Shown here in pieces: positions 1-64,000 of a stretch of DNA of 64,000 nt (its first letter is position 1; each line of letters begins with the position of its first letter). Source of the DNA: Verrucomicrobiaceae bacterium (GTDB lineage: Bacteria; Verrucomicrobiota; Verrucomicrobiia; Verrucomicrobiales; Verrucomicrobiaceae); NCBI GenBank assembly GCA_016795365.1, contig JAEUHN010000006.1, positions 1 to 64,000 on the forward strand, in the 5' to 3' direction. A program made the position numbers and the translations under genes. Under the pieces are notes generated by a model. The model made no database searches. It had not been told where the DNA came from and was given only the letters and a program-made list of their open reading frames with translations.

Positions 1-4
1 GGTT

Positions 5-169
5 TCATGGCGAGGGCGGCAGCTTTCGGAAAAAAGCTTCATCGAGCGTGGGATGGAGCTGCTGATAAAAACGCAGCACGAGGGCAAGCTTTCGCTGAAT
101 CGGCGGATGCTGCTGCGCGAGCTGCCACAAAGCCACGTCACAGGTTCGGCAGCCTGGAGCCAAGCGCAT
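5..169 (-). CDS. possible small hypothetical protein downstream of csaA
   Basis: A 54-residue frame on the minus strand whose composition (Leu, Gln, Phe, few Arg runs) looks more like protein than the opposite-strand readings. It would follow csaA in the same direction. I do not recognise it. It has no motif, no membrane segment and no clear ribosome site. The start at 169 is a guess, since the frame stays open further upstream across csaA. It may equally be chance; only the far side of the window edge and homologues could tell. Confidence 0.25.
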   Translation of the reverse strand: MRLAPGCRTCDVALWQLAQQHPPIQRKLALVLRFYQQLHPTLDEAFFRKLPPSP

Positions 170-212
170 GAAGGAAGCAGAGACAAAAAGGTATGGCTCA
201 TGGAGGCGAGCC

Positions 213-545
213 TCACAATAGCCGCGTGCCGAGCGGGACTTCCTTGTCAGGCACGCAGAGGGCGACTTCGCCGTTTTCGTTGTGGACGCCGGTGACGAGG
301 CATTCGGACATGATGGGGCCGATCTGCTTCGGCGGAAAATTGACGACGGCGACGACCAAACGGCCAATCAAGGTCTCGGGACGATACAGCGCGGTGATTT
401 GAGCGCTTGATTTGCGGATGCCGATCTTGGGGCCGAAGTCGATGTGGAGGATGAAGGCGGGCTTTTTCGCCTCGGGGAACTCCCGCGCCTCGATCACGCG
501 GCCCACGCGGAGCTCCACTTTCAAAAAGTCGTCGAAGGTGATCAT
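213..545 (-). CDS. csaA: CsaA-like tRNA-binding-domain protein
   Basis: This 110-residue protein is a single OB-fold tRNA-binding domain, as in Bacillus CsaA, a dimeric chaperone-like protein linked to protein export and of about the same length. The diagnostic parts are visible: an N-terminal FDDFLKVELRVGRV stretch, the central IGIRKSSAQIT block (residues 41-51) and VVNFPPKQIGPIMSE (68-81), all close to the CsaA pattern. The start is the ATG giving MITFDD, which matches family length; a longer open frame upstream is antisense noise over the neighbouring gene. It lies 29 bp downstream of the beta-propeller gene and may be co-transcribed with it. The family call is firm. A role in secretion would fit the many exported proteins nearby, but that is inference. 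Confidence 0.9.
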   Translation of the reverse strand: MITFDDFLKVELRVGRVIEAREFPEAKKPAFILHIDFGPKIGIRKSSAQITALYRPETLIGRLVVAVVNFPPKQIGPIMSECLVTGVHNENGEVALCVPDKEVPLGTRLL

Positions 546-574
546 GCGGGTGTTTTTCCATCGTGGAGATGCCC

Positions 575-1792
575 TCACTCGCCGATGCACCACAAAAACT
601 CCTGCCGTGTGGGACTGGTCTTGGCGGAGCGGAGGTAGATGCGGTTGTCGCAAATGGCGGGCGTGCTGAAGGATTCGTCGCCGAGTTGGTTTTGGCCGAG
701 GAGGGTGAATTTCTCCGGTGTGGCCTCGAAGACGGAGGTGACGGCGCCTTTGCTCGTGACGTAGATGCGCGAGTCGGCCATGACGGGCGAGCCATAGAAC
801 TCGCGATCGACTTTTTCGCTCCAACGCTCCTCGCCGGTGGCGGAGTTCCAGCACGCGGCTCGGCCAGCATCGCCGACGGCGAAGACGTGGCCGCTTTTCA
901 CGATCATCGACGGCACATAGGTGCGTGTGACGTTTTCCCAGGCGATCTTGCCGCCGCCATCGGCTTCGATGGCCATGGTGTGATTCTTTGGATAACCGCC
1001 GCCGAGGAAAATGCGGCTGCCATCGGTCACGGCGGTGACGACGGTCTCCTCGGTGCTGCCGTCGATGCTCCAGAGCTTTCTGCCGGTGAGCGGATCGAAG
1101 CTCTCGACCTTGTTGCAGCCAGCGAGCACGGCCTGGACCTTACCTGCGGCATTTACGACGGCGGGCGAGGCATAATTTGCCACTGGCGGGCGGTCTTGCT
1201 GCCACACGATCTCGCCGGTGAGTTTGTTGAGGCCGGTCATTTTGCCGCCGCCGCGATGATCCGCGGAGACAAGCACGATGTTTTGATAAATCACCGGCGA
1301 GGAGCCAAAGCCCTGATGCACCTGGAAATCGCACACGCGACGTTGCCAGAGTTGCTTGCCGCTCAAATCGAGCGCGGTGGTGAAAATGGCGCCGTTGTTC
1401 AAGAAGTTCACGAACAGCCGCTCGCCATCGCTCACGACATCCGACGAGGCCTGCGACGAGATTTTGTGGCCCTTCGTGTTGAGGTTTCCGCGATGCACGA
1501 CGGTCTCCCAGCGCGATTTGCCCGTCGCGCGATCATAACTAAGCACGAGCTGCTCTTCCGTCTCCACGTCCGCCGTCGCCAGCAGCACCTGATCACCCAC
1601 GACAATCGGCGAACCATGCCCGCGACCACGCACCGCGGCCTTCCAGACGAGATTTTCGCTCTCGCTCCATTTCACCGGCAGTTTTTGGCCGGGAGCCACA
1701 TGGCCATCGCCAGTGGGGCCGCGCCACGCAGGCCAGTCCGCGGCGGAGATGGACGTGACACATGAGACCAGAAGCAGCGCGGCAGTTTTCAT
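575..1792 (-). CDS. secreted PQQ-like beta-propeller repeat protein
   Basis: A 405-residue exported protein. The N-terminus MKTAALLLVSCVTSISA is a classic signal peptide ending before ADWPAWRGP, the usual opening of verrucomicrobial and planctomycetal PQQ-like quinoprotein propellers. Blades are marked by repeated patterns such as LVLSYDRATGKSRWE, VVSDGERLFV, FGSSPVIYQNIVLVSA and GLNKLTGEIVW, typical of PQQ_2 repeats. I see no separate dehydrogenase domain, so this is a propeller-only protein. Such proteins may bind PQQ or act as structural or sugar-related periplasmic factors; the substrate is unknown. The start was set by the signal peptide. csaA follows 29 bp downstream. The gene sits in a run of leftward genes for secreted enzymes. 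Confidence 0.88.
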   Translation of the reverse strand: MKTAALLLVSCVTSISAADWPAWRGPTGDGHVAPGQKLPVKWSESENLVWKAAVRGRGHGSPIVVGDQVLLATADVETEEQLVLSYDRATGKSRWETVVHRGNLNTKGHKISSQASSDVVSDGERLFVNFLNNGAIFTTALDLSGKQLWQRRVCDFQVHQGFGSSPVIYQNIVLVSADHRGGGKMTGLNKLTGEIVWQQDRPPVANYASPAVVNAAGKVQAVLAGCNKVESFDPLTGRKLWSIDGSTEETVVTAVTDGSRIFLGGGYPKNHTMAIEADGGGKIAWENVTRTYVPSMIVKSGHVFAVGDAGRAACWNSATGEERWSEKVDREFYGSPVMADSRIYVTSKGAVTSVFEATPEKFTLLGQNQLGDESFSTPAICDNRIYLRSAKTSPTRQEFLWCIGE

Positions 1793-1977
1793 AGAGGAGA
1801 GCGTGAGCAACAAAGAACGGCGAGTCAGTTGGCATCTCGCGAGTGAAGATGAGATTGTGCCTTGCTCCTTGTGCGGCGTGAAGGTCGGAGGCAAATCGTT
1901 GTGTCGGCGGATCACCAACTCGGTCCTGGCTGAAGCGCTTGAGAATGGAGTGAGCGCGCTTGACGAACAAGAGTTCA

Positions 1978-3609
1978 TCAAGGCATGCCAGCGAGCCATT
2001 TACCGTTCTCAAGAGCAACTCCACTCAAGGTGGCGCTGCTGCCGGGTTTCAAGGTGTAGCCGACTTGCTGCAAGGCATTAAGGCTGGCTCTAGGCCAGTC
2101 TTTTTGATGCTCGACGAGTTTTCCGCCCTCCGTGTGGAGCCGCGGCGACTTGAGCGACTCGCCGAAGGACCGGTGGCGGATGACGTGCTGCGCGAGGAAC
2201 TCCAGCATCGCGTTCGGGATGCGCCGCCCGCCACGTCCACCGATGGCGACGACGGGTTGCGTGCCTTTCGTGATAAGCACGGGCACCATATTGTGCAGGG
2301 GGCGTTTGCGCGGGCCGGGAGCGTTCGGGTGATCGGGCCGCGGATCGAAGCGTGACATGCCGTGACCGAGCGTGAGGCCGAGGCCCTCCACGGTGACGTG
2401 CGCTCCAAAGCCATCGCCATGCGTGAGCGTAAGCGAGGCGATGTTGCCATGCTTGTCGCAGGCGCTGAAGCTCAGCGTGCCTTCTTGCGTGGTGGTTTTG
2501 AAATCCGGCTCCAGAATCTTCCCAGCGTTCACCGCGGTGCTAATCTTCTCGGCGCATTCGACCGCGTAGTCCTCGGAAAGCAGCCTCTCATGTGGCACCG
2601 GGCCGAACTCAGGATCGCCGAGCAAATGAAGCCGGTCGCGCCACGCGAGCCGCATCGCCTCCACGCGCAAAACCAGCCGCTGAGCTCCATTTTGGATCGT
2701 GTCCCACTTCAGCGCCTTCAGGATGGCGAGCATTTGCAGCACGGTGATGCCGCCGCACAGCAGCGGCGGTGTGTGAATCGTATGCTCGCCCCACGAAAAC
2801 TTCAGGGGCTCAATCAGGCGCGCCTGATAAGCCGCGAGATCGTCCTTGGTGACCATACCGCCATTCTTCGCGAAACCTTCCGCGATGCGTTGGGCGACGT
2901 CGCCTCGATAAAACGGCTCGATGGAGTTCGCTTTCGCGAGCGTGCTGAGCACCTCGGCCAGTTCGGGATTTCTGAAGAGCGAACCTGCCACAGGCGCGGC
3001 ACCTCCGGGCAAATACAGCCGCGCCATTCCGGCATCCTTTTCAAACGAGCCTTTGAAGCGTGTGATCATCGCAGAGAGCGATGCAGGCACCTTGAAGCCA
3101 TCTCTCGCGAGGGCGATGGCCGGTTGCAGCACATCTGCGAAGGACATCGTGCCAAACTCATCCAGCGCCCGCTTCAATCCGGCTATCACGCCGGGCACAC
3201 CAGTCGAAAGCCAGCCGTGGTAGTTCTTACGGTCAGGCACCTCGCCCTTCGCATCGGGTTTGAAGATGTCCTTCGTGAACGCTGCTGGCGAGACAGTGTT
3301 CGCATCCAGCGCGGCGATACGTTTGCCTCCATCCATAGCAAATATGCCCTGCGTCGCATAACCGCCGATCCCTGTTTGATGCGGCTGCGTGATCGCACCC
3401 GCGAGCGCAGTCGCGATGAGTGCATCGACGGCATTGCCGCCGTCCGTGAGAATCTTGGCACCAATCTCCTCGACGACCGGTTCGCCGACGACGTAACCAG
3501 TCTCGCTTGCTTGCCTTAGGTCGGCTTTCACCCATGAGGACGCAGCGATCAGGCTGCTGGTTTGCACGAAGAAGCGACGGCGGGAGATGGCATTGGCGGG
3601 GGCAGTCAT
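1978..3609 (-). CDS. ggt: gamma-glutamyltransferase family protein (Tat-exported)
   Basis: A 543-residue Ntn-hydrolase-type gamma-glutamyltransferase. The N-terminus carries a twin-arginine-like signal (ISRRRFFVQTSSLIAASS), so export is expected. The large-subunit segment contains GGNAVDALIATALAGAITQPHQTGIGG (residues about 57-83). The small subunit would begin at the autoprocessing threonine in EGTLSFSACDKHGNIAS (Thr378), followed by GHGMSRFDPRP and a GGRGGRRIPNAMLE segment matching the family's GSPGG region. The active-site neighbourhood is EGTLSF rather than the classic TTH, so it belongs to a divergent branch. The enzyme could cleave gamma-glutamyl amides such as glutathione in the periplasm. 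It lies upstream of the beta-propeller gene with a 185 bp gap. Confidence 0.88.
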   Translation of the reverse strand: MTAPANAISRRRFFVQTSSLIAASSWVKADLRQASETGYVVGEPVVEEIGAKILTDGGNAVDALIATALAGAITQPHQTGIGGYATQGIFAMDGGKRIAALDANTVSPAAFTKDIFKPDAKGEVPDRKNYHGWLSTGVPGVIAGLKRALDEFGTMSFADVLQPAIALARDGFKVPASLSAMITRFKGSFEKDAGMARLYLPGGAAPVAGSLFRNPELAEVLSTLAKANSIEPFYRGDVAQRIAEGFAKNGGMVTKDDLAAYQARLIEPLKFSWGEHTIHTPPLLCGGITVLQMLAILKALKWDTIQNGAQRLVLRVEAMRLAWRDRLHLLGDPEFGPVPHERLLSEDYAVECAEKISTAVNAGKILEPDFKTTTQEGTLSFSACDKHGNIASLTLTHGDGFGAHVTVEGLGLTLGHGMSRFDPRPDHPNAPGPRKRPLHNMVPVLITKGTQPVVAIGGRGGRRIPNAMLEFLAQHVIRHRSFGESLKSPRLHTEGGKLVEHQKDWPRASLNALQQVGYTLKPGSSATLSGVALENGKWLAGMP

Positions 3610-3665
3610 AGCTTACGTAGGGGGTGGATTGACAGCATTGGCGCAAAGTCTGGTGTCCCTATCTG

Positions 3666-3881
3666 GTGCGAATCAAAGAACGGAACTTTTCAGGGCTCAA
3701 GCATGGGTGGGGGCTGCTTCCGTTCAATACAGACTTTCATGAGGTCGAGGGTGTTCGTGGGCTTCTACCTGAGGGCATGGAACTGGCGGAGACCGTGTGG
3801 TGCTACACGGGCGTCTTTGTATTCGAGGTATCGTTCACGGGGAGCCAGAAACGGTTCCTACAATTCGTTTGCTGCGAATGA
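3666..3881 (+). CDS. possible small hypothetical protein in a 343-bp intergenic stretch
   Basis: Between the gamma-glutamyltransferase gene and the TIM-barrel gene lies a 343-bp stretch with one frame that reads like protein: 71 residues from a GTG, rich in Gly, Leu, Phe and Glu, with few of the Arg/Ser runs typical of antisense frames here. It contains HGWGLLPFNTDFHEVEG and SFTGSQKRFLQFVCCE. No family is recognised, and it has no signal peptide or clear membrane helix. It could be a real short gene, a remnant of a longer one, or chance. Nothing else is seen in this stretch. Confidence 0.3.
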   Translation: MRIKERNFSGLKHGWGLLPFNTDFHEVEGVRGLLPEGMELAETVWCYTGVFVFEVSFTGSQKRFLQFVCCE

Positions 3882-3952
3882 ACTCCCTGACGCACGAGAG
3901 GATGGGAGTTTTGCATCTTTATCTTCGTAGGACCTCACAACAACGCTGCCGC

Positions 3953-4849
3953 ATGACACCTTGCCTGTTCTCCATTAGTTACGCTGGCTTCTGGGGCCAG
4001 GACACCCTTGGGCTCACGGACTTCATTGCTCACGCCGGAAAGCTTGGCTACCCGGCGGTGATGATCGCGGGAAAGCGTCCGCATCTCTCGCCACTTGATG
4101 CCACACAGGAGTTTGTTAGGCCGGTTCAAGACGCGCTTGCTGCCGCAAACGTGCGTTGTGATGTGATCGGCGCCTATACCAATCTGGCCCAGCTAGCCGT
4201 CCTTGGCAGCGAGGTGCCGCACCTGGAACTTCAGATCGCGTATGTAGAGTCGCTGGCTCGCATCGCATCCCAGATCGGTGCGAAGATTGTGCGCGTCTTC
4301 ACGGCCTACGAAGTGGCGGGGCAGGACCCGCAGATGCAATGGAAACGCTGCGTGATGACGATTCGTGAGATGTGTGATCGCGTGGCGGCGCATGGTGTGA
4401 GCCTTGCGATCCAAAACCATCACGACATCGCTCTGCACACCACAGCGCTGCTCGAGATGCTGAGCGACATCGACCGGCCCAACTGCAAGCTTGGCTTTGA
4501 CGCATGGTCACCGGCATTGCGCGGCGAGGATATCTATGAATCGGCGAAACTGGCAGCACCGCACACGCTCATCACGACCAACGCGGACTACATCAAGGTG
4601 CCCCGCCATCGCTATCGGCCCGAACTCGTGAACTATGAGCGGCAAGAGGTGGACTGGGTGCGAGCCGTGCCTTTTGGCACGGGCTTCATCGACTATGCTG
4701 CCTTCTTTAGCGGACTCAGGGAAGGGGGATTCGGCGGCATCGCCACCTATGAGATGTGCTCACCGCTTCGCGGTGGCGGGGCGCTTGCGAACCTCGATGC
4801 GTGCGCCTCCGGCTACTTGAAGTGGATGAGCGATCATCATCACATTTGA
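3953..4849 (+). CDS. sugar phosphate isomerase/epimerase-like TIM barrel
   Basis: A 298-residue cytosolic protein of the xylose-isomerase-like/AP-endonuclease-2 TIM-barrel superfamily. Visible barrel features are FSISYAGFWGQDTLGLTDFI at the N-terminus, the ELQIAYVESLARIASQIGAKIVRVFTAYE strand-helix, LAIQNHHDIALH (metal-site region), NCKLGFDAWSPALRGED and the closing GFIDYAAFFSGLREGGFGGIATYE. Family members bind a divalent metal and isomerise or epimerise sugars or keto acids; the substrate here cannot be read. The start is the ATG before TPCLFSIS, since upstream sequence in frame is low-quality. It ends 20 bp before the DUF1549/1553 gene, so it may be the first gene of a catabolic operon with that gene and the DUF1501 gene. 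Confidence 0.87.
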   Translation: MTPCLFSISYAGFWGQDTLGLTDFIAHAGKLGYPAVMIAGKRPHLSPLDATQEFVRPVQDALAAANVRCDVIGAYTNLAQLAVLGSEVPHLELQIAYVESLARIASQIGAKIVRVFTAYEVAGQDPQMQWKRCVMTIREMCDRVAAHGVSLAIQNHHDIALHTTALLEMLSDIDRPNCKLGFDAWSPALRGEDIYESAKLAAPHTLITTNADYIKVPRHRYRPELVNYERQEVDWVRAVPFGTGFIDYAAFFSGLREGGFGGIATYEMCSPLRGGGALANLDACASGYLKWMSDHHHI

Positions 4850-4869
4850 AGAGCGCGACTTCACTCTGC

Positions 4870-7800
4870 ATGAGCACGAGAACTTCCATCACCCTTGGGC
4901 ATTGTTTGCTTGTTGGGCTCATAGTTGTCAACGCGGCGACTGCGACAGTGGAATACAACCGCGATGTGCGGCCGATCTTGTCGGACAAGTGCTTCAAGTG
5001 CCACGGCTTCGATTTGAACACGCGCAAGGCGAAGTTGCGCCTCGATGAACGCGAAGAGGCGCTGAAGCCTGCAAAGTCGGGCGAGCTGCCCATCGTGCCG
5101 GGCAATCCCGAGGCCAGCGCCATCATCCAGCGTATCGAGAGCGCGGACCCTGGTGAGGTGATGCCGCCTGCGAAGGATCATGCGCCGCTGAAGGCAGGGG
5201 AGATCGCGATCTTGAAGCAATGGATTGCCGAGGGAGCCAAGTATCAGGCCCATTGGGCCTTTGTGCCGCCACAGTCGGGCAATGCGAAGAACATCGATGA
5301 GATTGTTCGGGCATCGTTGGCCAGGCACGGCCTGAAACCTTCGTCAAAAGTCGATGAGGCCACTTTACGAAGACGAGTGGCGTTGGCGCTGACGGGCCTT
5401 CCTGCTTCGTCATTCGACACTAAGCCTTCGTCATTCGAGTCCTTTGTGGACACTCTGCTTGCGTCTCCGCATTATGGCGAACGGCTCGCGCTCGACTGGC
5501 TCGATGCTGCTCGTTATGCGGATACTAACGGCTACTACACCGATGCTGAGCGGCAAGCATGGCCATGGCGAGACTGGGTGATCAGGGCCTTCAATGAGAA
5601 CCTCCCGTTTGACCGGTTCACGACTGAACAACTCGCGGGAGATCTGCTGCCGAATGCGACGCTGGAGCAGAAGATCGCCACTGCATTCAACCGCAACCAC
5701 ATGGTGTCCAACGAGTCCGGCATCATCGAGGAAGAATATCGCACCGGTTATGTTTGCGATCGGGTGGAGACCACTGCTGAGACGTGGCTGGGCCTGACCA
5801 TGGGCTGTGCGAAGTGCCACGACCACAAGTATGATCCGATCACACAACGCGACTACTACAGCCTCTTCGCGGCGTTCAACAACATTGAAGAGAAGGGCAT
5901 CATCAAAGAAGTCGCGCCTCTTGGTGCTGCGCCCGCGATCCTGCTTCCCACGTTGGAGCAGCAGAAGAAGCTTGATGAACTTGGCGGCGAGTTGAAGCAG
6001 CTTCAGGCAAAGCTGAAAGCGGTGCAGCCTTCACTGCAGCAGGATATCGCTCGCTGGGAAGCATCAGCACTCGGCTCCTTGCCTCCTGCACCCACGGCGG
6101 GCAGCCTTGTTCACTTCTCCTTCGACACGGATGCGGCTGATTACGGTCCGAAGCGGGTGAAGTCAGGTGTCACCGGCAAGCTCGAAGACGGGCCCGGCGT
6201 GAAAGGCCGTGCAACGATGCTCAATGCGACGCAATACATTGACTTCGCTGATCCGCAGGGGCTCGAGCGCGATGTGCCTTTCACTTTGTCGGTGTGGATC
6301 AATCCCGGCAGCTCGCCGCAAGGATGCGTGGCCTCCAAGCAGGACTCCGATGCGAACGGGCGCGGCTTTGAGATCCTGTGGTATAAATCGCAGCCGCGCA
6401 TCAATCTCGCGCATCGTTATGGGCATGACGGCATCGAAGTCGTGGCGAAGGACAAGTTCAGCGGCGGCCAGTGGCGGCATCTGGTAATCACTTATGATGG
6501 ATCGTCGAGGGCTGCCGGTTTGAACATCTATGTGGATGGCAAGCTGAGTGAGGTGGACGTGCGTCGTGATACGCTGAGTGGCAGCATTGCTTCCAAGGAA
6601 CCCTGGCGCATCGGATGGAAGGGCACCGGCATCGGCTTCGACGGTGGCGTGGATGAGTTTCGCTTGTTTGATCGCGTCCTCACCGCCGATGAGGTGGCCG
6701 CGCTGCACTGGCGCGAGTTCTTCGAAGGCACACTCGCCACCGCCAGGGACAGGCGCGCCAAGGCCGCGAGTGAGAAGCTGGAGGCCTACTACATCGCCCG
6801 GCACGGCACGCCGGAGATGAGGATGTTGTCGCAACAGCTGACGCAGACCCGAGATGCGGAGGAGTCGCTGCGCAAGTCCGTGATCTCCATCGCGGTGATG
6901 CAGGAGATGGCGAAGCCGCGCGAGACGCATGTGCTCACGCGCGGCCAGTATGACCAGCCAGCGGAGCAGGTGAGCTTTACGGTGCCTGCCTCGCTTGGTG
7001 AGCTTGGCGCAAACATGCCACGCAATCGTCTTGGTCTCGCGCAGTGGCTTGTGTCCAAGGAAAACCCGCTTACTGCCCGTGTGATGGTGAACCGCTTGTG
7101 GACGATGTGCTTCGGCGACGGACTGGTGCGCACACCGAATGACTTTGGTCTGCAAGGCGAAGCACCCACCAATGCCGAGTTGCTTGACTGGCTCGCCGTG
7201 CGGTTCCGCGATGGCGATGCACACACGAAGCCATGGGATGTGAAGGCGCTGCTCAAGCTGATCGTCACGAGCGAGACCTTCAAGCAGTCCTCGTGCTTCA
7301 CTCCCGAATTGCTCGCGCGTGATCCCGACAACCGTCTGCTCGCACGCGGCCCGCGTTTCCGTCTGCCAGCGGAGGTTCTGCGCGATCAAGCACTCGCCAT
7401 CAGCCGACTGCTTGTGCCGACGATCGGCGGCCCAAGTGTGAAGCCACCGCAGCCGCCGGGTCTATGGGAAGCGGTTAGCTACAATGGCGAGGCTAGTTAT
7501 AGCGCGGATCAAGGCGATGCCACGCATCGTCGAGGGCTCTACACCTTTTGGAAACGCCAGTCGCCACCGCCCGACATGCTCACTTTCGATGCTCCCACGC
7601 GTGAGGTTTGCACCATCCGTCGTCCGCGAACGAACACGCCTCTGCAAGCCCTGCTGCTTCTCAACGACGCGAACTACCAGGAAGCTGCTCAAGCTCTGGC
7701 ACAGCTCGCCTTGAAGCAGAAGAACCATCGTATCGAATGGGCGTTTCAACGCGCCACCGGTCGCTCTGCGAAGCCTGCCGAAGTGGCCGAGCTGCAAGCT

Positions 7801-7899
7801 TTTTTCGACGATCAACTCGCTCGCTCCAGTGAACTCGCTGCCTGGACGATGATGGCGAGCCTCTTGCTCAATCTCGATGAAGTCCAAACTCAACATTGA
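4870..7899 (+). CDS. secreted DUF1549/DUF1553 (PSD1-type) CxxCH protein with LamG domain
   Basis: A 1009-residue exported protein of the large planctomycetal/verrucomicrobial cytochrome-like family. Order of parts: signal peptide (1-24); N-terminal cytochrome-like motif CFKCH (41-45) with [16 protein letters not shown]1549 with [18 protein letters not shown] and [12 protein letters not shown]; a second motif [18 protein letters not shown]; a LamG/concanavalin-like insert ([13 protein letters not shown] to [12 protein letters not shown], about 410-620); then DUF1553 ([27 protein letters not shown] and [24 protein letters not shown]). The domain suite is diagnostic, but the biochemical role is not established; these proteins are often linked to polysaccharide degradation. 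Its end overlaps the DUF1501 gene by 23 bp, the usual pairing. The start is the ATG giving a signal peptide. Confidence 0.93.
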
Positions 7900-9322
7900 T
7901 CCTGCGATGACGCCCATTGGATCACCGCTCGCCTTTACGCGTCGTGCCTTGTTCGGACACGCCGCGGGTGGCATCGGCACACTGGCATTGTCATCGTTGC
8001 AGAATGCGCAGGGTGGGCTCACCACCTTCGCACCGAAGGCGAAGCGCATCATTTATCTCTTCATGCAGGGCGGACCATCACAGCTCGATCTGTTCGATCC
8101 GAAGCCTGGACTCGCGAAGCGGCATGGCGAGGAACTGCCGGAGTCCATCCGCCAGGGACAACGCCTGACGACAATGACATCGAAGCAGACCTCGCTGCCC
8201 GTCGCACCCTCGCCATTCAAGTTTGCGCAGCATGGGCAGAGCGGTGCGTGGATGAGCGAGCTGCTTCCGCACACGGCAAAGGTGGCGGACGAACTGTGCA
8301 TCATCCGCTCGCTGAACTCGGAGGCGATCAATCACGATCCTGCGATCACGTTTCTGCAGACGGGGCATCAGCAGCCGGGCAGGCCCAGCTTTGGCAGCTG
8401 GCTCAGCTACGGGCTCGGCACGGAGAACAGCGATCTGCCTGCGTTCGTCGTGCTCATCTCACGCGGCAGTGCGGTGTCGCCCGCAGATCCATTGTATGCG
8501 CGGCTGTGGGGCAGCGGCTTCTTGCCATCGAACCATCAAGGCGTGAGCTTCCGCTCCAGCGGCGATCCCGTGTTGTATCTGTCGAACCCGGAAGGCGTTT
8601 CGCGTGCTGACCGTCGTCGGTTGCTTACCACGCTGAGCAAGTTGAACACCATGCAGCACAAGCAGTCGCTGGACCCTGAGATCAACACTCGCATCGCGCA
8701 ATACGAGATGGCTTTCCGTATGCAGAGCAGCGTGCCGGAGCTGACCGACCTCAAGGGCGAGAGCGATGACACCTTCAGACGTTATGGCGAAGACGCGCGC
8801 CGACCCGGCACCTTCGCCGCGAACTGCCTGCTCGCGCGCCGGCTCGCCGAACGCGGCTGTCGTTTCATTCAACTCTACCATCGCGGGTGGGACCAGCACT
8901 ACAACTTGCCGACCAATCTGGCGCTGCAAGCGAACGACGTGGATCAAGCCAGTGCCGCACTCGTCACGGATCTGAGACAACGCGGCCTGCTCGAGGATAC
9001 GCTCGTCGTCTGGGGAGGCGAGTTTGGCCGCACCACCTACAGCCAGGGCAAGCTCACGGGCACCAACTTTGGCCGCGATCATCATGGACGTTGCTTTACC
9101 GTGTGGATGGCTGGCGGTGGCGTAAAGCCCGGCATCACGCATGGGGAGACGGATGACTATTGCTACGGCATCACACGTGACCCGGTGCATGTGCATGACT
9201 TCAATGCGACGATCATGCGCCTGTTTGGGATTGATCACACGAAGCTCACCTTCCGCTTCCAAGGCCGCGACTTCCGCCTAACGGACATCCACGGTCAAGT
9301 CGTGAACGCGATCATCGCATGA
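7877..9322 (+). CDS. DUF1501 (sulfatase-fold) protein paired with DUF1549/1553
   Basis: A 481-residue DUF1501 protein, an alkaline-phosphatase/sulfatase-fold family of unknown reaction. It has a Tat-like start ([21 protein letters not shown]), then [26 protein letters not shown], the family's characteristic first block. Other hallmarks are [55 protein letters not shown] and [21 protein letters not shown], with metal-binding-type His/Asp residues near the end ([17 protein letters not shown]). Its start lies inside the upstream gene, giving a 23-bp overlap and implying translational coupling. Export by Tat suggests periplasmic folding with metal. What the pair acts on is unknown. Confidence 0.93.
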
Positions 9323-9477
9323 GGTAGGGCAGGGGAATGATCGATCTCATCAAGCGATTACTCGATGCTCGTCGTGCAACGGCTTCCACGTGTAGCACGA
9401 AGGCGCAGGGGCGAGGCATATTGGAATGACGCTTTTGCTTAAACTGTTGGAACACCTCGATCGGCATCTTGGAGAGA

Positions 9478-11148
9478 TCACTTCCTCATCATCTTCTCCA
9501 TCACTCCCAGCAGCACCTTCGTGCTCGCTTCATCCAGCTCCGGCTCGGCTGGCGAGGTGACACGGTTTTCTCTACTCAGGAGATACGGCGTCACGGCATA
9601 GATCGGCAGCAGGGCGAGGCGATGATCGGTGGTGCAGGCTCCGACGAGGTGCTTCACGCTCTCGCTTTCGAGCGTGAGCAGCGGTTCGAGAGTGCTGTCG
9701 ATGGCGGGCTCGAAGCGCCAGGGGCAGTAGGGGCGCTGCCAGCCGGCGGGCGTCTCGGGCGTGTTCACGATTTGCCACGCGGGATCGCCGGGCAGATGCG
9801 CGATGAGTTTGGAGCCGGTGAAGCGCTTCCCCGGCACCGGCAGGTAGGCTTTCTCGGTGCGCTTCAAGGCGCTGGCGAAGGGCTCCAGCACCTTCTTCGG
9901 CCATCCGCCATGTCCCATGATCCATAGCACGCGTCCACCGCGCTTCAGGTAATCGGCGAGCGCCGTTTCGAGCACGTCCGTCTTCATCCAGTGGTAGCTG
10001 GTGAACTGCGTGGCGACGATCATCATGAGCGGCACCTGCTTCGGCTCTGGAAAACCCGCCGCGAGCAATCGCCGGACATCGAAGGTAGCATGCGGGCGGC
10101 CGAGTTTTTGCAGCGTGCGCACCGTGGCAGCGCTCTGCACACGGCTGGAGAAGCCGAGCATCGCATCGTTCATGTCCCACGTGGGTTCCAACACGATGCC
10201 GGTGATGTTTGCATCACCTGGCTGCAAATCCCGCAGCACCGGCGCAAACAGCGCGTCCTCATTCAGGCGGCGCTCACGCATGAGCGACTCGATGGTGCTT
10301 TTCGCCGCCGCGGTGGCCTCGGGCGTGAGCTGGACCTGCGTGCCGTCCTTGGCGAAACGCATCGCCACCCCCACATCGCGCAGCGTGCGTGCCACGGCCC
10401 AGGCGCCGAGCTCGCCGATGTTTTGCCAGAGCAGCTCGCGGCCCTTCACATCCTGCGCATCGATCCAGGCCGCCGCGCCTTGCAGCACCTTCACCCCGCG
10501 CGGACTGCAAAAGCGTGCGCCCTCCTGCCCGTAGAGCAGCAGCTCCTGAATCTGCCGCGCGGCATCGCGACCGTCATCATGCAGCAGGAGACGATCCACC
10601 GCCGCCGCGAAGGCCCCCGCGCCGCCGGCGGTGTCGTGCCCCGAGCCACCGAGATCGAGCAGCGGGGCCACCTTTGAAAAATCACCCTCATGCGGCAGCT
10701 TCACCTTCCAAGGACCCCAGCCGTAGGTCGCGGTGTGCACCATGGGATCGTGATTACACGCCGCCATGTCCGCGATGACGTGCGAGTGCGAGGCGATCCA
10801 GTGTGCGATGTGCGCCGCATCGCCCTCGCGAATCGCCTCCACGAGCTGCGCAAAGACCGCCACGCGTCCATGATCGAGATGCAGATCATAGCGCGACTTC
10901 AGCCCCGCCTGCTTCAGTGCCACGATGGCCTTCTCACCCACCTCCTCGGGCAGAAACGGCTGAAAACTGTCCGGGTAATGGCTGTCATGCTTGATCGCTT
11001 CCTCGATGATCTCCGGCGTGAACTTCGCCCGCAGCGCTTCCGGCAGCCGGTTCATCACCTCACGCGCCACATCATCATGCCCCGCCCCCCACGCAGCAGC
11101 GAGTCGTGGCAGGAGAAGGATGGAAAGCAGGGCGAGGTGGCGGATCAT
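9478..11148 (-). CDS. secreted zinc-phospholipase-C/P1-nuclease-like protein with C-terminal extra domain
   Basis: A 556-residue exported protein. After a signal peptide (residues 1-18, ending LAAA) it begins WGAGHDDVAREVMNRLP, matching the N-terminal Trp/His metal ligands of zinc-dependent phospholipase C/P1 nuclease proteins. Further likely zinc ligands lie in AIKHDSHYPDS, HIAHWIASHSHVIADMAACNHDPMVH and GGSGHDTAGG. From about residue 320 the protein leaves this fold: a region with VPLMMIVATQFTSYHWMKTD, LADYLKRGGRVLWIMGHGGWPKK and AWQIVNTPETPAG resembles amidotransferase-like or DUF4159-like sandwich domains. I did not recognise a known two-domain family. Activity on phospholipid or nucleic acid is inference from the N-terminus. 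It is convergent with the DUF1501 gene. Confidence 0.75.
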   Translation of the reverse strand: MIRHLALLSILLLPRLAAAWGAGHDDVAREVMNRLPEALRAKFTPEIIEEAIKHDSHYPDSFQPFLPEEVGEKAIVALKQAGLKSRYDLHLDHGRVAVFAQLVEAIREGDAAHIAHWIASHSHVIADMAACNHDPMVHTATYGWGPWKVKLPHEGDFSKVAPLLDLGGSGHDTAGGAGAFAAAVDRLLLHDDGRDAARQIQELLLYGQEGARFCSPRGVKVLQGAAAWIDAQDVKGRELLWQNIGELGAWAVARTLRDVGVAMRFAKDGTQVQLTPEATAAAKSTIESLMRERRLNEDALFAPVLRDLQPGDANITGIVLEPTWDMNDAMLGFSSRVQSAATVRTLQKLGRPHATFDVRRLLAAGFPEPKQVPLMMIVATQFTSYHWMKTDVLETALADYLKRGGRVLWIMGHGGWPKKVLEPFASALKRTEKAYLPVPGKRFTGSKLIAHLPGDPAWQIVNTPETPAGWQRPYCPWRFEPAIDSTLEPLLTLESESVKHLVGACTTDHRLALLPIYAVTPYLLSRENRVTSPAEPELDEASTKVLLGVMEKMMRK

Positions 11149-11273
11149 GGGGTGAAATCAAACGCACGTCCGAGCCTCGACTTTTGTCGCAAAAGCAGAA
11201 CGCTTGTCGCGCAGATGTCCGAATGTGGGTTTGGCCTTGGGCAAGACCAACAAAACTTCAATATTTGGCAACT

Positions 11274-11300
11274 CATTCGATCCATTACATTCATCGAATG
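11274..11300. promoter_or_regulatory. inverted repeat upstream of methyltransferase gene
   Basis: Two perfect 8-bp arms, CATTCGAT at 11274-11281 and ATCGAATG at 11293-11300, are separated by 11 bp and lie 45 bp before the methyltransferase start. A shorter nested palindrome (GAATGCCATTC) follows. This shape suits a dimeric repressor or activator site, in an AT-richer gap between divergent genes. No matching regulator is adjacent, so the call is tentative. Confidence 0.35.
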
Positions 11301-11344
11301 CCATTCGGTCGTGAATCACTCACGTCACAACATATAACATTCCG

Positions 11345-12118
11345 ATGCCTCCGCGCCACCCGCCCCAAAATGCCACGTCACGCTTCTCGAATCGGGTGGC
11401 GGACTATCTCCGGTATCGCCCGGGCTATCCGGAGGGCGTGCTGACGTTGATGCGAGACCGCGGTTGGCTGAAGCGAGGAGCCCAAGTGGCGGACATCGGC
11501 TCGGGCACAGGCATTTTTTCTCGTCTGCTGCTCGATGCAGGCGCAGAAGTCTTCGCGGTGGAGCCCAATACGGGCATGCGCGAGGCTGGCGAGGCTATGT
11601 TGGCTCATCAGGCATTGTTTCACTCCATCGCCGCCTCGGGCGAAGAGACCACGTTGGCGGATCAAAGCATGGATCTCATCGTCTCCGCCCAAGCTTTTCA
11701 TTGGCTCGACCGCGCACGAGCACGAAGCGAGTTCACCCGCCTGCTCAAGCCCGGCGGTCGAATCGTTCTCATCTGGAACGTCCGTCAGACCGCCAGCACG
11801 CCCTTTCTCCGCGACTACGAGAACCTGCTGCTCCACTTCGCACCCGACTACGCGCAGGTCCGGCATGAAAACGTCGATGCGGAAGCTCTCGCGGGGTTTT
11901 TCATCGGTGGAGTCTTCGAGAAGCACGTTTTCGCCAACCGCCAGTGCTTCGACTTCAGCGGACTCCGCGGACGCTTGCTGTCCTGCTCGTATGCGCCCGC
12001 TCCGGGCCATTCGCTGCACGAGCCGATGATCCAGGAGTTGCAGCGTCTCTTTGAAGTTCACGAGCAAAACGGCAGCATTACGTTCCTCTACACCACCGAG
12101 GTGTTCATCGGGCGATAA
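11345..12118 (+). CDS. class I SAM-dependent methyltransferase
   Basis: A 257-residue cytosolic methyltransferase of the UbiE/Methyltransf_11 type. Motif I is VADIGSGTGIFSRLLLDAGAEVFAVEPN (residues about 48-75), with the acidic residue after the second strand binding SAM ribose. Later blocks are MDLIVSAQAFHWLDR and LKPGGRIVLIWN, the usual post-I and motif III positions. The N-terminus FSNRVADYLRYRPGYPEGVL is typical of small-molecule methyltransferases annotated in many genomes, whose acceptor is unknown. It is transcribed alone: divergent from the phospholipase-like gene and convergent, 1 bp apart, with the nitrilase-family gene. The upstream inverted repeat at 11274-11300 may control it. 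Confidence 0.9.
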   Translation: MPPRHPPQNATSRFSNRVADYLRYRPGYPEGVLTLMRDRGWLKRGAQVADIGSGTGIFSRLLLDAGAEVFAVEPNTGMREAGEAMLAHQALFHSIAASGEETTLADQSMDLIVSAQAFHWLDRARARSEFTRLLKPGGRIVLIWNVRQTASTPFLRDYENLLLHFAPDYAQVRHENVDAEALAGFFIGGVFEKHVFANRQCFDFSGLRGRLLSCSYAPAPGHSLHEPMIQELQRLFEVHEQNGSITFLYTTEVFIGR

Positions 12119-12119
12119 T

Positions 12120-13427
12120 TCACTTCCCAGCCGGCACCGGCGGGCGATGTCTGGCAATCATGGAATGGAAATCGCCGAGGTTGTAGGGGCCGTAGTAGGC
12201 TTGATTGAGATCGACTTCAGCGAGGACGACGGTGCCCCATTTCTCGCCCTTGGCGAGGGGGCGACCGCCTTGGTCGTAGATGGCGGAATACATCCAGCCG
12301 TCCTCCGGCTTCATGAAGGTGCTGCTGACGACGAAGACGTGGTTCTCGCAGGCACGGGCCTGAGCGAGCAGCGGATTGCAGCCCCACACGGGCCACGCGA
12401 TGACTTCCGCGCCGCTCTTCGTGAGCTCGCGGGCGACTTCGGGGAAGAAGCCGTCGTAGCAGACCATGAGGCCGACTTTACCGAAGGCAGTGTCGAAGAC
12501 GGGATAGTCCTTGCCGGGCGCGATGCCTTTCGCGGCCTCACCGGGTGGCAGGGAGACTTTGCGATACTTGCCGATGAGCGTGCCATCGGGACCGAGGAGC
12601 ACGGCCGTGTTGTAGATAAGGTGCTCCTCCTTTTCGTAAAGGCTGAGCACGACATGCAGGCGGTGCTGTTTCGCGAGATCGGCGAAGTAGGTGGTCGAGG
12701 GGCCTGGGACGGGTTCGGCGATGTCCTCGGGCTTCGCCTTCACATTCGCGCTGGGCACCGTCTCGCCGAGCACGACGAGGTCGGCGTGCTTTTGAGCGGC
12801 CTCGGCGATCAGCGGGGCAAACTCCTCGCAGTTCGCACGCGGTGACTTGCCCTGCGGCTTGTAGTGCACAGCGGCGAGGCGAACCTTTCGTGCAGCAGGC
12901 GGCGGCGTCTCCGCGAAATCGGCCCCGCGCCATTCGACGCGGCCTCCCGGTGCCCATTGCAAATGCAGCTCCAAGATCGCTTTCGCGGCCCTTGATGGTG
13001 CGCGATACACGCCGCTGACCCTCGTCCAGCCCTCGGCGTCCGTTTTGCCATCGGTGGGATACTCCGGCTCCGCGCTCGGCATCGGCAGGCCGGGCGTTAG
13101 ATACTCCGGCGCAGCATCCAGCTTCACACCGGCACCTTTTGCATCCTGCCAAAGGACGCGAACGAGGCAGCTCTGACGTGTGCTCGTGACGCCGCTCGTC
13201 TTGCGGCTGGCCTCGAAGCGATAAAACGCGCCGCCCTCCACCGCGAAGCTCTTTTGAAACCAGCCATCGAGCCCCTCGCGCTGATCATGCGTGATGACGA
13301 GCGTGTCATCGGCTCCCATGCTGAACTGCGGTCGGATTTCATCGCGCGGGCTCATCGGGGTCCAATCGTGGAAGTCAGCGGCGTGGAGGGAGAGTGAGAA
13401 GAACAGGCAGGCGAGGATGGGCTTCAT
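12120..13427 (-). CDS. secreted carbon-nitrogen hydrolase (nitrilase superfamily)
   Basis: A 435-residue exported amidase-type protein. The signal peptide is MKPILACLFFSLSLHAA. Residues about 20-175 form an all-beta, carbohydrate-binding-like N-terminal region (REGLDGWFQKSFAVEGGAFYRFEAS, LELHLQWAPGGRVEWRG). The nitrilase domain starts near 181 and shows the full triad: Glu222 (LVVLGETVP), Lys290 (KYRKVSLPPGE) and Cys323 (LMVCYDGFFPE). It would hydrolyse an amide or nitrile in the periplasm, perhaps trimming a secreted compound. The beta-rich N-terminal half is unusual for nitrilases, which are normally cytosolic and about 270-300 residues. The start was chosen at the signal-peptide ATG. The metallohydrolase gene lies 28 bp upstream, suggesting one operon. 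Confidence 0.88.
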   Translation of the reverse strand: MKPILACLFFSLSLHAADFHDWTPMSPRDEIRPQFSMGADDTLVITHDQREGLDGWFQKSFAVEGGAFYRFEASRKTSGVTSTRQSCLVRVLWQDAKGAGVKLDAAPEYLTPGLPMPSAEPEYPTDGKTDAEGWTRVSGVYRAPSRAAKAILELHLQWAPGGRVEWRGADFAETPPPAARKVRLAAVHYKPQGKSPRANCEEFAPLIAEAAQKHADLVVLGETVPSANVKAKPEDIAEPVPGPSTTYFADLAKQHRLHVVLSLYEKEEHLIYNTAVLLGPDGTLIGKYRKVSLPPGEAAKGIAPGKDYPVFDTAFGKVGLMVCYDGFFPEVARELTKSGAEVIAWPVWGCNPLLAQARACENHVFVVSSTFMKPEDGWMYSAIYDQGGRPLAKGEKWGTVVLAEVDLNQAYYGPYNLGDFHSMIARHRPPVPAGK

Positions 13428-13455
13428 GGCGTGGGATGGGAAAGGAGAGTTGGAT

Positions 13456-15390
13456 TCAGCGCTCTGTTCGGAGTGTGTCGAGCTGGATGCGAACGGCATC
13501 GTCGCACTGACTGGCGGCTTCATGGAGTTCCCGGGAGTCGATGCCAAACCGGCGGACCAACTTCTGAGCGATCTGATAAGCCGAATCAAAACGACCATCG
13601 CCATCCGCATCAATCCAAATCGGATTCGTGGAACCGATGACGCGTGAAGTGAACGTCTTGCTAGTGGGCTGATACGGGCGCGGGATCTCCCAGAAGGGTT
13701 CCTTTACGCCTGGTCCGGTGGCGATCGCTACGAGGTGAACGTCGTGGGAGGGCCTGGGCAGCTCGAAGGAGACGTGTGCCTTGATGCCAGGCTGCCCTGC
13801 GTCTTTCACAGCCTGCTCGCGAATGAGGACGCCATTCGCATACAGCTCCAGATGATCTGCCCGAACCCAGGAAGGTCCAAGGATGGTGATCTCGACCTTG
13901 AGCTTGTCTTTGAGACCGGTGGCTAGATCTCCCACACCGAAGTGGTCATCCACCTTCATGTGAGTGAGCAGTCCCAGGCTAACGATCAAGCGTCCTTCGT
14001 GATAGCTGCGCCACACCTCATCCGGGTTGAGGCCCGAGGGATCATCGTCCTTGGCGGCGACATAGGTGCGGCCCTGGCCGAGAATGAAACGGTTCACATC
14101 ATGACTGTCGCTTGAGGCGACGGCGGCAAATCGATGACCGCGATTCAGCATGGCAAACCAGTCTCGATACAGGAGATGAACGTCGGACTGCATGGCTGCC
14201 GATGTGACCACCTCGATGGCGTCGATGTCCATCGCCTCGGCATCGCGATGCCTGCCGGTCTTGGGATTGAAGTGCAGACCACCGAGCGGCACGAACCCGC
14301 TGTGCAGGTCGCGTGGATGATTCAGGGTGATCACTTGCACGCCAGGCATCGAGCGGATCGCAGGGATGAGTTGTGCCCAGTTTTCTTGTTTGGCATCCAC
14401 CACCGGAGCATTTGCAGGCACGGGAAAAGCATTGAAGTGGCCATGCTTGGTCGTGACCTCATTGCCAATCACGGGCGTGAAGGCGGCAGCCACGCCTACG
14501 CTCGCGGCGGCGGGGGCGAAGTCGGTGTGATGATTGTGATCGGTAGAGATCGCCAGCTCGATGCCTTCGCCAGCGATGGTGAGCATGCGCTCCTCGATGG
14601 TCGCATCGCCGTGCCCACTGTGCGTGAGCGTGTGAATGTGACTGTCAGCAGCGATCCATCCAGTGGTGTCCACCTCACGTTTGAGCTTGAGCGTGACCGG
14701 GAGTGCGTCACCAGCCTTCACGCTGATTGGCTGCATCGCAATGCTCCATTCAAAGCCACGTCCTGCGCGCAGTTCGTAGTCCCCGGCAGGCACGGAGAGC
14801 GAGACCTTGCCATCCTTGGTGTAAACGACTCCTGTCCGTGCGGCGACTTCACCTTGTGGCTCAGCGATCAACGGTTGCAGCGTGCCATCGCGGCGTGTGA
14901 GCGTGAGCCGACATGGAATCGGATGCAGGCTCTCGTCCGTCACGGTCACTTCGATTTTGGCTGCGCTCAGGTAGGCGCTGGGTGTCTGGGTTTCGAGAAT
15001 CACCGGACCGATCTCGATGTCATCGAGGTTCGGCGGTGGCTCGATGATCAACACATTGCCGCCCTCTTTCAGGATGCCAGGAGCCAAAGGATAGATGGTC
15101 TCCATGGGCGTCTCTGCCGTGGTAAGAATGCCGAGTTTTTTGCCATTGAGCAGCACGGGCCAGTTGAGTTTCACGTCACGTTGCCACACGCGCAGCACCT
15201 GCTCGGAGGTGTTTGCCTGAGACTGGAAGTGCAACTCCAACCGCTCGGCATCCACCTTGCGATCCTTGAACTCATCCCATTCATAGGCTCCGGCCTTGCC
15301 CAGATGCAGACGTCTTGACTCCAGCACCGTCTCGGCTGCCGAGGCGTGAATGGTGAAAAGAAGGGCGAAGGAAGTGAGAAGACGATGCAT
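13456..15390 (-). CDS. secreted CehA/McbA-family metallohydrolase (PHP-like)
   Basis: A 644-residue exported protein: signal peptide MHRLLTSFALLFTIHASA, a beta-rich N-terminal half, then a PHP-like metal-dependent hydrolase domain from about residue 240. The metal-site motifs are WIAADSHIHTLTHSGHGD, ELAISTDHNHHTDF, FTPVIGNEVTTKHGHFNAFP, VQVITLNHPRD and AAVASSDSHDVNR, which match the CehA/McbA group named after carbaryl hydrolases. The C-terminus has a calcium-loop-like DADGDGRFDS. The usual substrate in this phylum is unknown; phosphoester or carbamate cleavage is possible. It is followed 28 bp later by the secreted nitrilase-family gene, and a joint role in breaking down a nitrogen-containing compound outside the cytoplasm is an inference. 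Confidence 0.87.
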   Translation of the reverse strand: MHRLLTSFALLFTIHASAAETVLESRRLHLGKAGAYEWDEFKDRKVDAERLELHFQSQANTSEQVLRVWQRDVKLNWPVLLNGKKLGILTTAETPMETIYPLAPGILKEGGNVLIIEPPPNLDDIEIGPVILETQTPSAYLSAAKIEVTVTDESLHPIPCRLTLTRRDGTLQPLIAEPQGEVAARTGVVYTKDGKVSLSVPAGDYELRAGRGFEWSIAMQPISVKAGDALPVTLKLKREVDTTGWIAADSHIHTLTHSGHGDATIEERMLTIAGEGIELAISTDHNHHTDFAPAAASVGVAAAFTPVIGNEVTTKHGHFNAFPVPANAPVVDAKQENWAQLIPAIRSMPGVQVITLNHPRDLHSGFVPLGGLHFNPKTGRHRDAEAMDIDAIEVVTSAAMQSDVHLLYRDWFAMLNRGHRFAAVASSDSHDVNRFILGQGRTYVAAKDDDPSGLNPDEVWRSYHEGRLIVSLGLLTHMKVDDHFGVGDLATGLKDKLKVEITILGPSWVRADHLELYANGVLIREQAVKDAGQPGIKAHVSFELPRPSHDVHLVAIATGPGVKEPFWEIPRPYQPTSKTFTSRVIGSTNPIWIDADGDGRFDSAYQIAQKLVRRFGIDSRELHEAASQCDDAVRIQLDTLRTER

Positions 15391-15545
15391 CAGGCGAGTC
15401 GGGCGTGAGAGCGATACGGTGATGGTCGTGGCGTTCTACGAAGTCGCTCAGCAGCATCGACTGAGAGGCCCTCCTCGTGCCTTGGATTGCAGCGTGCCTG
15501 TCGTTGCGCGATGCGAGTCCTTTGCTCCACTGAAGGTCTCTAGCT

Positions 15546-17570
15546 ATGCGTTATCTCATCTGCTTTCTCTTTGCCTTCACCATCATCACCCATGCGGCGA
15601 GCACACAGGTGACCGAGTCTGACCTGGAGGCACTGGCAGAGAAGGGGATCATTGACTCAACCGACTACTGGCGCCAGAACGCGATTGAAGATGGCAAGTG
15701 CGATGGCTCCAAGGTCGCAGCCTTGCTGATCAAGATCGCAGGCATTTTCAAGCCGGTGACCACGCTGGATGAGGCGCTGCAAGTCCTCACCCAGCAGCGA
15801 GTGCTGGGCTCGCCAGACTACTGGCAAAAGACCGCCGTGCCGGGAGGCGTCTGCGTGGGAAAGAACGTCGCCATTGTGCTGAGTCGGGGCGCGGCGCAGT
15901 TGCCCATGGATCCACCGAAATCCGTCCATGCCAAGCCCTTGGAGGCAGTCGAGTTTGAGCGTCTGCACGAGCGTTACGATGTCGTTGTCGTCGGCGCGGG
16001 AACAGGGGGTGTCGGGGTCGCTGTGCAGGCCGCGCGCATGGGCTCCAGTGTTTTGCTGGTGGAGGAGACTGATTGGATCGGTGGCCAGGCCATGGCGGCG
16101 GCCGTCACCTCCATGGACGAGGGAAAGACCCTGGTTCGTGAGCGCGGACTGTATCGCGAGCTGTGTGGATTGATCGCCGCTCATTATCAGCCGTTGGGTG
16201 TCAATCACCTCACGGCTTACTGGCATGGCCATGTGGCCGTGGAGCCCCGCGTGGGACGGCACCTCATGCATGTGATGCTGGGGGATGCTCGTGGCAGTGG
16301 CGTGCTCGACCTTGTGATGCGCAGTCGGGTCACCAAGGTTGCCAAGACCAACCAAATGGTCACGGGTGCGGACATCGAATGCGCTGGGCGCACTCGACAT
16401 GTGGAGTGCAAGGTCCTCGTGGACGCCACGGAATGGGGCGACGTGATCCCGCTCACGGGTGCGCGTTACCGAGTTGGCAATTGCCTCAGCGACGCCATCG
16501 ACCCCAAGCGTCGCGTCCAGGACAACACGTGGACCGCAGTGGTGAAGTTGTATCCGAAGGGTGTGCCTCAAGACCTCATCATCAAAGAGAAGCCACCTGG
16601 CTACACGGACAAGGTGAACGCCGCCTTCGCCAAATCGCTGGTCTCCGGTGACAAGCTGGCGATGCAAGTGAAGCCCTGGAACTGGGCCACCTTCATCGGT
16701 TACCGCGGCATGCCCAATAGCGAGCCGCCGGTGGACAACACCCTCATCACGCGCACGCACTTAAACTACAACAACGACTATCCTTCGAGCGTCGCCGAGA
16801 TGGAAAGCCCAGCCGCTCGCCAGGCGACGAATCGTGCGATGCAGCTAAAGACCCTGCATCTGCTCTATTACATCCAGCACACGCTCGGACAGACCCGTTG
16901 GTCAGTGGCCGATGACGAAGGATTCGATACTCCGCATCGCCGTGCCGAAGTGGATGCATGGATCGCCGAGGAGCCAAGTTTGGCGCCTTATCGCACGGTC
17001 TTGTGTCACTTCTCCATCATCCCCTACACACGCGAAAGCCGACGCATCGTGGGGCTGCATACCCTGTGCGCCTCGGAGATCGAGCGCAGTCGTGGTAAGC
17101 CGGTGCAGTTTGCCCACACCGTGGCGTTAGGCGACTACGCAGTCGATTTGCATGGCTCGATGAGCCCGCCCTATCTCGAACTCGATCTCGATCGGGAGAG
17201 CGACATTCCCCATGGCAAGTTCGGTGACCGGGGGATTGGTCCTTTTGCCATTCCGTTCGAGTGCTTCATCCCGGAGGTTGTGGATGGCTTTCTGCCAGCG
17301 GAGAAGAATTTCAGCCAAAGCCGCCTCGCGAATGGTGCGACACGTTTGCAGCCCCACACGCTCAACATGGGGCAGGCTGTCGGGGCGATTGCCGCCCTGG
17401 CGGTGAAGTCTGGCGTGCAGCCTCGGGCGGTGGCTCCCGTGAAAGTGCAGCAGGTGCTCCTGGAAGCCGGTGCCACTCTCACCATCGAGCCTGTGAAAGC
17501 CAGATGGGGCACTGAGGCGTGGCGCAACCAACAGATGGAAGTGCTCCAGCAGGGTGCTCGCGCTGAGTGA
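15546..17570 (+). CDS. secreted FAD-dependent oxidoreductase with N-terminal duplicated module
   Basis: A 674-residue protein with a signal peptide (MRYLICFLFAFTIITHAAS). Residues about 25-115 hold two copies of a 51-residue module, each with an S-x-DYW core and a G-x-C-x-G-x-x-VA segment (DYW at 40-42 and 91-93; Cys52 and Cys103). The FAD domain starts at about 144: YDVVVVGAGTGGVGVAVQAARMG, then LLVEETDWIGGQAMAAAVTSMDEG, the pattern of the FAD_oxidored/xanthan-lyase-associated family common in Planctomycetes and Verrucomicrobia. A C-terminal NGATRLQPHTLNMGQAVGAIAALAVKSG matches the family's end. An exported flavoprotein presumably acts on a carbohydrate or secondary product; the substrate is not readable. 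It is divergent from the metallohydrolase gene. Confidence 0.87.
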   Translation: MRYLICFLFAFTIITHAASTQVTESDLEALAEKGIIDSTDYWRQNAIEDGKCDGSKVAALLIKIAGIFKPVTTLDEALQVLTQQRVLGSPDYWQKTAVPGGVCVGKNVAIVLSRGAAQLPMDPPKSVHAKPLEAVEFERLHERYDVVVVGAGTGGVGVAVQAARMGSSVLLVEETDWIGGQAMAAAVTSMDEGKTLVRERGLYRELCGLIAAHYQPLGVNHLTAYWHGHVAVEPRVGRHLMHVMLGDARGSGVLDLVMRSRVTKVAKTNQMVTGADIECAGRTRHVECKVLVDATEWGDVIPLTGARYRVGNCLSDAIDPKRRVQDNTWTAVVKLYPKGVPQDLIIKEKPPGYTDKVNAAFAKSLVSGDKLAMQVKPWNWATFIGYRGMPNSEPPVDNTLITRTHLNYNNDYPSSVAEMESPAARQATNRAMQLKTLHLLYYIQHTLGQTRWSVADDEGFDTPHRRAEVDAWIAEEPSLAPYRTVLCHFSIIPYTRESRRIVGLHTLCASEIERSRGKPVQFAHTVALGDYAVDLHGSMSPPYLELDLDRESDIPHGKFGDRGIGPFAIPFECFIPEVVDGFLPAEKNFSQSRLANGATRLQPHTLNMGQAVGAIAALAVKSGVQPRAVAPVKVQQVLLEAGATLTIEPVKARWGTEAWRNQQMEVLQQGARAE

Positions 17571-17841
17571 GGCGCTCGCTTGCTGGATGATTGCGTCGCC
17601 TTCACCCAGGAGCCTTCTGCCAATGGTGGGGACGAATGCTCGCTGGCCATGTGGGTGATCACGGATGGTCATCAGCACGTTGGGGCGCATGGCTTCAATG
17701 GCCGAGGAGAAGACGAAGACGAACGTGGTCAGCTTCCGAGATGCCTCGTGGTGACCGTCTTCATTCGCCATGAAAACAGGCCCACATATTGCTTTCGCGT
17801 GCAGATTGTTGAATACTCTGCATCGATCGAATCATTCCCTG

Positions 17842-18921
17842 ATGAAACAACTGCTCTCTGCGTATCTCCTCACCACCACGCTTCTACTGGCCCAGGGCGT
17901 GCCCGAAGTTGTCAAACCTGCTCTTCCGAAGGCACCCGAGCCCATCGAGTCGATCCTGCGGCTTCAGTTGTTCCTGGATGGCAAGTTGTTCGGCCCTGGC
18001 AAGGTGGATGGACGTCCAGGCGAGTTCACCACGAAGGCCCTGAAGCGTTATCAGAAGGCCAATGGTCTGCCCGAGACCGAGATCGAGACTCACAGCATCG
18101 ACCTCTCTTCGATCACCTCTCTCTACACCACCTACACCGTCCGCCCGGAGGACCTCAAGTTCGTGGGTGACCTGCCCAGCAGGCCCTCGCTTCAGAGCAA
18201 GAAGAAATACCTGCCGTATGACTCCGTGCTCGAGTTCCTCACCGAGCGCTTTCACACCTCGCCCGAACTGATCGAGTGGCTCAACATGCCCACCAAGATG
18301 AGCGGCCTGAAACCCGGCGACACCGTGAAGGTCCCAAACGTGGTCGAGCCTTTTCAGATTGAGCTGCTGCAGCCCATTCCCTCCTTGCCCGACGTGCCTG
18401 AGTTTGTGACGACTCGAGTGATCAAGATCGACACACGCGAGAAGCTGCTCGGTGTGCATGAGGGCGACAAGCTCCTCGCCAGTCTGCCCATCACTCCAGG
18501 CAGCGGCTACCTCGCCACGCCTCCGGGCAATTGGAAGATCCTCGGCATCACTCAAATGCCCACCTTCCGCTGGGATGAAGGCGTGCTGAATTATGGAGTG
18601 CGCACCAGCACCGCCTATGAGCTGCCGATCGGACCCAACAACCCTGTCGGAGTGATGTGGATCGGGCTTAATAAGCCGGGCATCGGCATCCATGGCACCG
18701 CCCATGGCCAGACGATTGGTCGCAGCTCCAGCCACGGCTGCATGAGAACGGCCAACTGGGATGTGGTGCGTCTGGTGAAGCTCATCACCAAAGGCATGCC
18801 CGTCCTCATCGAGGGACCCAAGCCCATCCCACGTCCGCCGCCCGAGCCGGAAACCGCCGCGGCCACTCCGCCTCCTCCACCGCCTCCGACCAAGAAGTGG
18901 TTCCAGTTCTGGAAGAAGTGA
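17842..18921 (+). CDS. L,D-transpeptidase (YkuD family) with PG-binding-like N-terminus
   Basis: A 359-residue exported cell-wall enzyme. After a signal peptide (MKQLLSAYLLTTTLLLAQG) comes a peptidoglycan-binding-1-like segment (LRLQLFLDGKLFGPGKVDGRPGEFTTKALKRYQKANGLPE), then a LysM-like stretch (YDSVLEFLTERFHTSPELIEWLNM to LKPGDTVKVPNV), and the YkuD domain with IHGTAHGQTIGRSSSHGCMR. The catalytic cysteine is Cys300 in SHGCMR. The C-terminus is proline-rich and ends in KKWFQFWKK. The enzyme would form 3-3 cross-links in peptidoglycan or attach proteins to it. The start was chosen at the signal-peptide ATG. The 271 bp upstream contain no gene I can support. Confidence 0.92.
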   Translation: MKQLLSAYLLTTTLLLAQGVPEVVKPALPKAPEPIESILRLQLFLDGKLFGPGKVDGRPGEFTTKALKRYQKANGLPETEIETHSIDLSSITSLYTTYTVRPEDLKFVGDLPSRPSLQSKKKYLPYDSVLEFLTERFHTSPELIEWLNMPTKMSGLKPGDTVKVPNVVEPFQIELLQPIPSLPDVPEFVTTRVIKIDTREKLLGVHEGDKLLASLPITPGSGYLATPPGNWKILGITQMPTFRWDEGVLNYGVRTSTAYELPIGPNNPVGVMWIGLNKPGIGIHGTAHGQTIGRSSSHGCMRTANWDVVRLVKLITKGMPVLIEGPKPIPRPPPEPETAAATPPPPPPPTKKWFQFWKK

Positions 18922-19046
18922 GTCACCGCCCGATCCTCGGGCAGCGGTGGCCTACGGAACCGATGATCAACTCATGGGGCACCGCAAGAGTTTCACAAGG
19001 CGCGAGAGGAACTCCTCATGAGTCCAGGAAAGTAAGAGGGCGTAGC

Positions 19047-19186
19047 AAAGGAGCGCGGGTTGCCTTGCGGCGACCTTCGGTTCTCTTGCCGGCCGAGCGG
19101 CTGGTGGCTGGGTGTTTGTCCAGTGCTTGAGCACTTCGGCGAAGCGTGGAGACGTTCGATGCGGGCAGGAGTGCCCGCGCTCCTTT
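19047..19186. repeat. palindromic REP/MITE-like element, copy 1
   Basis: This 140-bp element is bounded by 13-bp perfect inverted ends: AAAGGAGCGCGGG (19047-19059) and its complement CCCGCGCTCCTTT (19174-19186). Near the right end is a perfect hairpin, GCGGGCA-GGAG-TGCCCGC (19161-19178). The left-end block runs on as TTGCCTTGCGGCGACCTTCG. The same left and right blocks, in the same orientation, recur at 23539-23780 with a different middle. It codes for nothing obvious. The structure fits a repetitive extragenic palindrome or a non-autonomous mobile element. Confidence 0.75.
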
Positions 19187-19200
19187 CCCCAACCGCCCCC

Positions 19201-19443
19201 TCATCGCCTCAGCGCGGTGATCAGCTCGTCGATCTTGTTGATCACGTCTTGCATCTGGCTCGGGTTGTAGCTGCCATCGGCGCTCAGGCCCAGGGTGTTG
19301 ACGTTGTTGCTGTTGTTGCTGGTTCCGGCGATGGCGGTGCCGACGACGTCGTTGATCATCTGGCTCAGCCCGGTGAGCTGCGAGCGCATCTCGGCAGCCG
19401 CGAGCGGCGAATGGTCGGCAGGTTTGGAGGGGTCGAAGGGCAT
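19201..19443 (-). CDS. hypothetical small protein
   Basis: An 80-residue protein with natural composition: a polar N-terminus (MPFDPSKPADHSPL), a helical part (AAAEMRSQLTGLSQMINDVVGTAIAG), an Asn/Ser-rich turn (TSNNSNNVNTLGLSADGSY) and a C-terminal helix (MQDVINKIDELITALRR). It has no signal peptide. I do not recognise the family. It is the last gene of a leftward set of small genes that starts with the HTH gene at 21205, and it ends 14 bp from the palindromic element. The helix-loop-helix layout could be a structural or assembly protein; that is a guess. Confidence 0.65.
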   Translation of the reverse strand: MPFDPSKPADHSPLAAAEMRSQLTGLSQMINDVVGTAIAGTSNNSNNVNTLGLSADGSYNPSQMQDVINKIDELITALRR

Positions 19444-19453
19444 GGGAGGGAAA

Positions 19454-19500
19454 GGATGAAGGATGAAGGATGAAAGGGGACAGTGGGACAGTGGGACAGT
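19454..19500. repeat. short simple-sequence repeats between small genes
   Basis: Three copies of GGATGAA (19454-19474) are followed at once by three copies of GGGACAGT (19477-19500). Further right, near 19563-19600, an imperfect series based on GATCCAC appears. The whole 160-bp gap between the two small genes is built of short repeats, suggesting slippage-prone or foreign DNA. Confidence 0.75.
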
Positions 19501-19607
19501 GAATCGGCGGTCTTCTTGCCTGCGGCTCTAAGGTTCTAAAGCTCTTCTGCTCTCACGCTCTACTGATCCACCGATCCACTGATCCACCGACCCACTGGCT
19601 CACCGCT

Positions 19608-20333
19608 CTAAATAACTCGAATCTGCGCCGGGTCACTCCACGCGCCCATGACGCCTTTGAGGCCGACGGTGCGGACGCGGACCCAGAGCAGGGCACCAGG
19701 GGTGAAGCCTTCCATCTCGGCGCGACCGCCTTGGTAGATGCCTTTCATGGTCCAGCTCGCCTCGTTGTTCGGGTCGCCCGTGGTGGTTTGCACCTCGTTC
19801 GTGCTGGGCTGACGTTCGGGCTTGTAGCGGGCCACGACACTGCCGCTCAGCTCTCCCTGGCGCAGGCGCAGGTCCGTGGGCGCAGCGGGCGGGGAGGTAT
19901 CCGCCGGGCGCGCCGTGACGTAGGAGGGGAAGCCGCTCTTGTCCACGATCATGGGATCGCCCTTGGCAATGGTGTTCACGTAGTTGCCCAGCACGCCCAG
20001 GGATTCCTCCAGCGTGTCGCGCGCCTCGTTGAAGGCGATCACGTCCGTCTTCGCATTGCTGGCGCGGGCGATCAGCTTCGCGTCATAGGTGGTGGCCTGC
20101 GTTTGCAGGGTGGCCATCGGCATGGGAGGCGTGGCGAAGGTGACGGCATTGGCGGCCATCTTGTCGTGGATGGTGTGGGCCACAGGGCCCAGCTCGGCAG
20201 CGGTGTAGCTGCTGAAGTCGATGCTAGCTTTGGTGTTGTTCATGGTTTTGCGGGTGGAAGGGGCGAGGCCGTCCCATGTCAGACCCGAGTCCCAAGTGAG
20301 ACCGGGGGTATCCCAGGTGAGCGGAGCAGGCAT
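19608..20333 (-). CDS. hypothetical protein with fibronectin-III-like C-terminus
   Basis: A 241-residue protein of unknown family. The N-terminus repeats LTWD (PLTWDTPGLTWDSGLTWDG). A helical middle follows (TAAELGPVAHTIHDKMAANAVTF to ARDTLEESLGVLGNYVNTIAKGD). From about residue 145 a beta-rich part looks like a fibronectin type III module (SPPAAPTDLRLRQGELSGSVVARYKP, then GFTPGALLWVRVRTVGLKGVMGAWSDPAQIRVI). No signal peptide. An ATG giving MNNTKASID is an alternative start. It lies 5 bp after the repeat-protein gene and is probably co-transcribed with it. Similar helix-plus-Fn3 layouts occur in virion or surface-interaction proteins, but I cannot assign a role. Confidence 0.7.
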   Translation of the reverse strand: MPAPLTWDTPGLTWDSGLTWDGLAPSTRKTMNNTKASIDFSSYTAAELGPVAHTIHDKMAANAVTFATPPMPMATLQTQATTYDAKLIARASNAKTDVIAFNEARDTLEESLGVLGNYVNTIAKGDPMIVDKSGFPSYVTARPADTSPPAAPTDLRLRQGELSGSVVARYKPERQPSTNEVQTTTGDPNNEASWTMKGIYQGGRAEMEGFTPGALLWVRVRTVGLKGVMGAWSDPAQIRVI

Positions 20334-20338
20334 GGTGG

Positions 20339-20815
20339 TTAGAGGGAATGAAAGAGGAAGCCGGCAGGATCATCGAGGCGGGTGAGCGCCTCGTGCCCTT
20401 GCCGGAACACCTCAAGGCGATGCCGCAGAGCCTTCACCGGATGAGGCGGAACCTTCACCGGATGAGGCAAAGCCTTCACCGGATGCAGCAAAGCCTTCAC
20501 CGGATGCAGCAAAACCTTCACCGGATGCGGCAAAGCCTTCATCGAATGCGGCGGAACCTTGATCGGATGCGGCGGAACCTTCATCGGATGCGGCAGAACC
20601 TTCGTCGGATGTGGCAGAACCTTCATCGGATGCGGCGGAACCTTCATCGGATGCGGCGGAACCTTCATCGGATATGGCAAAGCCTTCATCGGATGCGGCA
20701 GAACCTTCGTCGGATGCGGCGGAATCTTCACCGGATGCGGCATCGCCATGATCCGTTGCCCTGGTGCCACCGGGCGGCAGGCCATCGCGTTGAGTCTGGT
20801 CACGGTCGGTTTCAT
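20339..20815 (-). CDS. hypothetical heptad-repeat protein (PHPxK repeats)
   Basis: A 158-residue frame dominated by a seven-residue repeat of the form P-H-P-x-K-x-(L/P), encoded by the 21-bp DNA repeat at 20427-20741. Unique ends frame it: an N-terminal part (MKPTVTRLNAMACRPVAPGQRI) and a C-terminal part (RHRLEVFRQGHEALTRLDDPAGFLF) that reads like real protein. Because 21 is divisible by 3, several frames on both strands stay open, so the frame is not proved. I favour this one because it ends 5 bp before the next leftward gene and both unique ends look natural. A positively charged, His/Pro-rich rod could bind nucleic acid, metal or acidic polymers; that is inference. Confidence 0.5.
   Translation of the reverse strand: MKPTVTRLNAMACRPVAPGQRIMAMPHPVKIPPHPTKVLPHPMKALPYPMKVPPHPMKVPPHPMKVLPHPTKVLPHPMKVPPHPIKVPPHSMKALPHPVKVLLHPVKALLHPVKALPHPVKVPPHPVKALRHRLEVFRQGHEALTRLDDPAGFLFHSL
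20427..20741. repeat. 15 tandem copies of a 21-bp repeat
   Basis: Exactly fifteen contiguous 21-bp units, consensus GGAACCTTCATCGGATGCGGC, with a few substitutions per unit and no spacers. The changes cluster at unit positions 1, 2, 4, 10, 11 and 18-19. Units in the left third share CACCGG and units in the right two-thirds mainly ATCGG, so the array grew by block duplication. It keeps reading frame in all units. There is no CRISPR-like unique spacer. Confidence 0.95.
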
Positions 20816-20887
20816 CGGCTCAGTGCCTCACGAGAGGCGACGCCGTTTATCCCATCAGAAAACCACCGAAAAGCCGAGCCAACTCGA

Positions 20888-21205
20888 CTATAAAACCGCC
20901 CTCTCCTGCCGGGCCTCCTGCTTGCGGCGTCGGGCTTCGTCCTCCTCATGCCGCGCCTCCGCTGCCGCTTCGTGGGTCACGATGTCGTAGTCCAGCCCCA
21001 TCGCATTCGCCACCCGCTCAAAGGTGTCCGACTTCGCACTCGATTTCCCCGTCTCCAGGTTGTGCAGGGCCACGGGCGTGATGCCTGCCCGCGAAGCCAC
21101 CGTCTGGAGGTTCAGGCCCAACTGCTCCCGATGCCGACGCAGCACACCCCCCAGGCGGCTCGTCGTGGGCATCATCTCCTTTCCAGGGTGCGCCTTCGTT
21201 TTCAT
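20888..21205 (-). CDS. small XRE-type helix-turn-helix regulator
   Basis: A 105-residue protein with a lambda-repressor-like HTH: RLGGVLRRHREQLGLNLQTVASRAGITPVALHNLETGKSSAKSDTFERVANAMGLDYD. The recognition helix is in TPVALHNLE. The C-terminus is a charged helix (EAAAEARHEEDEARRRKQEA). The ATG at 21205 was taken as start; a GTG 18 bp upstream is possible. It is the first gene of the leftward small-gene set and faces away from the SIR2/TPR gene, so it is well placed to control one or both directions. The roughly 200-bp AT-rich gap between them is the obvious operator region. Confidence 0.85.
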   Translation of the reverse strand: MKTKAHPGKEMMPTTSRLGGVLRRHREQLGLNLQTVASRAGITPVALHNLETGKSSAKSDTFERVANAMGLDYDIVTHEAAAEARHEEDEARRRKQEARQERAVL

Positions 21206-21406
21206 ACCCGAGAATTGAACCACAAAATACCCTCGCTTGTGAATTAAACTCTACTATAAAAAGTTCCTTATTCACCCTTTCACCCCCGCCGCCCCATGAA
21301 AAAATCCCCGAAAATCCCCGCACCCGTGGCAGTAGAGGAGGGGATGAACAGCGGACACGGGGCGTGAAGGCGCTTTCGGCCACCCTTTGATCAACCGTTC
21401 CTGCGC

Positions 21407-23527
21407 ATGGATATGAGCACAAAGAAAAGCACTCCCGGCAAATCAAAGCTTCGCGACTCATCAAAGAAGAGTTCTGCAACCAAGCCTCAATCCATTCGCC
21501 TCAAGGAGTTCCTCCAGAACTTCCATGATACCGACCTCTATGCCAAGGATCGGTCATTCTGCTTTATCATTGGTTCGGGCGCGGCGTTGTCCTCTGGTAT
21601 TCCCACGGGCGCTTCACTGGTCAATCGCTGGCTCGTGGAGATGCACGACATGGACGATGGAAGTGACAAGCGCATCCTGCCGCCGCACGCGAAGATTGAG
21701 GACTACGCCGACGCCCTGTTGGATGGGGAAAAGGAGCGCCTCAAGAAGTGGAGCGAGGAGCGGTTCAAGGGCATTCCTGGTTTCACCTTCGAGGACCGTG
21801 CCAGTTCCTATGGCCACATCTATCAGGCCCGCTTCGCCAATGATCCTGATCTGGGCCAGAGGTTTCTTCGCGCCCTGATTCATCGGCGGAAGCCCTCTAT
21901 TGGCTTTCATCTCCTTGCCCGCATCCTGAATCGCACACGGCACAATGTGGTGATCACCACGAACTTCGATCACCTTGTGGAGGACGCCATCGCGATCACC
22001 GAGAACGAGGCCGTGCAGAGCTTCAACCACGGCGGGCTTGCCGAATTTGTGCAGAGCCGCCCTGAACATCCTGCCGTGGCGAAGATTCATGGCGACATCC
22101 TGCTCAAGACATTCAATGCCGCTGGTGAACTGGAGCAGTTGAGCCCCTCGTGGCAGAAGGCGCTTCGTTCCCTGTTCCAGACCTACACTCCCATCGTCAT
22201 TGGGTATGGAGGGAATGATCCGGGCTTTATGAGCTTCCTCATCGAGGAACTCAAGACCTGGGGCAAAGATCGCCGCTGCTACTGGTTCGTGCGGAAGGAA
22301 AGCCGGTTTCAAGCGATTCCGTCGTGTGCTGAGCTGGCAGACATCCGCGCACTACGGCTCGTGGAATGCCCTGGCTTCACCGAACTGATGCTGAAGCTGA
22401 ACGAGATCATCAACTTCGATCCCCTGCATGTGGAACTTGGCAGACGCGCCGATGAGATTGCTGCTGAGTTGAAGGAAGCCGAAACCAAGGCCCTTGGCGA
22501 CCTTGCCGAGCATGAGCGTGCTAAGCGTGAGACCTTGGCTATGGAAGCCACCAAGGCGTTCGCGGAGGATTTGTCCGATGGCAGGGTGAGCGCTACCAAG
22601 GTCGCTGCGGGTGACACCTGGAGAGAATGGCGCGCCCATTTGGACGAATGTTTCGACTCGAAAAAACGACAGGAAATTCTGAAGGAAGCGCTGGCGCAGT
22701 TCCCTGGTAACCGTCCAATTCAAGCGATGGCTGCGTTCCTTGATGTCAGGGGGCAACCTTCGGATGATTCGGCCTTCGAGAGGCTTCAGAAACTGCTCAA
22801 GGAGAGTGAGGCGGAGCTTGGGGCCGACAATGACGAGACGCTCGCCATTATGCATTCATTTGCGGGTGCCAATTTGTATCGCAATGAGTTAGAGCGTGCG
22901 GAGTTCCTTTGCCGACGCACAATTGCCGGGCGTGAGCGGGTGCTGAGTGCGGAGCACCCCGATACCTTGTCGAGCCGGATGAATCTGGCCAATGCGCTGC
23001 ACGCCCAAGGTAAGAATGGCGAAGCAGAGCAGGAGTATCGGATGGTGGTGAAGCTGCAAGAGCGAGTGCTGGGCTCGGAGCATCCACATACCTTGATAAG
23101 CCGGATGAATCTGGCCATCGTGCTGAAGGGCCAGGGCAAATACGGGGAGGCGGAGCAAGAGTTTCGGACAGTGGTGAAGAGCCAAGAGCGAGTGCTGGGC
23201 TCGGAGCATCCACGCACCTTGATAAGTCGAATGAATCTGGCCATCACGCTGAAGGGCCAGGGCAAATACGGGGAGGCGGAGCAAGAGTTTCGGACAGTGG
23301 TGAAGATCCAAGAGCGAGTGCTGGGCTCGGAGTATCCCGAGGTGGCGCTGTCGTGCTACAACTTGGCCCTCTGTCTAGAAGTTCAACAGGATATGCGTGA
23401 GGCTCTGGCCTTCATACTGCGCGCGGAGCAAGTCTGGACCAAGGTTTCAGGCCCCGATCATCCATATACGAAGGCCGCAAAGCGCATTCGTGAGCGCATC
23501 GAGGCGGCCATCAAGGCGGGGAAGTAG
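21407..23527 (+). CDS. SIR2-like domain protein with C-terminal TPR (kinesin-light-chain type) repeats
   Basis: A 706-residue cytosolic protein. Residues about 48-335 form a SIR2_2-type domain: FIIGSGAALSSGIPTGASL (54-72, NAD-binding loop), VVITTNFDHLVED (181-193), KIHGD (226-230, His228 at the catalytic position) and IVIGYGGNDPGF (263-274). A charged, partly helical linker follows (345-400). Residues about 480-690 carry about 42-residue TPRs of the kinesin-light-chain type (AQGKNGEAEQEYRMVV, GQGKYGEAEQEFRTVV). SIR2 domains fused to sensor domains are known NADases in anti-phage systems (Thoeris ThsA, DSR, SIR2-HerA), so NAD depletion triggered through the TPR part is a reasonable inference, unproved here. 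No partner gene sits downstream. Alternative start: the ATG two codons in. Confidence 0.88.
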   Translation: MDMSTKKSTPGKSKLRDSSKKSSATKPQSIRLKEFLQNFHDTDLYAKDRSFCFIIGSGAALSSGIPTGASLVNRWLVEMHDMDDGSDKRILPPHAKIEDYADALLDGEKERLKKWSEERFKGIPGFTFEDRASSYGHIYQARFANDPDLGQRFLRALIHRRKPSIGFHLLARILNRTRHNVVITTNFDHLVEDAIAITENEAVQSFNHGGLAEFVQSRPEHPAVAKIHGDILLKTFNAAGELEQLSPSWQKALRSLFQTYTPIVIGYGGNDPGFMSFLIEELKTWGKDRRCYWFVRKESRFQAIPSCAELADIRALRLVECPGFTELMLKLNEIINFDPLHVELGRRADEIAAELKEAETKALGDLAEHERAKRETLAMEATKAFAEDLSDGRVSATKVAAGDTWREWRAHLDECFDSKKRQEILKEALAQFPGNRPIQAMAAFLDVRGQPSDDSAFERLQKLLKESEAELGADNDETLAIMHSFAGANLYRNELERAEFLCRRTIAGRERVLSAEHPDTLSSRMNLANALHAQGKNGEAEQEYRMVVKLQERVLGSEHPHTLISRMNLAIVLKGQGKYGEAEQEFRTVVKSQERVLGSEHPRTLISRMNLAITLKGQGKYGEAEQEFRTVVKIQERVLGSEYPEVALSCYNLALCLEVQQDMREALAFILRAEQVWTKVSGPDHPYTKAAKRIRERIEAAIKAGK
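23054..23305. repeat. near-identical 126-bp internal duplication in the TPR region
   Basis: Two consecutive 126-bp units (23054-23179 and 23180-23305) are almost identical in DNA, differing at only a handful of bases, and a third partial unit begins at 23306. Each encodes one 42-residue TPR. DNA-level identity well above protein-level need means recent duplication or ongoing conversion. Confidence 0.92.
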
Positions 23528-23538
23528 GACAGCGTAGC

Positions 23539-23780
23539 AGAGGAGCGCGGGTTGCCTTACGGCGACCTTCGGTTCGCTTTCCCGCCGAGCGGCTGGAGAG
23601 AAAGTAGCCGAGTTGCGCCGCAACTCGCGTCCTCTGCGCCGCGCCTCGTGGAGTTCCTGCGCTTCGTCAGTTCAGTGGCCTTTCGTTCAAGACTCCAGTC
23701 GCGGCGCGACTGGGCTACTTTGGGGCACCCGACGGAGCGGCAATGTAAGTCGATGCGGGCAGGAGTGCCCGCGCTCCTTT
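23539..23780. repeat. palindromic REP/MITE-like element, copy 2
   Basis: A 242-bp relative of the element at 19047-19186, in the same orientation. The left end is AGAGGAGCGCGGG (one mismatch to copy 1), the right end CCCGCGCTCCTTT, with the same terminal hairpin at 23755-23772. Its longer middle has nested palindromes: AAAGTAGCC against GGCTACTTT, and hairpins GAGTTGCG-C-CGCAACTC and CAGTCGCG-G-CGCGACTG. It fills most of the 415-bp gap after the SIR2/TPR gene; nothing coding is seen there. Confidence 0.75.
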
Positions 23781-23942
23781 CCCCAATCGCCCCATCCGTT
23801 GGGCCTTGGAACTTCTCGTGCGTCGCCAGCGAAGCGTGAGGTAAGGCGCTCTGGATCACGCAAAGTCTTAACGGTGCCCGTGGCTACCGCCTGGATGCCT
23901 GAGGTGCGATGAAGACGGGAACGGGCATCACGTTGTCACCGC

Positions 23943-25154
23943 TCACGGCTTCACACTCCCGAGCACCTTCATCACCTCAAGGCGGCCTTCGTTGAAGAGC
24001 TGGATGCCATCGGCACCGGCGGCATACCACTTCGCGGCGCGGGACTTGTATTGATCGAGGGTGAAGACTTCGCGGACGGGTGGCTTCATCTTGCCAGCGG
24101 CGATGGCTTGGTCTTCGGCGGGGGTGCGGTCGTGGCCGGAGAGGGTGGCTTCCTCGCCGAAGAGAATGGCGCAGCCGGTGCCCTTGGCTTTTTGCACGAA
24201 GGGGGCGAGGTCGAACTCGTAGCCACCGAGCGTGTGCTGGGCGACGACGAGGTAATCGAGGAGGCCTTCCTTGAGCCAGGTGTCGATGTCGCAGCCGTGG
24301 GACTGGTAGTCCTTCCAATCGACCCGAGCGCTGAGGCCGAGGTGACGGCCCTTCTTCTGGCCTGCGTCGTCGAGCACCTTGCGGACGTCGCGCAGGAAGC
24401 TGGTCATGAGGTCGGCGCGGAGTTGCAGCCAGCGGGGATCATCGGCGGGGAGATCGCGCGGGTCCTGGCCGTGCTTCGCCTTGAACGCGGTGATGAGGGG
24501 CTCCTCGTAGCCGAAGCACGGCGGATGGCGGAGGAAGTCGAGGTTGATGCCGTCGATGTCGCGCTCGGCGGCTTCGCGCAGGATACCGAGCTTGAACGCG
24601 CGCACCTCGGGGAAGGCATACGAGAGCTTGGTCTGATCCTCGCCTTTCTTCCCACGCACGCGGAACTCGGGATGCTGCCACCAGAAGGTGCTGTTCAACA
24701 TGCGCGGCAACGACTCGCCCATCCAACCTGCGGAGTAGTCGCCATTCATGCGCAGCGAGGCGTAGCAGCTCATCCCGGCCTCGTGACATGCATCGGCGAC
24801 GACTTTCAAGGTGTCCACGCCCTCGCTGGCGAGCCGGTGCAAGGTCTCGGAGGCGAGCTTGTCGCCGCGACGTGGAAACTCGGTGACGCCCGTGCCGATC
24901 AGCTCGCAGGTCTTCGAAGGAAAGTTCACGCGACTCCCAGCCGCGATGCACCACTCGAACACACCCACCTGCGTGTCGCGGAAGCGCAGCATCTGCTGGC
25001 GCAGGTCTTCAGCCGTCTTGTAGCGACCGCTGTGGAAGGAACTGAAGCCGTCGTCATTGATGACGAGCAGCTTGTCGCCGTTGCGTGGCTTGGGTGGTTC
25101 GGCGATGGCCGATGACAGTCCAAGGGCGGAAACGAGAAGGCAAAGGAGTCGCAT
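23943..25154 (-). CDS. secreted glycoside-hydrolase-like TIM-barrel protein
   Basis: A 403-residue exported protein (signal peptide MRLLCLLVSALGLSSAIA). It has a TIM-barrel layout like the glycosyl-hydrolase-like family 10 group (GHL10/DUF187-like): GVDTLKVVADACHEAGMSCYASLRMN, YAFPEVRAFKLGILREAAERDIDGINLDFLRHPP, LGLSARVDWKDYQSHGCDIDTWLKEGLLDYLVVAQHTLGG, and YKSRAAKWYAAGADGIQLFNEG. The acidic residue in DGINLDF is at the usual position of a catalytic or substrate-contacting Asp. The substrate is unknown, probably a polysaccharide. The upstream beta-sandwich gene ends 3 bp before it, so the two are one operon. Confidence 0.75.
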   Translation of the reverse strand: MRLLCLLVSALGLSSAIAEPPKPRNGDKLLVINDDGFSSFHSGRYKTAEDLRQQMLRFRDTQVGVFEWCIAAGSRVNFPSKTCELIGTGVTEFPRRGDKLASETLHRLASEGVDTLKVVADACHEAGMSCYASLRMNGDYSAGWMGESLPRMLNSTFWWQHPEFRVRGKKGEDQTKLSYAFPEVRAFKLGILREAAERDIDGINLDFLRHPPCFGYEEPLITAFKAKHGQDPRDLPADDPRWLQLRADLMTSFLRDVRKVLDDAGQKKGRHLGLSARVDWKDYQSHGCDIDTWLKEGLLDYLVVAQHTLGGYEFDLAPFVQKAKGTGCAILFGEEATLSGHDRTPAEDQAIAAGKMKPPVREVFTLDQYKSRAAKWYAAGADGIQLFNEGRLEVMKVLGSVKP

Positions 25155-25157
25155 GGG

Positions 25158-25967
25158 TTACTTGGAGATGGACTTGGCCTCGGCGGCCTTCTTTTCAGCC
25201 GCGAGACGACCGGGCGTCTTGGGCCGGAGGACGAGGTTTTGCTGGGGAGGCAGTTGGGCGAGGAAGCTTGTCCACGCTGGCTGGGTGCCGTCTTTGATTG
25301 ACCAGAGGGTGACGTTGTCGATCTCCATGGTGCCGGCTTCGAGGCCACCGAGCATCACTGCGTGTGGATCGGTCACGTAGCTGGAGTGCTTGCCATGGAA
25401 CACGGGTCCGTCAGCGAACTGCACGAGCACCTCGTCGTCGCGGCGCTCAATCATGACGGTCTCCCACTTGCCAGGCACCAGCTGGAAGGCCTTGTCGTTG
25501 GCGAGTTGCGTCGTGTCGCCATCGGCGAGGAGTGTGGCTCCATTCACATCCCAGGTGACGCGACAAACGTGGTGGCCGATCTCGATGAAGGGTGCGACGG
25601 ACTTGCGCTTGCCTGCTTCGAAGGGAATGCCGTCGATCAGTCGCATGGAGAATCGCAGCACATACTTCTCGGGCGTCTTGGTGAGCACGATGCGGGGATG
25701 CACGCCTTTATGAGTGTCGTGCTTGGCCTGGTAGTCGGGCGATGAGGCTTGCCCTCGCAGCACGCCATCGACGACGCTCCAGCGCGTGCCTTGATTGGGC
25801 ATCCACGGTGCATCGGGTTGGTTGCGACGATTGACCTGAAGTTCGCCACGTGGCTGAGCGAAGTCGTCACTGAAGATCACCTGGTCAGGAATGAGCCATC
25901 GCGGCGTCAGATCGGCGGCTTGTGAAAAGAAGCTGAAGGAGCAAAGGACGATGGTGAGCCGTTTCAT
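25158..25967 (-). CDS. secreted concanavalin-like (DUF1080/GH16-type fold) protein
   Basis: A 269-residue exported protein (signal MKRLTIVLCSFSFFSQAA). The body is a jelly-roll of the 3-keto-disaccharide-hydrolase/DUF1080-like group: IFSDDFAQPRGELQVN, TRWSVVDGVLRGQASSPDYQAKHDTHKG, YVLRFSMRLIDGIPFE, WETVMIERRDDEVLVQFADGPVFHG and MLGGLEAGTMEIDNVTLWSIK. It ends in a lysine/alanine-rich tail (AAEKKAAEAKSISK). Such proteins bind or cleave glycans. It is the promoter-proximal gene of a pair with the GH-like barrel gene 3 bp downstream, supporting a carbohydrate role. Confidence 0.78.
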   Translation of the reverse strand: MKRLTIVLCSFSFFSQAADLTPRWLIPDQVIFSDDFAQPRGELQVNRRNQPDAPWMPNQGTRWSVVDGVLRGQASSPDYQAKHDTHKGVHPRIVLTKTPEKYVLRFSMRLIDGIPFEAGKRKSVAPFIEIGHHVCRVTWDVNGATLLADGDTTQLANDKAFQLVPGKWETVMIERRDDEVLVQFADGPVFHGKHSSYVTDPHAVMLGGLEAGTMEIDNVTLWSIKDGTQPAWTSFLAQLPPQQNLVLRPKTPGRLAAEKKAAEAKSISK

Positions 25968-26008
25968 GGGGGCGAAGAGGAGATGGAAGCGGTGAGGTCG
26001 CGAGGCGG

Positions 26009-26794
26009 CTAGGAGCGTGAGGTGACTTCGTTGAACCGCGCTTCGTAGTCCTTGTGGTTGGTGTGCATGAGACGATCCCACACATTGAAGTAGAGGCCGT
26101 AGTTGCCGCGCATCTTCTCGTGATGCTGGATGTGATTGGTGGGTGTGTTGAGCAGCTTGCCTAGCCGCGATCTCATCATCCACGAGGGGAAGTATTCGAA
26201 CCCCGTGTGGCCGAGCACGTTGAAGACGATCTGCCAGATCATGAAGGCAAAGAAGGCGAGGGGATGCATGGGCACGGTGAAGGCCAGCAAGGGGAAGATG
26301 CACGCCTGCATGAAGGCCTCGAGCGGGGCGAACGAATACGCGGCCCAGGGGCTGGGATTGGTGCTCTCGTGATGCACGCGGTGGAAGACCTTGAACAAGC
26401 GCGGGTGATGCATGAGGCGATGCGTCCAGTAGAACCAGGTGTCGTGCACGACGATGGCGATGACGATGCTGAGGACGAACCAGGTCCAGCCATGCGACTC
26501 GATCTTCCGATACATCTGCCAGCCGTAGTGCTTGCCGATCAGGATGGTGACGGTGCCCACGCAGCCATACACGATGGCGGTGATCACGGACCACTTCATC
26601 TCGCGCCGCACGTCTGCCGATGTGGGGTCGCGCTGGATGATCTTCCTCCGCCACCAACGTTTCCTGAAGAACACGTAAGCCAGGAGCCAGGCAAGGCTGG
26701 CCACCACGGCGTAGCGGAGCCAGTTCTCCAAGGCGATTCCCATGAGCATCTGCATGGACTGGGGCCAGGTTTGTGGAAGCATGAATTCGCGCAT
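26009..26794 (-). CDS. sterol desaturase/fatty acid hydroxylase family membrane protein
   Basis: A 261-residue integral membrane di-iron enzyme. The three histidine clusters are clear: HDTWFYWTHRLMHHPRLFKVFHRVHHES (HxxxH, then HxxHH) and, near the end, PTNHIQHHEKMRGNYG. Around them are hydrophobic segments (YAVVASLAWLLAYVFF, WSVITAIVYGCVGTVTILIG, FVLSIVIAIVV, PLLAFTVPMHPLAFFAFMIW). The family inserts oxygen into sterols, fatty acids or carotenoids; which of these is not readable. The longer open frame upstream is antisense to the DUF1501 gene, so the ATG giving MREFMLPQ was chosen. It is divergent from the DUF1501 gene. Confidence 0.9.
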   Translation of the reverse strand: MREFMLPQTWPQSMQMLMGIALENWLRYAVVASLAWLLAYVFFRKRWWRRKIIQRDPTSADVRREMKWSVITAIVYGCVGTVTILIGKHYGWQMYRKIESHGWTWFVLSIVIAIVVHDTWFYWTHRLMHHPRLFKVFHRVHHESTNPSPWAAYSFAPLEAFMQACIFPLLAFTVPMHPLAFFAFMIWQIVFNVLGHTGFEYFPSWMMRSRLGKLLNTPTNHIQHHEKMRGNYGLYFNVWDRLMHTNHKDYEARFNEVTSRS

Positions 26795-26881
26795 GAAGGA
26801 ATGAACCTGTGAACGCGGCGAATGCGCTGCTCTTGAGAGAAAGTTCGTGAGTTTCAGTCGTTGATGTGAGCGTGCCCATTC

Positions 26882-28333
26882 ATGATTCCTTCGCCTGAAC
26901 ATCTCTCCCACGCTGGACGCCACTTCCTCAGCCGGCGGGATTTTCTCGCGCATAGCTCGACGGCGCTTGGCGGCATCGCTTTGTCGAATCTCCTCGCTGC
27001 TGATCAGCTCCTGATCGATCCCGCGCGTCCTTATGCGCCGAGGCGACCCCACTTTGCGCCGAAGGCCAAGAACGTGGTCGTGATCTTCTGCGCAGGTGCG
27101 GTGAGCCAGCTGGAGACCTGGGACTACAAGCCGGAACTCATCAAGTGGGACGACAAGCCTTTGCCGGGTGGTCCGAGCGTGACCTTCCAGGGACCGGCGG
27201 GAAATCTGGCGCGTCCTCAGTATGCCTTTCGACCTCGCGGGCAAACGGGCAAGTGGGTGAGCGACATGATCCCGCATCTGGCCGAGTTGACCGATGACAT
27301 CGCCTTCGTCCATTCGCTGACGAGCAAGTCGAACACTCATGGACCTGCGGAGAACTTTCTCTCCACCGGCTTCACCTTGGATGGCTTTCCGTCGCTCGGT
27401 TCATGGGTGACGTATGCGCTCGGCAGTGAGAGCCAGGACTTGCCAGCCTACGTCGCGATCCCTGATCCACGAGGAGTGCCGCAGAATGGATCCAACAACT
27501 GGGGTCCCGGATTCCTGCCCGCCGCCTTCCAAGGCACGACGATGAGTTCCAAGGAACCCGTGCGCCATCTCGTCGCGCCGGGAGTCTCCGCACAGGCCGA
27601 TCGCGCCACGCGTTCACTGCTGCAAAAGATGAATGCCCGGCATCTCGAAGCCCACCCTGGAGATCAGAAGCTCGCTGCCCGCATCGCGAGCTATGAACTC
27701 GCCGCCCGGATGCAACTGAGCGTTCCTGAGATCAACGACCTGAGCACTGAGCCTGCGCACATTCTGAAGATGTATGGAGCGGACGACACGCAGAACGAGA
27801 ACAAGGCCGCCTTCGCGCGGAACTGCATCCTGGCCCGCCGTCTGATCGAGAGAGGCGTGCGCTTTGTGCAGCTCTTCAATGGTGCCTATGCCAGCGGTGG
27901 GGCACTGAACTGGGATGGCCACAACAAGCTCAAGGAACAATACGACACGCACGCCGCGATCCTCGACCAGCCAGCTGCCGCATTGATCCGAGACCTGAAA
28001 CAACGAGGTCTGCTCGACGATACGCTGGTCGTGTGGTGCACCGAGTTTGGCCGCATGCCATTCTTCCAAAAGGGTGCCCGGGGGCGCGATCACAATCCTG
28101 ATGGATTCACCTGTTGGCTCACAGGAGCTGGCGTGAAGTCTGGTGTCAGCCACGGCGTGACGGATGAACTCGGGCAAAAAGCCATCGAGGATGTGCATCC
28201 CCTCTATCACTTCAATGCCACCATCCTTCACCTGCTGGGGCTGGATTTCGAACGACTCAGCTTCGAGCACAATGGCATCCAGCGACGGCTGACCAATGTG
28301 GAGGGCAAGCTGATTCCTGAGGTGCTCGCTTGA
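26882..28333 (+). CDS. DUF1501 protein (second copy, unpaired)
   Basis: A 483-residue DUF1501 protein with a Tat-type N-terminus ([23 protein letters not shown]). Family blocks: [119 protein letters not shown] and [17 protein letters not shown]. The [15 protein letters not shown] block places it in a different subgroup from the copy at 7877. It has no DUF1549/1553 gene next to it, unlike the usual pairing. It is divergent from the sterol-desaturase gene and converges, 6 bp apart, on the AraC gene. Confidence 0.93.
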
Positions 28334-28339
28334 GTGCCG

Positions 28340-29098
28340 TCATCGCCCAGGGCGGTTCAGCCGACGAAACTTGCCAGGTGCCATGCCGGTGAAGCGCGTG
28401 AAATGACGCGTGAAAGCGCTTTGATCACACCACCCAGTTTGCAGGGCGATGTCGGACAACGACAGGTCCGATTCACGCAGCAAACGAGTGCCTTCATCCA
28501 GCCTCAGTTTGTGCAGGAGCTGCAAGGGACTCATCTTGTAGAGCTTGCGGACGCGTTGCTCGAATTGATACACCGACAGGCCCGAGTGGGCGGCAAGTTC
28601 ATCAATGCGCAGGCTCTCGGCGAAGTGCTTCTTCATGTGTCGCAACGCGCGTGCCAGCTCCGCGTAACCTGCGGACTCGCCATCCACCGCGTGCAGGTCA
28701 CGTGAGATGCCGGCCAGCCCCATGATGCGACCGTCAGTCGAAAGCATGGGATGCTTGGTCGTCAGGCACCAGCCGGCGACTCCGCGTGGATAGATGTGGA
28801 GTTCCAGCTGCTGGGAAATGCTTCGTCCGGTCTTGAGCACGGTTTCGTCCTGGCGCGCATACGTCGTGGCTAAATCAGCCGGAAAGACCTCATCCGGTCG
28901 TCTTCCGATGAGCTTCTGTTTGTCACCTCCAGCACAGCGGTCGGCCAGGGTTTGATTGACCACCATGTATCGTCCGCCGCGATCCTTAATGAAGAAGACG
29001 GTGTCGGGAAGATCGTCGAAAAGGGCTTCGGGCATGAGCCAGAGCGAACCTTCGCTGGTGCGAAAGCCCGTTTGAGAATGAGAGGTGTGATTGCCCAT
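28340..29098 (-). CDS. AraC-family regulator with N-terminal PAS domain
   Basis: A roughly 252-residue regulator. A PAS-type sensor covers about residues 20-135 (MPEALFDDLPDTVFFIKDRGGRYMVVNQTLADRC, then LIGRRPDEVFPADLA and WCLTTKHPMLSTDGRIMGLAGISRDLH). The C-terminal AraC DNA-binding part has two HTH motifs (IDELAAHSGLSVYQFEQRVRKLYKMSPLQLLHKLRLDEG and LSDIALQTGWCDQSAFTRHFTRFTGMAPGKFRR). It is divergent from the DapA-family gene, the usual position for a specific activator. I chose the ATG giving MGNHTSH, which leaves about 107 bp for a promoter; a frame to 29197 also exists but would leave only 8 bp. Direct repeats at 29132-29169 are candidate sites for it. Confidence 0.88.
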   Translation of the reverse strand: MGNHTSHSQTGFRTSEGSLWLMPEALFDDLPDTVFFIKDRGGRYMVVNQTLADRCAGGDKQKLIGRRPDEVFPADLATTYARQDETVLKTGRSISQQLELHIYPRGVAGWCLTTKHPMLSTDGRIMGLAGISRDLHAVDGESAGYAELARALRHMKKHFAESLRIDELAAHSGLSVYQFEQRVRKLYKMSPLQLLHKLRLDEGTRLLRESDLSLSDIALQTGWCDQSAFTRHFTRFTGMAPGKFRRLNRPGR

Positions 29099-29131
29099 GA
29101 GAGATGCTTCACCATAGAGAACGCTTGGTGT

Positions 29132-29169
29132 TTGTTCAATTTCCCAGCGTGCATCACAAACTTGTTCAA
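29132..29169. promoter_or_regulatory. direct repeats TTGTTCAA, candidate AraC operator
   Basis: Two identical 8-bp repeats, TTGTTCAA at 29132-29139 and 29162-29169, are 30 bp apart centre to centre, close to three helical turns, in the gap between the AraC-family gene and the DapA-family gene. AraC-type proteins commonly bind such spaced direct half-sites. This is inference from position and spacing. Confidence 0.45.
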
Positions 29170-29205
29170 GAGGATGCTTGCTCCGCGAACTAAACATCAG
29201 CCACC

Positions 29206-30108
29206 ATGACCACCTACCCCAAATGGACGGGCGTATTTCCCGCCGTCACGACGCAGATGCACCAAGACCAGTCGCTCGATCTCGAAGCGACCGCGCGCCA
29301 TTTTGAAGCCCTCATTGAGTCCGGAGTCTCGGGCCTCATCGTTTGTGGCTCATTGGGTGAAAATCAGACGCTTCAGCCGGAAGAGAAGCGCGCAGTGGTG
29401 AAGTGTGCGGTCGAGACCGCACGGGGGCGGGTGCCGGTGCTCAGCGGCGTGGCTGAGATGAGCACCCAGGCGGCGGCGAGCTACATGCAGGACTGCGAGA
29501 AGCTCGGGGCCGCTGGCTTCATGATCATGCCTGCTATGGTTTACAAGGCGGACCATCGCGAGGTGATGCACTGGTTCCGCACCATGGCCAAGGCGACCAA
29601 GCTGCCCTGGATGCTTTACAACAACCCGATTGGCTACGTCATTGACGTGACTCCCGAGATGTTCGCCGAACTGGCTGATGTGGAAAACCTCGTGGCGATC
29701 AAGGAGTCGTCCGCGAACCCAAGACGCATCACCGAGCTGCGCAATCTGGTGGGCGATCGCTACCAGCTTTTCACTGGCGTCGATGATCTCATTCTCGAGT
29801 GCTCGATTCTGGGCATCGACGGCTGGGTGGCCGGCAGCGGCATCGCATTCCCCAAGGAGAATCAGAAGCTCTGGAACCTCACGCGTGAAGGTCGATGGGA
29901 TGAAGCGCGCACGCTGTATCGCTGGACTCAGCCGCTGATGAAGCTCGACACGCATGTCCACTTCGTGCAATACATCAAACTGCTCTGCCAGGAGACTGGC
30001 CTGGGCAAGGAGTGGGTGAGAGAGCCTCGTCTGCCCATCGCAGGAGCCGAGCGTGATCAGGTGCTCAAGATCATTCGCGACTCCCTCGCACGTCGCCCCG
30101 TTGTGTGA
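29206..30108 (+). CDS. DapA-family lyase/deaminase, probably 1-pyrroline-4-hydroxy-2-carboxylate deaminase
   Basis: A 300-residue class I aldolase-type enzyme of the DapA/N-acetylneuraminate lyase family. Schiff-base lysine is Lys166 (VAIKESSANPRR), with Tyr138 in WMLYNNPIGY. The substrate loop is GSLGENQTL (48-56) rather than the GTTGE of lysine biosynthesis, arguing against true DapA. Blocks such as IMPAMVY, LFTGVDDLILE, YRWTQPLMKLD, FVQYIKL and VREPRLPIAG match hydroxyproline-pathway deaminases (LhpC type), as I recall them. Such an enzyme deaminates 1-pyrroline-4-hydroxy-2-carboxylate to 2-oxoglutarate semialdehyde. No proline racemase, oxidase or dehydrogenase is adjacent, so the subfamily call is moderate. 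The AraC gene is the likely regulator. Confidence 0.8.
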   Translation: MTTYPKWTGVFPAVTTQMHQDQSLDLEATARHFEALIESGVSGLIVCGSLGENQTLQPEEKRAVVKCAVETARGRVPVLSGVAEMSTQAAASYMQDCEKLGAAGFMIMPAMVYKADHREVMHWFRTMAKATKLPWMLYNNPIGYVIDVTPEMFAELADVENLVAIKESSANPRRITELRNLVGDRYQLFTGVDDLILECSILGIDGWVAGSGIAFPKENQKLWNLTREGRWDEARTLYRWTQPLMKLDTHVHFVQYIKLLCQETGLGKEWVREPRLPIAGAERDQVLKIIRDSLARRPVV

Positions 30109-30315
30109 AGCACCGGCTTGTTCGGCTAGCGATTCGGAGGGTGTGCGAGGCAGCACGATCAGGGGATCCTCGCTGAGGTCTCACTGTTTGTTGAAGTGAT
30201 CCCGATGGCCATCCGTCGGTGCCTCAGAGGGCGGGAGTGCTGCGGAGATATTCGATGTTTGGCGGCGAAGATTCAGGAGCAAACGTAATGCGTCGTGGCA
30301 GTGTGCCTCGCTCGC

Positions 30316-33300
30316 ATGAAACTCGTCTCTCGCTCTCTCTTTCTCTCCGCACTATTCGCTGTCTCCGCCTCCGCCCTGACTCCGCAGGAGATGCAGCAAA
30401 AGCATCAAGCCGTCGTCACCGAGATGCCGACGATGAAAAACCAGCCGGAGGCCTTCTCCGGGCTCGTGAAAATGCCGGGGCTGAAAGCGAGCACGTGGGT
30501 GCGCTTTCCGTTCGTGCAGAATCCGGGCAGCTTCGGCGTGGATCGCCACGGACGCCTTTTCGTCGCGGAGGTGAATCGTCTCTGGCAGGGCGTGGGCGAT
30601 CTTCGCGGGCTGAATGAGTTCATCCGTGGCGACTTTCAATCGCAGACGCTGGAAGATCGCGTGAAGCTGCAAAACTCGATCCCTGGCCGTGTGCCGGAGG
30701 GTTTTTGGACAAACACGGCCGATCGTCTCATCCGCCTCGAAGACAGCGATGGCAATGGCGCGGCGGACAAGCGCACGGTCTTCGCGGACAGCTTTTATGA
30801 GCAGCTCGACGGCCTCGGCTTCTCCGTGCTGCCGGAGGATGACGCCGTGTATTTCACCTGCATCCCCAGCCTGCGAAAACTCACCGACAAAAACGACGAC
30901 GGCATCGCCGATACGAATGAATCGCTGCTTACCGGCTTCGGCGTGCGCGTTTCGTTCATCGGGCACGACCTGCACGGCATCGTGCGTGGTCCGGATAGTC
31001 GTTTGTATTTCAGCATCGGCGACCGCGGTTATCACGTGACGACGAAAGAAGGCAAGGTGCTCGCTGAAGGCGGCCAGGGAGCCATCTTCCGCTGCGAATC
31101 GGACGGCAGCGGCTTCGAGGTCTTCTGCCACGGCCTGCGCAATCCCACCGAGCTCGCCTTCGACGAGCATGGCAACCTCTTCACCTTCGACAACACCGGC
31201 GACATCGGGGACAAGGCCCGCCTCGTCTATGCACTCGAGGGCACAGACTCCGGCTGGGACATGAGTCATCAGTGCGCGCATCAATACGTCGATCACATGG
31301 ACTGGGAGGAGTTTCATCCAAAGGTCAGCGTGTGGGTGGCGGAGAAAATGTTCGCGCCTGAGGGCAAGAACCGGCCGCAGTGGGCCTATCCGCCTGCCGC
31401 GAATGTTGGTCGCGGCCCATCCGGTGTCGCGTGGATCACCGGCGAGGCCGCACCCGAAGCGCTGCGTGGCAAGTTCCTGCTCGCCGACTACGGCGGCGCG
31501 CCGCAGAGCTGCAAAATCACCGCGTATGGCGTGAAGAATGCCGGCGCAGGTTTCGCCGTCGGCAGCGAGGAAGTGCTCGTCGAAGGCGTGGGAGCCAGCG
31601 ATGTCGAGCAGGGCTTCGACGGCCGCCTCTACATCTGCGATTTCGGCGGCGGCTGGACCGTGAACGGCAACGGAGCCATCCATACGCTCACGCCCGAAGA
31701 CGCCACGCTGCAAAAAACCGCGCAAAGCATGGCCGCTGCCTTCAAACGCGGCCTCGCAGGCGATTCGCCCGAACAACTCGCCGACGCACTGAAGTCGCCC
31801 GATCGTCGTTATCGCCAAATGGCTCAATTTGAGCTCGTGAAGCGCGGCGAGGCCGGAATGACCGTGTTGCTCGAAACAGCCAAAAAAGCCGATTTGGCCG
31901 TCACGAGCCGTTTGAACGGCCTTTGGGGCCTCGGACAGCTCGCACGCCAAAAAAATGCCGCCGCAGTCACCGCACTGCTCGCACTATCGAAAGACAAGGA
32001 TGTCGAAATTCGTGCGAATGCCGCACGCATGCTCGGCGATGCGAGTTCGGATGCGGTGAAGGCTCGTTTGCTCGAAATGCTCGGTGATGAATCCCCTCGC
32101 GTGCGCTCACTCGCCGTCATCGCGCTCAGCCGAGTCGGTGGAGATGCCCTCGCCGCCATTCACGCCGTCGCGAAAGCCAACAACGGCACCGACATCGTTC
32201 TCCGTCATGCCTGCGGCACGGCGATGAAGCGTCTCGGCACCGTCGAGAGCGCCGTCGCACTCGCCAGCGATGCCAGCGCGGAGCTTCGCTTGCTGGCCGT
32301 GATGCAACTTCGTCATCAAGAGAGCCCCGAGCTCGCCCGCTTCCTCACCGACGGCGATACCGCGATCCGCGACGAAGCCATTCGCGCCATCTACGATACC
32401 GCCGCGCTCGATTCCCCTGCTGGCGAGGCTTTGGCGAAACTATCGCCCACTGCGGACATGCCGCTGCTCGTTCAGCGCCGAATCGTCTGCGCCAGCTATC
32501 GTCGTGGAAACGCGGAGCTGCTCCTGCAGCACGCTGCGGACAAAAATCTCGATCTCAGCGTGCGCGAGGCCGCGCTGCATGGCCTGCGTTTGTGGGAAAA
32601 GAAAATCACCGCCGATCCCGTGCTCGGCGGCCATCGCCCAATCCCCGGCGCGGCACGCAGCCTCAAGGAACTCGGCAGCCACATCGGCACCGAGTTGAAA
32701 CAGTTCCTCGCCAGCTATCCGCCGCCCAAACTCGCCGCGCTCGGATTAAAACTCGCCGATGACACTGGCGTCGTGCTCGACACACCGACACTCATCGCGC
32801 TCGTGAACGACACGAAGCAACAATCCGCCGTTCGCGTGGCCGCGCTCGACAGCCTCGCTAAATCTTCGCCCGATGACGCACGCAAACTCGTCGCTGCGCA
32901 TCTCGCGGATGCGAATGGCGAAGTCGCCGCAGCCGCGCTGCGTCAGGGTTTGACGATGAGGCTCGACGGTCTCTCCGATGCCGCGCGCAAGGCCATCGAA
33001 AGCGGCTCCATCCCTGCCGCACGCGCCGGAGTGGACGTCCTCGCAGCGCTGCATCCCGCCGAAGCGCTCGAAAAATGGACAAAGCGCGAGTCCAACGGCC
33101 TCCGCAGCGAGTTGTGGCTCGATCTCTTCCTCGCGCTGCAAACCTCCGCCGACGCCACCGCCCAGCAAACCTCGATGGCCTTCGCCGCGAGCGCCATGGA
33201 CGCCGTTCCGAAGCTAAGCATCACCGGTGGTGACGCCAAAGCCGGCGAAAACGTCTTCCGTAATCAAGGCGCGTGCCTGCAATGCCACAAAATCGGCCGC

Positions 33301-33696
33301 GATGGCGGCATTCAAGGCCCCGCGCTCGATCTGGTGGCTGAACGACTCAAGCCCGAAAAACTCGTCGAGTCACTCGTGAATCCGAATGCCGAAATCGCGC
33401 CAGGTTACGGCATGTCATCCGTCACCCTCGCGAATGGCACGCTCGCCATCGGCCGCCTCACCGAAGACACGCCCAAGCAGATCAGCCTCGTCGGTCTCGA
33501 TGGCAAAACGGTCGTGTATCCACGTGATCAGGTGAAAGCCGTCACCCCGCCCGTCTCCGCCATGCCGCCCATGGCGCTCTCCCTGCCGCCGAAGATGCTG
33601 CGCGACCTCATCGCCTTCCTCCGCACCCGCGACCACACCACCGCACCCAAACAAGACGCCGATGCGCACGGCGATGACGAGAAGGTCGTGAAGTGA
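30316..33696 (+). CDS. secreted PVC-type CxxCH heme-binding protein with propeller and HEAT repeats
   Basis: A 1126-residue exported protein of the PVC-type membrane-bound-dehydrogenase/heme-binding family. Signal peptide MKLVSRSLFLSALFAVSASA. Residues about 45-460 form a glucose/sorbosone-dehydrogenase-like beta-propeller (FVQNPGSFGVDRHGRLFVAEVNR, YFSIGDRGYHVTTKEGKV, FCHGLRNPTELAFDEHGNLFTFDN, PPAANVGRGPSGVAW). Residues about 480-960 are HEAT-like repeats. The C-terminal cytochrome-like domain carries CLQCHKIGRDGGIQGPAL near residue 985, with NPNAEIAPGY and VTLANGTLAIGRL after it. The family is restricted mainly to PVC bacteria; electron transfer during sugar oxidation is assumed. The start is the ATG beginning the signal peptide, seven codons after a GTG. 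Confidence 0.92.
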   Translation: MKLVSRSLFLSALFAVSASALTPQEMQQKHQAVVTEMPTMKNQPEAFSGLVKMPGLKASTWVRFPFVQNPGSFGVDRHGRLFVAEVNRLWQGVGDLRGLNEFIRGDFQSQTLEDRVKLQNSIPGRVPEGFWTNTADRLIRLEDSDGNGAADKRTVFADSFYEQLDGLGFSVLPEDDAVYFTCIPSLRKLTDKNDDGIADTNESLLTGFGVRVSFIGHDLHGIVRGPDSRLYFSIGDRGYHVTTKEGKVLAEGGQGAIFRCESDGSGFEVFCHGLRNPTELAFDEHGNLFTFDNTGDIGDKARLVYALEGTDSGWDMSHQCAHQYVDHMDWEEFHPKVSVWVAEKMFAPEGKNRPQWAYPPAANVGRGPSGVAWITGEAAPEALRGKFLLADYGGAPQSCKITAYGVKNAGAGFAVGSEEVLVEGVGASDVEQGFDGRLYICDFGGGWTVNGNGAIHTLTPEDATLQKTAQSMAAAFKRGLAGDSPEQLADALKSPDRRYRQMAQFELVKRGEAGMTVLLETAKKADLAVTSRLNGLWGLGQLARQKNAAAVTALLALSKDKDVEIRANAARMLGDASSDAVKARLLEMLGDESPRVRSLAVIALSRVGGDALAAIHAVAKANNGTDIVLRHACGTAMKRLGTVESAVALASDASAELRLLAVMQLRHQESPELARFLTDGDTAIRDEAIRAIYDTAALDSPAGEALAKLSPTADMPLLVQRRIVCASYRRGNAELLLQHAADKNLDLSVREAALHGLRLWEKKITADPVLGGHRPIPGAARSLKELGSHIGTELKQFLASYPPPKLAALGLKLADDTGVVLDTPTLIALVNDTKQQSAVRVAALDSLAKSSPDDARKLVAAHLADANGEVAAAALRQGLTMRLDGLSDAARKAIESGSIPAARAGVDVLAALHPAEALEKWTKRESNGLRSELWLDLFLALQTSADATAQQTSMAFAASAMDAVPKLSITGGDAKAGENVFRNQGACLQCHKIGRDGGIQGPALDLVAERLKPEKLVESLVNPNAEIAPGYGMSSVTLANGTLAIGRLTEDTPKQISLVGLDGKTVVYPRDQVKAVTPPVSAMPPMALSLPPKMLRDLIAFLRTRDHTTAPKQDADAHGDDEKVVK

Positions 33697-33764
33697 ACGC
33701 GATGCAGGAAGTTACGACCTTTTTGCTGCATCTAGGGCGGCTTTTTGGTCGCTGGTGCGAAGCT

Positions 33765-33780
33765 GAATTGTCGGAATTGT
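33765..33780. promoter_or_regulatory. direct repeat GAATTGT, candidate response-regulator site
   Basis: Two copies of GAATTGT (33765-33771 and 33774-33780), 9 bp apart, lie 45 bp before the response regulator gene. OmpR-family regulators commonly bind tandem direct half-sites near their own promoter. Tentative. Confidence 0.3.
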
Positions 33781-33824
33781 GTAAAGAGTGATGCAATCGC
33801 GCTTCATCGGATCAGACTTCCCCC

Positions 33825-34523
33825 ATGCGACTCCTCATCATCGACGACGACACCGAGCTTTGTCAGCTGGTGGCCGATTACCTCAAGCCCATGGGCTTCG
33901 AGGTCGAAATGGAGCATGATGGCGAGCGGGGGGCTGAACGAGCCACGTCCGAGTCGTGGGCCGCCATCATTCTTGATGTGATGATGCCAGGGTGTGATGG
34001 CTTTGAAGTGCTTCGCCGCATCCGTGCGAAGTCGAAGGTGCCGGTCATGATGCTCACGGGTCGCGGCGAGGAGGTGGACCGCATCGTTGGGCTGGAACTC
34101 GGGGCCGATGATTACTTGCCGAAGACCTTCTCCTCTCGCGAGCTGCTGGCTCGACTCCGAGCCTTGCTGCGGCGCACGGGCTGGATCGCCGAAAGCGCTC
34201 CGAAGGCTCCGATCAAAGAACTCGTGATCGGCGAGCTTCGCATCAATCCTGAAACCCACGATGTCGTCCTCGGCGATCAGGCCTTGCAACTCACACCGGC
34301 AGAGTTCGGTCTGCTGCTCTCGCTCGCGAAGGCGCATGGACGTGTGAAAACCCGAGAGCAACTCATCGAAGAGGTCGCTGACCGCGAGTGGGATGTGTTT
34401 GATCGTGCCATCGACATGCACATTTCCACGCTGCGCAAGAAGCTCGGCGATGACCCGAAGGAACCGCGCTTCATCAAAACCGTTCGCGGCTATGGCTACC
34501 AACTCGTAACTCCGGGACGATAA
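33825..34523 (+). CDS. OmpR-family response regulator (CpxR-like)
   Basis: A 232-residue regulator. Receiver domain: acidic pocket IDDD (7-9), phosphoacceptor Asp51 (IILDVMMPGCDG), Thr78 and Lys100 (YLPKTF, where the usual PKPF has Thr). The winged-helix output follows from about residue 130 (LVIGELRINPETHDVVLGDQALQLTPAEFGLLLSLAKAHGRVKTREQLIEEV to IDMHISTLRKKLGDDPKEPRFIKTVRGYGYQL). It precedes the histidine kinase by 95 bp, with a small hairpin (CCTCA-GAAAG-TGAGG, 34566-34580) between. Domain order and partner resemble CpxR-CpxA, the envelope-stress pair, which fits a cell that exports so many proteins; that signal assignment is inference. Confidence 0.93.
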   Translation: MRLLIIDDDTELCQLVADYLKPMGFEVEMEHDGERGAERATSESWAAIILDVMMPGCDGFEVLRRIRAKSKVPVMMLTGRGEEVDRIVGLELGADDYLPKTFSSRELLARLRALLRRTGWIAESAPKAPIKELVIGELRINPETHDVVLGDQALQLTPAEFGLLLSLAKAHGRVKTREQLIEEVADREWDVFDRAIDMHISTLRKKLGDDPKEPRFIKTVRGYGYQLVTPGR

Positions 34524-34618
34524 GCACTCTTTATCTTCCCACAGATTCCGTGCACCACCGATGAACCTCAGAAAGTGAGGTCGGAGATTGACTGAAGACG
34601 ACGGAAACCCCAACCAGC

Positions 34619-36058
34619 ATGTCCCGCCTCAAACTCCCGCTCTACGGCAAGATCCTTGCTTGGTTCGCCCTGAACCTGGCGGTGCTCGCCTTGCTGTTTG
34701 TTTTCTTCCTTAAGGCGCAGTTCCGCCTGGGCCTTGACTGGATGTTGTCGGGTGAGCCTGGGGACCGAATCTCTGCGATTGGTGAAAACCTCACCATCGA
34801 ATTTTCACGCCTGCCTGAGGGCGAATGGCCTGAGCGTTTGAGCGATTACGATGAGAAGCACGGGGTGACCTTCGGACTCTTCAGCAGCCAAGGTCAGCAG
34901 GTCTTTGGCAAAATGATCACGCCACCGTCCGAGGTGATGCCGCGGCTGATCGACCGCCGCCCTCCTGGCGAGCAAGTCACTCGCCGTCAGCCCGCTCCAG
35001 TCTCCAAAAGGCCTGCCGATGCACCGCCTAAGCCGCGCTTCATGATGCGTGCGGGCAATCCTGCACGCTACTGGGCCGGGGTGCATCTCGACCTCGTGCC
35101 AAAAGGCGGGGATCGGCTGACGCTCGTGATGGTTTCAGACAGCATCAGCGGCGGCGGGCTGTTCTTCGATCTATGGCCGTGGCTGGGATTGATCGCGGCG
35201 GCATTGGTGATCTCGGCGCTGATGTGGATGCCATTTGTGCGGGGGATCACGGGCTTCATCTCAACGCTCAACCATGCGGCGGGAAGGATTGCGCATGGGA
35301 AGTTCGATGAGCGGATCGGGCGCAGTCGAAGCGATGAGTTGGGTGAGTTATCGATCTCGGTGAATGCGATGGCGGCCAAGCTCGGCGACTACGTGGCCCA
35401 ACAGCAACGCATCACGGCTGATGTGGCGCATGAGCTGTGCTCTCCGATTGCCCGGATGCAGATGGCCTTGGGCGTGCTGGAACAACGGGGGACGCCAGAG
35501 CAGTCATCGTATCTGAAAAAGCTCGACAACGAATTGCAACACATGGCGCGCCTGGTGGAAGAGGTGCTGGCATTCTCCAAGGCGGAGAAGCTCCCTGAAC
35601 GCGAATCCCCGTGCGACTTCGATCTGCGTGAACTGGTCGATGACGTGGTGGCAAGGGAAGCGGCCGACGTGCCCATCGCGCTCGACATCGAGGCGCTGTC
35701 ACTGCATTCCCTGCGCTCAGCGCTGGATCGTGCCCTGGGCAATGTGCTGCGTAATGCAGTGCGGTATGCCTCAGACATCGGCATCGAAGCCCGACTTCAG
35801 GGGGACGCGGTGGTCATTCAAGTGAACGACCATGGACCTGGGGTGCCAGAGGATGCTTTGCCGAGATTGTTTGAGCCATTCTACCGGCCTGAGGCTGCGC
35901 GGGGACGCAACACGGGGGGCAGTGGACTGGGGCTTGCGATCACGATGCGATGTGTGGAAGCATGCGGTGGCAGTGTGCGCGCGCAGAACCGGCAGGGTGG
36001 GGGACTCACGGTAGAGATTCGGCTGCCAAGAGTCCTGGCGAACGGGAAACAGAGCTGA
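34619..36058 (+). CDS. sensor histidine kinase (CpxA-like)
   Basis: A 479-residue membrane kinase. TM1 near residues 12-30 (FALNLAVLALLFVFF), a periplasmic part of about 150 residues, then TM2 (LWPWLGLIAAALVISALMWM). HAMP follows (VRGITGFISTLNHAAGRIAHGKFDERIGRSRSDELGELSISVNAMA). The dimerisation helix holds the phosphorylated His270 in DVAHELCSPIARMQ, where the usual HELRTPL reads HELCSPI. The ATPase part has LGNVLRNAVRYAS (N box), VNDHGPGVPEDALPRLFEPFYRP (G1/F) and NTGGSGLGLAI (G2). It is the cognate partner of the regulator just upstream and converges on the DUF1549/1553 gene with 2 bp between stops. Confidence 0.93.
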   Translation: MSRLKLPLYGKILAWFALNLAVLALLFVFFLKAQFRLGLDWMLSGEPGDRISAIGENLTIEFSRLPEGEWPERLSDYDEKHGVTFGLFSSQGQQVFGKMITPPSEVMPRLIDRRPPGEQVTRRQPAPVSKRPADAPPKPRFMMRAGNPARYWAGVHLDLVPKGGDRLTLVMVSDSISGGGLFFDLWPWLGLIAAALVISALMWMPFVRGITGFISTLNHAAGRIAHGKFDERIGRSRSDELGELSISVNAMAAKLGDYVAQQQRITADVAHELCSPIARMQMALGVLEQRGTPEQSSYLKKLDNELQHMARLVEEVLAFSKAEKLPERESPCDFDLRELVDDVVAREAADVPIALDIEALSLHSLRSALDRALGNVLRNAVRYASDIGIEARLQGDAVVIQVNDHGPGVPEDALPRLFEPFYRPEAARGRNTGGSGLGLAITMRCVEACGGSVRAQNRQGGGLTVEIRLPRVLANGKQS

Positions 36059-36060
36059 CC

Positions 36061-38394
36061 TCAATCGACGTAGCGCAGTTCGTTGCTGGCGAGCAACACC
36101 TGGCAGTAGGCGGCCCACGCGCTGGACAGATTCTTTGAACCATCGGAGGCACTGGAGGCGAGCATCAGATCGGCTTCGCGAAGGAAGTCGATGCCTTCTT
36201 TGATCTCCGAGGTCTTTGGATCGCGGGCGAAGGCCTGACGGTAGGCAAGGTGGATGCGAGCTTCGTCATTCTCGTTTGTGGCTTGGAGCGTGGCGGCGAA
36301 CCGGCGTGATTGCTCAACGACAAAGGTGTTGTTGAGAAAGTAGAGCGCCTGCGTGGCGAGGGTGGAAGCATCACGTTTGCCCGCAACCTGGATCGCATCG
36401 GGGAGATTGAACGGCGTCAACTCGGGCGGCATCGAGTTCCTGAGCATGAGCAGATACACACTGCGGCGTGGGCTTGGTTGATGCAGCGGAGGCAGTTCAT
36501 TGATGAGCACGTCGCGATGCTGAATGAGCGATCCTTTGGCCGGCTGGAGGTCAAGATCGCCTGTGGCACTGAGCATGGCATCGCGTAGGGCCTCGGCGGA
36601 AAGGCGTTTGCGCGTTTGCCTGCCGAGCAGACGGTTCTCGGGATCAGCCTCGCGAAGACGGGCAGCACATTCGCTGCTGAGCTGGTAGGTGCGGCTCAAT
36701 GTTAGGCGACGGATGAGGCGTTTGATGGACCAGCCATCGTCCATGAATTGCCGTGCAAGGTAGTCGAGCAATTCAGGATGCGAGGGGCGCTCACCGGTGG
36801 TGCCAAAATCATCCGGGGTGCGCACCAAACCTTCGCCGAAGAGGTGAAGCCAGACGCGGTTCACGATGACGCGAGCGGTCTGCGGGTGCTGCGGGCTGGC
36901 GATCCATTGGGCGAGCTGAAGGCGACCGCTTTGCTTGGGATCAATGGTAACCGTCGAGGACGTGGCGCAGGCACTGAGGAAGCCGCGAGGGATCGGGGCT
37001 CCGAGCTTTTTGGAGTCGCCGTCGATGTTGAGCTTGCAGTCGGCGATGGCCTTCGCATCTCGTGCGCCCATCGCTAGCGGCGCATCCTCGGCATACTTGA
37101 AAGCGGGCTTTGCCGGGGACTTCCGCGGCTTGTGGGCGAGCATGATAGACTCAACCTCGGGCCGCTGCGCCACGGGCGGTGCGGCCTTCAACTCATGCAG
37201 GGCGGTTTGGGGAGCCGTGAGGCCTTCATGGGCCGCTGCGCCCCACATGGTCTCCGTGCTCCTGAAGATGCCAGCGAGGGCGTAGTAGTCGCGGGTGGGG
37301 ATGGGGTCGGTCTTGTGATCGTGACAGCGGGCGCAGCCAACCGTGAGCCCAAGAATGCCGCTGCCGATGGTGCCGATCTGGTCGGCGACGATGTCCATGT
37401 CGAAGTTGTCATTCATGGCCTTGGCAGGTTTGGAGCCGAGGGCGAGGAAGCCGGTCGCAATCAGCTGACGGTCGCGTTGCGCATCACTGGCGGCAGGAAG
37501 TAAGTCGCCAGCGATTTGTTCGGTAACAAAGCGGTCGTAGGGCACGTCTTCGTTGAGGCTTTGGATGACGTAGTCGCGGTAACGCCAGGCATGAGGGAAG
37601 CTGGGGTTGCGGCTGAGGCCGTCGTTGCCATTGGACTCGGCGTAACGTGCCACATCGAGCCAGTGCCGTCCCCAGTGCTCGCCGAACTGCGGTGAGGCGA
37701 GGAGGTGATCCACCACGGCGCGCAGGCCCGTCGGGTTCTCGATGAAGCGGGCGACCTCATCATAGCTGGGCGGTAGGCCGGAGAGGTCAAAGTAGAGGCG
37801 ACGGATCAAAGTGGCAGCGCTGGCATCGGGGGCAGGTGCCAGCTTGCTTGCTTCGAGCTTGGCGAGGACGAAGCGATCCACCGCGTCGCGTGGCCATGCG
37901 TTGTCGGTGACCGTGGGCACGGTGGGTTGGCTGACGGGCTGATAGGACCACAGAGATGCCTTGTCGCTGGCGGGTGCGGGACGAGCGACCTTTGGAATTT
38001 CGGCGCGGGGATCTGGGGCTCCCATTTTGACCCAGGTGACGAAGTCGTTCACCACATGGTCGGGGAGGCGTTTTTTGGGCGGCATCTCGATGCCATCGTA
38101 ACGCAGTGCCTGGACAATGAGGCTGTCATCGGGCTTGCCGGGGATCATTGCCGGACCGGACTCGCCGCCTGCGATCATCTCAGAGGGCGCATCGAGCAGA
38201 AGCTTGCCACCGAGCTTCTTGGAGGACTGGGAATGGCACTCGTAGCACTGTTTCACCAGCACGGGCCGGATTTTGTTCTCGAAGAAGGCACGCTGATCCG
38301 GTGACATGTCCGCCGCCTGACCAAGATCGCCGAGCCCTAGGACGCCCAGAGCCAAGGAAACGGGAAGGAGGTGGGACAAGGTGGGGACCTGCAT
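36061..38394 (-). CDS. secreted DUF1549/DUF1553 (PSD1-type) CxxCH protein without LamG
   Basis: A 777-residue exported protein. Signal peptide about 1-28 (LLPVSLALGVLGLGDLGQAA). The cytochrome-like motif is CYECH (50-54) in RPVLVKQCYECHSQSSKKLGGKLLLD. DUF1549: WLDVARYAESNGNDGLSRNPSFPHAWRYRDYV and FVTEQIAGDLLPAAS. Second motif CARCHDHKTDPIPTRDYYALAGIF. DUF1553: TARVIVNRVWLHLFGEGLVRTPDDFG, LSRTYQLS, NRLLGRQTRKRLSAEALRD. It lacks the LamG insert of the copy at 4870, and it has no DUF1501 gene beside it. In this window the two DUF1549/1553 and two DUF1501 genes are only half paired. It is divergent from the outer-membrane barrel gene. Confidence 0.93.
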   Translation of the reverse strand: MQVPTLSHLLPVSLALGVLGLGDLGQAADMSPDQRAFFENKIRPVLVKQCYECHSQSSKKLGGKLLLDAPSEMIAGGESGPAMIPGKPDDSLIVQALRYDGIEMPPKKRLPDHVVNDFVTWVKMGAPDPRAEIPKVARPAPASDKASLWSYQPVSQPTVPTVTDNAWPRDAVDRFVLAKLEASKLAPAPDASAATLIRRLYFDLSGLPPSYDEVARFIENPTGLRAVVDHLLASPQFGEHWGRHWLDVARYAESNGNDGLSRNPSFPHAWRYRDYVIQSLNEDVPYDRFVTEQIAGDLLPAASDAQRDRQLIATGFLALGSKPAKAMNDNFDMDIVADQIGTIGSGILGLTVGCARCHDHKTDPIPTRDYYALAGIFRSTETMWGAAAHEGLTAPQTALHELKAAPPVAQRPEVESIMLAHKPRKSPAKPAFKYAEDAPLAMGARDAKAIADCKLNIDGDSKKLGAPIPRGFLSACATSSTVTIDPKQSGRLQLAQWIASPQHPQTARVIVNRVWLHLFGEGLVRTPDDFGTTGERPSHPELLDYLARQFMDDGWSIKRLIRRLTLSRTYQLSSECAARLREADPENRLLGRQTRKRLSAEALRDAMLSATGDLDLQPAKGSLIQHRDVLINELPPLHQPSPRRSVYLLMLRNSMPPELTPFNLPDAIQVAGKRDASTLATQALYFLNNTFVVEQSRRFAATLQATNENDEARIHLAYRQAFARDPKTSEIKEGIDFLREADLMLASSASDGSKNLSSAWAAYCQVLLASNELRYVD

Positions 38395-38572
38395 GGAGTG
38401 GGCGCAGTCATACGCATGCTCGCAGGCTAAACTTTAGGAGAGATGGGCTGACAAGACGGAGTCCGATGATGCTTTGGGAGACCGGGAACGGGATTGACGC
38501 TCTCCCGGGAAGTCCATAACATGGGCACCACGTCGGCCGGCTGTTGATTGCCCGAGCCCTCAGTCACACCTC

Positions 38573-39529
38573 ATGTTTTTACGAATCCGGTTTCTTGCGA
38601 CAGCCACTCTCTGGACGGGACTCTCTCTGGCAGCTTCAGCTCAAACGGCCATCGATCCTTCCCGCCAGGCTGAAGCCGTGCACCTGAGGCCTGCGGTCAC
38701 GCAGCTGCGCAGTGATGTCACCCTCGATTCGGGAGGCGGCACGGAGTTTGACTCCTTCGCGCCAACGTCGCTCGGTGACAGCGACATCGGTGAGCAGTTG
38801 ATTCTGAGGCAGAAGGAAAAGGTGCAGAGGTTCTTGGTGGCCGCGGATTCGCTGGTGATGTGGACGGACAATGCAGCTCATGCGTCGGCGGGCGAACTCG
38901 ACGATGTCTTCTGGGGCTGGCGTGTGGCGGCAGATTGGCAGCCCGTGATCGTGGGAGGATTGATGGCTCCGGTGGGAATCTCGCATTCCTGGTATCGCTA
39001 CGACGAACTCGATGCGCTGGACTTTGAAACACTCGACGTCAATGCAGGCCTGGCCTACCTGGCCCCGCAGCTTGGCAATGTGATGTTCTTTGCACAGTAT
39101 CAATTTGAGCGGGTGACGCAGTATTCGGATGAGTTGATGAACAGCCACTCTGTTCGTGCCGGCGCGCAGCATTTACTTTTGCTCAATCGCCGAAACAGCC
39201 TTCAGAGCGCCATCTATGCGGACGTGGATGTGGACACCGACGTAGATGCCCTCAAGCGCAATGAATACATCGCCAGTGTGGCCTGGAGATTCAAGCTGAC
39301 GCGCAAGGTTGAGACCGTGCTGGGATATCGCTACACTTACTTCGACTACACGGAAGTGGATCGTCAGGACCATCTGCACCTCATCGACCTGAGCGTGACC
39401 TACACGCCCTTCAAGTGGCTCCAGGTATATGCCTCGGCAGCCTATGGCTTCAATCAATCGAGCGTGGACGTCTATGATTATGAGTCTGGCACTCTCGGCG
39501 GCGGCATCGGTCTGCGCATTCGGTTCTAA
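38573..39529 (+). CDS. outer-membrane beta-barrel protein
   Basis: A 318-residue exported protein. Signal peptide ends ASAQ (about residue 24). The rest alternates aromatic and polar strands typical of a barrel (YRYDELDALDFETLDVNAGLAYLAPQ, VMFFAQYQFERVTQYS, YIASVAWRFKLTRKVETVLGYRYTYFDYTEVDRQD, LIDLSVTYTPFKWLQVYASAAYGF). It ends IGLRIRF; the terminal Phe is the standard signal for assembly by the BAM complex. About 12 strands are expected. It may be a porin or an exporter pore for the adhesin-like protein encoded 31 bp downstream; that partnership is inference from operon order. Confidence 0.85.
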   Translation: MFLRIRFLATATLWTGLSLAASAQTAIDPSRQAEAVHLRPAVTQLRSDVTLDSGGGTEFDSFAPTSLGDSDIGEQLILRQKEKVQRFLVAADSLVMWTDNAAHASAGELDDVFWGWRVAADWQPVIVGGLMAPVGISHSWYRYDELDALDFETLDVNAGLAYLAPQLGNVMFFAQYQFERVTQYSDELMNSHSVRAGAQHLLLLNRRNSLQSAIYADVDVDTDVDALKRNEYIASVAWRFKLTRKVETVLGYRYTYFDYTEVDRQDHLHLIDLSVTYTPFKWLQVYASAAYGFNQSSVDVYDYESGTLGGGIGLRIRF

Positions 39530-39560
39530 GGCATCTTCAAACCCCAGCTTTCCCTGACCT

Positions 39561-41711
39561 ATGTTTCGCAAGAGTTTCTGGTTCCTGATTGCCACACTGA
39601 TTCCCTCACTCGCCTTGGGCGCAGCCTTCAAGACCGCTGAATTCACCAAGGTGCAAAACGATGTGAAGATGCTGCCTGAAAGCGAGCAACCTAAGCCTGC
39701 GAAAGTGGGCGATGTGGTCCAAGGCAGAACTTCTGTTACAACCGGATCGCAGTCTCGCGCGGAGCTTCGTTTTGATGACAAGTCGATCACGCGTTTGGGG
39801 TCCAACTCGGTTTTCAACCTGGAGCAGGGGAGCCGCACCGTGGATTTGAAACAAGGTGTGCTGCTCATGCAGGTGCCCAAGCAGATGGGTGGAGCGAAGG
39901 TGCGGACGGCATCCATCACTGCGGCCGTGACTGGCACCACGTTGATGGTCGAATATCAGCCGGATGGGTATGTGAAGATCATCGTTCTCGAAGGTGAGGT
40001 GGATGTGTTCCGCAACGACAAGCCCGATGTGTTCCGGACCATTCACGCAGGTGACATGATCATCATGAAGCCTGACGGGCAGGTGATCCCCGAGCCCGTG
40101 CAGGTGGACCTGCAAAGATTGAAGAAGACATCGAAGCTCACGGACGAGCGTGAGTTCGGCAGTCTCGGCAATCAGAAGCATCTGATGGACGCGGACATGC
40201 GCCAGGATCGCGAGATGCGCCGTGGCAATCTGGGACCGACGAACCTGCGACTTCCTGGCCGTGGACCGATGGTCGAGATCCAGGTGACGGGGCGCGATCC
40301 ACATCAGTTGCGCGGTGACCTCGGAGTCCGCAATCCCAATGGAGGCCCTCCGCCCGAAGGTGATCCGCACCGACCCGGTGGTCCAGGAGACGCTGGGGGA
40401 TCGGGAAAGTTTGGCAAACCACCTGTGCTCGGCGGTGTGGCGGTGATTGACGATGAAACGCAGATCATCACTGATCCGGAGATCACCACAGGCTTCTCAG
40501 GAACGTTGGCCACGGGCCAGGGCAAAATTTACCGTCCAGGAACCGATGGAACCCTTGGCCGCACCATGTTCAACAAGCCGACCTTGCGTCTGGGTGACAG
40601 CGATCTGGGACCCCTGCCGGCTGTCGATCAGCGCATGGCGGATGCAGGGGCATGGACGGCCTTCAACTTCACTGATCTCCATGTGATTGGCGCACCCGAC
40701 GTTATTACCCAAGGCGGACCCAAAAACCTCCTTCTGGCATCGCAAGCTGACATCACGCTCTCGAATTTCGATCCTTACTCCGAAAGCAGTTTCGGCAACG
40801 GAAGCTGGGACCTAACCACAAGCACACTCAATGATGTCATGCTTGCGGCGAATGGAGACATCGATTGGCGATCGGGCATGTCGATAGTGGGCACAAATCA
40901 GAACCTGAGTCTCTACAGCCAGACTGGGGACATTAACCTGAGCGGCGATTTGATGGTGAATCTGATCTCCGGAGTTTTCGAAGCTAATGCAGCGCGCAAC
41001 CTCAATATATATGGGTCAGGCGGCCAAGGATCCGAAAGCCCATCATGGACTGCGACTGTCCAGGCGAAGAACGTCAACCTCAGTGCTGAGGGCGACGTCA
41101 CTATTGGCCCGAATGCCATCGTGAAGGCATCAGAAGCCATCAATATTCGGGCGCGGGGCAACATATCGGTTTTGGATTCCTCTCAGCTTCGCCGTCTGAG
41201 TTCCCTCTCAACGACTGAACTGAACCTCATTGCTGAGCAGGGCAATGTGAACGTCGGGAACGATGTGGGCGGCACCGTGACGATCAATACGTTGTTCGCG
41301 CTGATTGAGTCGCAGTTGGGCAATATCACGCTCACCAACTCGTCGATCAACTCCGACTACCTTCGTGTCCATACACTCGCGACCAATGGCACGCTGACGA
41401 TCGGCAACAGCTCCCTTACCGCAAGCCAGGGCATGAAACTCTACGCCGAAGGCAGCAACGGCAGGGTTCAGTTTGTTGGCAACACGACTCTGAGCGGCCC
41501 GGCGATCGTTGCCGGTTACACGGTGCAGGTGAACGACGGTGTTACGGTCAATGTGGGCACACCGAATAGCTTCCACGTGCATTCGGATATCTCGAACTAC
41601 AACAAGGCTGGGTATGGGAACTTCAGCCGCGGGGGCACACCGCTGATCTTTGTGCCCGACGGAACCACAGGCCCTCACCAGCACAATTTCTCCAGCCGCC
41701 CTGCATTTTGA
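39561..41711 (+). CDS. secreted FecR-domain protein with adhesin-like repeat region
   Basis: A 716-residue exported protein (signal about residues 1-20, SLALGAA). Residues about 45-165 are a FecR domain ([87 protein letters not shown] in pattern, with LEGEVDVF after it). A charged Gly/Pro-rich linker follows (about 240-300). Residues about 370-690 look like a right-handed beta-helix of the filamentous-haemagglutinin kind (NLLLASQADITLSNFD, LMLAANGDIDWRSGM, LSLYSQTGDINLSGDL, LNLIAEQGNVNVGNDVGG). It could be a surface or wall-bound adhesin. The FecR domain here is not with an ECF sigma factor, so signalling is unlikely. Confidence 0.82.
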   Translation: MFRKSFWFLIATLIPSLALGAAFKTAEFTKVQNDVKMLPESEQPKPAKVGDVVQGRTSVTTGSQSRAELRFDDKSITRLGSNSVFNLEQGSRTVDLKQGVLLMQVPKQMGGAKVRTASITAAVTGTTLMVEYQPDGYVKIIVLEGEVDVFRNDKPDVFRTIHAGDMIIMKPDGQVIPEPVQVDLQRLKKTSKLTDEREFGSLGNQKHLMDADMRQDREMRRGNLGPTNLRLPGRGPMVEIQVTGRDPHQLRGDLGVRNPNGGPPPEGDPHRPGGPGDAGGSGKFGKPPVLGGVAVIDDETQIITDPEITTGFSGTLATGQGKIYRPGTDGTLGRTMFNKPTLRLGDSDLGPLPAVDQRMADAGAWTAFNFTDLHVIGAPDVITQGGPKNLLLASQADITLSNFDPYSESSFGNGSWDLTTSTLNDVMLAANGDIDWRSGMSIVGTNQNLSLYSQTGDINLSGDLMVNLISGVFEANAARNLNIYGSGGQGSESPSWTATVQAKNVNLSAEGDVTIGPNAIVKASEAINIRARGNISVLDSSQLRRLSSLSTTELNLIAEQGNVNVGNDVGGTVTINTLFALIESQLGNITLTNSSINSDYLRVHTLATNGTLTIGNSSLTASQGMKLYAEGSNGRVQFVGNTTLSGPAIVAGYTVQVNDGVTVNVGTPNSFHVHSDISNYNKAGYGNFSRGGTPLIFVPDGTTGPHQHNFSSRPAF

Positions 41712-41787
41712 GCACATTGGAGCCGGTGGCTTTCAAAGTAGGCAATCGACAAGCACCGGCACCGAGGTTACTAGAGCATCTGTCTTC

Positions 41788-42576
41788 ATGCCAATCCGCC
41801 GTTCCATCCTTCCTCTCCACCTCATCGCCATCGCTTTGGTTGTGATGGTGTCTGCCGTTCGTGCCCAATGGGTGGTCTATGATTTCAGGATCCACACCAT
41901 GCCTGAAGTGAGTGAGAACTTCGCTCCTTACTCAGGTGTTTATGTGATCGCGCCCGTGACGGGGGGCAATGCGTCGATGATTTTCATCACTGAGGAAGGA
42001 GGACGTTTTTACAATGTCGCTGAGAACGGTGCCCGCTACTTCACTGCTGCCAGTCCAACAGGGCGGCTTTCCGTTGTCTCTGCGATCGCCCAGACCGGCA
42101 CAGCACGTGTGATGTATCAGGCGGTTGGATTGCTCAACAGCTCAATCTCCTACACGGTGCGTGGGGAACATCAGGGCGGACGTGTTTCGACGGATATGCT
42201 CGGAACCATGCTGGCATCCGATGATGAAAGCCTGGCTGTTGCGCCATCGCCCGATGGCAGCATCGGGATGGTCGGTTCAGCTCAATTGGCTGGAACGCTC
42301 CGGCTCGATCTCTCCCGCATCCTAAATCAGAATGAGCTTCAGATGAGTCAGGCGGTCGCTTCGATTACTGATCTGCTCGAGAAGTATGGCTACCAGTTTG
42401 ATTCTCCTGATCATGGGCAGGCAGCAGTTTCTGAGGCAGCACCCGCAGCTGGTGGCGAGCCTGCACCCGCACCTGCACCTGCGACGCCGGAACAGCCTGC
42501 GACAGACGCCAGCCTCTTTCCTCCCGGCACTCGTGAAGAACTGGAGCTGTCTCTGAATCCTCCGGAATCCAACTAA
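41788..42576 (+). CDS. secreted hypothetical protein with Pro/Ala-rich C-terminus
   Basis: A 262-residue exported protein of unknown family. Signal peptide MPIRRSILPLHLIAIALVVMVSAVRAQ. The folded part (about 28-205) alternates beta-like stretches (WVVYDFRIHTMPEVSEN, YSGVYVIAPVTGGNASMIFIT, AVGLLNSSISYTVRGEH, SIGMVGSAQLAGTLRLDLS). A helix follows (QMSQAVASITDLLEKYGY), and then a low-complexity tail (AAPAAGGEPAPAPAPATPEQPA). Spacing is 76 bp from the adhesin-like gene and 14 bp to the GspE-type gene, so it sits in the middle of a likely four-gene operon. It may be a periplasmic adaptor; no residue proves it. The upstream in-frame extension overlaps the previous gene and is not used. Confidence 0.78.
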   Translation: MPIRRSILPLHLIAIALVVMVSAVRAQWVVYDFRIHTMPEVSENFAPYSGVYVIAPVTGGNASMIFITEEGGRFYNVAENGARYFTAASPTGRLSVVSAIAQTGTARVMYQAVGLLNSSISYTVRGEHQGGRVSTDMLGTMLASDDESLAVAPSPDGSIGMVGSAQLAGTLRLDLSRILNQNELQMSQAVASITDLLEKYGYQFDSPDHGQAAVSEAAPAAGGEPAPAPAPATPEQPATDASLFPPGTREELELSLNPPESN

Positions 42577-42590
42577 CTTTTTCATCGCTT

Positions 42591-44300
42591 ATGAAAAACG
42601 CTCGACAGCTGGTGGTGCAGTGCATGGAGGCTGCCGGAGCCCACGGAATGGCGCTTCCTTCGGTCACGGCGAGTTCCTCCGTCGTCAACACTTTGCTTGA
42701 TAGTGGTCATCTGGATGAAGAGGCGTTTCTGTCAAATCTGGCCACTGGACTGCAGCTCCCGTGGGTGGCTGCACCTGCACCTGATTCAGCGGATGCTCCA
42801 GAACTGAAACGCATCATACCCGCCCGAGTGGCTCTGAAGCATCGTTTGCTGCCACTCTCGCTGATTGAGGAGGATGGGCGTGCTCACAAGAAGGTGGCGG
42901 TGGCGACCTGTGATCCATTCGATCTTATCGCTCGTCAGGCGGTAGCCCGAGAGGTGGACTCGCCGGTGCGTTGGTGCGTTGCGCCGCGCAAGCGCTTGCT
43001 CACGGCTCTCCGCGATTTCTATGGGGTGGGAGCCGATGTCTTTGAAGAGATTTTAAAAGGACGCGAAGTCGATGCCGATGAGCTCGATCAGCGCGACGAA
43101 GCAAACGTGATTGATGCCGACGATGAGGAGGCAACCGTGGTTAAGTTCGTCAATCAAATCATTCGCGAGGCACTGGAACAACACGCGACGGATATTCACG
43201 TGGAGCCGATGGAAGACACGCTGCGCCTTCGGTATAGAATCGATGGGCGGCTACGCGAACTTCCGGTGCCCGAGAACATCAAAGCACTTCAGCAGTCGGT
43301 GCTCGCGCGTCTGAAGGTGATGGCCAAACTCGACATCGCTGAACGTCGGCTGCCTCAAGATGGACGTATCAATCTACAGATTGGCAGCCAGTTCATCGAT
43401 GTTCGTGTGGCAACCATTCCATCAGTGGAAGGTGAAAGCATCAGCTTGCGTCTCCTCGGTCAGGAGAAATTCACGCTCGATCGACTGCGTCTGGAGGCGG
43501 ACCTCCGACGCGAAGTGGAGCTTCTGCTGAAGAAGCCCAACGGCATTGTGCTCATCACTGGCCCGACCGGCTCAGGTAAGTCAACGTCGCTATACACATT
43601 CCTCAGCCAGCTGAACACGGAGCATCGTCGAATCGTGACGATCGAAGATCCGGTTGAGCATAAGCTGCCAGGAGTTGTGCAGATCGCCGTCAAACCTGAG
43701 ATCAATTTGACCTTTGCTGCCGGACTGCGCTCTATTCTGCGTGGTGACCCCAATGTGGTGATGGTGGGTGAAATGCGTGACGTGGAAACGGCTGAGATTG
43801 CCATCCGTGCGGCGCTCACGGGTCATCTTGTGTTCAGCACGCTGCACACCAACGATGCTTTGGGCGGCATCACTCGTTTGATTGACATGGGTGTCGAGCC
43901 GTTCCTGGTTGCCTCATCGGTCCGAGCTTTCTTCGCCCAACGACTTGTCCGCACGCTCTGTCTTTCTTGTCGTGAAGTGGAGCAGCACCCCGAGGACAAG
44001 CTCCGTGAACTCAAACACACCGGCCCTGTGACGGGCACTATTTATCATGCGCGCGAAGGCGGTTGTGAGCAGTGCCGTCATACGGGTTACAAGGGACGGA
44101 TGTCCATTTACGAGCTGATTCGAATCACCCCAGCCCTGGGTGAATTGATCACCCACCGCAGCAGTCAGGCGAACTTGCTTCAGCAGGCTCTCAAGGATGG
44201 CTATCGCCCGATGCGAGAATACGGTATTCGTAAGGTAATGCAGGGTCTCACGAGTGTCGAGGAGGTCCTGGCGGTAACCGTTGCTGAATCGGAGGCTTAA
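42591..44300 (+). CDS. GspE/PilB-family secretion or pilus assembly ATPase
   Basis: A 569-residue cytosolic hexameric ATPase. The N-terminal MshEN/T2SSE-N region is about 1-150. The catalytic core has Walker A GPTGSGKST (324-332), the Asp box (IVTIEDPVEHKLPG), Walker B RGDPNVVMVGEMRD and the His box STLHTND (416-422). Four cysteines (457, 460, 492, 495; CLSC and CEQC) form the usual zinc site of this branch. It would power a type II secretion or type IV pilus machine. None of the other parts (GspF, GspD, GspG or pilins) is visible in this window; it is last in an operon with a barrel, a FecR protein and a secreted protein. Either it supplies a machine encoded elsewhere, or this is a minimal new arrangement. 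Confidence 0.93.
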   Translation: MKNARQLVVQCMEAAGAHGMALPSVTASSSVVNTLLDSGHLDEEAFLSNLATGLQLPWVAAPAPDSADAPELKRIIPARVALKHRLLPLSLIEEDGRAHKKVAVATCDPFDLIARQAVAREVDSPVRWCVAPRKRLLTALRDFYGVGADVFEEILKGREVDADELDQRDEANVIDADDEEATVVKFVNQIIREALEQHATDIHVEPMEDTLRLRYRIDGRLRELPVPENIKALQQSVLARLKVMAKLDIAERRLPQDGRINLQIGSQFIDVRVATIPSVEGESISLRLLGQEKFTLDRLRLEADLRREVELLLKKPNGIVLITGPTGSGKSTSLYTFLSQLNTEHRRIVTIEDPVEHKLPGVVQIAVKPEINLTFAAGLRSILRGDPNVVMVGEMRDVETAEIAIRAALTGHLVFSTLHTNDALGGITRLIDMGVEPFLVASSVRAFFAQRLVRTLCLSCREVEQHPEDKLRELKHTGPVTGTIYHAREGGCEQCRHTGYKGRMSIYELIRITPALGELITHRSSQANLLQQALKDGYRPMREYGIRKVMQGLTSVEEVLAVTVAESEA

Positions 44301-44327
44301 ATATCTCTTCAGGTCTCGCCGCGCCGG

Positions 44328-44786
44328 TTACCAATTGTGACTCACGTCCCACAAGGCAAAACCCTTTGCGGTCGCGCGTTGCACTCGGGAGCTTAACAAC
44401 ATAGTCAAGCCTCCTGCCAGATAGCCAAGTGCAGCTGTGGACAGCCAGAACGGTAGCAACTTGATAGAGATCGGTGGTGCCGGGGTGAGCGCCTCCGGTT
44501 GTGGAGGTTCATAGGCAAGATAAGCCATGGACACAGCCGCTCCCACGATGAACCAAAGACCAAGGCCCACCCTGCACCACTGAAGGAATCTGCACATTCC
44601 CACAATAAGTCCGATCGACAACAAATACCAAACGGTCGTCACGAGGGCGGCAGTGAATCGTTCGTGGAAAGTAAACAAGCCCGCCGCAGATGCCCCAACC
44701 ATTAAGTGACCAACAAGGACACCACGCGCCAGCCGCGCATTGTCCCGGTTCTGCATTGAAGAGCGCTGGCGTTGTTGGTCGAGCAT
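44328..44786 (-). CDS. hypothetical four-TM membrane protein
   Basis: A 152-residue membrane protein of unknown family. Four hydrophobic segments are clear: VLVGHLMVGASAAGLFTF, ALVTTVWYLLSIGLIVGM, VGLGLWFIVGAAVSMAYLAY and LLPFWLSTAALGYLAGGLTMLLS, with a short Pro-rich loop (EPPQPEALTPAPP) between the third and fourth. An ATG giving MQNRDNARL at 44756 is an alternative start. It is convergent with the GspE-type gene and stands alone. No catalytic motif is seen. Confidence 0.7.
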   Translation of the reverse strand: MLDQQRQRSSMQNRDNARLARGVLVGHLMVGASAAGLFTFHERFTAALVTTVWYLLSIGLIVGMCRFLQWCRVGLGLWFIVGAAVSMAYLAYEPPQPEALTPAPPISIKLLPFWLSTAALGYLAGGLTMLLSSRVQRATAKGFALWDVSHNW

Positions 44787-44909
44787 TGACTATGCTCTGT
44801 ATGTAGGCGGCAAACTACTAATGTTCAAACATCAAATAGTTACATATGCACAAGCAAATTCCTTGTGGTCACGCGCAAGAAGTTTGAGGCTTTCTAGTAG
44901 TGCTAGAGA

Positions 44910-44987
44910 TCAGCCGTTTTTCAGGTAGGCGAAAGCAACAGCTCCACTCGAGAGAAAAATGACGGCGATCAGAATACCTGTGAACAT
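44910..44987 (-). CDS. possible 25-residue single-TM peptide
   Basis: A very short frame, ATG to TGA, encodes 25 residues that are almost all one membrane helix (GILIAVIFLSSGAVAFAYL) ending KNG. An in-frame stop lies upstream, so ATG 44987 is the only start. Such micro-proteins are common but hard to prove from sequence. The rest of the 308-bp gap before rpsN shows only AT-rich promoter-like DNA and the palindrome at 45056-45070. Confidence 0.35.
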   Translation of the reverse strand: MFTGILIAVIFLSSGAVAFAYLKNG

Positions 44988-45055
44988 GTGGGAAGGGTGT
45001 GTGTTTGAAGCGGCATCAAAGACGAGATCGCCTGATGATCAAGGGCAAAAAACAT

Positions 45056-45070
45056 TTGCATTCATTGCAA
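45056..45070. promoter_or_regulatory. palindrome upstream of rpsN
   Basis: TTGCA-TTCAT-TGCAA is a perfect 5-bp inverted repeat with a 5-bp spacer, 24 bp before the rpsN start codon. It could be an operator, possibly of a metal regulator, or a translational control element. Function is not shown by sequence. Confidence 0.35.
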
Positions 45071-45094
45071 TGCCTCCCATTATCCCGCCCCTCT

Positions 45095-45364
45095 ATGGCA
45101 AAAACAGCATGGCTCGAGCGCGACAAGCGCAAACTAAAGACAGTGGCAAAATACGCTAAGCTCCGCGAGGAGTTGAAGGCGAACAAGGACTATATCGGTT
45201 TGACGATGCTTCCTCGTGATGCAAGCCCCACCCGCCTTGTTAACCGTTGCCGTGTGTCTGGCCGTCGTCGTGCGTTCATGCGCCGCTTCCAGATGTCCCG
45301 TCTTACCTTCCGTGAAATGGCCTCCAACGGTCTCATTCCGGGTGTAACTAGATCCAGTTGGTAA
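45095..45364 (+). CDS. rpsN: 30S ribosomal protein S14, zinc-independent type
   Basis: An 89-residue S14 protein. The N-terminus MAKTAWLERDKRKLKTVAKYAKLREEL and C-terminus NRCRVSGRRRAFMRRFQMSRLTFREMASNGLIPGVTRSSW match bacterial S14. The paired CxxC motifs of the zinc-binding short form are absent (a single Cys in NRC), so this is a zinc-free form, somewhat shorter than the 101-residue E. coli protein. It is not in a ribosomal protein operon here but stands alone before an FmdB-type gene. S14 helps assemble the 30S head. The start is the ATG matching the family; an upstream in-frame extension is spurious. Confidence 0.95.
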   Translation: MAKTAWLERDKRKLKTVAKYAKLREELKANKDYIGLTMLPRDASPTRLVNRCRVSGRRRAFMRRFQMSRLTFREMASNGLIPGVTRSSW

Positions 45365-45378
45365 ACTCTTTTCGAGTT

Positions 45379-45406
45379 CCGGTGAGACGCTAAGTGCTCT
45401 CACCGG
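45379..45406 (+). terminator. hairpin after rpsN
   Basis: A perfect 9-bp stem (CCGGTGAGA against TCTCACCGG) with a 10-base loop begins 14 bp after the rpsN stop. Only a weak T run (CTTT) follows, so it may be an inefficient terminator or an mRNA-stabilising end. Confidence 0.55.
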
Positions 45407-45438
45407 ACCTTTGGGAAGGCATCTTGAGCTGCAATTCA

Positions 45439-45690
45439 ATGCCTACCTATTCTTATATCGCTGAGAACCCCGAAGAGGGTTGCCCTTCGTGCAGGAAAGG
45501 GTTTGATCTCAGAAGGCCCATCAGCCGCCCGGCTCTGACTCATTGCCCCCTGTGCAAAAGGCCGGTCAAGAAGTTGGTTACAGGCTTCAGCACACCCAAG
45601 TATGCGAAGCCTCTCAGCGTGAGTGATGCGAAGGCTGCAGGCTTCACCATCCTTGAGAAACGTGTGGATGGAAATTATGAGCGACTTTGA
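45439..45690 (+). CDS. FmdB-family zinc-ribbon protein
   Basis: An 83-residue protein with two zinc knuckles: CPSC (near residue 15) and CPLC (near 37), spaced as in FmdB-type putative regulators (PTYSYIAENPEEGCPSCRKGFDLRRPISRPALTHCPLCKRPVKKLVTGFS in pattern). The C-terminus is basic (KAAGFTILEKRVDGNYERL). The family is widespread, small and of uncertain function; a structural or regulatory role is usual. It follows rpsN with a hairpin between, so it may or may not share its transcript. The start is the ATG giving MPTYSY, the family start. Confidence 0.88.
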   Translation: MPTYSYIAENPEEGCPSCRKGFDLRRPISRPALTHCPLCKRPVKKLVTGFSTPKYAKPLSVSDAKAAGFTILEKRVDGNYERL

Positions 45691-45723
45691 GTCCCCATGG
45701 ACTGATCTGGTCGCGTTTTGGTG

Positions 45724-47112
45724 ATGCACTTTTTCCTTGCGTCTATTTCAGCGGATTCATCGCATCAGGCCTTGGAACTTTCAGCCGGGCAACTTGCGTT
45801 CGAGTCGCTGATCATTCTGTTGTTCGTGCTGCTCAACGGGTTCTTTGTGGCTGCCGAGTTTTCGTTGGTGAAAGTTCGGGAAAGTCAGATCGAAGAGGCG
45901 CTGGAAGAGGGAAAGTCGGGAGCGAAGCTTGTCAGGCATGTCTGTCAGCATCTCGATGTCTATCTGTCGGCCACCCAACTCAGCATTACGCTGACAAGTA
46001 TCGGGCTTGGGATGGTGGGCGAGCCTTTGGTAGCAAGTGTTGTTCAACCATTCCTTTTAAAGCTCGGCACTACCAGTCCATTAGTGATACATTCCGTGTC
46101 ACTGGGCATCGCTTATGCACTGGTTACCTACCTTCATGTCGTCCTGGGAGAACTTGTTCCCAAGGCCATCGCGATTCGCAAAGCACTGCCAACAGCCCTC
46201 TTAACGGCTCCCGTTCTGCATGTTTGTTATCTTGTCCTTCGCCCGGGGATTTGGATGCTTCGCGGCTCTGCTCGCTTTGTTCTGAGGCGCTTGTTTGGGA
46301 TCAATCACATTAGCGAGGGTGAACTGACTCATTCGGAAGAGGAACTTCGGCACATTGTTGCAGAGAGCGAGAAATCTCAGCGTGTGACCGAGACGGAGAA
46401 AGACATCTTGCTGAATGCTCTGGCGCTCAATGATCGCTGTGTTCGTGATGTGATGACTCCGCGCAATCAAGTGGTCTCCTTGGATTTGGACGAGCCTTTT
46501 GAGGCTAATCTGAAGAAGGCGGTGGAGTCAAAACACACACGTTTTCCTTTGGTCGAGGGGCACTTGGACCACAGCGTTGGCATGATCCACATCAAAGACC
46601 TGCTGCCGCTTGTGGGGCGTCCCAGCCCCGATCTTCGACGCATCAAACGAACGTTGGTGCCGGTGCCAGAGATGATGACGATCGACAAGTTGTTGCACTT
46701 GTTCCTCGACAAGCATCAGCATATCGCGCTCGTGGTCGATGAGTTTGGTGGTGCTGTCGGGATTGTGACTCTGGACAATGTGCTCGAGGAAATCGTGGGC
46801 GATATCCAGGATGAATTTGATTTCGAAAAACCAGAGTTCCGGCGAATCAATGAGTGCAGCTTTGAAGTGGACGGAACGCTCAATCTTTATGAGCTCAATG
46901 AACATGCCGGACTCGAAATCGAGAGTGAAGAAGTGACGACGGTGGGTGGCTACGTCACCCATCAGATTGGCCATCTTCCCAAGGCGGGAGAATCAACGAT
47001 GATTGGGCCATACCTCGCAACGGTCAGACGAGTTGACCAGCGTCGAATCACCACGCTTCATTTCTCTCTCGTCGGGACAGGAGATATTCAGAATGAAAGC
47101 CCTAATGCGTAA
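45724..47112 (+). CDS. CNNM/CorC-family transporter (DUF21, CBS, CorC_HlyC)
   Basis: A 462-residue membrane protein often called a hemolysin-family protein. Order: DUF21 membrane domain (LIILLFVLLNGFFVAAEFSLVKVRESQIEE, ALVTYLHVVLGELVPKAIAIRKALPTALLTAPVLHVCYLVLRPGIWML); two CBS domains (about 205-330; DVMTPRNQVVSLDLDEPFEANLKKAVESKHTRFPLVEG and HIALVVDEFGGAVGIVTLDNVLEEIVGDIQDEFD); and a CorC_HlyC C-terminal domain (FEVDGTLNLYELNEHAGLEI). These proteins are linked to magnesium or cobalt handling. An ATG start is chosen; a TTG two codons upstream would be possible. It ends 5 bp from the convergent small gene. Confidence 0.93.
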   Translation: MHFFLASISADSSHQALELSAGQLAFESLIILLFVLLNGFFVAAEFSLVKVRESQIEEALEEGKSGAKLVRHVCQHLDVYLSATQLSITLTSIGLGMVGEPLVASVVQPFLLKLGTTSPLVIHSVSLGIAYALVTYLHVVLGELVPKAIAIRKALPTALLTAPVLHVCYLVLRPGIWMLRGSARFVLRRLFGINHISEGELTHSEEELRHIVAESEKSQRVTETEKDILLNALALNDRCVRDVMTPRNQVVSLDLDEPFEANLKKAVESKHTRFPLVEGHLDHSVGMIHIKDLLPLVGRPSPDLRRIKRTLVPVPEMMTIDKLLHLFLDKHQHIALVVDEFGGAVGIVTLDNVLEEIVGDIQDEFDFEKPEFRRINECSFEVDGTLNLYELNEHAGLEIESEEVTTVGGYVTHQIGHLPKAGESTMIGPYLATVRRVDQRRITTLHFSLVGTGDIQNESPNA

Positions 47113-47117
47113 CTCGG

Positions 47118-47348
47118 TCACTTGGCGGATTGGCTGACAAATTCGAGGGCTTTACCAAAGCTTGCTTGGGTGAGGAAGTGATTGAGTTGAGGATGCAGGC
47201 GAGAGCGATTGGTTTGATGCCATGCGGTAATCGCATCGGATGCGTCCTTCAGTTGGTGAAGGTGACCTTTTGGATCGCTTTCGCGGCATGCTATATCTTC
47301 GATCACCTTGATTCGGTGGAGAAGTAGCCGTTGGAGTTCGTCGTTCAT
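47118..47348 (-). CDS. hypothetical small protein
   Basis: A 76-residue soluble helical protein with natural composition: MNDELQRLLLHRIKVIEDIACRESDPKGHLHQLKDASDAITAWHQTNRSRLHPQLNHFLTQASFGKALEFVSQSAK in pattern, with several heptad-like helices and no membrane segment. No family recognised. It runs leftward, convergent with the CNNM gene and divergent from dnaA. Its promoter would lie in the AT-rich gap that also serves dnaA. Confidence 0.65.
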   Translation of the reverse strand: MNDELQRLLLHRIKVIEDIACRESDPKGHLHQLKDASDAITAWHQTNRSRLHPQLNHFLTQASFGKALEFVSQSAK

Positions 47349-47481
47349 TTGGTCGTGATCATAGGAGCACTGCTAGGCCTATCAAGACGGAAGCTGGGTT
47401 CTTATGCGAGGAACGGAGAACGGGGAGGCGCTTGGCGGCTTGCGCATGTGCTTCTTTCAAAAAATTCTAAATTCGATTTTG

Positions 47482-47560
47482 GTGTTTTAAAAATAAATCA
47501 AAACACACTTGAACAAGGGTTGGTGTTTCGACATACACAAGGTCATATATTTTAAAACAC
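47482..47560. promoter_or_regulatory. AT-rich repeat region upstream of dnaA (control region or candidate origin)
   Basis: The 267-bp gap before dnaA holds the most AT-rich DNA in the window. Within it GTGTTTTAAAA (47482-47492) and its exact complement TTTTAAAACAC (47550-47560) form widely spaced inverted repeats, and AAAACAC recurs between them. TTGGTG (47520-47525), 17 bp, TCATAT (47543-47548) is a possible promoter. I found no consensus DnaA boxes (TTATCCACA) with confidence. Origin function is inference from location. Confidence 0.45.
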
Positions 47561-47615
47561 TTGGTTCGTAATCAGCCGATCCAATTTATCTTCCAACCAC
47601 CTCCCACACCCCTCA

Positions 47616-49088
47616 ATGGAGCATCCAGATGACATCTCTCGCCTCACTTCGCCGTCTCCAAATGCCACAGCAAACTTTGCATCTGCAAGTGACAGTGCAT
47701 TGAGTTCTTGGTCACAGATTTGTGACATCATTCGTCCTCGCATCGGTCCTGAGTTTGAACGTTGGTTTGGTGGTCTTACGGCTTCCGCCAATGACAACGG
47801 TGAACTGGTTATCGAGGTGCCGAACGCGATTCACCAGTTGTGGATCGAGAGCAACTACGCATCAATTCTGGCTGAGGCTGTAACTTCCGTCATGGGGGGC
47901 GCAAGATCGATCAGCTACTCGCTTCAGGTCGGACGCGCCAAAGTGTCTGTGGACGGTGAGTCCGAACTGGCTCTGAGTTATCGTCGTCATGGGGGTTTGG
48001 TGATCGACAAGCCCTCTTCGCGGGTCCTCACAGAGCCCGTGCGCACGCCCGAGAGTCTCGCTGAAGCTGGACTCAGTCCCAAGTTTAGCTTCGAGAACTT
48101 TGTAGTCGGGACGACCAACAGCTACTGCGCAGCTGTTGCCAAGGCGGTGGCTGAAAAGCCGGGCCGCATCTACAACCCGCTGTTCTTTTACAGCGCCCCT
48201 GGTCTCGGCAAAACGCACCTTCTCCACGCGATCGGACGGGAGATCATGTATCGAAAGAAGCGGGCGGTGGTGCGCTACGTGACCTCGGAGATGTTTTGCA
48301 ATGACTTCGTGGACGCCATCCGAAAGCAAACGTTGTCGCAGTTCCGTGCCAAGTATCGCAAGGTGGACGTGCTTCTCATTGATGACGTGCAGTTCTTTGC
48401 AGGGAAGGACAGCACGCAGGAAGAATTCTTCCATACCTTCAATGATCTGTTCAATAACACGAAGCAGATTGTGCTGGCGAGTGACAAGGCTCCCGCAGAG
48501 ATCGACAATCTCGAGTCCCGATTGGTGTCGCGTTTCGAATGGGGTCTGACGACTCAGATCATTTCCCCTGACTTTGAGACACGGGTGGCGATTCTACGGC
48601 GCAAGATGGCGGATGCAGGGGTCGTGATCGAGCCATGGATTCTCGATTTCATCGCCCAGAGGGTCCGCACTGACGTGCGGAAACTCGAGGGATGTCTCGT
48701 GCGTGTCGCCGCGCACGTGTCTCTTGCTGAAAGCACTCTGACAGAAGCCGAGGTGGAGAACATGCTCCGCGACGTGCTCGATCAAGAGCCAGGGCGAGCT
48801 GTGAATATCGACCGAATTCAGAGGTTTGTGGCTGAGCGATATGACATTCGCATGTCCGAGCTTCTCGGGCGCGGACGTCCCAAAGTCATCGCGGAAGCTC
48901 GCCAAGTGGCGATGTATCTCACTCGTGATATGGCCAAGCTTTCGTTGGTGGACGTTGGCAAGGCGTTCGGGGGGCGCGATCATGGAACAGTGATTCACGC
49001 TTGCAAGGTGGTGATTGCCCGCATGGAGCAGACCGACGAATTCAGGGCGATGATTTCCGATCTCCGAGCCAAGATTCTGGCACCTTGA
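47616..49088 (+). CDS. dnaA: chromosomal replication initiator DnaA
   Basis: A 490-residue initiator. Domain I is about 1-100 (ICDIIRPRIGPEFERWFGGLTA). Domain III AAA+ core: FENFVVGTTNSYCAAVAKAVAE, Walker A at 193-200 reading SAPGLGKT (the usual first Gly is Ser), Walker B LLIDD (253-257) with VQFFAGKDSTQEEFFHTFNDL, and the arginine finger in ESRLVSRFEWG. Domain IV has the DnaA signature GGRDHGTVIHACK (452-464), where the commoner DHTTV reads DHGTV. It opens the origin and loads helicase. It is followed by a terminator-like hairpin and dnaN, the classic order. Confidence 0.97.
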   Translation: MEHPDDISRLTSPSPNATANFASASDSALSSWSQICDIIRPRIGPEFERWFGGLTASANDNGELVIEVPNAIHQLWIESNYASILAEAVTSVMGGARSISYSLQVGRAKVSVDGESELALSYRRHGGLVIDKPSSRVLTEPVRTPESLAEAGLSPKFSFENFVVGTTNSYCAAVAKAVAEKPGRIYNPLFFYSAPGLGKTHLLHAIGREIMYRKKRAVVRYVTSEMFCNDFVDAIRKQTLSQFRAKYRKVDVLLIDDVQFFAGKDSTQEEFFHTFNDLFNNTKQIVLASDKAPAEIDNLESRLVSRFEWGLTTQIISPDFETRVAILRRKMADAGVVIEPWILDFIAQRVRTDVRKLEGCLVRVAAHVSLAESTLTEAEVENMLRDVLDQEPGRAVNIDRIQRFVAERYDIRMSELLGRGRPKVIAEARQVAMYLTRDMAKLSLVDVGKAFGGRDHGTVIHACKVVIARMEQTDEFRAMISDLRAKILAP

Positions 49089-49100
49089 GGTGTTTGAAAC

Positions 49101-49142
49101 GGCGGTGAGGTGGCGAAAAGCTCGCCCTCTCCGCCTTTTCTT
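49101..49142 (+). terminator. rho-independent terminator between dnaA and dnaN
   Basis: An imperfect GC-rich hairpin (GGCGGTGAGGTGGCGA against TCGCCCTCTCCGCC, loop AAAGC) runs straight into CTTTTCTTAT, 12 bp after the dnaA stop. It suggests dnaN has its own promoter or is partly insulated from dnaA. Confidence 0.75.
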
Positions 49143-49198
49143 ATCAATATTCTTGCCCTATTCGCTGAACCCGCTAAATGGCTCAGTTTCACAAGGGT

Positions 49199-50296
49199 AT
49201 GAAGTTCACCATCAGCAAGCAGGCCTATCTCGACGCAATCTCACAGGTGCAGCATGTGGTCAGTGCGCGCACCACGCTGGCGATCCTCTCCAACGTGCTG
49301 CTCAAGGCTCGAGACGGACAGCTTGAGTTGACCACCACCGATTTGGATGTGGGAGTCAGCGGCACAGTCCAGGCGGATGTGGAGGAACCTGGTGCGACGA
49401 CTTTGCCCGCTCGACGTCTCGCAACTATTGTCCGCGAGCTGCCTTCGGATGAAGTGGAGGTGTCTGTGGATGAAAAGAACGTTGCTTCCATCCGCAGTGG
49501 TCCCAGTGCATTCAAATTGTTGGGGTTGAGCAGTGAGGAGTTTCCGCCTCTGGCTCGCTTTGATGGAGGTTCCGAATTCAAAATGGAGCAGTCCGTGCTG
49601 CGTGACTGCCTTCGCAAAACAAGTTATGCGATCTCAACGGACGAGACTCGATATGTGCTGAATGGCATTCTTTTCTCGTTCAAAGACAATCTGTTGACGA
49701 TGGTGGCGACCGATGGGCGTCGCCTTGCGATGGTAGAGCAGGAGCTTGAGTTCCCGCAGAGCCATGAGATCGAGTTCATCGTCCCGACCAAAGCGGTCGC
49801 GGAATTGTCCCGTTTGTTGGGCGAAGATGGTGAAGTCACCATCCGGGTGAGCGGGAGCCAGGCGGGGTTTGATATGGGCCAGAGTTTGCTGGTGACGAAA
49901 CTGATCGAGGGCAACTACCCCAATTACCGGCAGGTGATTCCGGGCGATCCGAAAGAGCGTATCCCGCTTGATCGTGAGTCCTTCTTGAAGTCGGTTTCAC
50001 GTGTGGCGCTGCTGGCAAGTGAGAAGTCCAACTCTGTGAAGCTGCAGTTCGCTCCAGGCACCCTCGAGATCATCGCCTCATCCCCTGACATCGGTGAAGC
50101 GCGTGAAACGCTGGCAATCAGCTACAAGGGACCTCAAATGACGATTGCCTTCAATCCCGAGTTCTTGATGGCTCCCTTGCGGAATCTCTCGGCAGACGAG
50201 GTCGCTTTGAATCTGATCGACGAAATCAGCCCTGGCGTATTGCGTAGCGGAACAGGTTTCCTCTATGTGCTCATGCCGATGCGTGTGAATTCATGA
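49199..50296 (+). CDS. dnaN: DNA polymerase III sliding clamp (beta subunit)
   Basis: A 365-residue beta clamp, family length. MKFTISKQAYLDAISQVQHVVSARTTLAILSNVLLKA is the canonical start; the three clamp domains follow (LTTTDLDVGVSG, KLLGLSSEEFPPLARFDGG, DETRYVLNGILFSF, VATDGRRLAMVEQELE, LIEGNYPNYRQVIPGDP), ending SGTGFLYVLMPMRVNS, the typical C-terminal MPMR segment. I took the ATG before KFTISK, which matches the family, although an ATG seven codons upstream (49178) is also open. The clamp tethers the replicative polymerase. It is next to dnaA, as in many bacteria, and its stop overlaps an upstream ATG of the lipoprotein frame. Confidence 0.96.
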   Translation: MKFTISKQAYLDAISQVQHVVSARTTLAILSNVLLKARDGQLELTTTDLDVGVSGTVQADVEEPGATTLPARRLATIVRELPSDEVEVSVDEKNVASIRSGPSAFKLLGLSSEEFPPLARFDGGSEFKMEQSVLRDCLRKTSYAISTDETRYVLNGILFSFKDNLLTMVATDGRRLAMVEQELEFPQSHEIEFIVPTKAVAELSRLLGEDGEVTIRVSGSQAGFDMGQSLLVTKLIEGNYPNYRQVIPGDPKERIPLDRESFLKSVSRVALLASEKSNSVKLQFAPGTLEIIASSPDIGEARETLAISYKGPQMTIAFNPEFLMAPLRNLSADEVALNLIDEISPGVLRSGTGFLYVLMPMRVNS

Positions 50297-50316
50297 CTTT
50301 CCACCTGCCGTTACCC

Positions 50317-50844
50317 ATGAGAAACATCACGAACCTCCTCCTAGCCGCTGGCTGCTCCGTTGCTGTAGCTTCTTGCTACACGTATCAACCGCCACCACCC
50401 ATTTCGCAGAGCGGTCCATCGCTAGATGCAGGTCCTGGTCAGAGCCGCTATTGGAATGGACCCATTGATGGGTCCGCACCTGTCGATCCCGCTGCGATTG
50501 CGGCTCCCAATCCTGGTCTGCCCCCTGTGATCGATCCGAATGCTCCTCAGGGCAGCGTGCCCCCGAACCAAGGCGGCACCTACCTGCCGCCAACTCCAGG
50601 TGGTGCAAGCAACGCAACGGTAGGAGTGCCCACGCAGCCGGCACCTTCGGCTCCCACGCAGCCTGCTCCTCCGCCCGTTGACAATAAGCCTGCCGGACCT
50701 CCTTATGGTATCAAAGTGAATGGCAAGCCTGGGTTTGTTTACAGCCCCTACGACAAGTCGGCCGGTATCGTTGATGTTCAGGGGATGGCTCCAGGCACCA
50801 AAGTGAAATGCCCCTACACTGGGAAGGTGTTTATTGTGCCTTGA
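50317..50844 (+). CDS. Pro-rich lipoprotein
   Basis: A 175-residue secreted lipoprotein of unknown family. The N-terminus MRNITNLLLAAGCSVAVASCYTY contains a lipobox with Cys20 (VASC). A long Pro/Gly/Ala-rich spacer follows (about residues 25-125). The C-terminal part (PAGPPYGIKVNGKPGFVYSPYDKSAGIVDVQGMAPGTKVKCPYTGKVFIVP) is compact, with VKCPYTGKVF like a small zinc-finger-like or SH3-like fold. The region from residue 130 looks conserved. It lies 20 bp after dnaN and may share its transcript. The start chosen is the one that makes the signal peptide begin properly. Confidence 0.8.
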   Translation: MRNITNLLLAAGCSVAVASCYTYQPPPPISQSGPSLDAGPGQSRYWNGPIDGSAPVDPAAIAAPNPGLPPVIDPNAPQGSVPPNQGGTYLPPTPGGASNATVGVPTQPAPSAPTQPAPPPVDNKPAGPPYGIKVNGKPGFVYSPYDKSAGIVDVQGMAPGTKVKCPYTGKVFIVP

Positions 50845-50874
50845 GTCGATGGCTGATTAACTGATTTGCCAACG

Positions 50875-50904
50875 AGGGCGCGATGGACTTCATCCTCGCG
50901 CCCT
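50875..50904 (+). terminator. hairpin between lipoprotein gene and tyrA
   Basis: A perfect 9-bp stem (AGGGCGCGA against TCGCGCCCT) with a 12-base loop, followed by TGCTGTTT. It lies 30 bp after the lipoprotein stop and 10 bp before the tyrA start, so it could end the upstream transcript or act near the tyrA ribosome site. Confidence 0.6.
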
Positions 50905-50914
50905 TGCTGTTTCG

Positions 50915-51778
50915 ATGAGCAACGAACGATCCATCGCCATCTTTGGGCCCGGTCTGCTCGGCGGGTCTCTGGCCCTTGCCGTCAGGGTAGTCATGCCTCA
51001 ATGCGAGATTCGAATCTGGGGACGACGTGAGGAGGCGATGACGATTATTCGGGAGCGAGGGCTCGCCGACTTCACATCGACGGATGCCCGCCTCGTCGCG
51101 GCTGGTGCGTCGCTCGTGGTTCTGGCGACGCCGGTGACAGTGATGGAGAGTGTCTCCCGATTGATCATTGATCGATTGGCCCCCGACGCAGTTGTGACCG
51201 ACGTTGGTAGTGTAAAACGTTCAGTTGTTGGGCTCCTGGAGCCGCTGTTTGCATCGGCAGGGCATTCGTTTGTGGGCAGTCATCCGATGGCGGGTTCGGA
51301 CAAGGCAGGTATCGAGGCAGCCCGAGCTGACCTTTTCAAAGGGGCGGCATGCATTGTCACGCCGACCGCGCAGACATCGTTGGTGGATGTTGACCGAGTG
51401 AAGTGTTTCTGGGAGGCCCTGGGTTGCAGACTCTTGACCATGTCTCCTGACGAACATGATCGGAAGATCGCGCGCATTTCACATTTGCCGCATGCGGTCG
51501 CCGCTGCGGTTGTGTTGGCGGGTCTAGGAAAAGATCCCTCAGCGGCGCATTGCTCCGGCAATGGATTCCGTGACAGCACTCGCGTGGCGGGTGGAGATCC
51601 TGATTTGTGGACCGGAATTCTTTTGGAGAATCGCAGCGAAGTGGTGACGGCTCTCGAAGACGTGGTGGCACAGACGAAAGAGCTTCTTGCAATCATCAGC
51701 AGGCAGGACAATGAAGCACTCCGCCGGTTTCTCGCCGAAGCACAAAAGCTTCGTGCGCTTGTTCCGCCGGGTGCATAA
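50915..51778 (+). CDS. tyrA: prephenate/arogenate dehydrogenase
   Basis: A 287-residue NAD(P)-dependent enzyme of tyrosine synthesis, turning prephenate (or arogenate) into 4-hydroxyphenylpyruvate (or tyrosine). N-terminal Rossmann motif FGPGLLGGSLALAVR; LVVLATPVTVMESVSRLI; TDVGSVKRSVV; and the substrate loop HSFVGSHPMAGSDKAGIEAA. The C-terminal helical domain is present (ISHLPHAVAAAVVLAGL, GFRDSTRVAGGDPDLWTGILLENR), with the conserved His of SHLPH. No chorismate mutase fusion. aroA follows 3 bp later, so tyrA-aroA-cmk-plsC is a single operon. Confidence 0.94.
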   Translation: MSNERSIAIFGPGLLGGSLALAVRVVMPQCEIRIWGRREEAMTIIRERGLADFTSTDARLVAAGASLVVLATPVTVMESVSRLIIDRLAPDAVVTDVGSVKRSVVGLLEPLFASAGHSFVGSHPMAGSDKAGIEAARADLFKGAACIVTPTAQTSLVDVDRVKCFWEALGCRLLTMSPDEHDRKIARISHLPHAVAAAVVLAGLGKDPSAAHCSGNGFRDSTRVAGGDPDLWTGILLENRSEVVTALEDVVAQTKELLAIISRQDNEALRRFLAEAQKLRALVPPGA

Positions 51779-51781
51779 GCT

Positions 51782-53176
51782 ATGGCCACCATCAAAGTCC
51801 GAAGGTTCAAACAGATTCCCGCCGAGATCACTGTTCCAGGTGATAAGAGTATCAGTCATCGTGCCGCCATGTTTGCCGGATTGGCAGATGGGAGGACAGA
51901 GATCAGCGGGTTTCTTCCCAGCGAGGATTGCATCTGCACGGTCCGCGCGATGGAGGCCTTGGGAGCAGATATTGAATGGCTTGAGGAAACACCTGGGGTC
52001 GGCTACACACGTCTCGCCATCACCGGACATGGCATGAAGTTGCAGCCGCCGACGCGGAACATCGACTGTGGCAACTCCGGCACCACGACGCGCCTTTTGG
52101 CCGGAATCCTAGCAGGCCAGCCTTTCAGCACTCAGCTCACGGGTGATGCGTCGCTCTCGAAGCGCCCGATGAAGCGTGTGGCTGATCCGCTCGCGTTGAT
52201 GGGGGCCAAGGTTGAAGGCCAGGGCGACAAGATCTGCGCTCCGCTCACGATCACTGGTGGCAATCTGCAGGCCATCACTTACACGCTGCCGATGGCTAGT
52301 GCCCAGGTGAAGAGCGCCGTGTTGCTGGCAGGGTTGTTTGCTCCTGGAAAGACGAGCGTGGTGGAGCCAGTGGTCACACGCAATCACACCGAGCGTCTCA
52401 TGAGTCACTTCGGTATCAAGTGGTTGCGCAATGGCGACACCGTGAGCGTGTATGGAGGGCAGGCTCCTCGTCCCACAGATATCATTGTGCCCGGAGACAT
52501 CTCGAGTGCTGCTTTTTGGATGGTGGCGGTGGCAGGCGTTCCGGGAGCGCAGATCACGCTGAAGAATGTGGGGCTTAATGACACTCGCACGGGCGTGATC
52601 GGAGTGCTGTTGGCTATGGGGGCGCAGGTCACGAGTTCTGAAGAGCAAAGTGATGGTGAGCCCCGCGGAAACATCGTCGTCAAAGGAGCGAGCCTCAATG
52701 CCACCACCATCGGCGGGGCCATCATTCCCAATGTCATTGATGAGCTTCCGATTCTTGCCGTGGCGGCCGCTCTGGCTCGTGGCACCACATTGATTCGCGA
52801 TGCCTCTGAGCTGCGCGTGAAGGAGACGGACCGCATCGCCGCTGTGGCGGACAATCTTCGTCGCATGGGCGTCACCGTGATCGAGCGTCCAGATGGCATG
52901 GAGATTGAGGGTGGTGCCCAGCTCAAGGGGGCAACGATCGACAGCTTTGGTGACCACCGTATTGCGATGGCGTTTGCGATCGCCGGTTTGCATGCCGAAG
53001 GCACGACGACGATCAATGACACTGAGTGCATCTCCACGTCTTACCCCGGCTTTGAGCAGGAGCTTCAGCACTTTTTGCATAACGAGAAAGGACACACTGC
53101 TCCCATCCCCGTTGTTTCCCGGATGCCAGTAGGCATGGGAGTCGAAACCCTTTCGGAGGAAGACAAAGCCGACTAA
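51782..53176 (+). CDS. aroA: 3-phosphoshikimate 1-carboxyvinyltransferase (EPSP synthase)
   Basis: A 464-residue EPSP synthase, step six of the shikimate pathway (shikimate-3-phosphate plus PEP). Signature blocks: VPGDKSISHRA (residues about 19-29), IDCGNSGTTTRLLAGIL, SLSKRPMKRVADPL, LPMASAQVKSAVLLAGLF, HTERLMSHFG, VPGDISSAAFWMVA, DELPILAVAAALA, RVKETDRI and FGDHRIAMAFAIAG. The GNSGTTTR block resembles Bacillus-type class II enzymes rather than E. coli. A roughly 25-residue C-terminal tail beyond the fold (VSRMPVGMGVETLSEEDKAD) is unusual. It is translationally close to tyrA and cmk. Confidence 0.96.
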   Translation: MATIKVRRFKQIPAEITVPGDKSISHRAAMFAGLADGRTEISGFLPSEDCICTVRAMEALGADIEWLEETPGVGYTRLAITGHGMKLQPPTRNIDCGNSGTTTRLLAGILAGQPFSTQLTGDASLSKRPMKRVADPLALMGAKVEGQGDKICAPLTITGGNLQAITYTLPMASAQVKSAVLLAGLFAPGKTSVVEPVVTRNHTERLMSHFGIKWLRNGDTVSVYGGQAPRPTDIIVPGDISSAAFWMVAVAGVPGAQITLKNVGLNDTRTGVIGVLLAMGAQVTSSEEQSDGEPRGNIVVKGASLNATTIGGAIIPNVIDELPILAVAAALARGTTLIRDASELRVKETDRIAAVADNLRRMGVTVIERPDGMEIEGGAQLKGATIDSFGDHRIAMAFAIAGLHAEGTTTINDTECISTSYPGFEQELQHFLHNEKGHTAPIPVVSRMPVGMGVETLSEEDKAD

Positions 53177-53181
53177 CAAGC

Positions 53182-53823
53182 ATGAGCAGCGTTATCGCCA
53201 TCGACGGACCGGCAGCTTCCGGTAAAAGCAGTGTGGCTCGGCAGCTTGCTGAGAAGCTAGGACACCTCTATGTCAATACGGGCAATATGTTCCGTGGTGT
53301 AACCTGGGCGGTGCTCAATGCAGGATTCGATTTGAAGGAGAAGGAAGCGATTGCGGCCTACGCCTCCGAATTGAAACTTGAGTTCGTCAACGAAGGCGGA
53401 CACATCCACATGCTCGTCAATCAGCGTCGCCTGACCGATGCGGAACTCAACAGCGAAGCTGTGAACGGTGCTGTCTCTCATGTGGCGCAGGTGTCCGAGG
53501 TCAGGACGCGGTTGGTGGAAGAGCAGCGTGCTTTGGTTGCCCGCGGTGACCTTGTGATGGAAGGGCGGGACATCGGTTCCGTGGTGTTTCCAGACACGCC
53601 TCACAAGTTTTACATCGATGCGAGCGAAGAAGTGCGGGCAGCAAGGCGCAGCAAACAAGGCCTGAACGACACGGTCGCCATGAGGGACAAGCTGGACTCC
53701 ACTCGCAAAACAGCACCTTTGATCGTCCCTGAAGGGGCGATTCGCATCGACAGTTCCGACCTCACGTTGGATCAAGTCGTTGAGCAAGTGATGGGCGAAC
53801 TTCGATCACGAGGGGTTGCATGA
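53182..53823 (+). CDS. cmk: cytidylate kinase
   Basis: A 213-residue CMP/dCMP kinase. The P-loop is IDGPAASGKSSVARQLAEKLG (residues about 7-27), then YVNTGNMFRGVTWAVLNAG (nucleotide-binding), the ARGDLVMEGRDIGSVVFPDTPHKFYIDAS block and the basic lid EEVRAARRSKQ. The lid and substrate-binding insert are shorter than in some relatives. aroA-cmk adjacency is common in bacteria. Its stop overlaps the plsC start by four bases (ATGA), so coupling is likely. Confidence 0.95.
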   Translation: MSSVIAIDGPAASGKSSVARQLAEKLGHLYVNTGNMFRGVTWAVLNAGFDLKEKEAIAAYASELKLEFVNEGGHIHMLVNQRRLTDAELNSEAVNGAVSHVAQVSEVRTRLVEEQRALVARGDLVMEGRDIGSVVFPDTPHKFYIDASEEVRAARRSKQGLNDTVAMRDKLDSTRKTAPLIVPEGAIRIDSSDLTLDQVVEQVMGELRSRGVA

Positions 53824-54434
53824 ACCTGGTTTACTGGATCGGCCATCGCTTGTTCCGCGAAGTCTCCAGAGGCTTCTTCGGACTGAGTGTGGTAGGTCGC
53901 GAGAACCTTGGTTTTGAAGGACCGGCATTGATCGCGTCCAATCACGTCAGCTATCTTGATCCGCCTTTCATTGGGGCTGCGTTCGACGAGGACATCTATT
54001 TCCTTGCCCGCAAAACGTTGTTCCGTTTTCCCTGGAGCAACTGGCTCCTGACTCGCTGGCAGAGTATTCCCGTGGATCGGGATAAGCCTGATCCCAGTTC
54101 CATCAAGACCATCTTCAAACGCCTCAAGGAAGGCAAGAAGGTCATCATCTTCCCAGAAGGCACGCGCAGTCCCGATGGCAGTCTTCAGCCTGGCGAGCCG
54201 GGTGTGGGGATGATCATTGCGCGAGCCCAGGTGCCTGTGATTCCGATTCGAATCATCGGTGCCCACGAGGCGTTGCCGCGAGACAAGAAACTGCCCCAGC
54301 CGGCACGAATCACTGTTGCCGTGGGCAAGCCATGGATATTCAGAGCATCTGACTTTGCCGACGTGAGCAAAGAGCAGCTTTACCAGCACATCAGCGATGA
54401 GGTGATGCGGCGCATTGGAGAGCTTCACGAGTAG
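53820..54434 (+). CDS. plsC: 1-acyl-sn-glycerol-3-phosphate acyltransferase
   Basis: A 204-residue phospholipid acyltransferase. The catalytic block is NHVSYLDPPF (Asn41-His42-x4-Asp47, HX4D), followed by block II (FRFPWSNWLLTRWQSIPVDRDKPD), block III FPEGTRSPDGSLQPGEPG (about 109-126), and block IV (VPVIPIRIIG). A short N-terminal hydrophobic stretch may dock it to the membrane. It overlaps cmk by 4 bp. It adds the second acyl chain during phosphatidic acid synthesis. Confidence 0.93.
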   Translation: MNLVYWIGHRLFREVSRGFFGLSVVGRENLGFEGPALIASNHVSYLDPPFIGAAFDEDIYFLARKTLFRFPWSNWLLTRWQSIPVDRDKPDPSSIKTIFKRLKEGKKVIIFPEGTRSPDGSLQPGEPGVGMIIARAQVPVIPIRIIGAHEALPRDKKLPQPARITVAVGKPWIFRASDFADVSKEQLYQHISDEVMRRIGELHE

Positions 54435-54443
54435 AGCCTCACC

Positions 54444-54471
54444 TTGCCGAGTGTGAAAACCCGTGCATAAT
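54444..54471 (+). promoter_or_regulatory. sigma70-type promoter for tRNA-Arg
   Basis: TTGCCG (54444-54449), a 16-bp spacer, and CATAAT (54466-54471) lie 15 bp before the tRNA 5' end. The match to the -35/-10 consensus is good (TTGaca/TAtAAT) and the start site would fall about 7 bp before the tRNA. Confidence 0.6.
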
Positions 54472-54485
54472 CAGGCGTGGTCAAT

Positions 54486-54558
54486 GCACCCGTAGCTCAG
54501 TGGATAGAGCAGCCGATTTCTAATCGGCTGGTCGCAGGTTCGAGTCCTGCCGGGTGTG
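54486..54558 (+). tRNA. tRNA-Arg (anticodon TCT)
   Basis: A 73-nt tRNA folds by eye: acceptor GCACCCG with CGGGTGT (one G-U), D arm GCTC-AGTGGATA-GAGC, anticodon stem GCCGA/TCGGC around loop TTTCTAA, variable TGGTC, and T arm GCAGG-TTCGAGT-CCTGC. The anticodon TCT reads AGA/AGG arginine codons. CCA is not encoded (discriminator G, then CT). The symporter frame runs open across it, but that is not real coding. Confidence 0.96.
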
Positions 54559-54628
54559 CTTCCTTTCTGGGCGAAGACCGATAAGCAATCAAGTTGCTGG
54601 ATTCGCATCAAATGCCATCCTCGGCGGC

Positions 54629-56254
54629 ATGTCGTTCCTTCTCGATGCCATCGTTATCTTTGCCTACTTCGCGGCCATTATTGGGATTGGGCTCAGTCAG
54701 CGAAGCAAGAGCGGTAGCGTGGAGGGCTTTACCTTGGGAGATCGCCAGATCGCCTGGTGGGCAGTGCTGGCCTCGATCCTCGCAGCGGAGATTAGCGCTG
54801 GCACGTTCTTTGGAGCGCCAGGCGAAGGCTATGCCTTGCGCAACTTCACTTACATTCAGTTGATCGTCGGTTATCTGCTCGCCCGCGTTGTGGTGAGTGC
54901 GGTGTTCATTCCTGCCTACTACCGTCACAATGTGGTGAGCATTTATGAGTTCTTGGGCACGAGATTCGGTCCACGAACAAGACGACTCACCTCAGCTGTG
55001 TTCCTGGTCACTCGAGTGCTCGCAAGCGGCACCCGCCTCTGGGTGCCCAGCATGCTGCTTGTGCTGGTGTGGCACCTGCAGAACCCAGGGGAAGTGCTGT
55101 CACCGACCAAGGAATTCCTGCTCACCGGCGGGGCGTTGGTGTTCGTGACCCTGGCCACGGCGCTTTACACCTCGATCGGCGGCATTCGTGCCGTGATCTG
55201 GACCGACGTGATTCAGATTCTCGTGCTGGTGTGTGCGCTCACGTTTTCTCTCGTGTTTTTGTTAGGCCACATTCCAGGCGGATGGTCGGGTGCTGCGAGA
55301 CTTCTAACGGCTGAGAAGGACCTCGCGATCTGGGACTGGGGCTTCACACCCGGAGCGGGCGTGTGGGGGAACATCAAAGGGATCCTCGAGCAGGAATACA
55401 CCGTTTGGGCGGCTTTCCTGGGATCCACCTTTGTGACGCTGGCGACGCATGGCACTGACCAGGACATGGTGCAGCGGATGCTGACCGCCAAGGATAAGAG
55501 CCAGAGTGCCAAAGCCACCATCTTGTCGGGATTGGCGGATGTGCCGATCACACTTGTGGTGCTGGCAATCGGCATCTTGCTTTGGGTTTACTACCAGCAA
55601 AATCCAGACCCCCTTCTGCCGCGGAGCAGCACTGGCGTCGTGTCCGCCAACAAGGTGTTCCCTCATTTCATCCTCACCGTGATGCCAGGAGGCATCCGGG
55701 GATTGGTGCTGGCCGGTGTGCTGGCGACAGCGATGGGCTCTCTCAGCACGGCTCTCAATGCGTTGGCCACCAGCTACGTGCGCGACTTCCACTTCCGCTG
55801 GTTTGGGGAGCCCACGACTGATGACGGGCGGGTCAAGGTGCTGCGTTTTGGCACCGTGTTGTTTGCCTGTCTGCTGATTGCGGTGGCCCTTGGGACCGCC
55901 TGGGTGACGGCGCACAATCCGACGCTGCGTATTCTACCCATCATCCTCGGCATCTTCGGCTACACCTACGGTTCGTTGCTTGGCGTGTTCATGGTGGGCC
56001 TTTTCACCAAGGGGCGGGGGAGTGATCAGGGCAATGCACTGGCCATGCTCGCAGGCTTCCTGGTGGTGGCCTATCTCAGCGGGCTGGACATCGACATCGC
56101 GAAACTGTTCAACCCCGAGACAACTCTCAAACATCCCGATTGGGTGCCAGTCATTGAGTTCCCCTGGAGAATCATGTTTGGCACCATTGTGACATTCGCT
56201 GTGGCGGTAGCGTTTCGCACGCCCCAGACCAGAGGCGAAGTGAGGGGCGATTGA
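54629..56254 (+). CDS. sodium:solute symporter (SSS family)
   Basis: A 541-residue integral membrane transporter with about 13 hydrophobic segments. Family blocks are SQRSKSGSVEGFTLGDRQIAWWAVLASILAAEISAGTFFGAPGEGY, YRHNVVSIYEFLGTRFGPRTR, YTSIGGIRAVIWTDVIQILVLV, FVTLATHGTDQDMVQRMLTAKDKSQSAKATILSGLADVPI, and GVLATAMGSLSTALNALATSYVRDF (Na+-site type). The substrate (sugar, amino acid or vitamin) cannot be read. The ATG at 54629 starts at a membrane helix and avoids overlapping the tRNA. The esterase gene follows 66 bp downstream. Confidence 0.93.
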   Translation: MSFLLDAIVIFAYFAAIIGIGLSQRSKSGSVEGFTLGDRQIAWWAVLASILAAEISAGTFFGAPGEGYALRNFTYIQLIVGYLLARVVVSAVFIPAYYRHNVVSIYEFLGTRFGPRTRRLTSAVFLVTRVLASGTRLWVPSMLLVLVWHLQNPGEVLSPTKEFLLTGGALVFVTLATALYTSIGGIRAVIWTDVIQILVLVCALTFSLVFLLGHIPGGWSGAARLLTAEKDLAIWDWGFTPGAGVWGNIKGILEQEYTVWAAFLGSTFVTLATHGTDQDMVQRMLTAKDKSQSAKATILSGLADVPITLVVLAIGILLWVYYQQNPDPLLPRSSTGVVSANKVFPHFILTVMPGGIRGLVLAGVLATAMGSLSTALNALATSYVRDFHFRWFGEPTTDDGRVKVLRFGTVLFACLLIAVALGTAWVTAHNPTLRILPIILGIFGYTYGSLLGVFMVGLFTKGRGSDQGNALAMLAGFLVVAYLSGLDIDIAKLFNPETTLKHPDWVPVIEFPWRIMFGTIVTFAVAVAFRTPQTRGEVRGD

Positions 56255-56320
56255 TCGGCTCCCTACTTTGGGTATTTGCAGGTGCGAGATCAGCCTTCGG
56301 TCTGCGTTTTGGATCGAATC

Positions 56321-57307
56321 ATGAAGAACATCCTGCCGCTGCTGCTCTTGGTTGTCACATTGGCCTGTAAAGCCGAAGAGCCCAGTGCTCAGAAGCAGAA
56401 AGTCAAAGATGTCGCCGCCACGAACCAGATCGAACTTCGACTGGATCAGCCCTACGCGGGCAATACCAATCCCAAGCAAATGGTGGATGTGTATCTGCCG
56501 AATAAGCGAAATACAGACAAACCTCTGCCGGTCGTGGCATTGATTCACGGTGGGGGTTGGGTGAACGGTGATCGGCTTGGCTATGCTGCATTGGCAGTGC
56601 AACTCGCGCGCACTGGAGACTATGCCACAGTCGCGGTGGGTTATCGTCTGACCAAAGAAGCCTCGTGGCCAGCGCAGGTGCATGATTGCAAGGCCGCGAT
56701 TCGATGGATTCGCGCCCATGCCAAGGAGCTGAATCTCGACGGTGAGAAGATCGCTGTCTGGGGCAGCTCGGCGGGAGGTCATCTTTCATCGTTGCTGGGC
56801 ACCAGCGGGGGCGTAAAGGAGATCGAGGGCGATCTAGGGCCTTACACTTCATTCTGCAGTCGTGTGGCATGTGTCGTGAATCAATGTGGTCCCGAGGACT
56901 TCACCAAGGCGCTGATGTTCGACAAGGAGCAGAAGCCCATCCTCAAGGACGATGCGGTCATCGGATTGCTTGGTGGCACCTATGAAGACAAACACGCCGA
57001 GGCGGTGGCAGCATCGCCGATCACCTATGTGAGTCCGGACGATCCACCGTTCATCACCTTCCACGGCACCAGCGACCAGCGTGTGGCCTTCCTTCATGCC
57101 GAGGCCATCCACGGGGCACTGATGAAGGTGGGAGTGAAGTCGCTGTTGATTCCGATTACCGGTGGCGGGCACGGTTCCGTGAATCATCCCGAAGTGAAAA
57201 AGCGTGGAGAGCAGTTTCTCGCCCAAGTGCTCAGAGGAATGGAATCCGCGATCGACACCATACCGATCCCTGCCTTGCCCGAGGTGAAGAAGTCGCCGCA
57301 AAGGTGA
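56321..57307 (+). CDS. secreted alpha/beta hydrolase (esterase-type)
   Basis: A 328-residue exported hydrolase of the BD-FAE/esterase-lipase group. The N-terminus MKNILPLLLLVVTLACKAEE could be a lipoprotein signal (LAC). The oxyanion block is HGGGWVNGD (76-84), the nucleophile Ser150 lies in VWGSSAGGHLSSLLG, the acid probably in the DDPPFITFHGTSDQRVAF region, and the His in GGGHGSVNHPEV. Such enzymes deacetylate hemicellulose or hydrolyse short esters. It follows the symporter and precedes the CxxCH/barrel gene, 28 bp away, which suggests a small operon for importing and processing a carbon source. Confidence 0.88.
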   Translation: MKNILPLLLLVVTLACKAEEPSAQKQKVKDVAATNQIELRLDQPYAGNTNPKQMVDVYLPNKRNTDKPLPVVALIHGGGWVNGDRLGYAALAVQLARTGDYATVAVGYRLTKEASWPAQVHDCKAAIRWIRAHAKELNLDGEKIAVWGSSAGGHLSSLLGTSGGVKEIEGDLGPYTSFCSRVACVVNQCGPEDFTKALMFDKEQKPILKDDAVIGLLGGTYEDKHAEAVAASPITYVSPDDPPFITFHGTSDQRVAFLHAEAIHGALMKVGVKSLLIPITGGGHGSVNHPEVKKRGEQFLAQVLRGMESAIDTIPIPALPEVKKSPQR

Positions 57308-57335
57308 ATCGGACGGGGGCGTATCAGACGTTTGC

Positions 57336-58499
57336 ATGAAACTGGTTCACTTTGTCTTGTTCTTCGCTCCGTCGGTGTTCGCTGCCGAGGTGCCGAAACC
57401 CAAACCCAAGCCGGCGTTTCAGTATCAGACGGACGGCATCGCGATCAGCGTCCCGTCTGATAGCGAGGCCAAAGTGGAGCTGTTTGGCCCTGCCACCATC
57501 GTGGCTGCCTCCAAGTATCTGAATGATGGTGCCGTTTGTTGGGTGCGGGAGAAGTCCTGTGTGAACTGCCACACCACTGGACCTTACATGGCGGAGCGCC
57601 CTGCGTTGTCGAAGTATCTGGGCAAGCCGAATGACGAGATCCTTGCGGACTTCATCAAGACCGTGCCGGAGAAGGTGGGACCGCAGAAGGAAACGGAGAA
57701 GGATGGACTCCGATACTACCCCGGCTCATGGACTAGCATCTGGCGCTCCATGGGGTTGGCGGAGTGGGACAAGCATGTGAACGGGAAACTTTCGGAGACC
57801 ACTGATCGCTCGTTGCGTGAGATGTTCGCGCGGCAGTCTGCGAATGGTTCCTTCGTGAGTTTTGGCGAGATCGAGATCCCACACATCACCACCGATTTCG
57901 AATTGAGCCTTCAGGCCGCCCGAGCCATCACCGCTGCTCCTGGATGGCTGGAGGGATTGAAGGATACCGAGTTGCTTGCAAAGGTAGATCGGTTGAAGAG
58001 CTGGCTCAGAACTGCGAGCCCCAAGAACGACTATGATCGCGTTCTTCGGCTTCAGCTGGCGCACTACATGCCGGACTTGGTGTCGAAGGCCGAACGAGAC
58101 AGTGCGCTCCAACTGCTCGCCTCCAAGCAACACGACGATGGTGGGTGGTCCACGCGGGACATGTCGCCTGTGAATGACTGGCACTTCAAGATGAGCGACA
58201 CCGTGCTCAATCTCATCAATGGTCTGTCCGATGCGGCTCAGCCGGGAAGCGATGCCTACATGACGGCGTTCGCCGTCGTGTTGATGCGGCAGAGCGACGT
58301 GCCTGCCAGCGATCCACGAATTCAAAAGGCCCTGGCCTGGCTCAAGCGTGAGCAGCGAGTCTCCGGTCGCTGGTGGATGCATTCCCTTTATCGAGGCAAC
58401 TACCACTACATTACCTACATCGCTACGGCGCAGGCGATGAAGGCACTTGCTCTCTGTGGCGAACTCGATCAGGTGAATCTCCAGTCGCCGGGTGAGTAA
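57336..58499 (+). CDS. secreted CxxCH protein with squalene-cyclase-like alpha/alpha barrel
   Basis: A 387-residue exported protein. Signal peptide MKLVHFVLFFAPSVFAAE. Cytochrome-like motif CVNCH (Cys75, Cys78, His79) in VREKSCVNCHTTGPYMAERPAL. The rest is helical with repeat-like prenyltransferase/squalene-oxidase motifs: SLREMFARQSANGSFVSFGEIE, QLLASKQHDDGGWSTRDMSPVN, and KALAWLKREQRVSGRWWMHSLYRGNYHYITYIATAQAMKAL, where GGW and GRW mark repeats. A heme motif with this barrel is unusual; function unknown. Confidence 0.8.
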   Translation: MKLVHFVLFFAPSVFAAEVPKPKPKPAFQYQTDGIAISVPSDSEAKVELFGPATIVAASKYLNDGAVCWVREKSCVNCHTTGPYMAERPALSKYLGKPNDEILADFIKTVPEKVGPQKETEKDGLRYYPGSWTSIWRSMGLAEWDKHVNGKLSETTDRSLREMFARQSANGSFVSFGEIEIPHITTDFELSLQAARAITAAPGWLEGLKDTELLAKVDRLKSWLRTASPKNDYDRVLRLQLAHYMPDLVSKAERDSALQLLASKQHDDGGWSTRDMSPVNDWHFKMSDTVLNLINGLSDAAQPGSDAYMTAFAVVLMRQSDVPASDPRIQKALAWLKREQRVSGRWWMHSLYRGNYHYITYIATAQAMKALALCGELDQVNLQSPGE

Positions 58500-58561
58500 A
58501 TTTCGCCAGCATTCGGGTTTGAATGCGCGAGGCGGGATTGCTCTTGTGGTGCGGGAACTGC

Positions 58562-58975
58562 ATGAACGAATCCATTAGCTACCAAATCGAGTCCGGTCTG
58601 AGCGTCGATGACTTCATCGCTATCTTGAAATCATCCACCCTGGCAGAACGTCGGCCCGTGGATGATCCAGAGCGCATCAGGCAGATGCTTGCGGGAGCCA
58701 GTCTCATTCTGACGGCAAGATGCGATGGGCGTATCGTGGGCGTCGCGAGAGCACTGACAGATGGGGCTTACTCGACATACCTGGCCGACCTTGCCGTGGA
58801 CGAGGCCTGGCAGGGGCGAGGCATTGGGCGCGAGTTGATTCGGCGCACCCACGAGGCAGCGGGTGAGCGAACCACGCTCATCCTCCTCGCTGCTCCCAAA
58901 GCGCGGACCTACTATCCGCACATTGGAATGGTCGCACATGACTCTTGCTGGTTCAGTCCACCGAAGCCGCTGTGA
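58562..58975 (+). CDS. GNAT-family N-acetyltransferase
   Basis: A 137-residue GNAT protein with the pyrophosphate loop EAWQGRGIGRELIRRTHEAAG and LADLAVDE before it; the end ARTYYPHIGMVAHDSCWF is typical. The acceptor is unknown (small amines, antibiotics or peptides). I chose the ATG giving MNESISYQ. It is 62 bp downstream of the CxxCH/barrel gene and converges on the sulfatase gene. Confidence 0.9.
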   Translation: MNESISYQIESGLSVDDFIAILKSSTLAERRPVDDPERIRQMLAGASLILTARCDGRIVGVARALTDGAYSTYLADLAVDEAWQGRGIGRELIRRTHEAAGERTTLILLAAPKARTYYPHIGMVAHDSCWFSPPKPL

Positions 58976-59060
58976 TGGCACCGATGCCGGTCGTGACATC
59001 CGGTTTCCATCACTGGACAAGCTCATCGACGGCTGGTTGAGCACACCAGGCAGTGGTCTG

Positions 59061-60575
59061 TCAGTTCACCGCGCGTGCCTTGCCCTTGCCTTTTCCTTTG
59101 CGGGCGGCAGGAGCTGGAGGCTCTCTGAACTCCTGCACGGGGAACCGTTCACGGAGTCGATCCGAGAGAACTCGCAGCACCTTCTCGTGCTCGGACTGGG
59201 CTGCCACATTGACATCATTCTGCGGATCGTTCGCCATGTTGTAGAGTTCACGCACGGGCTCGTGCCCTGGTTTTGTCCACTCGACGAACCGCCACTTGTC
59301 CTGACGCATCGTGACGCCGAGCCAGCCTTCCTTGGGATACCAGCTGAAGGCCGCGTCGTTGACGGTGACCGAGGGATCATCGAGCACCGGCTTGAGGCTA
59401 CGCCCTTGAAAGCCGTCGTGACTGGGCAGTTGGCAAAGCTCAGTCAAGGTGGGGGCGATGTCCACGGACTGAGCGAGCGCTTTGGTGCTTGTGCCGGCGT
59501 GCTTCATGCCGGGGACGGACATTATGAAGCTGTTTCGTGTGGCTCCTTCATAGTTGTTGTGCTTGGAGCCCCACCAGGTGTGCTCGCCCATGTAGTAGCC
59601 ATGATCGCTCCAGAAGACGATGATGGTGTTCTTTGCCAGGCCCGTTTCATCAAGCGCGCTCAGCAGCTTGCCCACCTGGGCATCGACGTAGCTGATGGCA
59701 GCCAGGTAGCCATGCAGGCACTCGCGCTTGAAAGGTTCAGGCAAATCGCCTTCGGGCACGTTGGCATACCAGCGGAAGTCCTGGCCTGAGGTCGCAGCGA
59801 AAGCCGGAGCTCCTTTCGGCAGAAACTCGTTGGTGGCCAGTGGCAGCTTCGAGCGATCGTAAAGGTCCCAGTATTTCTTGGGGCTGATCCAAGGGACGTG
59901 AGGGTTCGCAAATCCCACCGCGAGAAAGAACGGACGGTCAGGGTTCTTCGCGTGCTCGCGAAGCTGCTCGATAGCATTGAGTGCCGTGTCGCCATCAAGG
60001 AGGTCTTCGTCATTGCAATCGACGGCTTCAAAGGCGGGCACGGCGGACAGGCGCGAGCTCTTGCCTTTCGGAGGAACCTCGGTGCCGTTCGAGCGGGCGT
60101 TGGCGAGGAACTGATCGATGGCCTTGACGGTGCCCGGGCTGAACCGAGGTTTCTTGCTGTGCCAGGCCGGAATGGTCCATGATGCATCGTCATCAATGCC
60201 CACATGATAAATCTTGCCCAGGCTCCGGGTGTGATAGCCGTTGTTCTTGAAGTGCTGAGGCAGCGTGGTGATGTCTGGCATCGTGGCTCTCAGCGGACGG
60301 CCGATCTCAAAGATGCCCGTGGTGGCAGGATAGCGACCGCTCAGCATGGAGATGCGAGAGGGCGAGCACAGAGCCTGCTGCACATAGCTGCGCTCAAATA
60401 CCACACCACGTTTGGCCAGTGCATCAAGTTGAGGTGACTTGACCGTGGGGTCCCCGTAGCAGCCGAGCTGCGGACGCATGTCATCGGAGGCGATGAACAA
60501 CACATTGGGCCGAGCCGCTGTAGCAACTGACGCGAGGAGACATCCGGTCGTGAGAAGGAGATGGTGCAAACGCAT
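59061..60575 (-). CDS. secreted sulfatase (iduronate-2-sulfatase-like)
   Basis: A 504-residue exported sulfatase. Signal MRLHHLLLTTGCLLASVATA. The active-site block is QALCSPSRISMLSGRYPATTG: Cys70 is the residue modified to formylglycine (CxPxR). Metal ligands are in LFIASDDMRPQLGCYG and IIVFWSDHGYYMGEHTWWGSKHNNYEGATRNSFIM. The overall pattern (ARPNVLFIASDD, TLPQHFKNNGYHTRSLGKIYH) resembles iduronate-2-sulfatase-type members. The C-terminus has an odd Gly/Lys repeat tail (AARKGKGKGKARAVN). It would desulfate a sulfated polysaccharide. No formylglycine-generating enzyme is visible in the window. Confidence 0.93.
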   Translation of the reverse strand: MRLHHLLLTTGCLLASVATAARPNVLFIASDDMRPQLGCYGDPTVKSPQLDALAKRGVVFERSYVQQALCSPSRISMLSGRYPATTGIFEIGRPLRATMPDITTLPQHFKNNGYHTRSLGKIYHVGIDDDASWTIPAWHSKKPRFSPGTVKAIDQFLANARSNGTEVPPKGKSSRLSAVPAFEAVDCNDEDLLDGDTALNAIEQLREHAKNPDRPFFLAVGFANPHVPWISPKKYWDLYDRSKLPLATNEFLPKGAPAFAATSGQDFRWYANVPEGDLPEPFKRECLHGYLAAISYVDAQVGKLLSALDETGLAKNTIIVFWSDHGYYMGEHTWWGSKHNNYEGATRNSFIMSVPGMKHAGTSTKALAQSVDIAPTLTELCQLPSHDGFQGRSLKPVLDDPSVTVNDAAFSWYPKEGWLGVTMRQDKWRFVEWTKPGHEPVRELYNMANDPQNDVNVAAQSEHEKVLRVLSDRLRERFPVQEFREPPAPAARKGKGKGKARAVN

Positions 60576-60636
60576 GGCGAACCTGCTAAACGCCACGTGC
60601 CCCTACAACTATCTTCAATGCGCCAGGTCGAGCGGC

Positions 60637-60834
60637 CTAACGAATTCGCGCGGCAGGCAGGGAAGCCTGAACGCCGGAGCGAGACGGGACTCCGAGCCTG
60701 CTGGAAAAGTCACCGACTTCACTTTGGTCCTGATGGGTGAGATAAAACCAGTTCACCCCGATCAGGATGAGAATGATCACCGAAAGAGTGGACATGATCA
60801 AAACGAAGTGGCGTGAGGGCTGGGTCGTTTCCAT
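60637..60834 (-). CDS. small single-TM membrane protein
   Basis: A 65-residue protein: a short charged N-terminus (METTQPSRHF), one strong membrane helix (VLIMSTLSVIILILIGVNWFYL), then a polar tail (THQDQSEVGDFSSRLGVPSRSGVQASLPAARIR). No family recognised. It is divergent from the second two-component system, whose regulator could control it. It lies upstream of the sulfatase gene. Confidence 0.6.
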   Translation of the reverse strand: METTQPSRHFVLIMSTLSVIILILIGVNWFYLTHQDQSEVGDFSSRLGVPSRSGVQASLPAARIR

Positions 60835-60944
60835 AATTACGAATTAAGGTTCTCATGATCGGCGGCCTTGCGTCACGTGAAGGAATGTTCATTCTGTCGA
60901 GAGGCAGTGTCTGTTAGCCTCTGTCCAATTGACCACAGACCGCC

Positions 60945-61637
60945 ATGACCATCCTGTTCGCAGAAGACGATCCCGAGCTTGCCCGCCAGGTGCTGACGGC
61001 GATGAGAGGGCAGGGGCATGCCGTTACCTTATGCACCAATGGCAAGCAGGCCCTGAGCCTGGCGCTCAACCGTGAGTGGGATGTCATCCTGATGGACGTC
61101 TCAATGCCCGGGATGGATGGTTTTGAAGTGGTGAAGAGGGTTCGTTCCCAGGGCGTCGTGGCACCAGTCATCTTTATCACGGCGAGGGCCGATGTGGCGG
61201 ATCGAGTGGAGGGCCTTGCCATTGGCGGTGATGACTACCTGACGAAACCATTCGCGATGGCGGAACTGGCAGCACGTGTGAGTGCTCTCCATCGCCGTTT
61301 CAAACGTGCTCCTGCGACTAATGCCAGCAGCCCGCTGGCACCACGCGGCTGGCGACTGGACTCGGTGAAGCGAAGTGTCTCTATCGATGGCAAGGCCGTG
61401 GAACTTCAGCCAAGGGAGTGGTCGCTTCTCGATGTGTTTCTCAACAATGAAGGACGAGTGCTAACCAAAAGCTATCTCCTGGATGAGGTCTGGAACATCC
61501 GGTTCGATCCGGGGACCAATGTGGTCGATGCCGCAGTGTTTCGCCTGCGGAAGAAGCTGGACCCAGTCGAGGGTCCTTCCCATATTGAGACCAGGCGTGG
61601 CGAGGGCTACGTTTTCCATCGGCATGATGAGGTTTAA
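60945..61637 (+). CDS. OmpR-family response regulator
   Basis: A 230-residue regulator. Receiver: EDD (7-9), phosphoacceptor Asp51 (ILMDVSMPGMDGFE), Thr79 and Lys101 (YLTKPF). Winged helix from about residue 125 (RGWRLDSVKRSVSIDGKAVELQPREWSLLDVFLNNEGRVLTKSYLLDEVWN to VDAAVFRLRKKLDPVEGPSHIETRRGEGYVF). This has a QseB/PmrA-like look. The last 14 bp overlap the kinase gene start, so the pair is translationally coupled. The promoter probably lies in the 110-bp gap shared with the small membrane protein. Confidence 0.93.
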   Translation: MTILFAEDDPELARQVLTAMRGQGHAVTLCTNGKQALSLALNREWDVILMDVSMPGMDGFEVVKRVRSQGVVAPVIFITARADVADRVEGLAIGGDDYLTKPFAMAELAARVSALHRRFKRAPATNASSPLAPRGWRLDSVKRSVSIDGKAVELQPREWSLLDVFLNNEGRVLTKSYLLDEVWNIRFDPGTNVVDAAVFRLRKKLDPVEGPSHIETRRGEGYVFHRHDEV

Positions 61638-63039
61638 GTCATCTTTGTGGCGTGTGATCGCGATGGTGTTGACCATCGTGGTGGTCGCCGTTTCGATGAT
61701 GTGCTGGTTTACGTCTTGGTTGATTGGTAGCAGCCTTGGCAGCATTTCCCATGCTGTCATTGAGGATGATCTGGGTGAGTATTCGGTGCTGTATGAGAAC
61801 GGCGGCGTGGAGCAGATTCGGAAACTATACTCAGCGGGTTCCCACGAGAGAGGTCACGTAATGTGCGTGATTGACGCAAAAGGCACCGACCTTCTCGCCA
61901 TGCAAAGTGAAGGCATTGAGTCGCTCAAGCTTTCGCTTCCTGTCACTATGCCTGACGCCACTGTCTGGAAGACGTATCCGCTCCACGATGGTGGGACCTT
62001 GCTTATGGGCGGGCGGGCCATGAAAGACGGGGCTCAACTGTGGTTTGGTCGCACTGATCGGGAAGACCGCATGATCCTGAATCAGGTGCAGATCCAGTTC
62101 TTCCTTTCTGCCATTGTGAGTGCGGTCTTAGCCATGCTGCCCGTGCTGTGGTTTGGCCGTTGGGTGTTGCGACCTGTCAGGTCATTCATGGAGTCTGCCC
62201 GAATCCTGACCGAGGCGGAGAAGCTGGATGAGAGGCTCAGAGTGGATGACGGCATTCCCGAACTACGTGAGTTCGCCCTGGCGCTGAATTCGAGCCTGGA
62301 TCGCGCTGCCAGTCTCACGGAGGAACTCGAAGCCGCCAACGATCAGCTGGCGCACGAATTGCGGACTCCGCTGGCACGAGTGCGTGGCAATATCGATGTG
62401 GTGCTGGCGCACTATGGTGACCCGGCTGGACGTGAGGCTGCGGTGCTCAGTATTGAAGAGATCGAGCGCTCAACCGCCCTCATTCAGTCAATCCTCGCCG
62501 TGAGAGCGGGGGACACGCGCTCCATGCGGTTGCATCTCGAAGCGTTGTCGCTCAAGGACTTGCTCACCGATATTTGCGAACTCTACACCGCTGCCGCAGA
62601 GCAGCGTGACCTTAGCCTTGAACTTCTGGTCACGGGTGATGCCACCGTGCTCGTTGATCGACAAAGGCTCCAACAGGCTGTCTCCAATCTGCTCGACAAT
62701 GCCCTCGCCTACACTCCCCCTCATGGTCTTGTGACTGTGCTGCTCGATGTGGAGCCTGAGCACGCCACCATTCACGTGCGAGACAACGGCCCTGGTGTCA
62801 CAGAGTCCGATCATGCACGTATCTGGCGCCGGTTCATGCGCGGCAGTGCTGCATCCGCGAGCACGCCAGGCATCGGGCTGGGGCTCGCGTTGGTCAAGGC
62901 CGTCGCTCATGTGCACCGAGGTGAGGCGGGTGTGGTGAATCGTCCTGAGGGTGGTGCGGACTTCTGGATACGGCTTCCGACCTCCCTTGACCTCGGCAAT
63001 CGCGGTCCGCACAGTGCTTGGCAACATCACAACTCTTGA
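61624..63039 (+). CDS. sensor histidine kinase
   Basis: A 471-residue membrane kinase. TM1 in SSLWRVIAMVLTIVVVAVSMMCWFTSWLIG, a periplasmic loop of roughly 110 residues, TM2 in FFLSAIVSAVLAMLPVLWFG, then a HAMP-like linker (RWVLRPVRSFMESARILTEAEKLDERLRVDDGIPELREFALALNSSLDRAASL). The phosphoacceptor is His244 in ANDQLAHELRTPLARVRGN. The ATPase part has LQQAVSNLLDNALAYTPP (N box), VRDNGPGVTESDHARIWRRFMRG and ASTPGIGLGLALVKAVAH (G boxes). It overlaps the regulator by 14 bp and its end overlaps tag on the other strand by 13 bp. Confidence 0.93.
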   Translation: MMRFKSSLWRVIAMVLTIVVVAVSMMCWFTSWLIGSSLGSISHAVIEDDLGEYSVLYENGGVEQIRKLYSAGSHERGHVMCVIDAKGTDLLAMQSEGIESLKLSLPVTMPDATVWKTYPLHDGGTLLMGGRAMKDGAQLWFGRTDREDRMILNQVQIQFFLSAIVSAVLAMLPVLWFGRWVLRPVRSFMESARILTEAEKLDERLRVDDGIPELREFALALNSSLDRAASLTEELEAANDQLAHELRTPLARVRGNIDVVLAHYGDPAGREAAVLSIEEIERSTALIQSILAVRAGDTRSMRLHLEALSLKDLLTDICELYTAAAEQRDLSLELLVTGDATVLVDRQRLQQAVSNLLDNALAYTPPHGLVTVLLDVEPEHATIHVRDNGPGVTESDHARIWRRFMRGSAASASTPGIGLGLALVKAVAHVHRGEAGVVNRPEGGADFWIRLPTSLDLGNRGPHSAWQHHNS

Positions 63040-63611
63040 TAACGGAAGCAGTCCACGCGGTGATCATTGATCATACCCACCGCTTGCATGAATGCGTAGC
63101 AGATTGTGCTGCCAACAAACTTAAAGCCACGCTTCTTCAGCGCCTTGCTCATCGCATCGGACTCCGCTGATGTTGCTGGCACGTCCTTCATCGAGGTCCA
63201 GGCATTGCGCTTGGGTTTTCCTCCCACAAACTGCCAGAGGAAGGCGTCGAAACTGCCCTCCGATTCTCGTAGTTCGAGATAAGCGCTGGCATTGATCACA
63301 GCGGCCTGAATCTTCAGCCGGTTGCGGACGATTCCCGGATCATTCATGAGCGCTTCCACCTTCTTATCTGAATAGCGAGCCATCTTCACGGGATCAAAAC
63401 CATCAAAGGCCCGGTAATACCCGTCCCGTTTCTTCAAAATGGTGATCCAGCTCAAGCCCGCCTGCGCTCCGTCCAGGATCAGCTTAGCGAACAGTCGCTG
63501 ATCATCATGCTCGGGCACGCCCCACTCCTCATCGTGGTAGCGGATATACAGTTCACTGCCCAGGCACCATGGGCACCGAGGCAGATCGGGAGTTACAGGC
63601 GTTGTTGTCAT
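63027..63611 (-). CDS. tag: DNA-3-methyladenine glycosylase I
   Basis: A 194-residue base-excision enzyme removing 3-methyladenine. The zinc site is split as in E. coli Tag: RCPWCLGSELYIRYHDEEWGVP (Cys and His ligands) at the N-terminus, and DHRVDCFRY at the C-terminus. The helix-hairpin core has LFAKLILDGAQAGLSWITILKKRDGYYRAFDGFDPVKMARY, GIVRNRLKIQAAVINASAY and FLWQFVGGKPKRNAW. The ATG giving MTTTPVTP was chosen; an upstream in-frame ATG (63653) is less likely. It is convergent with the kinase and overlaps its end. Confidence 0.95.
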   Translation of the reverse strand: MTTTPVTPDLPRCPWCLGSELYIRYHDEEWGVPEHDDQRLFAKLILDGAQAGLSWITILKKRDGYYRAFDGFDPVKMARYSDKKVEALMNDPGIVRNRLKIQAAVINASAYLELRESEGSFDAFLWQFVGGKPKRNAWTSMKDVPATSAESDAMSKALKKRGFKFVGSTICYAFMQAVGMINDHRVDCFRYQEL

Positions 63612-63951
63612 GAGGATTTCCGACACGGTGCTGATGATCAGGGCAACTGTCAAAACAGACCTCAGCCAGGGTGGCCTAGAGAGATGTCTTTGTGTTCCCA
63701 GATGATCACGACCCTCCGGTTAGCGCGTGCGTTGAAGCATGACTCCAGTTATGCACAGGCTTGAAGGTTGGCCCGTTGTGCTATTCCAGCACCTGGCCCG
63801 CACCCCAGCTGGCGAAGAGGCATCGTGACTTGGTGGGCCTTCATGCAGGTCGTAAAGATCTCACCGCAATTCCGAGTGCACACCTTTTGCTGCGAGTTCG
63901 CTTTCGAGCCAGACGTTCACCCGGTCCATTCCCTAGCCCCTTCCTTGCTTC
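63612..63951. other. 340-bp intergenic stretch without supported gene
   Basis: Between tag and the truncated secreted-protein gene I see no frame with coding character, no strong hairpin and no repeat. It probably holds both promoters. Confidence 0.6.
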
Positions 63952-64000
63952 ATGAAAACTCTGCTGGTGCTCACCTCGCTTTGCTTGATTCTCACGCCTG
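63952..64000 (+). CDS. start of a secreted protein, cut by the window edge
   Basis: Only 16 codons are present: MKTLLVLTSLCLILTP, an N-terminal signal peptide core. The gene runs off the right edge, so no family can be named. The Lys-rich start and hydrophobic run are the only evidence that this is a real gene. Confidence 0.6.
   Translation, partial: MKTLLVLTSLCLILTP

Follow-up and report, generated by a model that had tools for sequence, protein, structure and literature searches.

A stand-alone SIR2-TPR protein of a Verrucomicrobiaceae bacterium is a candidate anti-phage NADase with relatives carried by prophages

The SIR2 protein DSR2 is activated by a phage tail tube protein (PMC10952713), and Avs5 joins a SIR2 effector to a repeat sensor, with TPRs included among the repeats (PMC12931631). 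SIR2_2 proteins lack the zinc module, which deacetylation requires, and TPR is listed as one of their domains in the tree of the same study (PMC12700824), while 'TPR-GreA/B-PIN' sirtuin systems and the sirtuin of the Halfgib1 virus have been mentioned elsewhere (PMC9503650). The protein described here may be likened to these TPR-linked SIR2_2 and sirtuin proteins by domain names alone, as they are mentions which give no function for a stand-alone SIR2-TPR protein. In the open-access literature we found no such protein described as a tested system, which is weak evidence of absence. The preliminary description of this DNA could not match the single-gene SIR2-TPR form by name, and indeed no system name was returned by the tools that we used.

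The protein in question is encoded in the window, as we call the whole analysed stretch of 64,000 nucleotides, and it consists of a SIR2 head, a linker and a TPR arm (Table 1). Both the catalytic motifs and the C-terminal TPRs reported in the preliminary description were recovered. In the head, the NAD-binding GSG is located at residue 56, TTNFD at 184 (with Asn186), KIHGD at 226 (with His228) and GYGGND at 266. In Pfam, residues 181-299 score 53.5 bits for SIR2_2 (PF13289), above the curated cut-off of 24.5 bits. Residues T184, N186, F187, D188, K226, H228, G266, Y267, G269 and D271 are invariant across 24 homologues, and the protein thus has the catalytic Asn and His and the NAD loop of SIR2_2. 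A CxxC zinc motif is absent from all 706 residues, as is proper for a family with no zinc module. The AlphaFold model of the whole protein had a mean pLDDT of 83.5, and that of the head on its own (residues 25-345) reached 87.7, with a pTM of 0.88.

Table 1. Features of the SIR2-TPR gene and its surroundings, in window coordinates
Feature	Position	Strand	Basis
SIR2-TPR protein gene, 706 aa, intact ORF	21407..23527	+	ORF list, Pfam, structure model
SIR2_2 head, residues 28-340	21488..22426	+	PF13289, model of residues 25-345, invariant residues
Linker helix between head and arm, long, low-confidence, residues 340-388	22424..22570	+	Model pLDDT about 34-54 over much of the stretch
TPR superhelix of about seven helix pairs and a capping helix (residues 405-703), kinesin-light-chain-like by sequence	22619..23515	+	TPR_10, TPR_12, structure matches
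Three tandem 126-nt (42-aa) TPR units	22934..23337	+	Repeat comparison
Divergent Xre-type HTH ORF, HTH_31/HTH_3	20888..21223	-	Pfam
REP-like dispersed repeat, upstream copy	19027..19202		Repeat comparison
Downstream copy of the dispersed REP-like repeat, containing an imperfect inverted repeat (23601-23721)	23519..23796		Repeat comparison

When the head was compared with solved structures, SPARSA was the best match (Z of 24.8-27.2 over 275-293 residues), followed by the heads of KomC, ThsA, DSR2 and SIR2-HerA at Z of about 17-20, with the deacetylase Hst2 lower, at 16.5; canonical sirtuins rank under the anti-phage SIR2 heads in this comparison (Z about 16). SPARSA, which is composed of SIR2-APAZ and a short pAgo, also provides the nearest head by sequence (PDB 8in8, 1.7e-11), and the best PADLOC profiles for the window protein are those of SIR2-pAgo (110 bits). 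The match of PDC-S65, a PADLOC phage-defence candidate, to the SIR2-like part was partial and weaker (54 bits). Unlike SPARSA, however, the window protein has TPRs in the position of APAZ, and we regard APAZ as absent because the SIR2-pAgo models match over the SIR2 part only. No pAgo was matched in the ten neighbouring window ORFs, nor was one seen beside the closest homologue (G159) upon ORF inspection. The arrangement of a single gene with an N-terminal SIR2 head and a C-terminal helical sensor resembles that of DSR1/DSR2 (Z of about 18 for the DSR2 head), but the window protein differs in its length of 706 residues and its canonical TPRs, and Dsr models did not match it at E values up to 1. 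With Avs5 (SIR2-STAND with C-terminal repeats) it shares the SIR2 head (Z about 16) and a repeat arm, whereas its head is joined straight to the arm, without the STAND NTPase. With ThsA of Thoeris it shares the SIR2 head (Z 16-20) but not SLOG, ThsA models covering residues 172-301 only. Neither a TIR (ThsB) partner among the neighbours scanned nor a HerA ATPase, the partner in SIR2-HerA, among the ten neighbours was matched. SIR2 NADase heads are already known in many anti-phage systems, and the joining of a head of the SPARSA type to TPRs is a new variant.

As to the remainder of the protein, no P-loop family was found in it by Pfam, and residues 340-404 are made up of a helix and a low-confidence stretch. 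An EAD1 adaptor considered for the linker was rejected, as its score of 17.3 bits is below the cut-off of 24.2 and the matched residues, 401-443, are the first TPR helices; an EAD1 search of the genome gave no match at the window gene, with controls likewise negative. The arm itself matches TPR_10 with 142.8 bits in 5 stretches, as well as TPR_12. By sequence it resembles kinesin light chain (2.3e-24 in phmmer), and by fold it matches KLC and LGN structures at Z of 21-26.5, with Rap also among the fold matches; the matches returned by a viral-structure search with the whole model were mostly TPR and other repeats. The second and third tandem TPR units differ at just 7 of 126 nucleotides (three of the five changed codons are non-synonymous), a sign of recent duplication. 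Judged from these repeats, the TPR arm of the window protein is young.

The gene had been placed in a repeat-flanked island, beside a small HTH regulator, and part of this picture stands: the gene does have related repeats to its left and right, with 88% identity over 78 nt and 96% over 47 nt, and the HTH ORF is present. The repeats, however, belong to a REP-like family with 45 matches genome-wide, some copies of which (1953-1982, 2182-2209 and 2861-2886) cluster around a Y1 transposase gene (C30:2583-2813). Being dispersed throughout the genome, they do not mark island ends, and we therefore rejected them as boundaries. The HTH gene, in turn, is not next to the closest homologue, and the HTH protein was rejected as a partner on this ground. 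Window neighbours are ordinary chromosomal genes; no known defence gene was detected among the ten scanned, where a generic methyltransferase with 54 bits to mad2 was the sole match, and no recognisable defence island or prophage surrounds the window copy. The G+C content dips slightly over the gene (0.57), which is a weak sign of transfer. A search of the locus in Rfam gave no match, and a promoter and terminator scan gave no excess over shuffles. It may also be mentioned that a 21-bp tandem repeat of about 15 copies occupies window positions 20419-20742, with ORFs reading through it on both strands.

With the N-terminal 456 residues as a query, matches were found in 16 of the 387 genomes of the order, mostly distant ones, and the one same-genus genome gave no match; occurrence of SIR2-TPR proteins is patchy. 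The closest homologue, that of G159, is 71% identical over the head, 45% over the linker and 50% over the arm, which is 42 residues shorter, that is, by one TPR unit. It stands alone, with neighbours different from those in the window. Between the two proteins dN is 0.20 for the head and 0.45 for the arm, synonymous sites being saturated so that dN alone is readable. Neighbouring genes are not syntenic between the window gene and its relatives, and therefore no boundary of an empty site can be defined.

In the SIR2 tree, a close SIR2-TPR clade of 16 proteins is split from a sister group with a support of 100/98, and the window protein lies with the G159 homologue on a long branch (2.35). Five members of the close clade are encoded by apparently Mu-like prophages (L124-L127 and L129; so named from their tail genes, which belong to baseplate hub and wedge families). 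In all five, the SIR2-TPR gene directly precedes that of the baseplate hub. Others are found in a P2-like tail locus with tail terminator and completion genes (L128), in a phage with a Mor-type activator and terminase (L123) and on a Photobacterium plasmid. Downstream of the gene on an IMG/VR contig (L130:733-8498) lie BovA of Borvo, matched over its full length with 739 bits, and PDC-S06, matched with 539 bits, and this stretch is a small defence island; at L010 the gene adjoins an AbiLi-like one (99 bits). The sister group includes P2-like loci (L131 and L043) as well as corticovirus-like and pleolipovirus genomes. At L131 the gene lies between the portal gene and the P2-type replication gene, a position which we take to be the tin/old region of P2. 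Hotspots of P2 have been described (PMC9122126). The gene is beside a repressor and an integrase in a Vibrio P2-like prophage, beside an integrase in a Vibrio corticovirus-like element and on a Pantoea conjugative plasmid, and near an integrase in the Haloferax pleolipovirus Halfgib1, whose protein has both SIR2 and TPR (L142:2062-3729). Also near the Halfgib1 gene are dcm and an ORF that resembles a restriction enzyme. Gene neighbours vary across these relatives, and the TPR_10 arm of the window protein is of another TPR type than the phage-borne arms.

Comparison of the five Mu-like prophages revealed a marked difference between the two parts of the protein, with heads 74-96% identical and arms 25-68%. 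In the L126/L127, L126/L129 and L127/L129 pairs the heads are 90-96% identical and the arms 29, 25 and 49%, respectively; shuffled arms, used as a control, average 22% and reach 31% at most. At the DNA level, the similarity of L126 and L127 (90.7%) stops at position 8927, at about codon 324, where the head ends, and it returns at 9648, just past the stop codon, at 98%. Consistently, the L126 arm groups with that of L124 (98/99) and its head with those of L127 and L129 (100/97), the latter grouping being taken from the larger SIR2 tree, as the smaller one has no resolution there. In the phage-borne relatives the arm was thus replaced as a block and the head kept, as would be expected for a sensor pressed by changing triggers. 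We infer that the arm of the window protein may be exchangeable as well.

Taking the above together, the window protein is probably a stand-alone, infection-triggered anti-phage SIR2 NADase. This candidate role, already proposed in the preliminary description, is supported by the modelled fold of the head, its match to the SIR2-pAgo family, and relatives located on mobile elements or beside defence genes. The intact catalytic Asn and His, the lack of CxxC, the arm exchange among prophages and the patchy occurrence speak for it too, whereas the different TPR type of the window arm, the operon of the paralogue (see below) and the long branch in the tree speak against it. The island argument made for it was lost, with the repeats dispersed, no known defence gene among the ten neighbours scanned and the HTH gene not conserved at G159, so the defence reading is supported by the contexts of the relatives and not by the window locus. 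In the proposed scenario, the head, probably in an oligomeric state, would be silenced by the TPR arm for as long as the arm has not bound its trigger, either a protein made by the phage or a cell factor altered by infection. The released head would then hydrolyse NAD+ to ADP-ribose and nicotinamide, and the loss of NAD+ would lead to metabolic arrest and thereby stop phage growth. The arm would provide specificity and the head would act as a common effector.

Another SIR2-TPR gene is present elsewhere in this genome, in a different context (L022:6242-10492, corresponding to about 128241-132491 on contig C6 of G000). It is a part of an apparent operon consisting of an NrtR-type NUDIX regulator, the SIR2-TPR gene, a macro gene overlapping it and an ADP-ribosylglycohydrolase; NrtR and macro neighbours were seen both here and at L036, and in G192 the order is NrtR-SIR2TPR-macro. 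In G001, a genome from the same genus, the other three genes are absent from this place, and the ADP-ribosylglycohydrolase (84%) directly adjoins GMP synthase (98.8%). As NrtR proteins sense ADP-ribose (PMC9503650), the gene content of the paralogue operon suggests that ADP-ribose might be a product or by-product, and it could mean a role in NAD/ADP-ribose metabolism for a part of the clade. On one hand, this also supports a different activity, in which the protein would be an ADP-ribosyltransferase or toxin-like regulator using NAD+ on a protein chosen by the TPRs, with the macro protein or ADP-ribosylglycohydrolase reversing the modification; sirtuin-macro pairs are indeed predicted or known ADP-ribosylation systems (PMC9503650). 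On the other hand, no NrtR, macro or ADP-ribosylglycohydrolase gene adjoins the window gene, the G159 homologue has neither a macro nor an ADP-ribosylglycohydrolase neighbour, the head fold is closest to the NADase SIR2 of SPARSA, ThsA and DSR2, and the macro protein and the glycohydrolase might just as well remove the ADP-ribose that an NADase releases. We thus find ADP-ribosyltransferase activity of the window protein unlikely.

Resemblance of the head to that of SPARSA, where SIR2 has pAgo as its partner, and the presence of a close, divergent HTH gene raise the question of whether a guide or a second component, such as pAgo or the HTH protein, is needed. We consider such dependence quite improbable, with no pAgo in the scanned neighbourhood, no APAZ, no HTH gene beside the G159 homologue and neighbours varying among the relatives. 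Slightly more improbable still is a housekeeping or signalling function, that is, a SIR2 domain on a scaffold of TPRs that acts in cell regulation and has no role in conflict, for which the ordinary chromosomal neighbours and the frequent use of TPR proteins as adaptors might speak, but not the patchy distribution, the carriage by mobile elements, the exchanged arms and the lack of synteny with relatives.

Each of the anti-phage systems known to use a SIR2 NADase head has a sensor of its own. It is possible, at somewhat short of an even chance, that SIR2-TPR proteins form a class of NLR-like immune receptors without the NTPase, in which a constant SPARSA-type NADase head is combined with exchangeable arms carried as phage cargo, and an arm swap would re-target the effector to a new trigger. 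Arm swaps between nearly identical prophages are a natural experiment in this respect, as the head and the locus are the same and the arms differ, and trigger choice is therefore directly testable by arm exchange and phage escape mutants. Finally, the paralogue, with its regulator of the ADP-ribose-sensing type and its ADP-ribose hydrolases, suggests that some hosts may control the enzyme or clean up after it.
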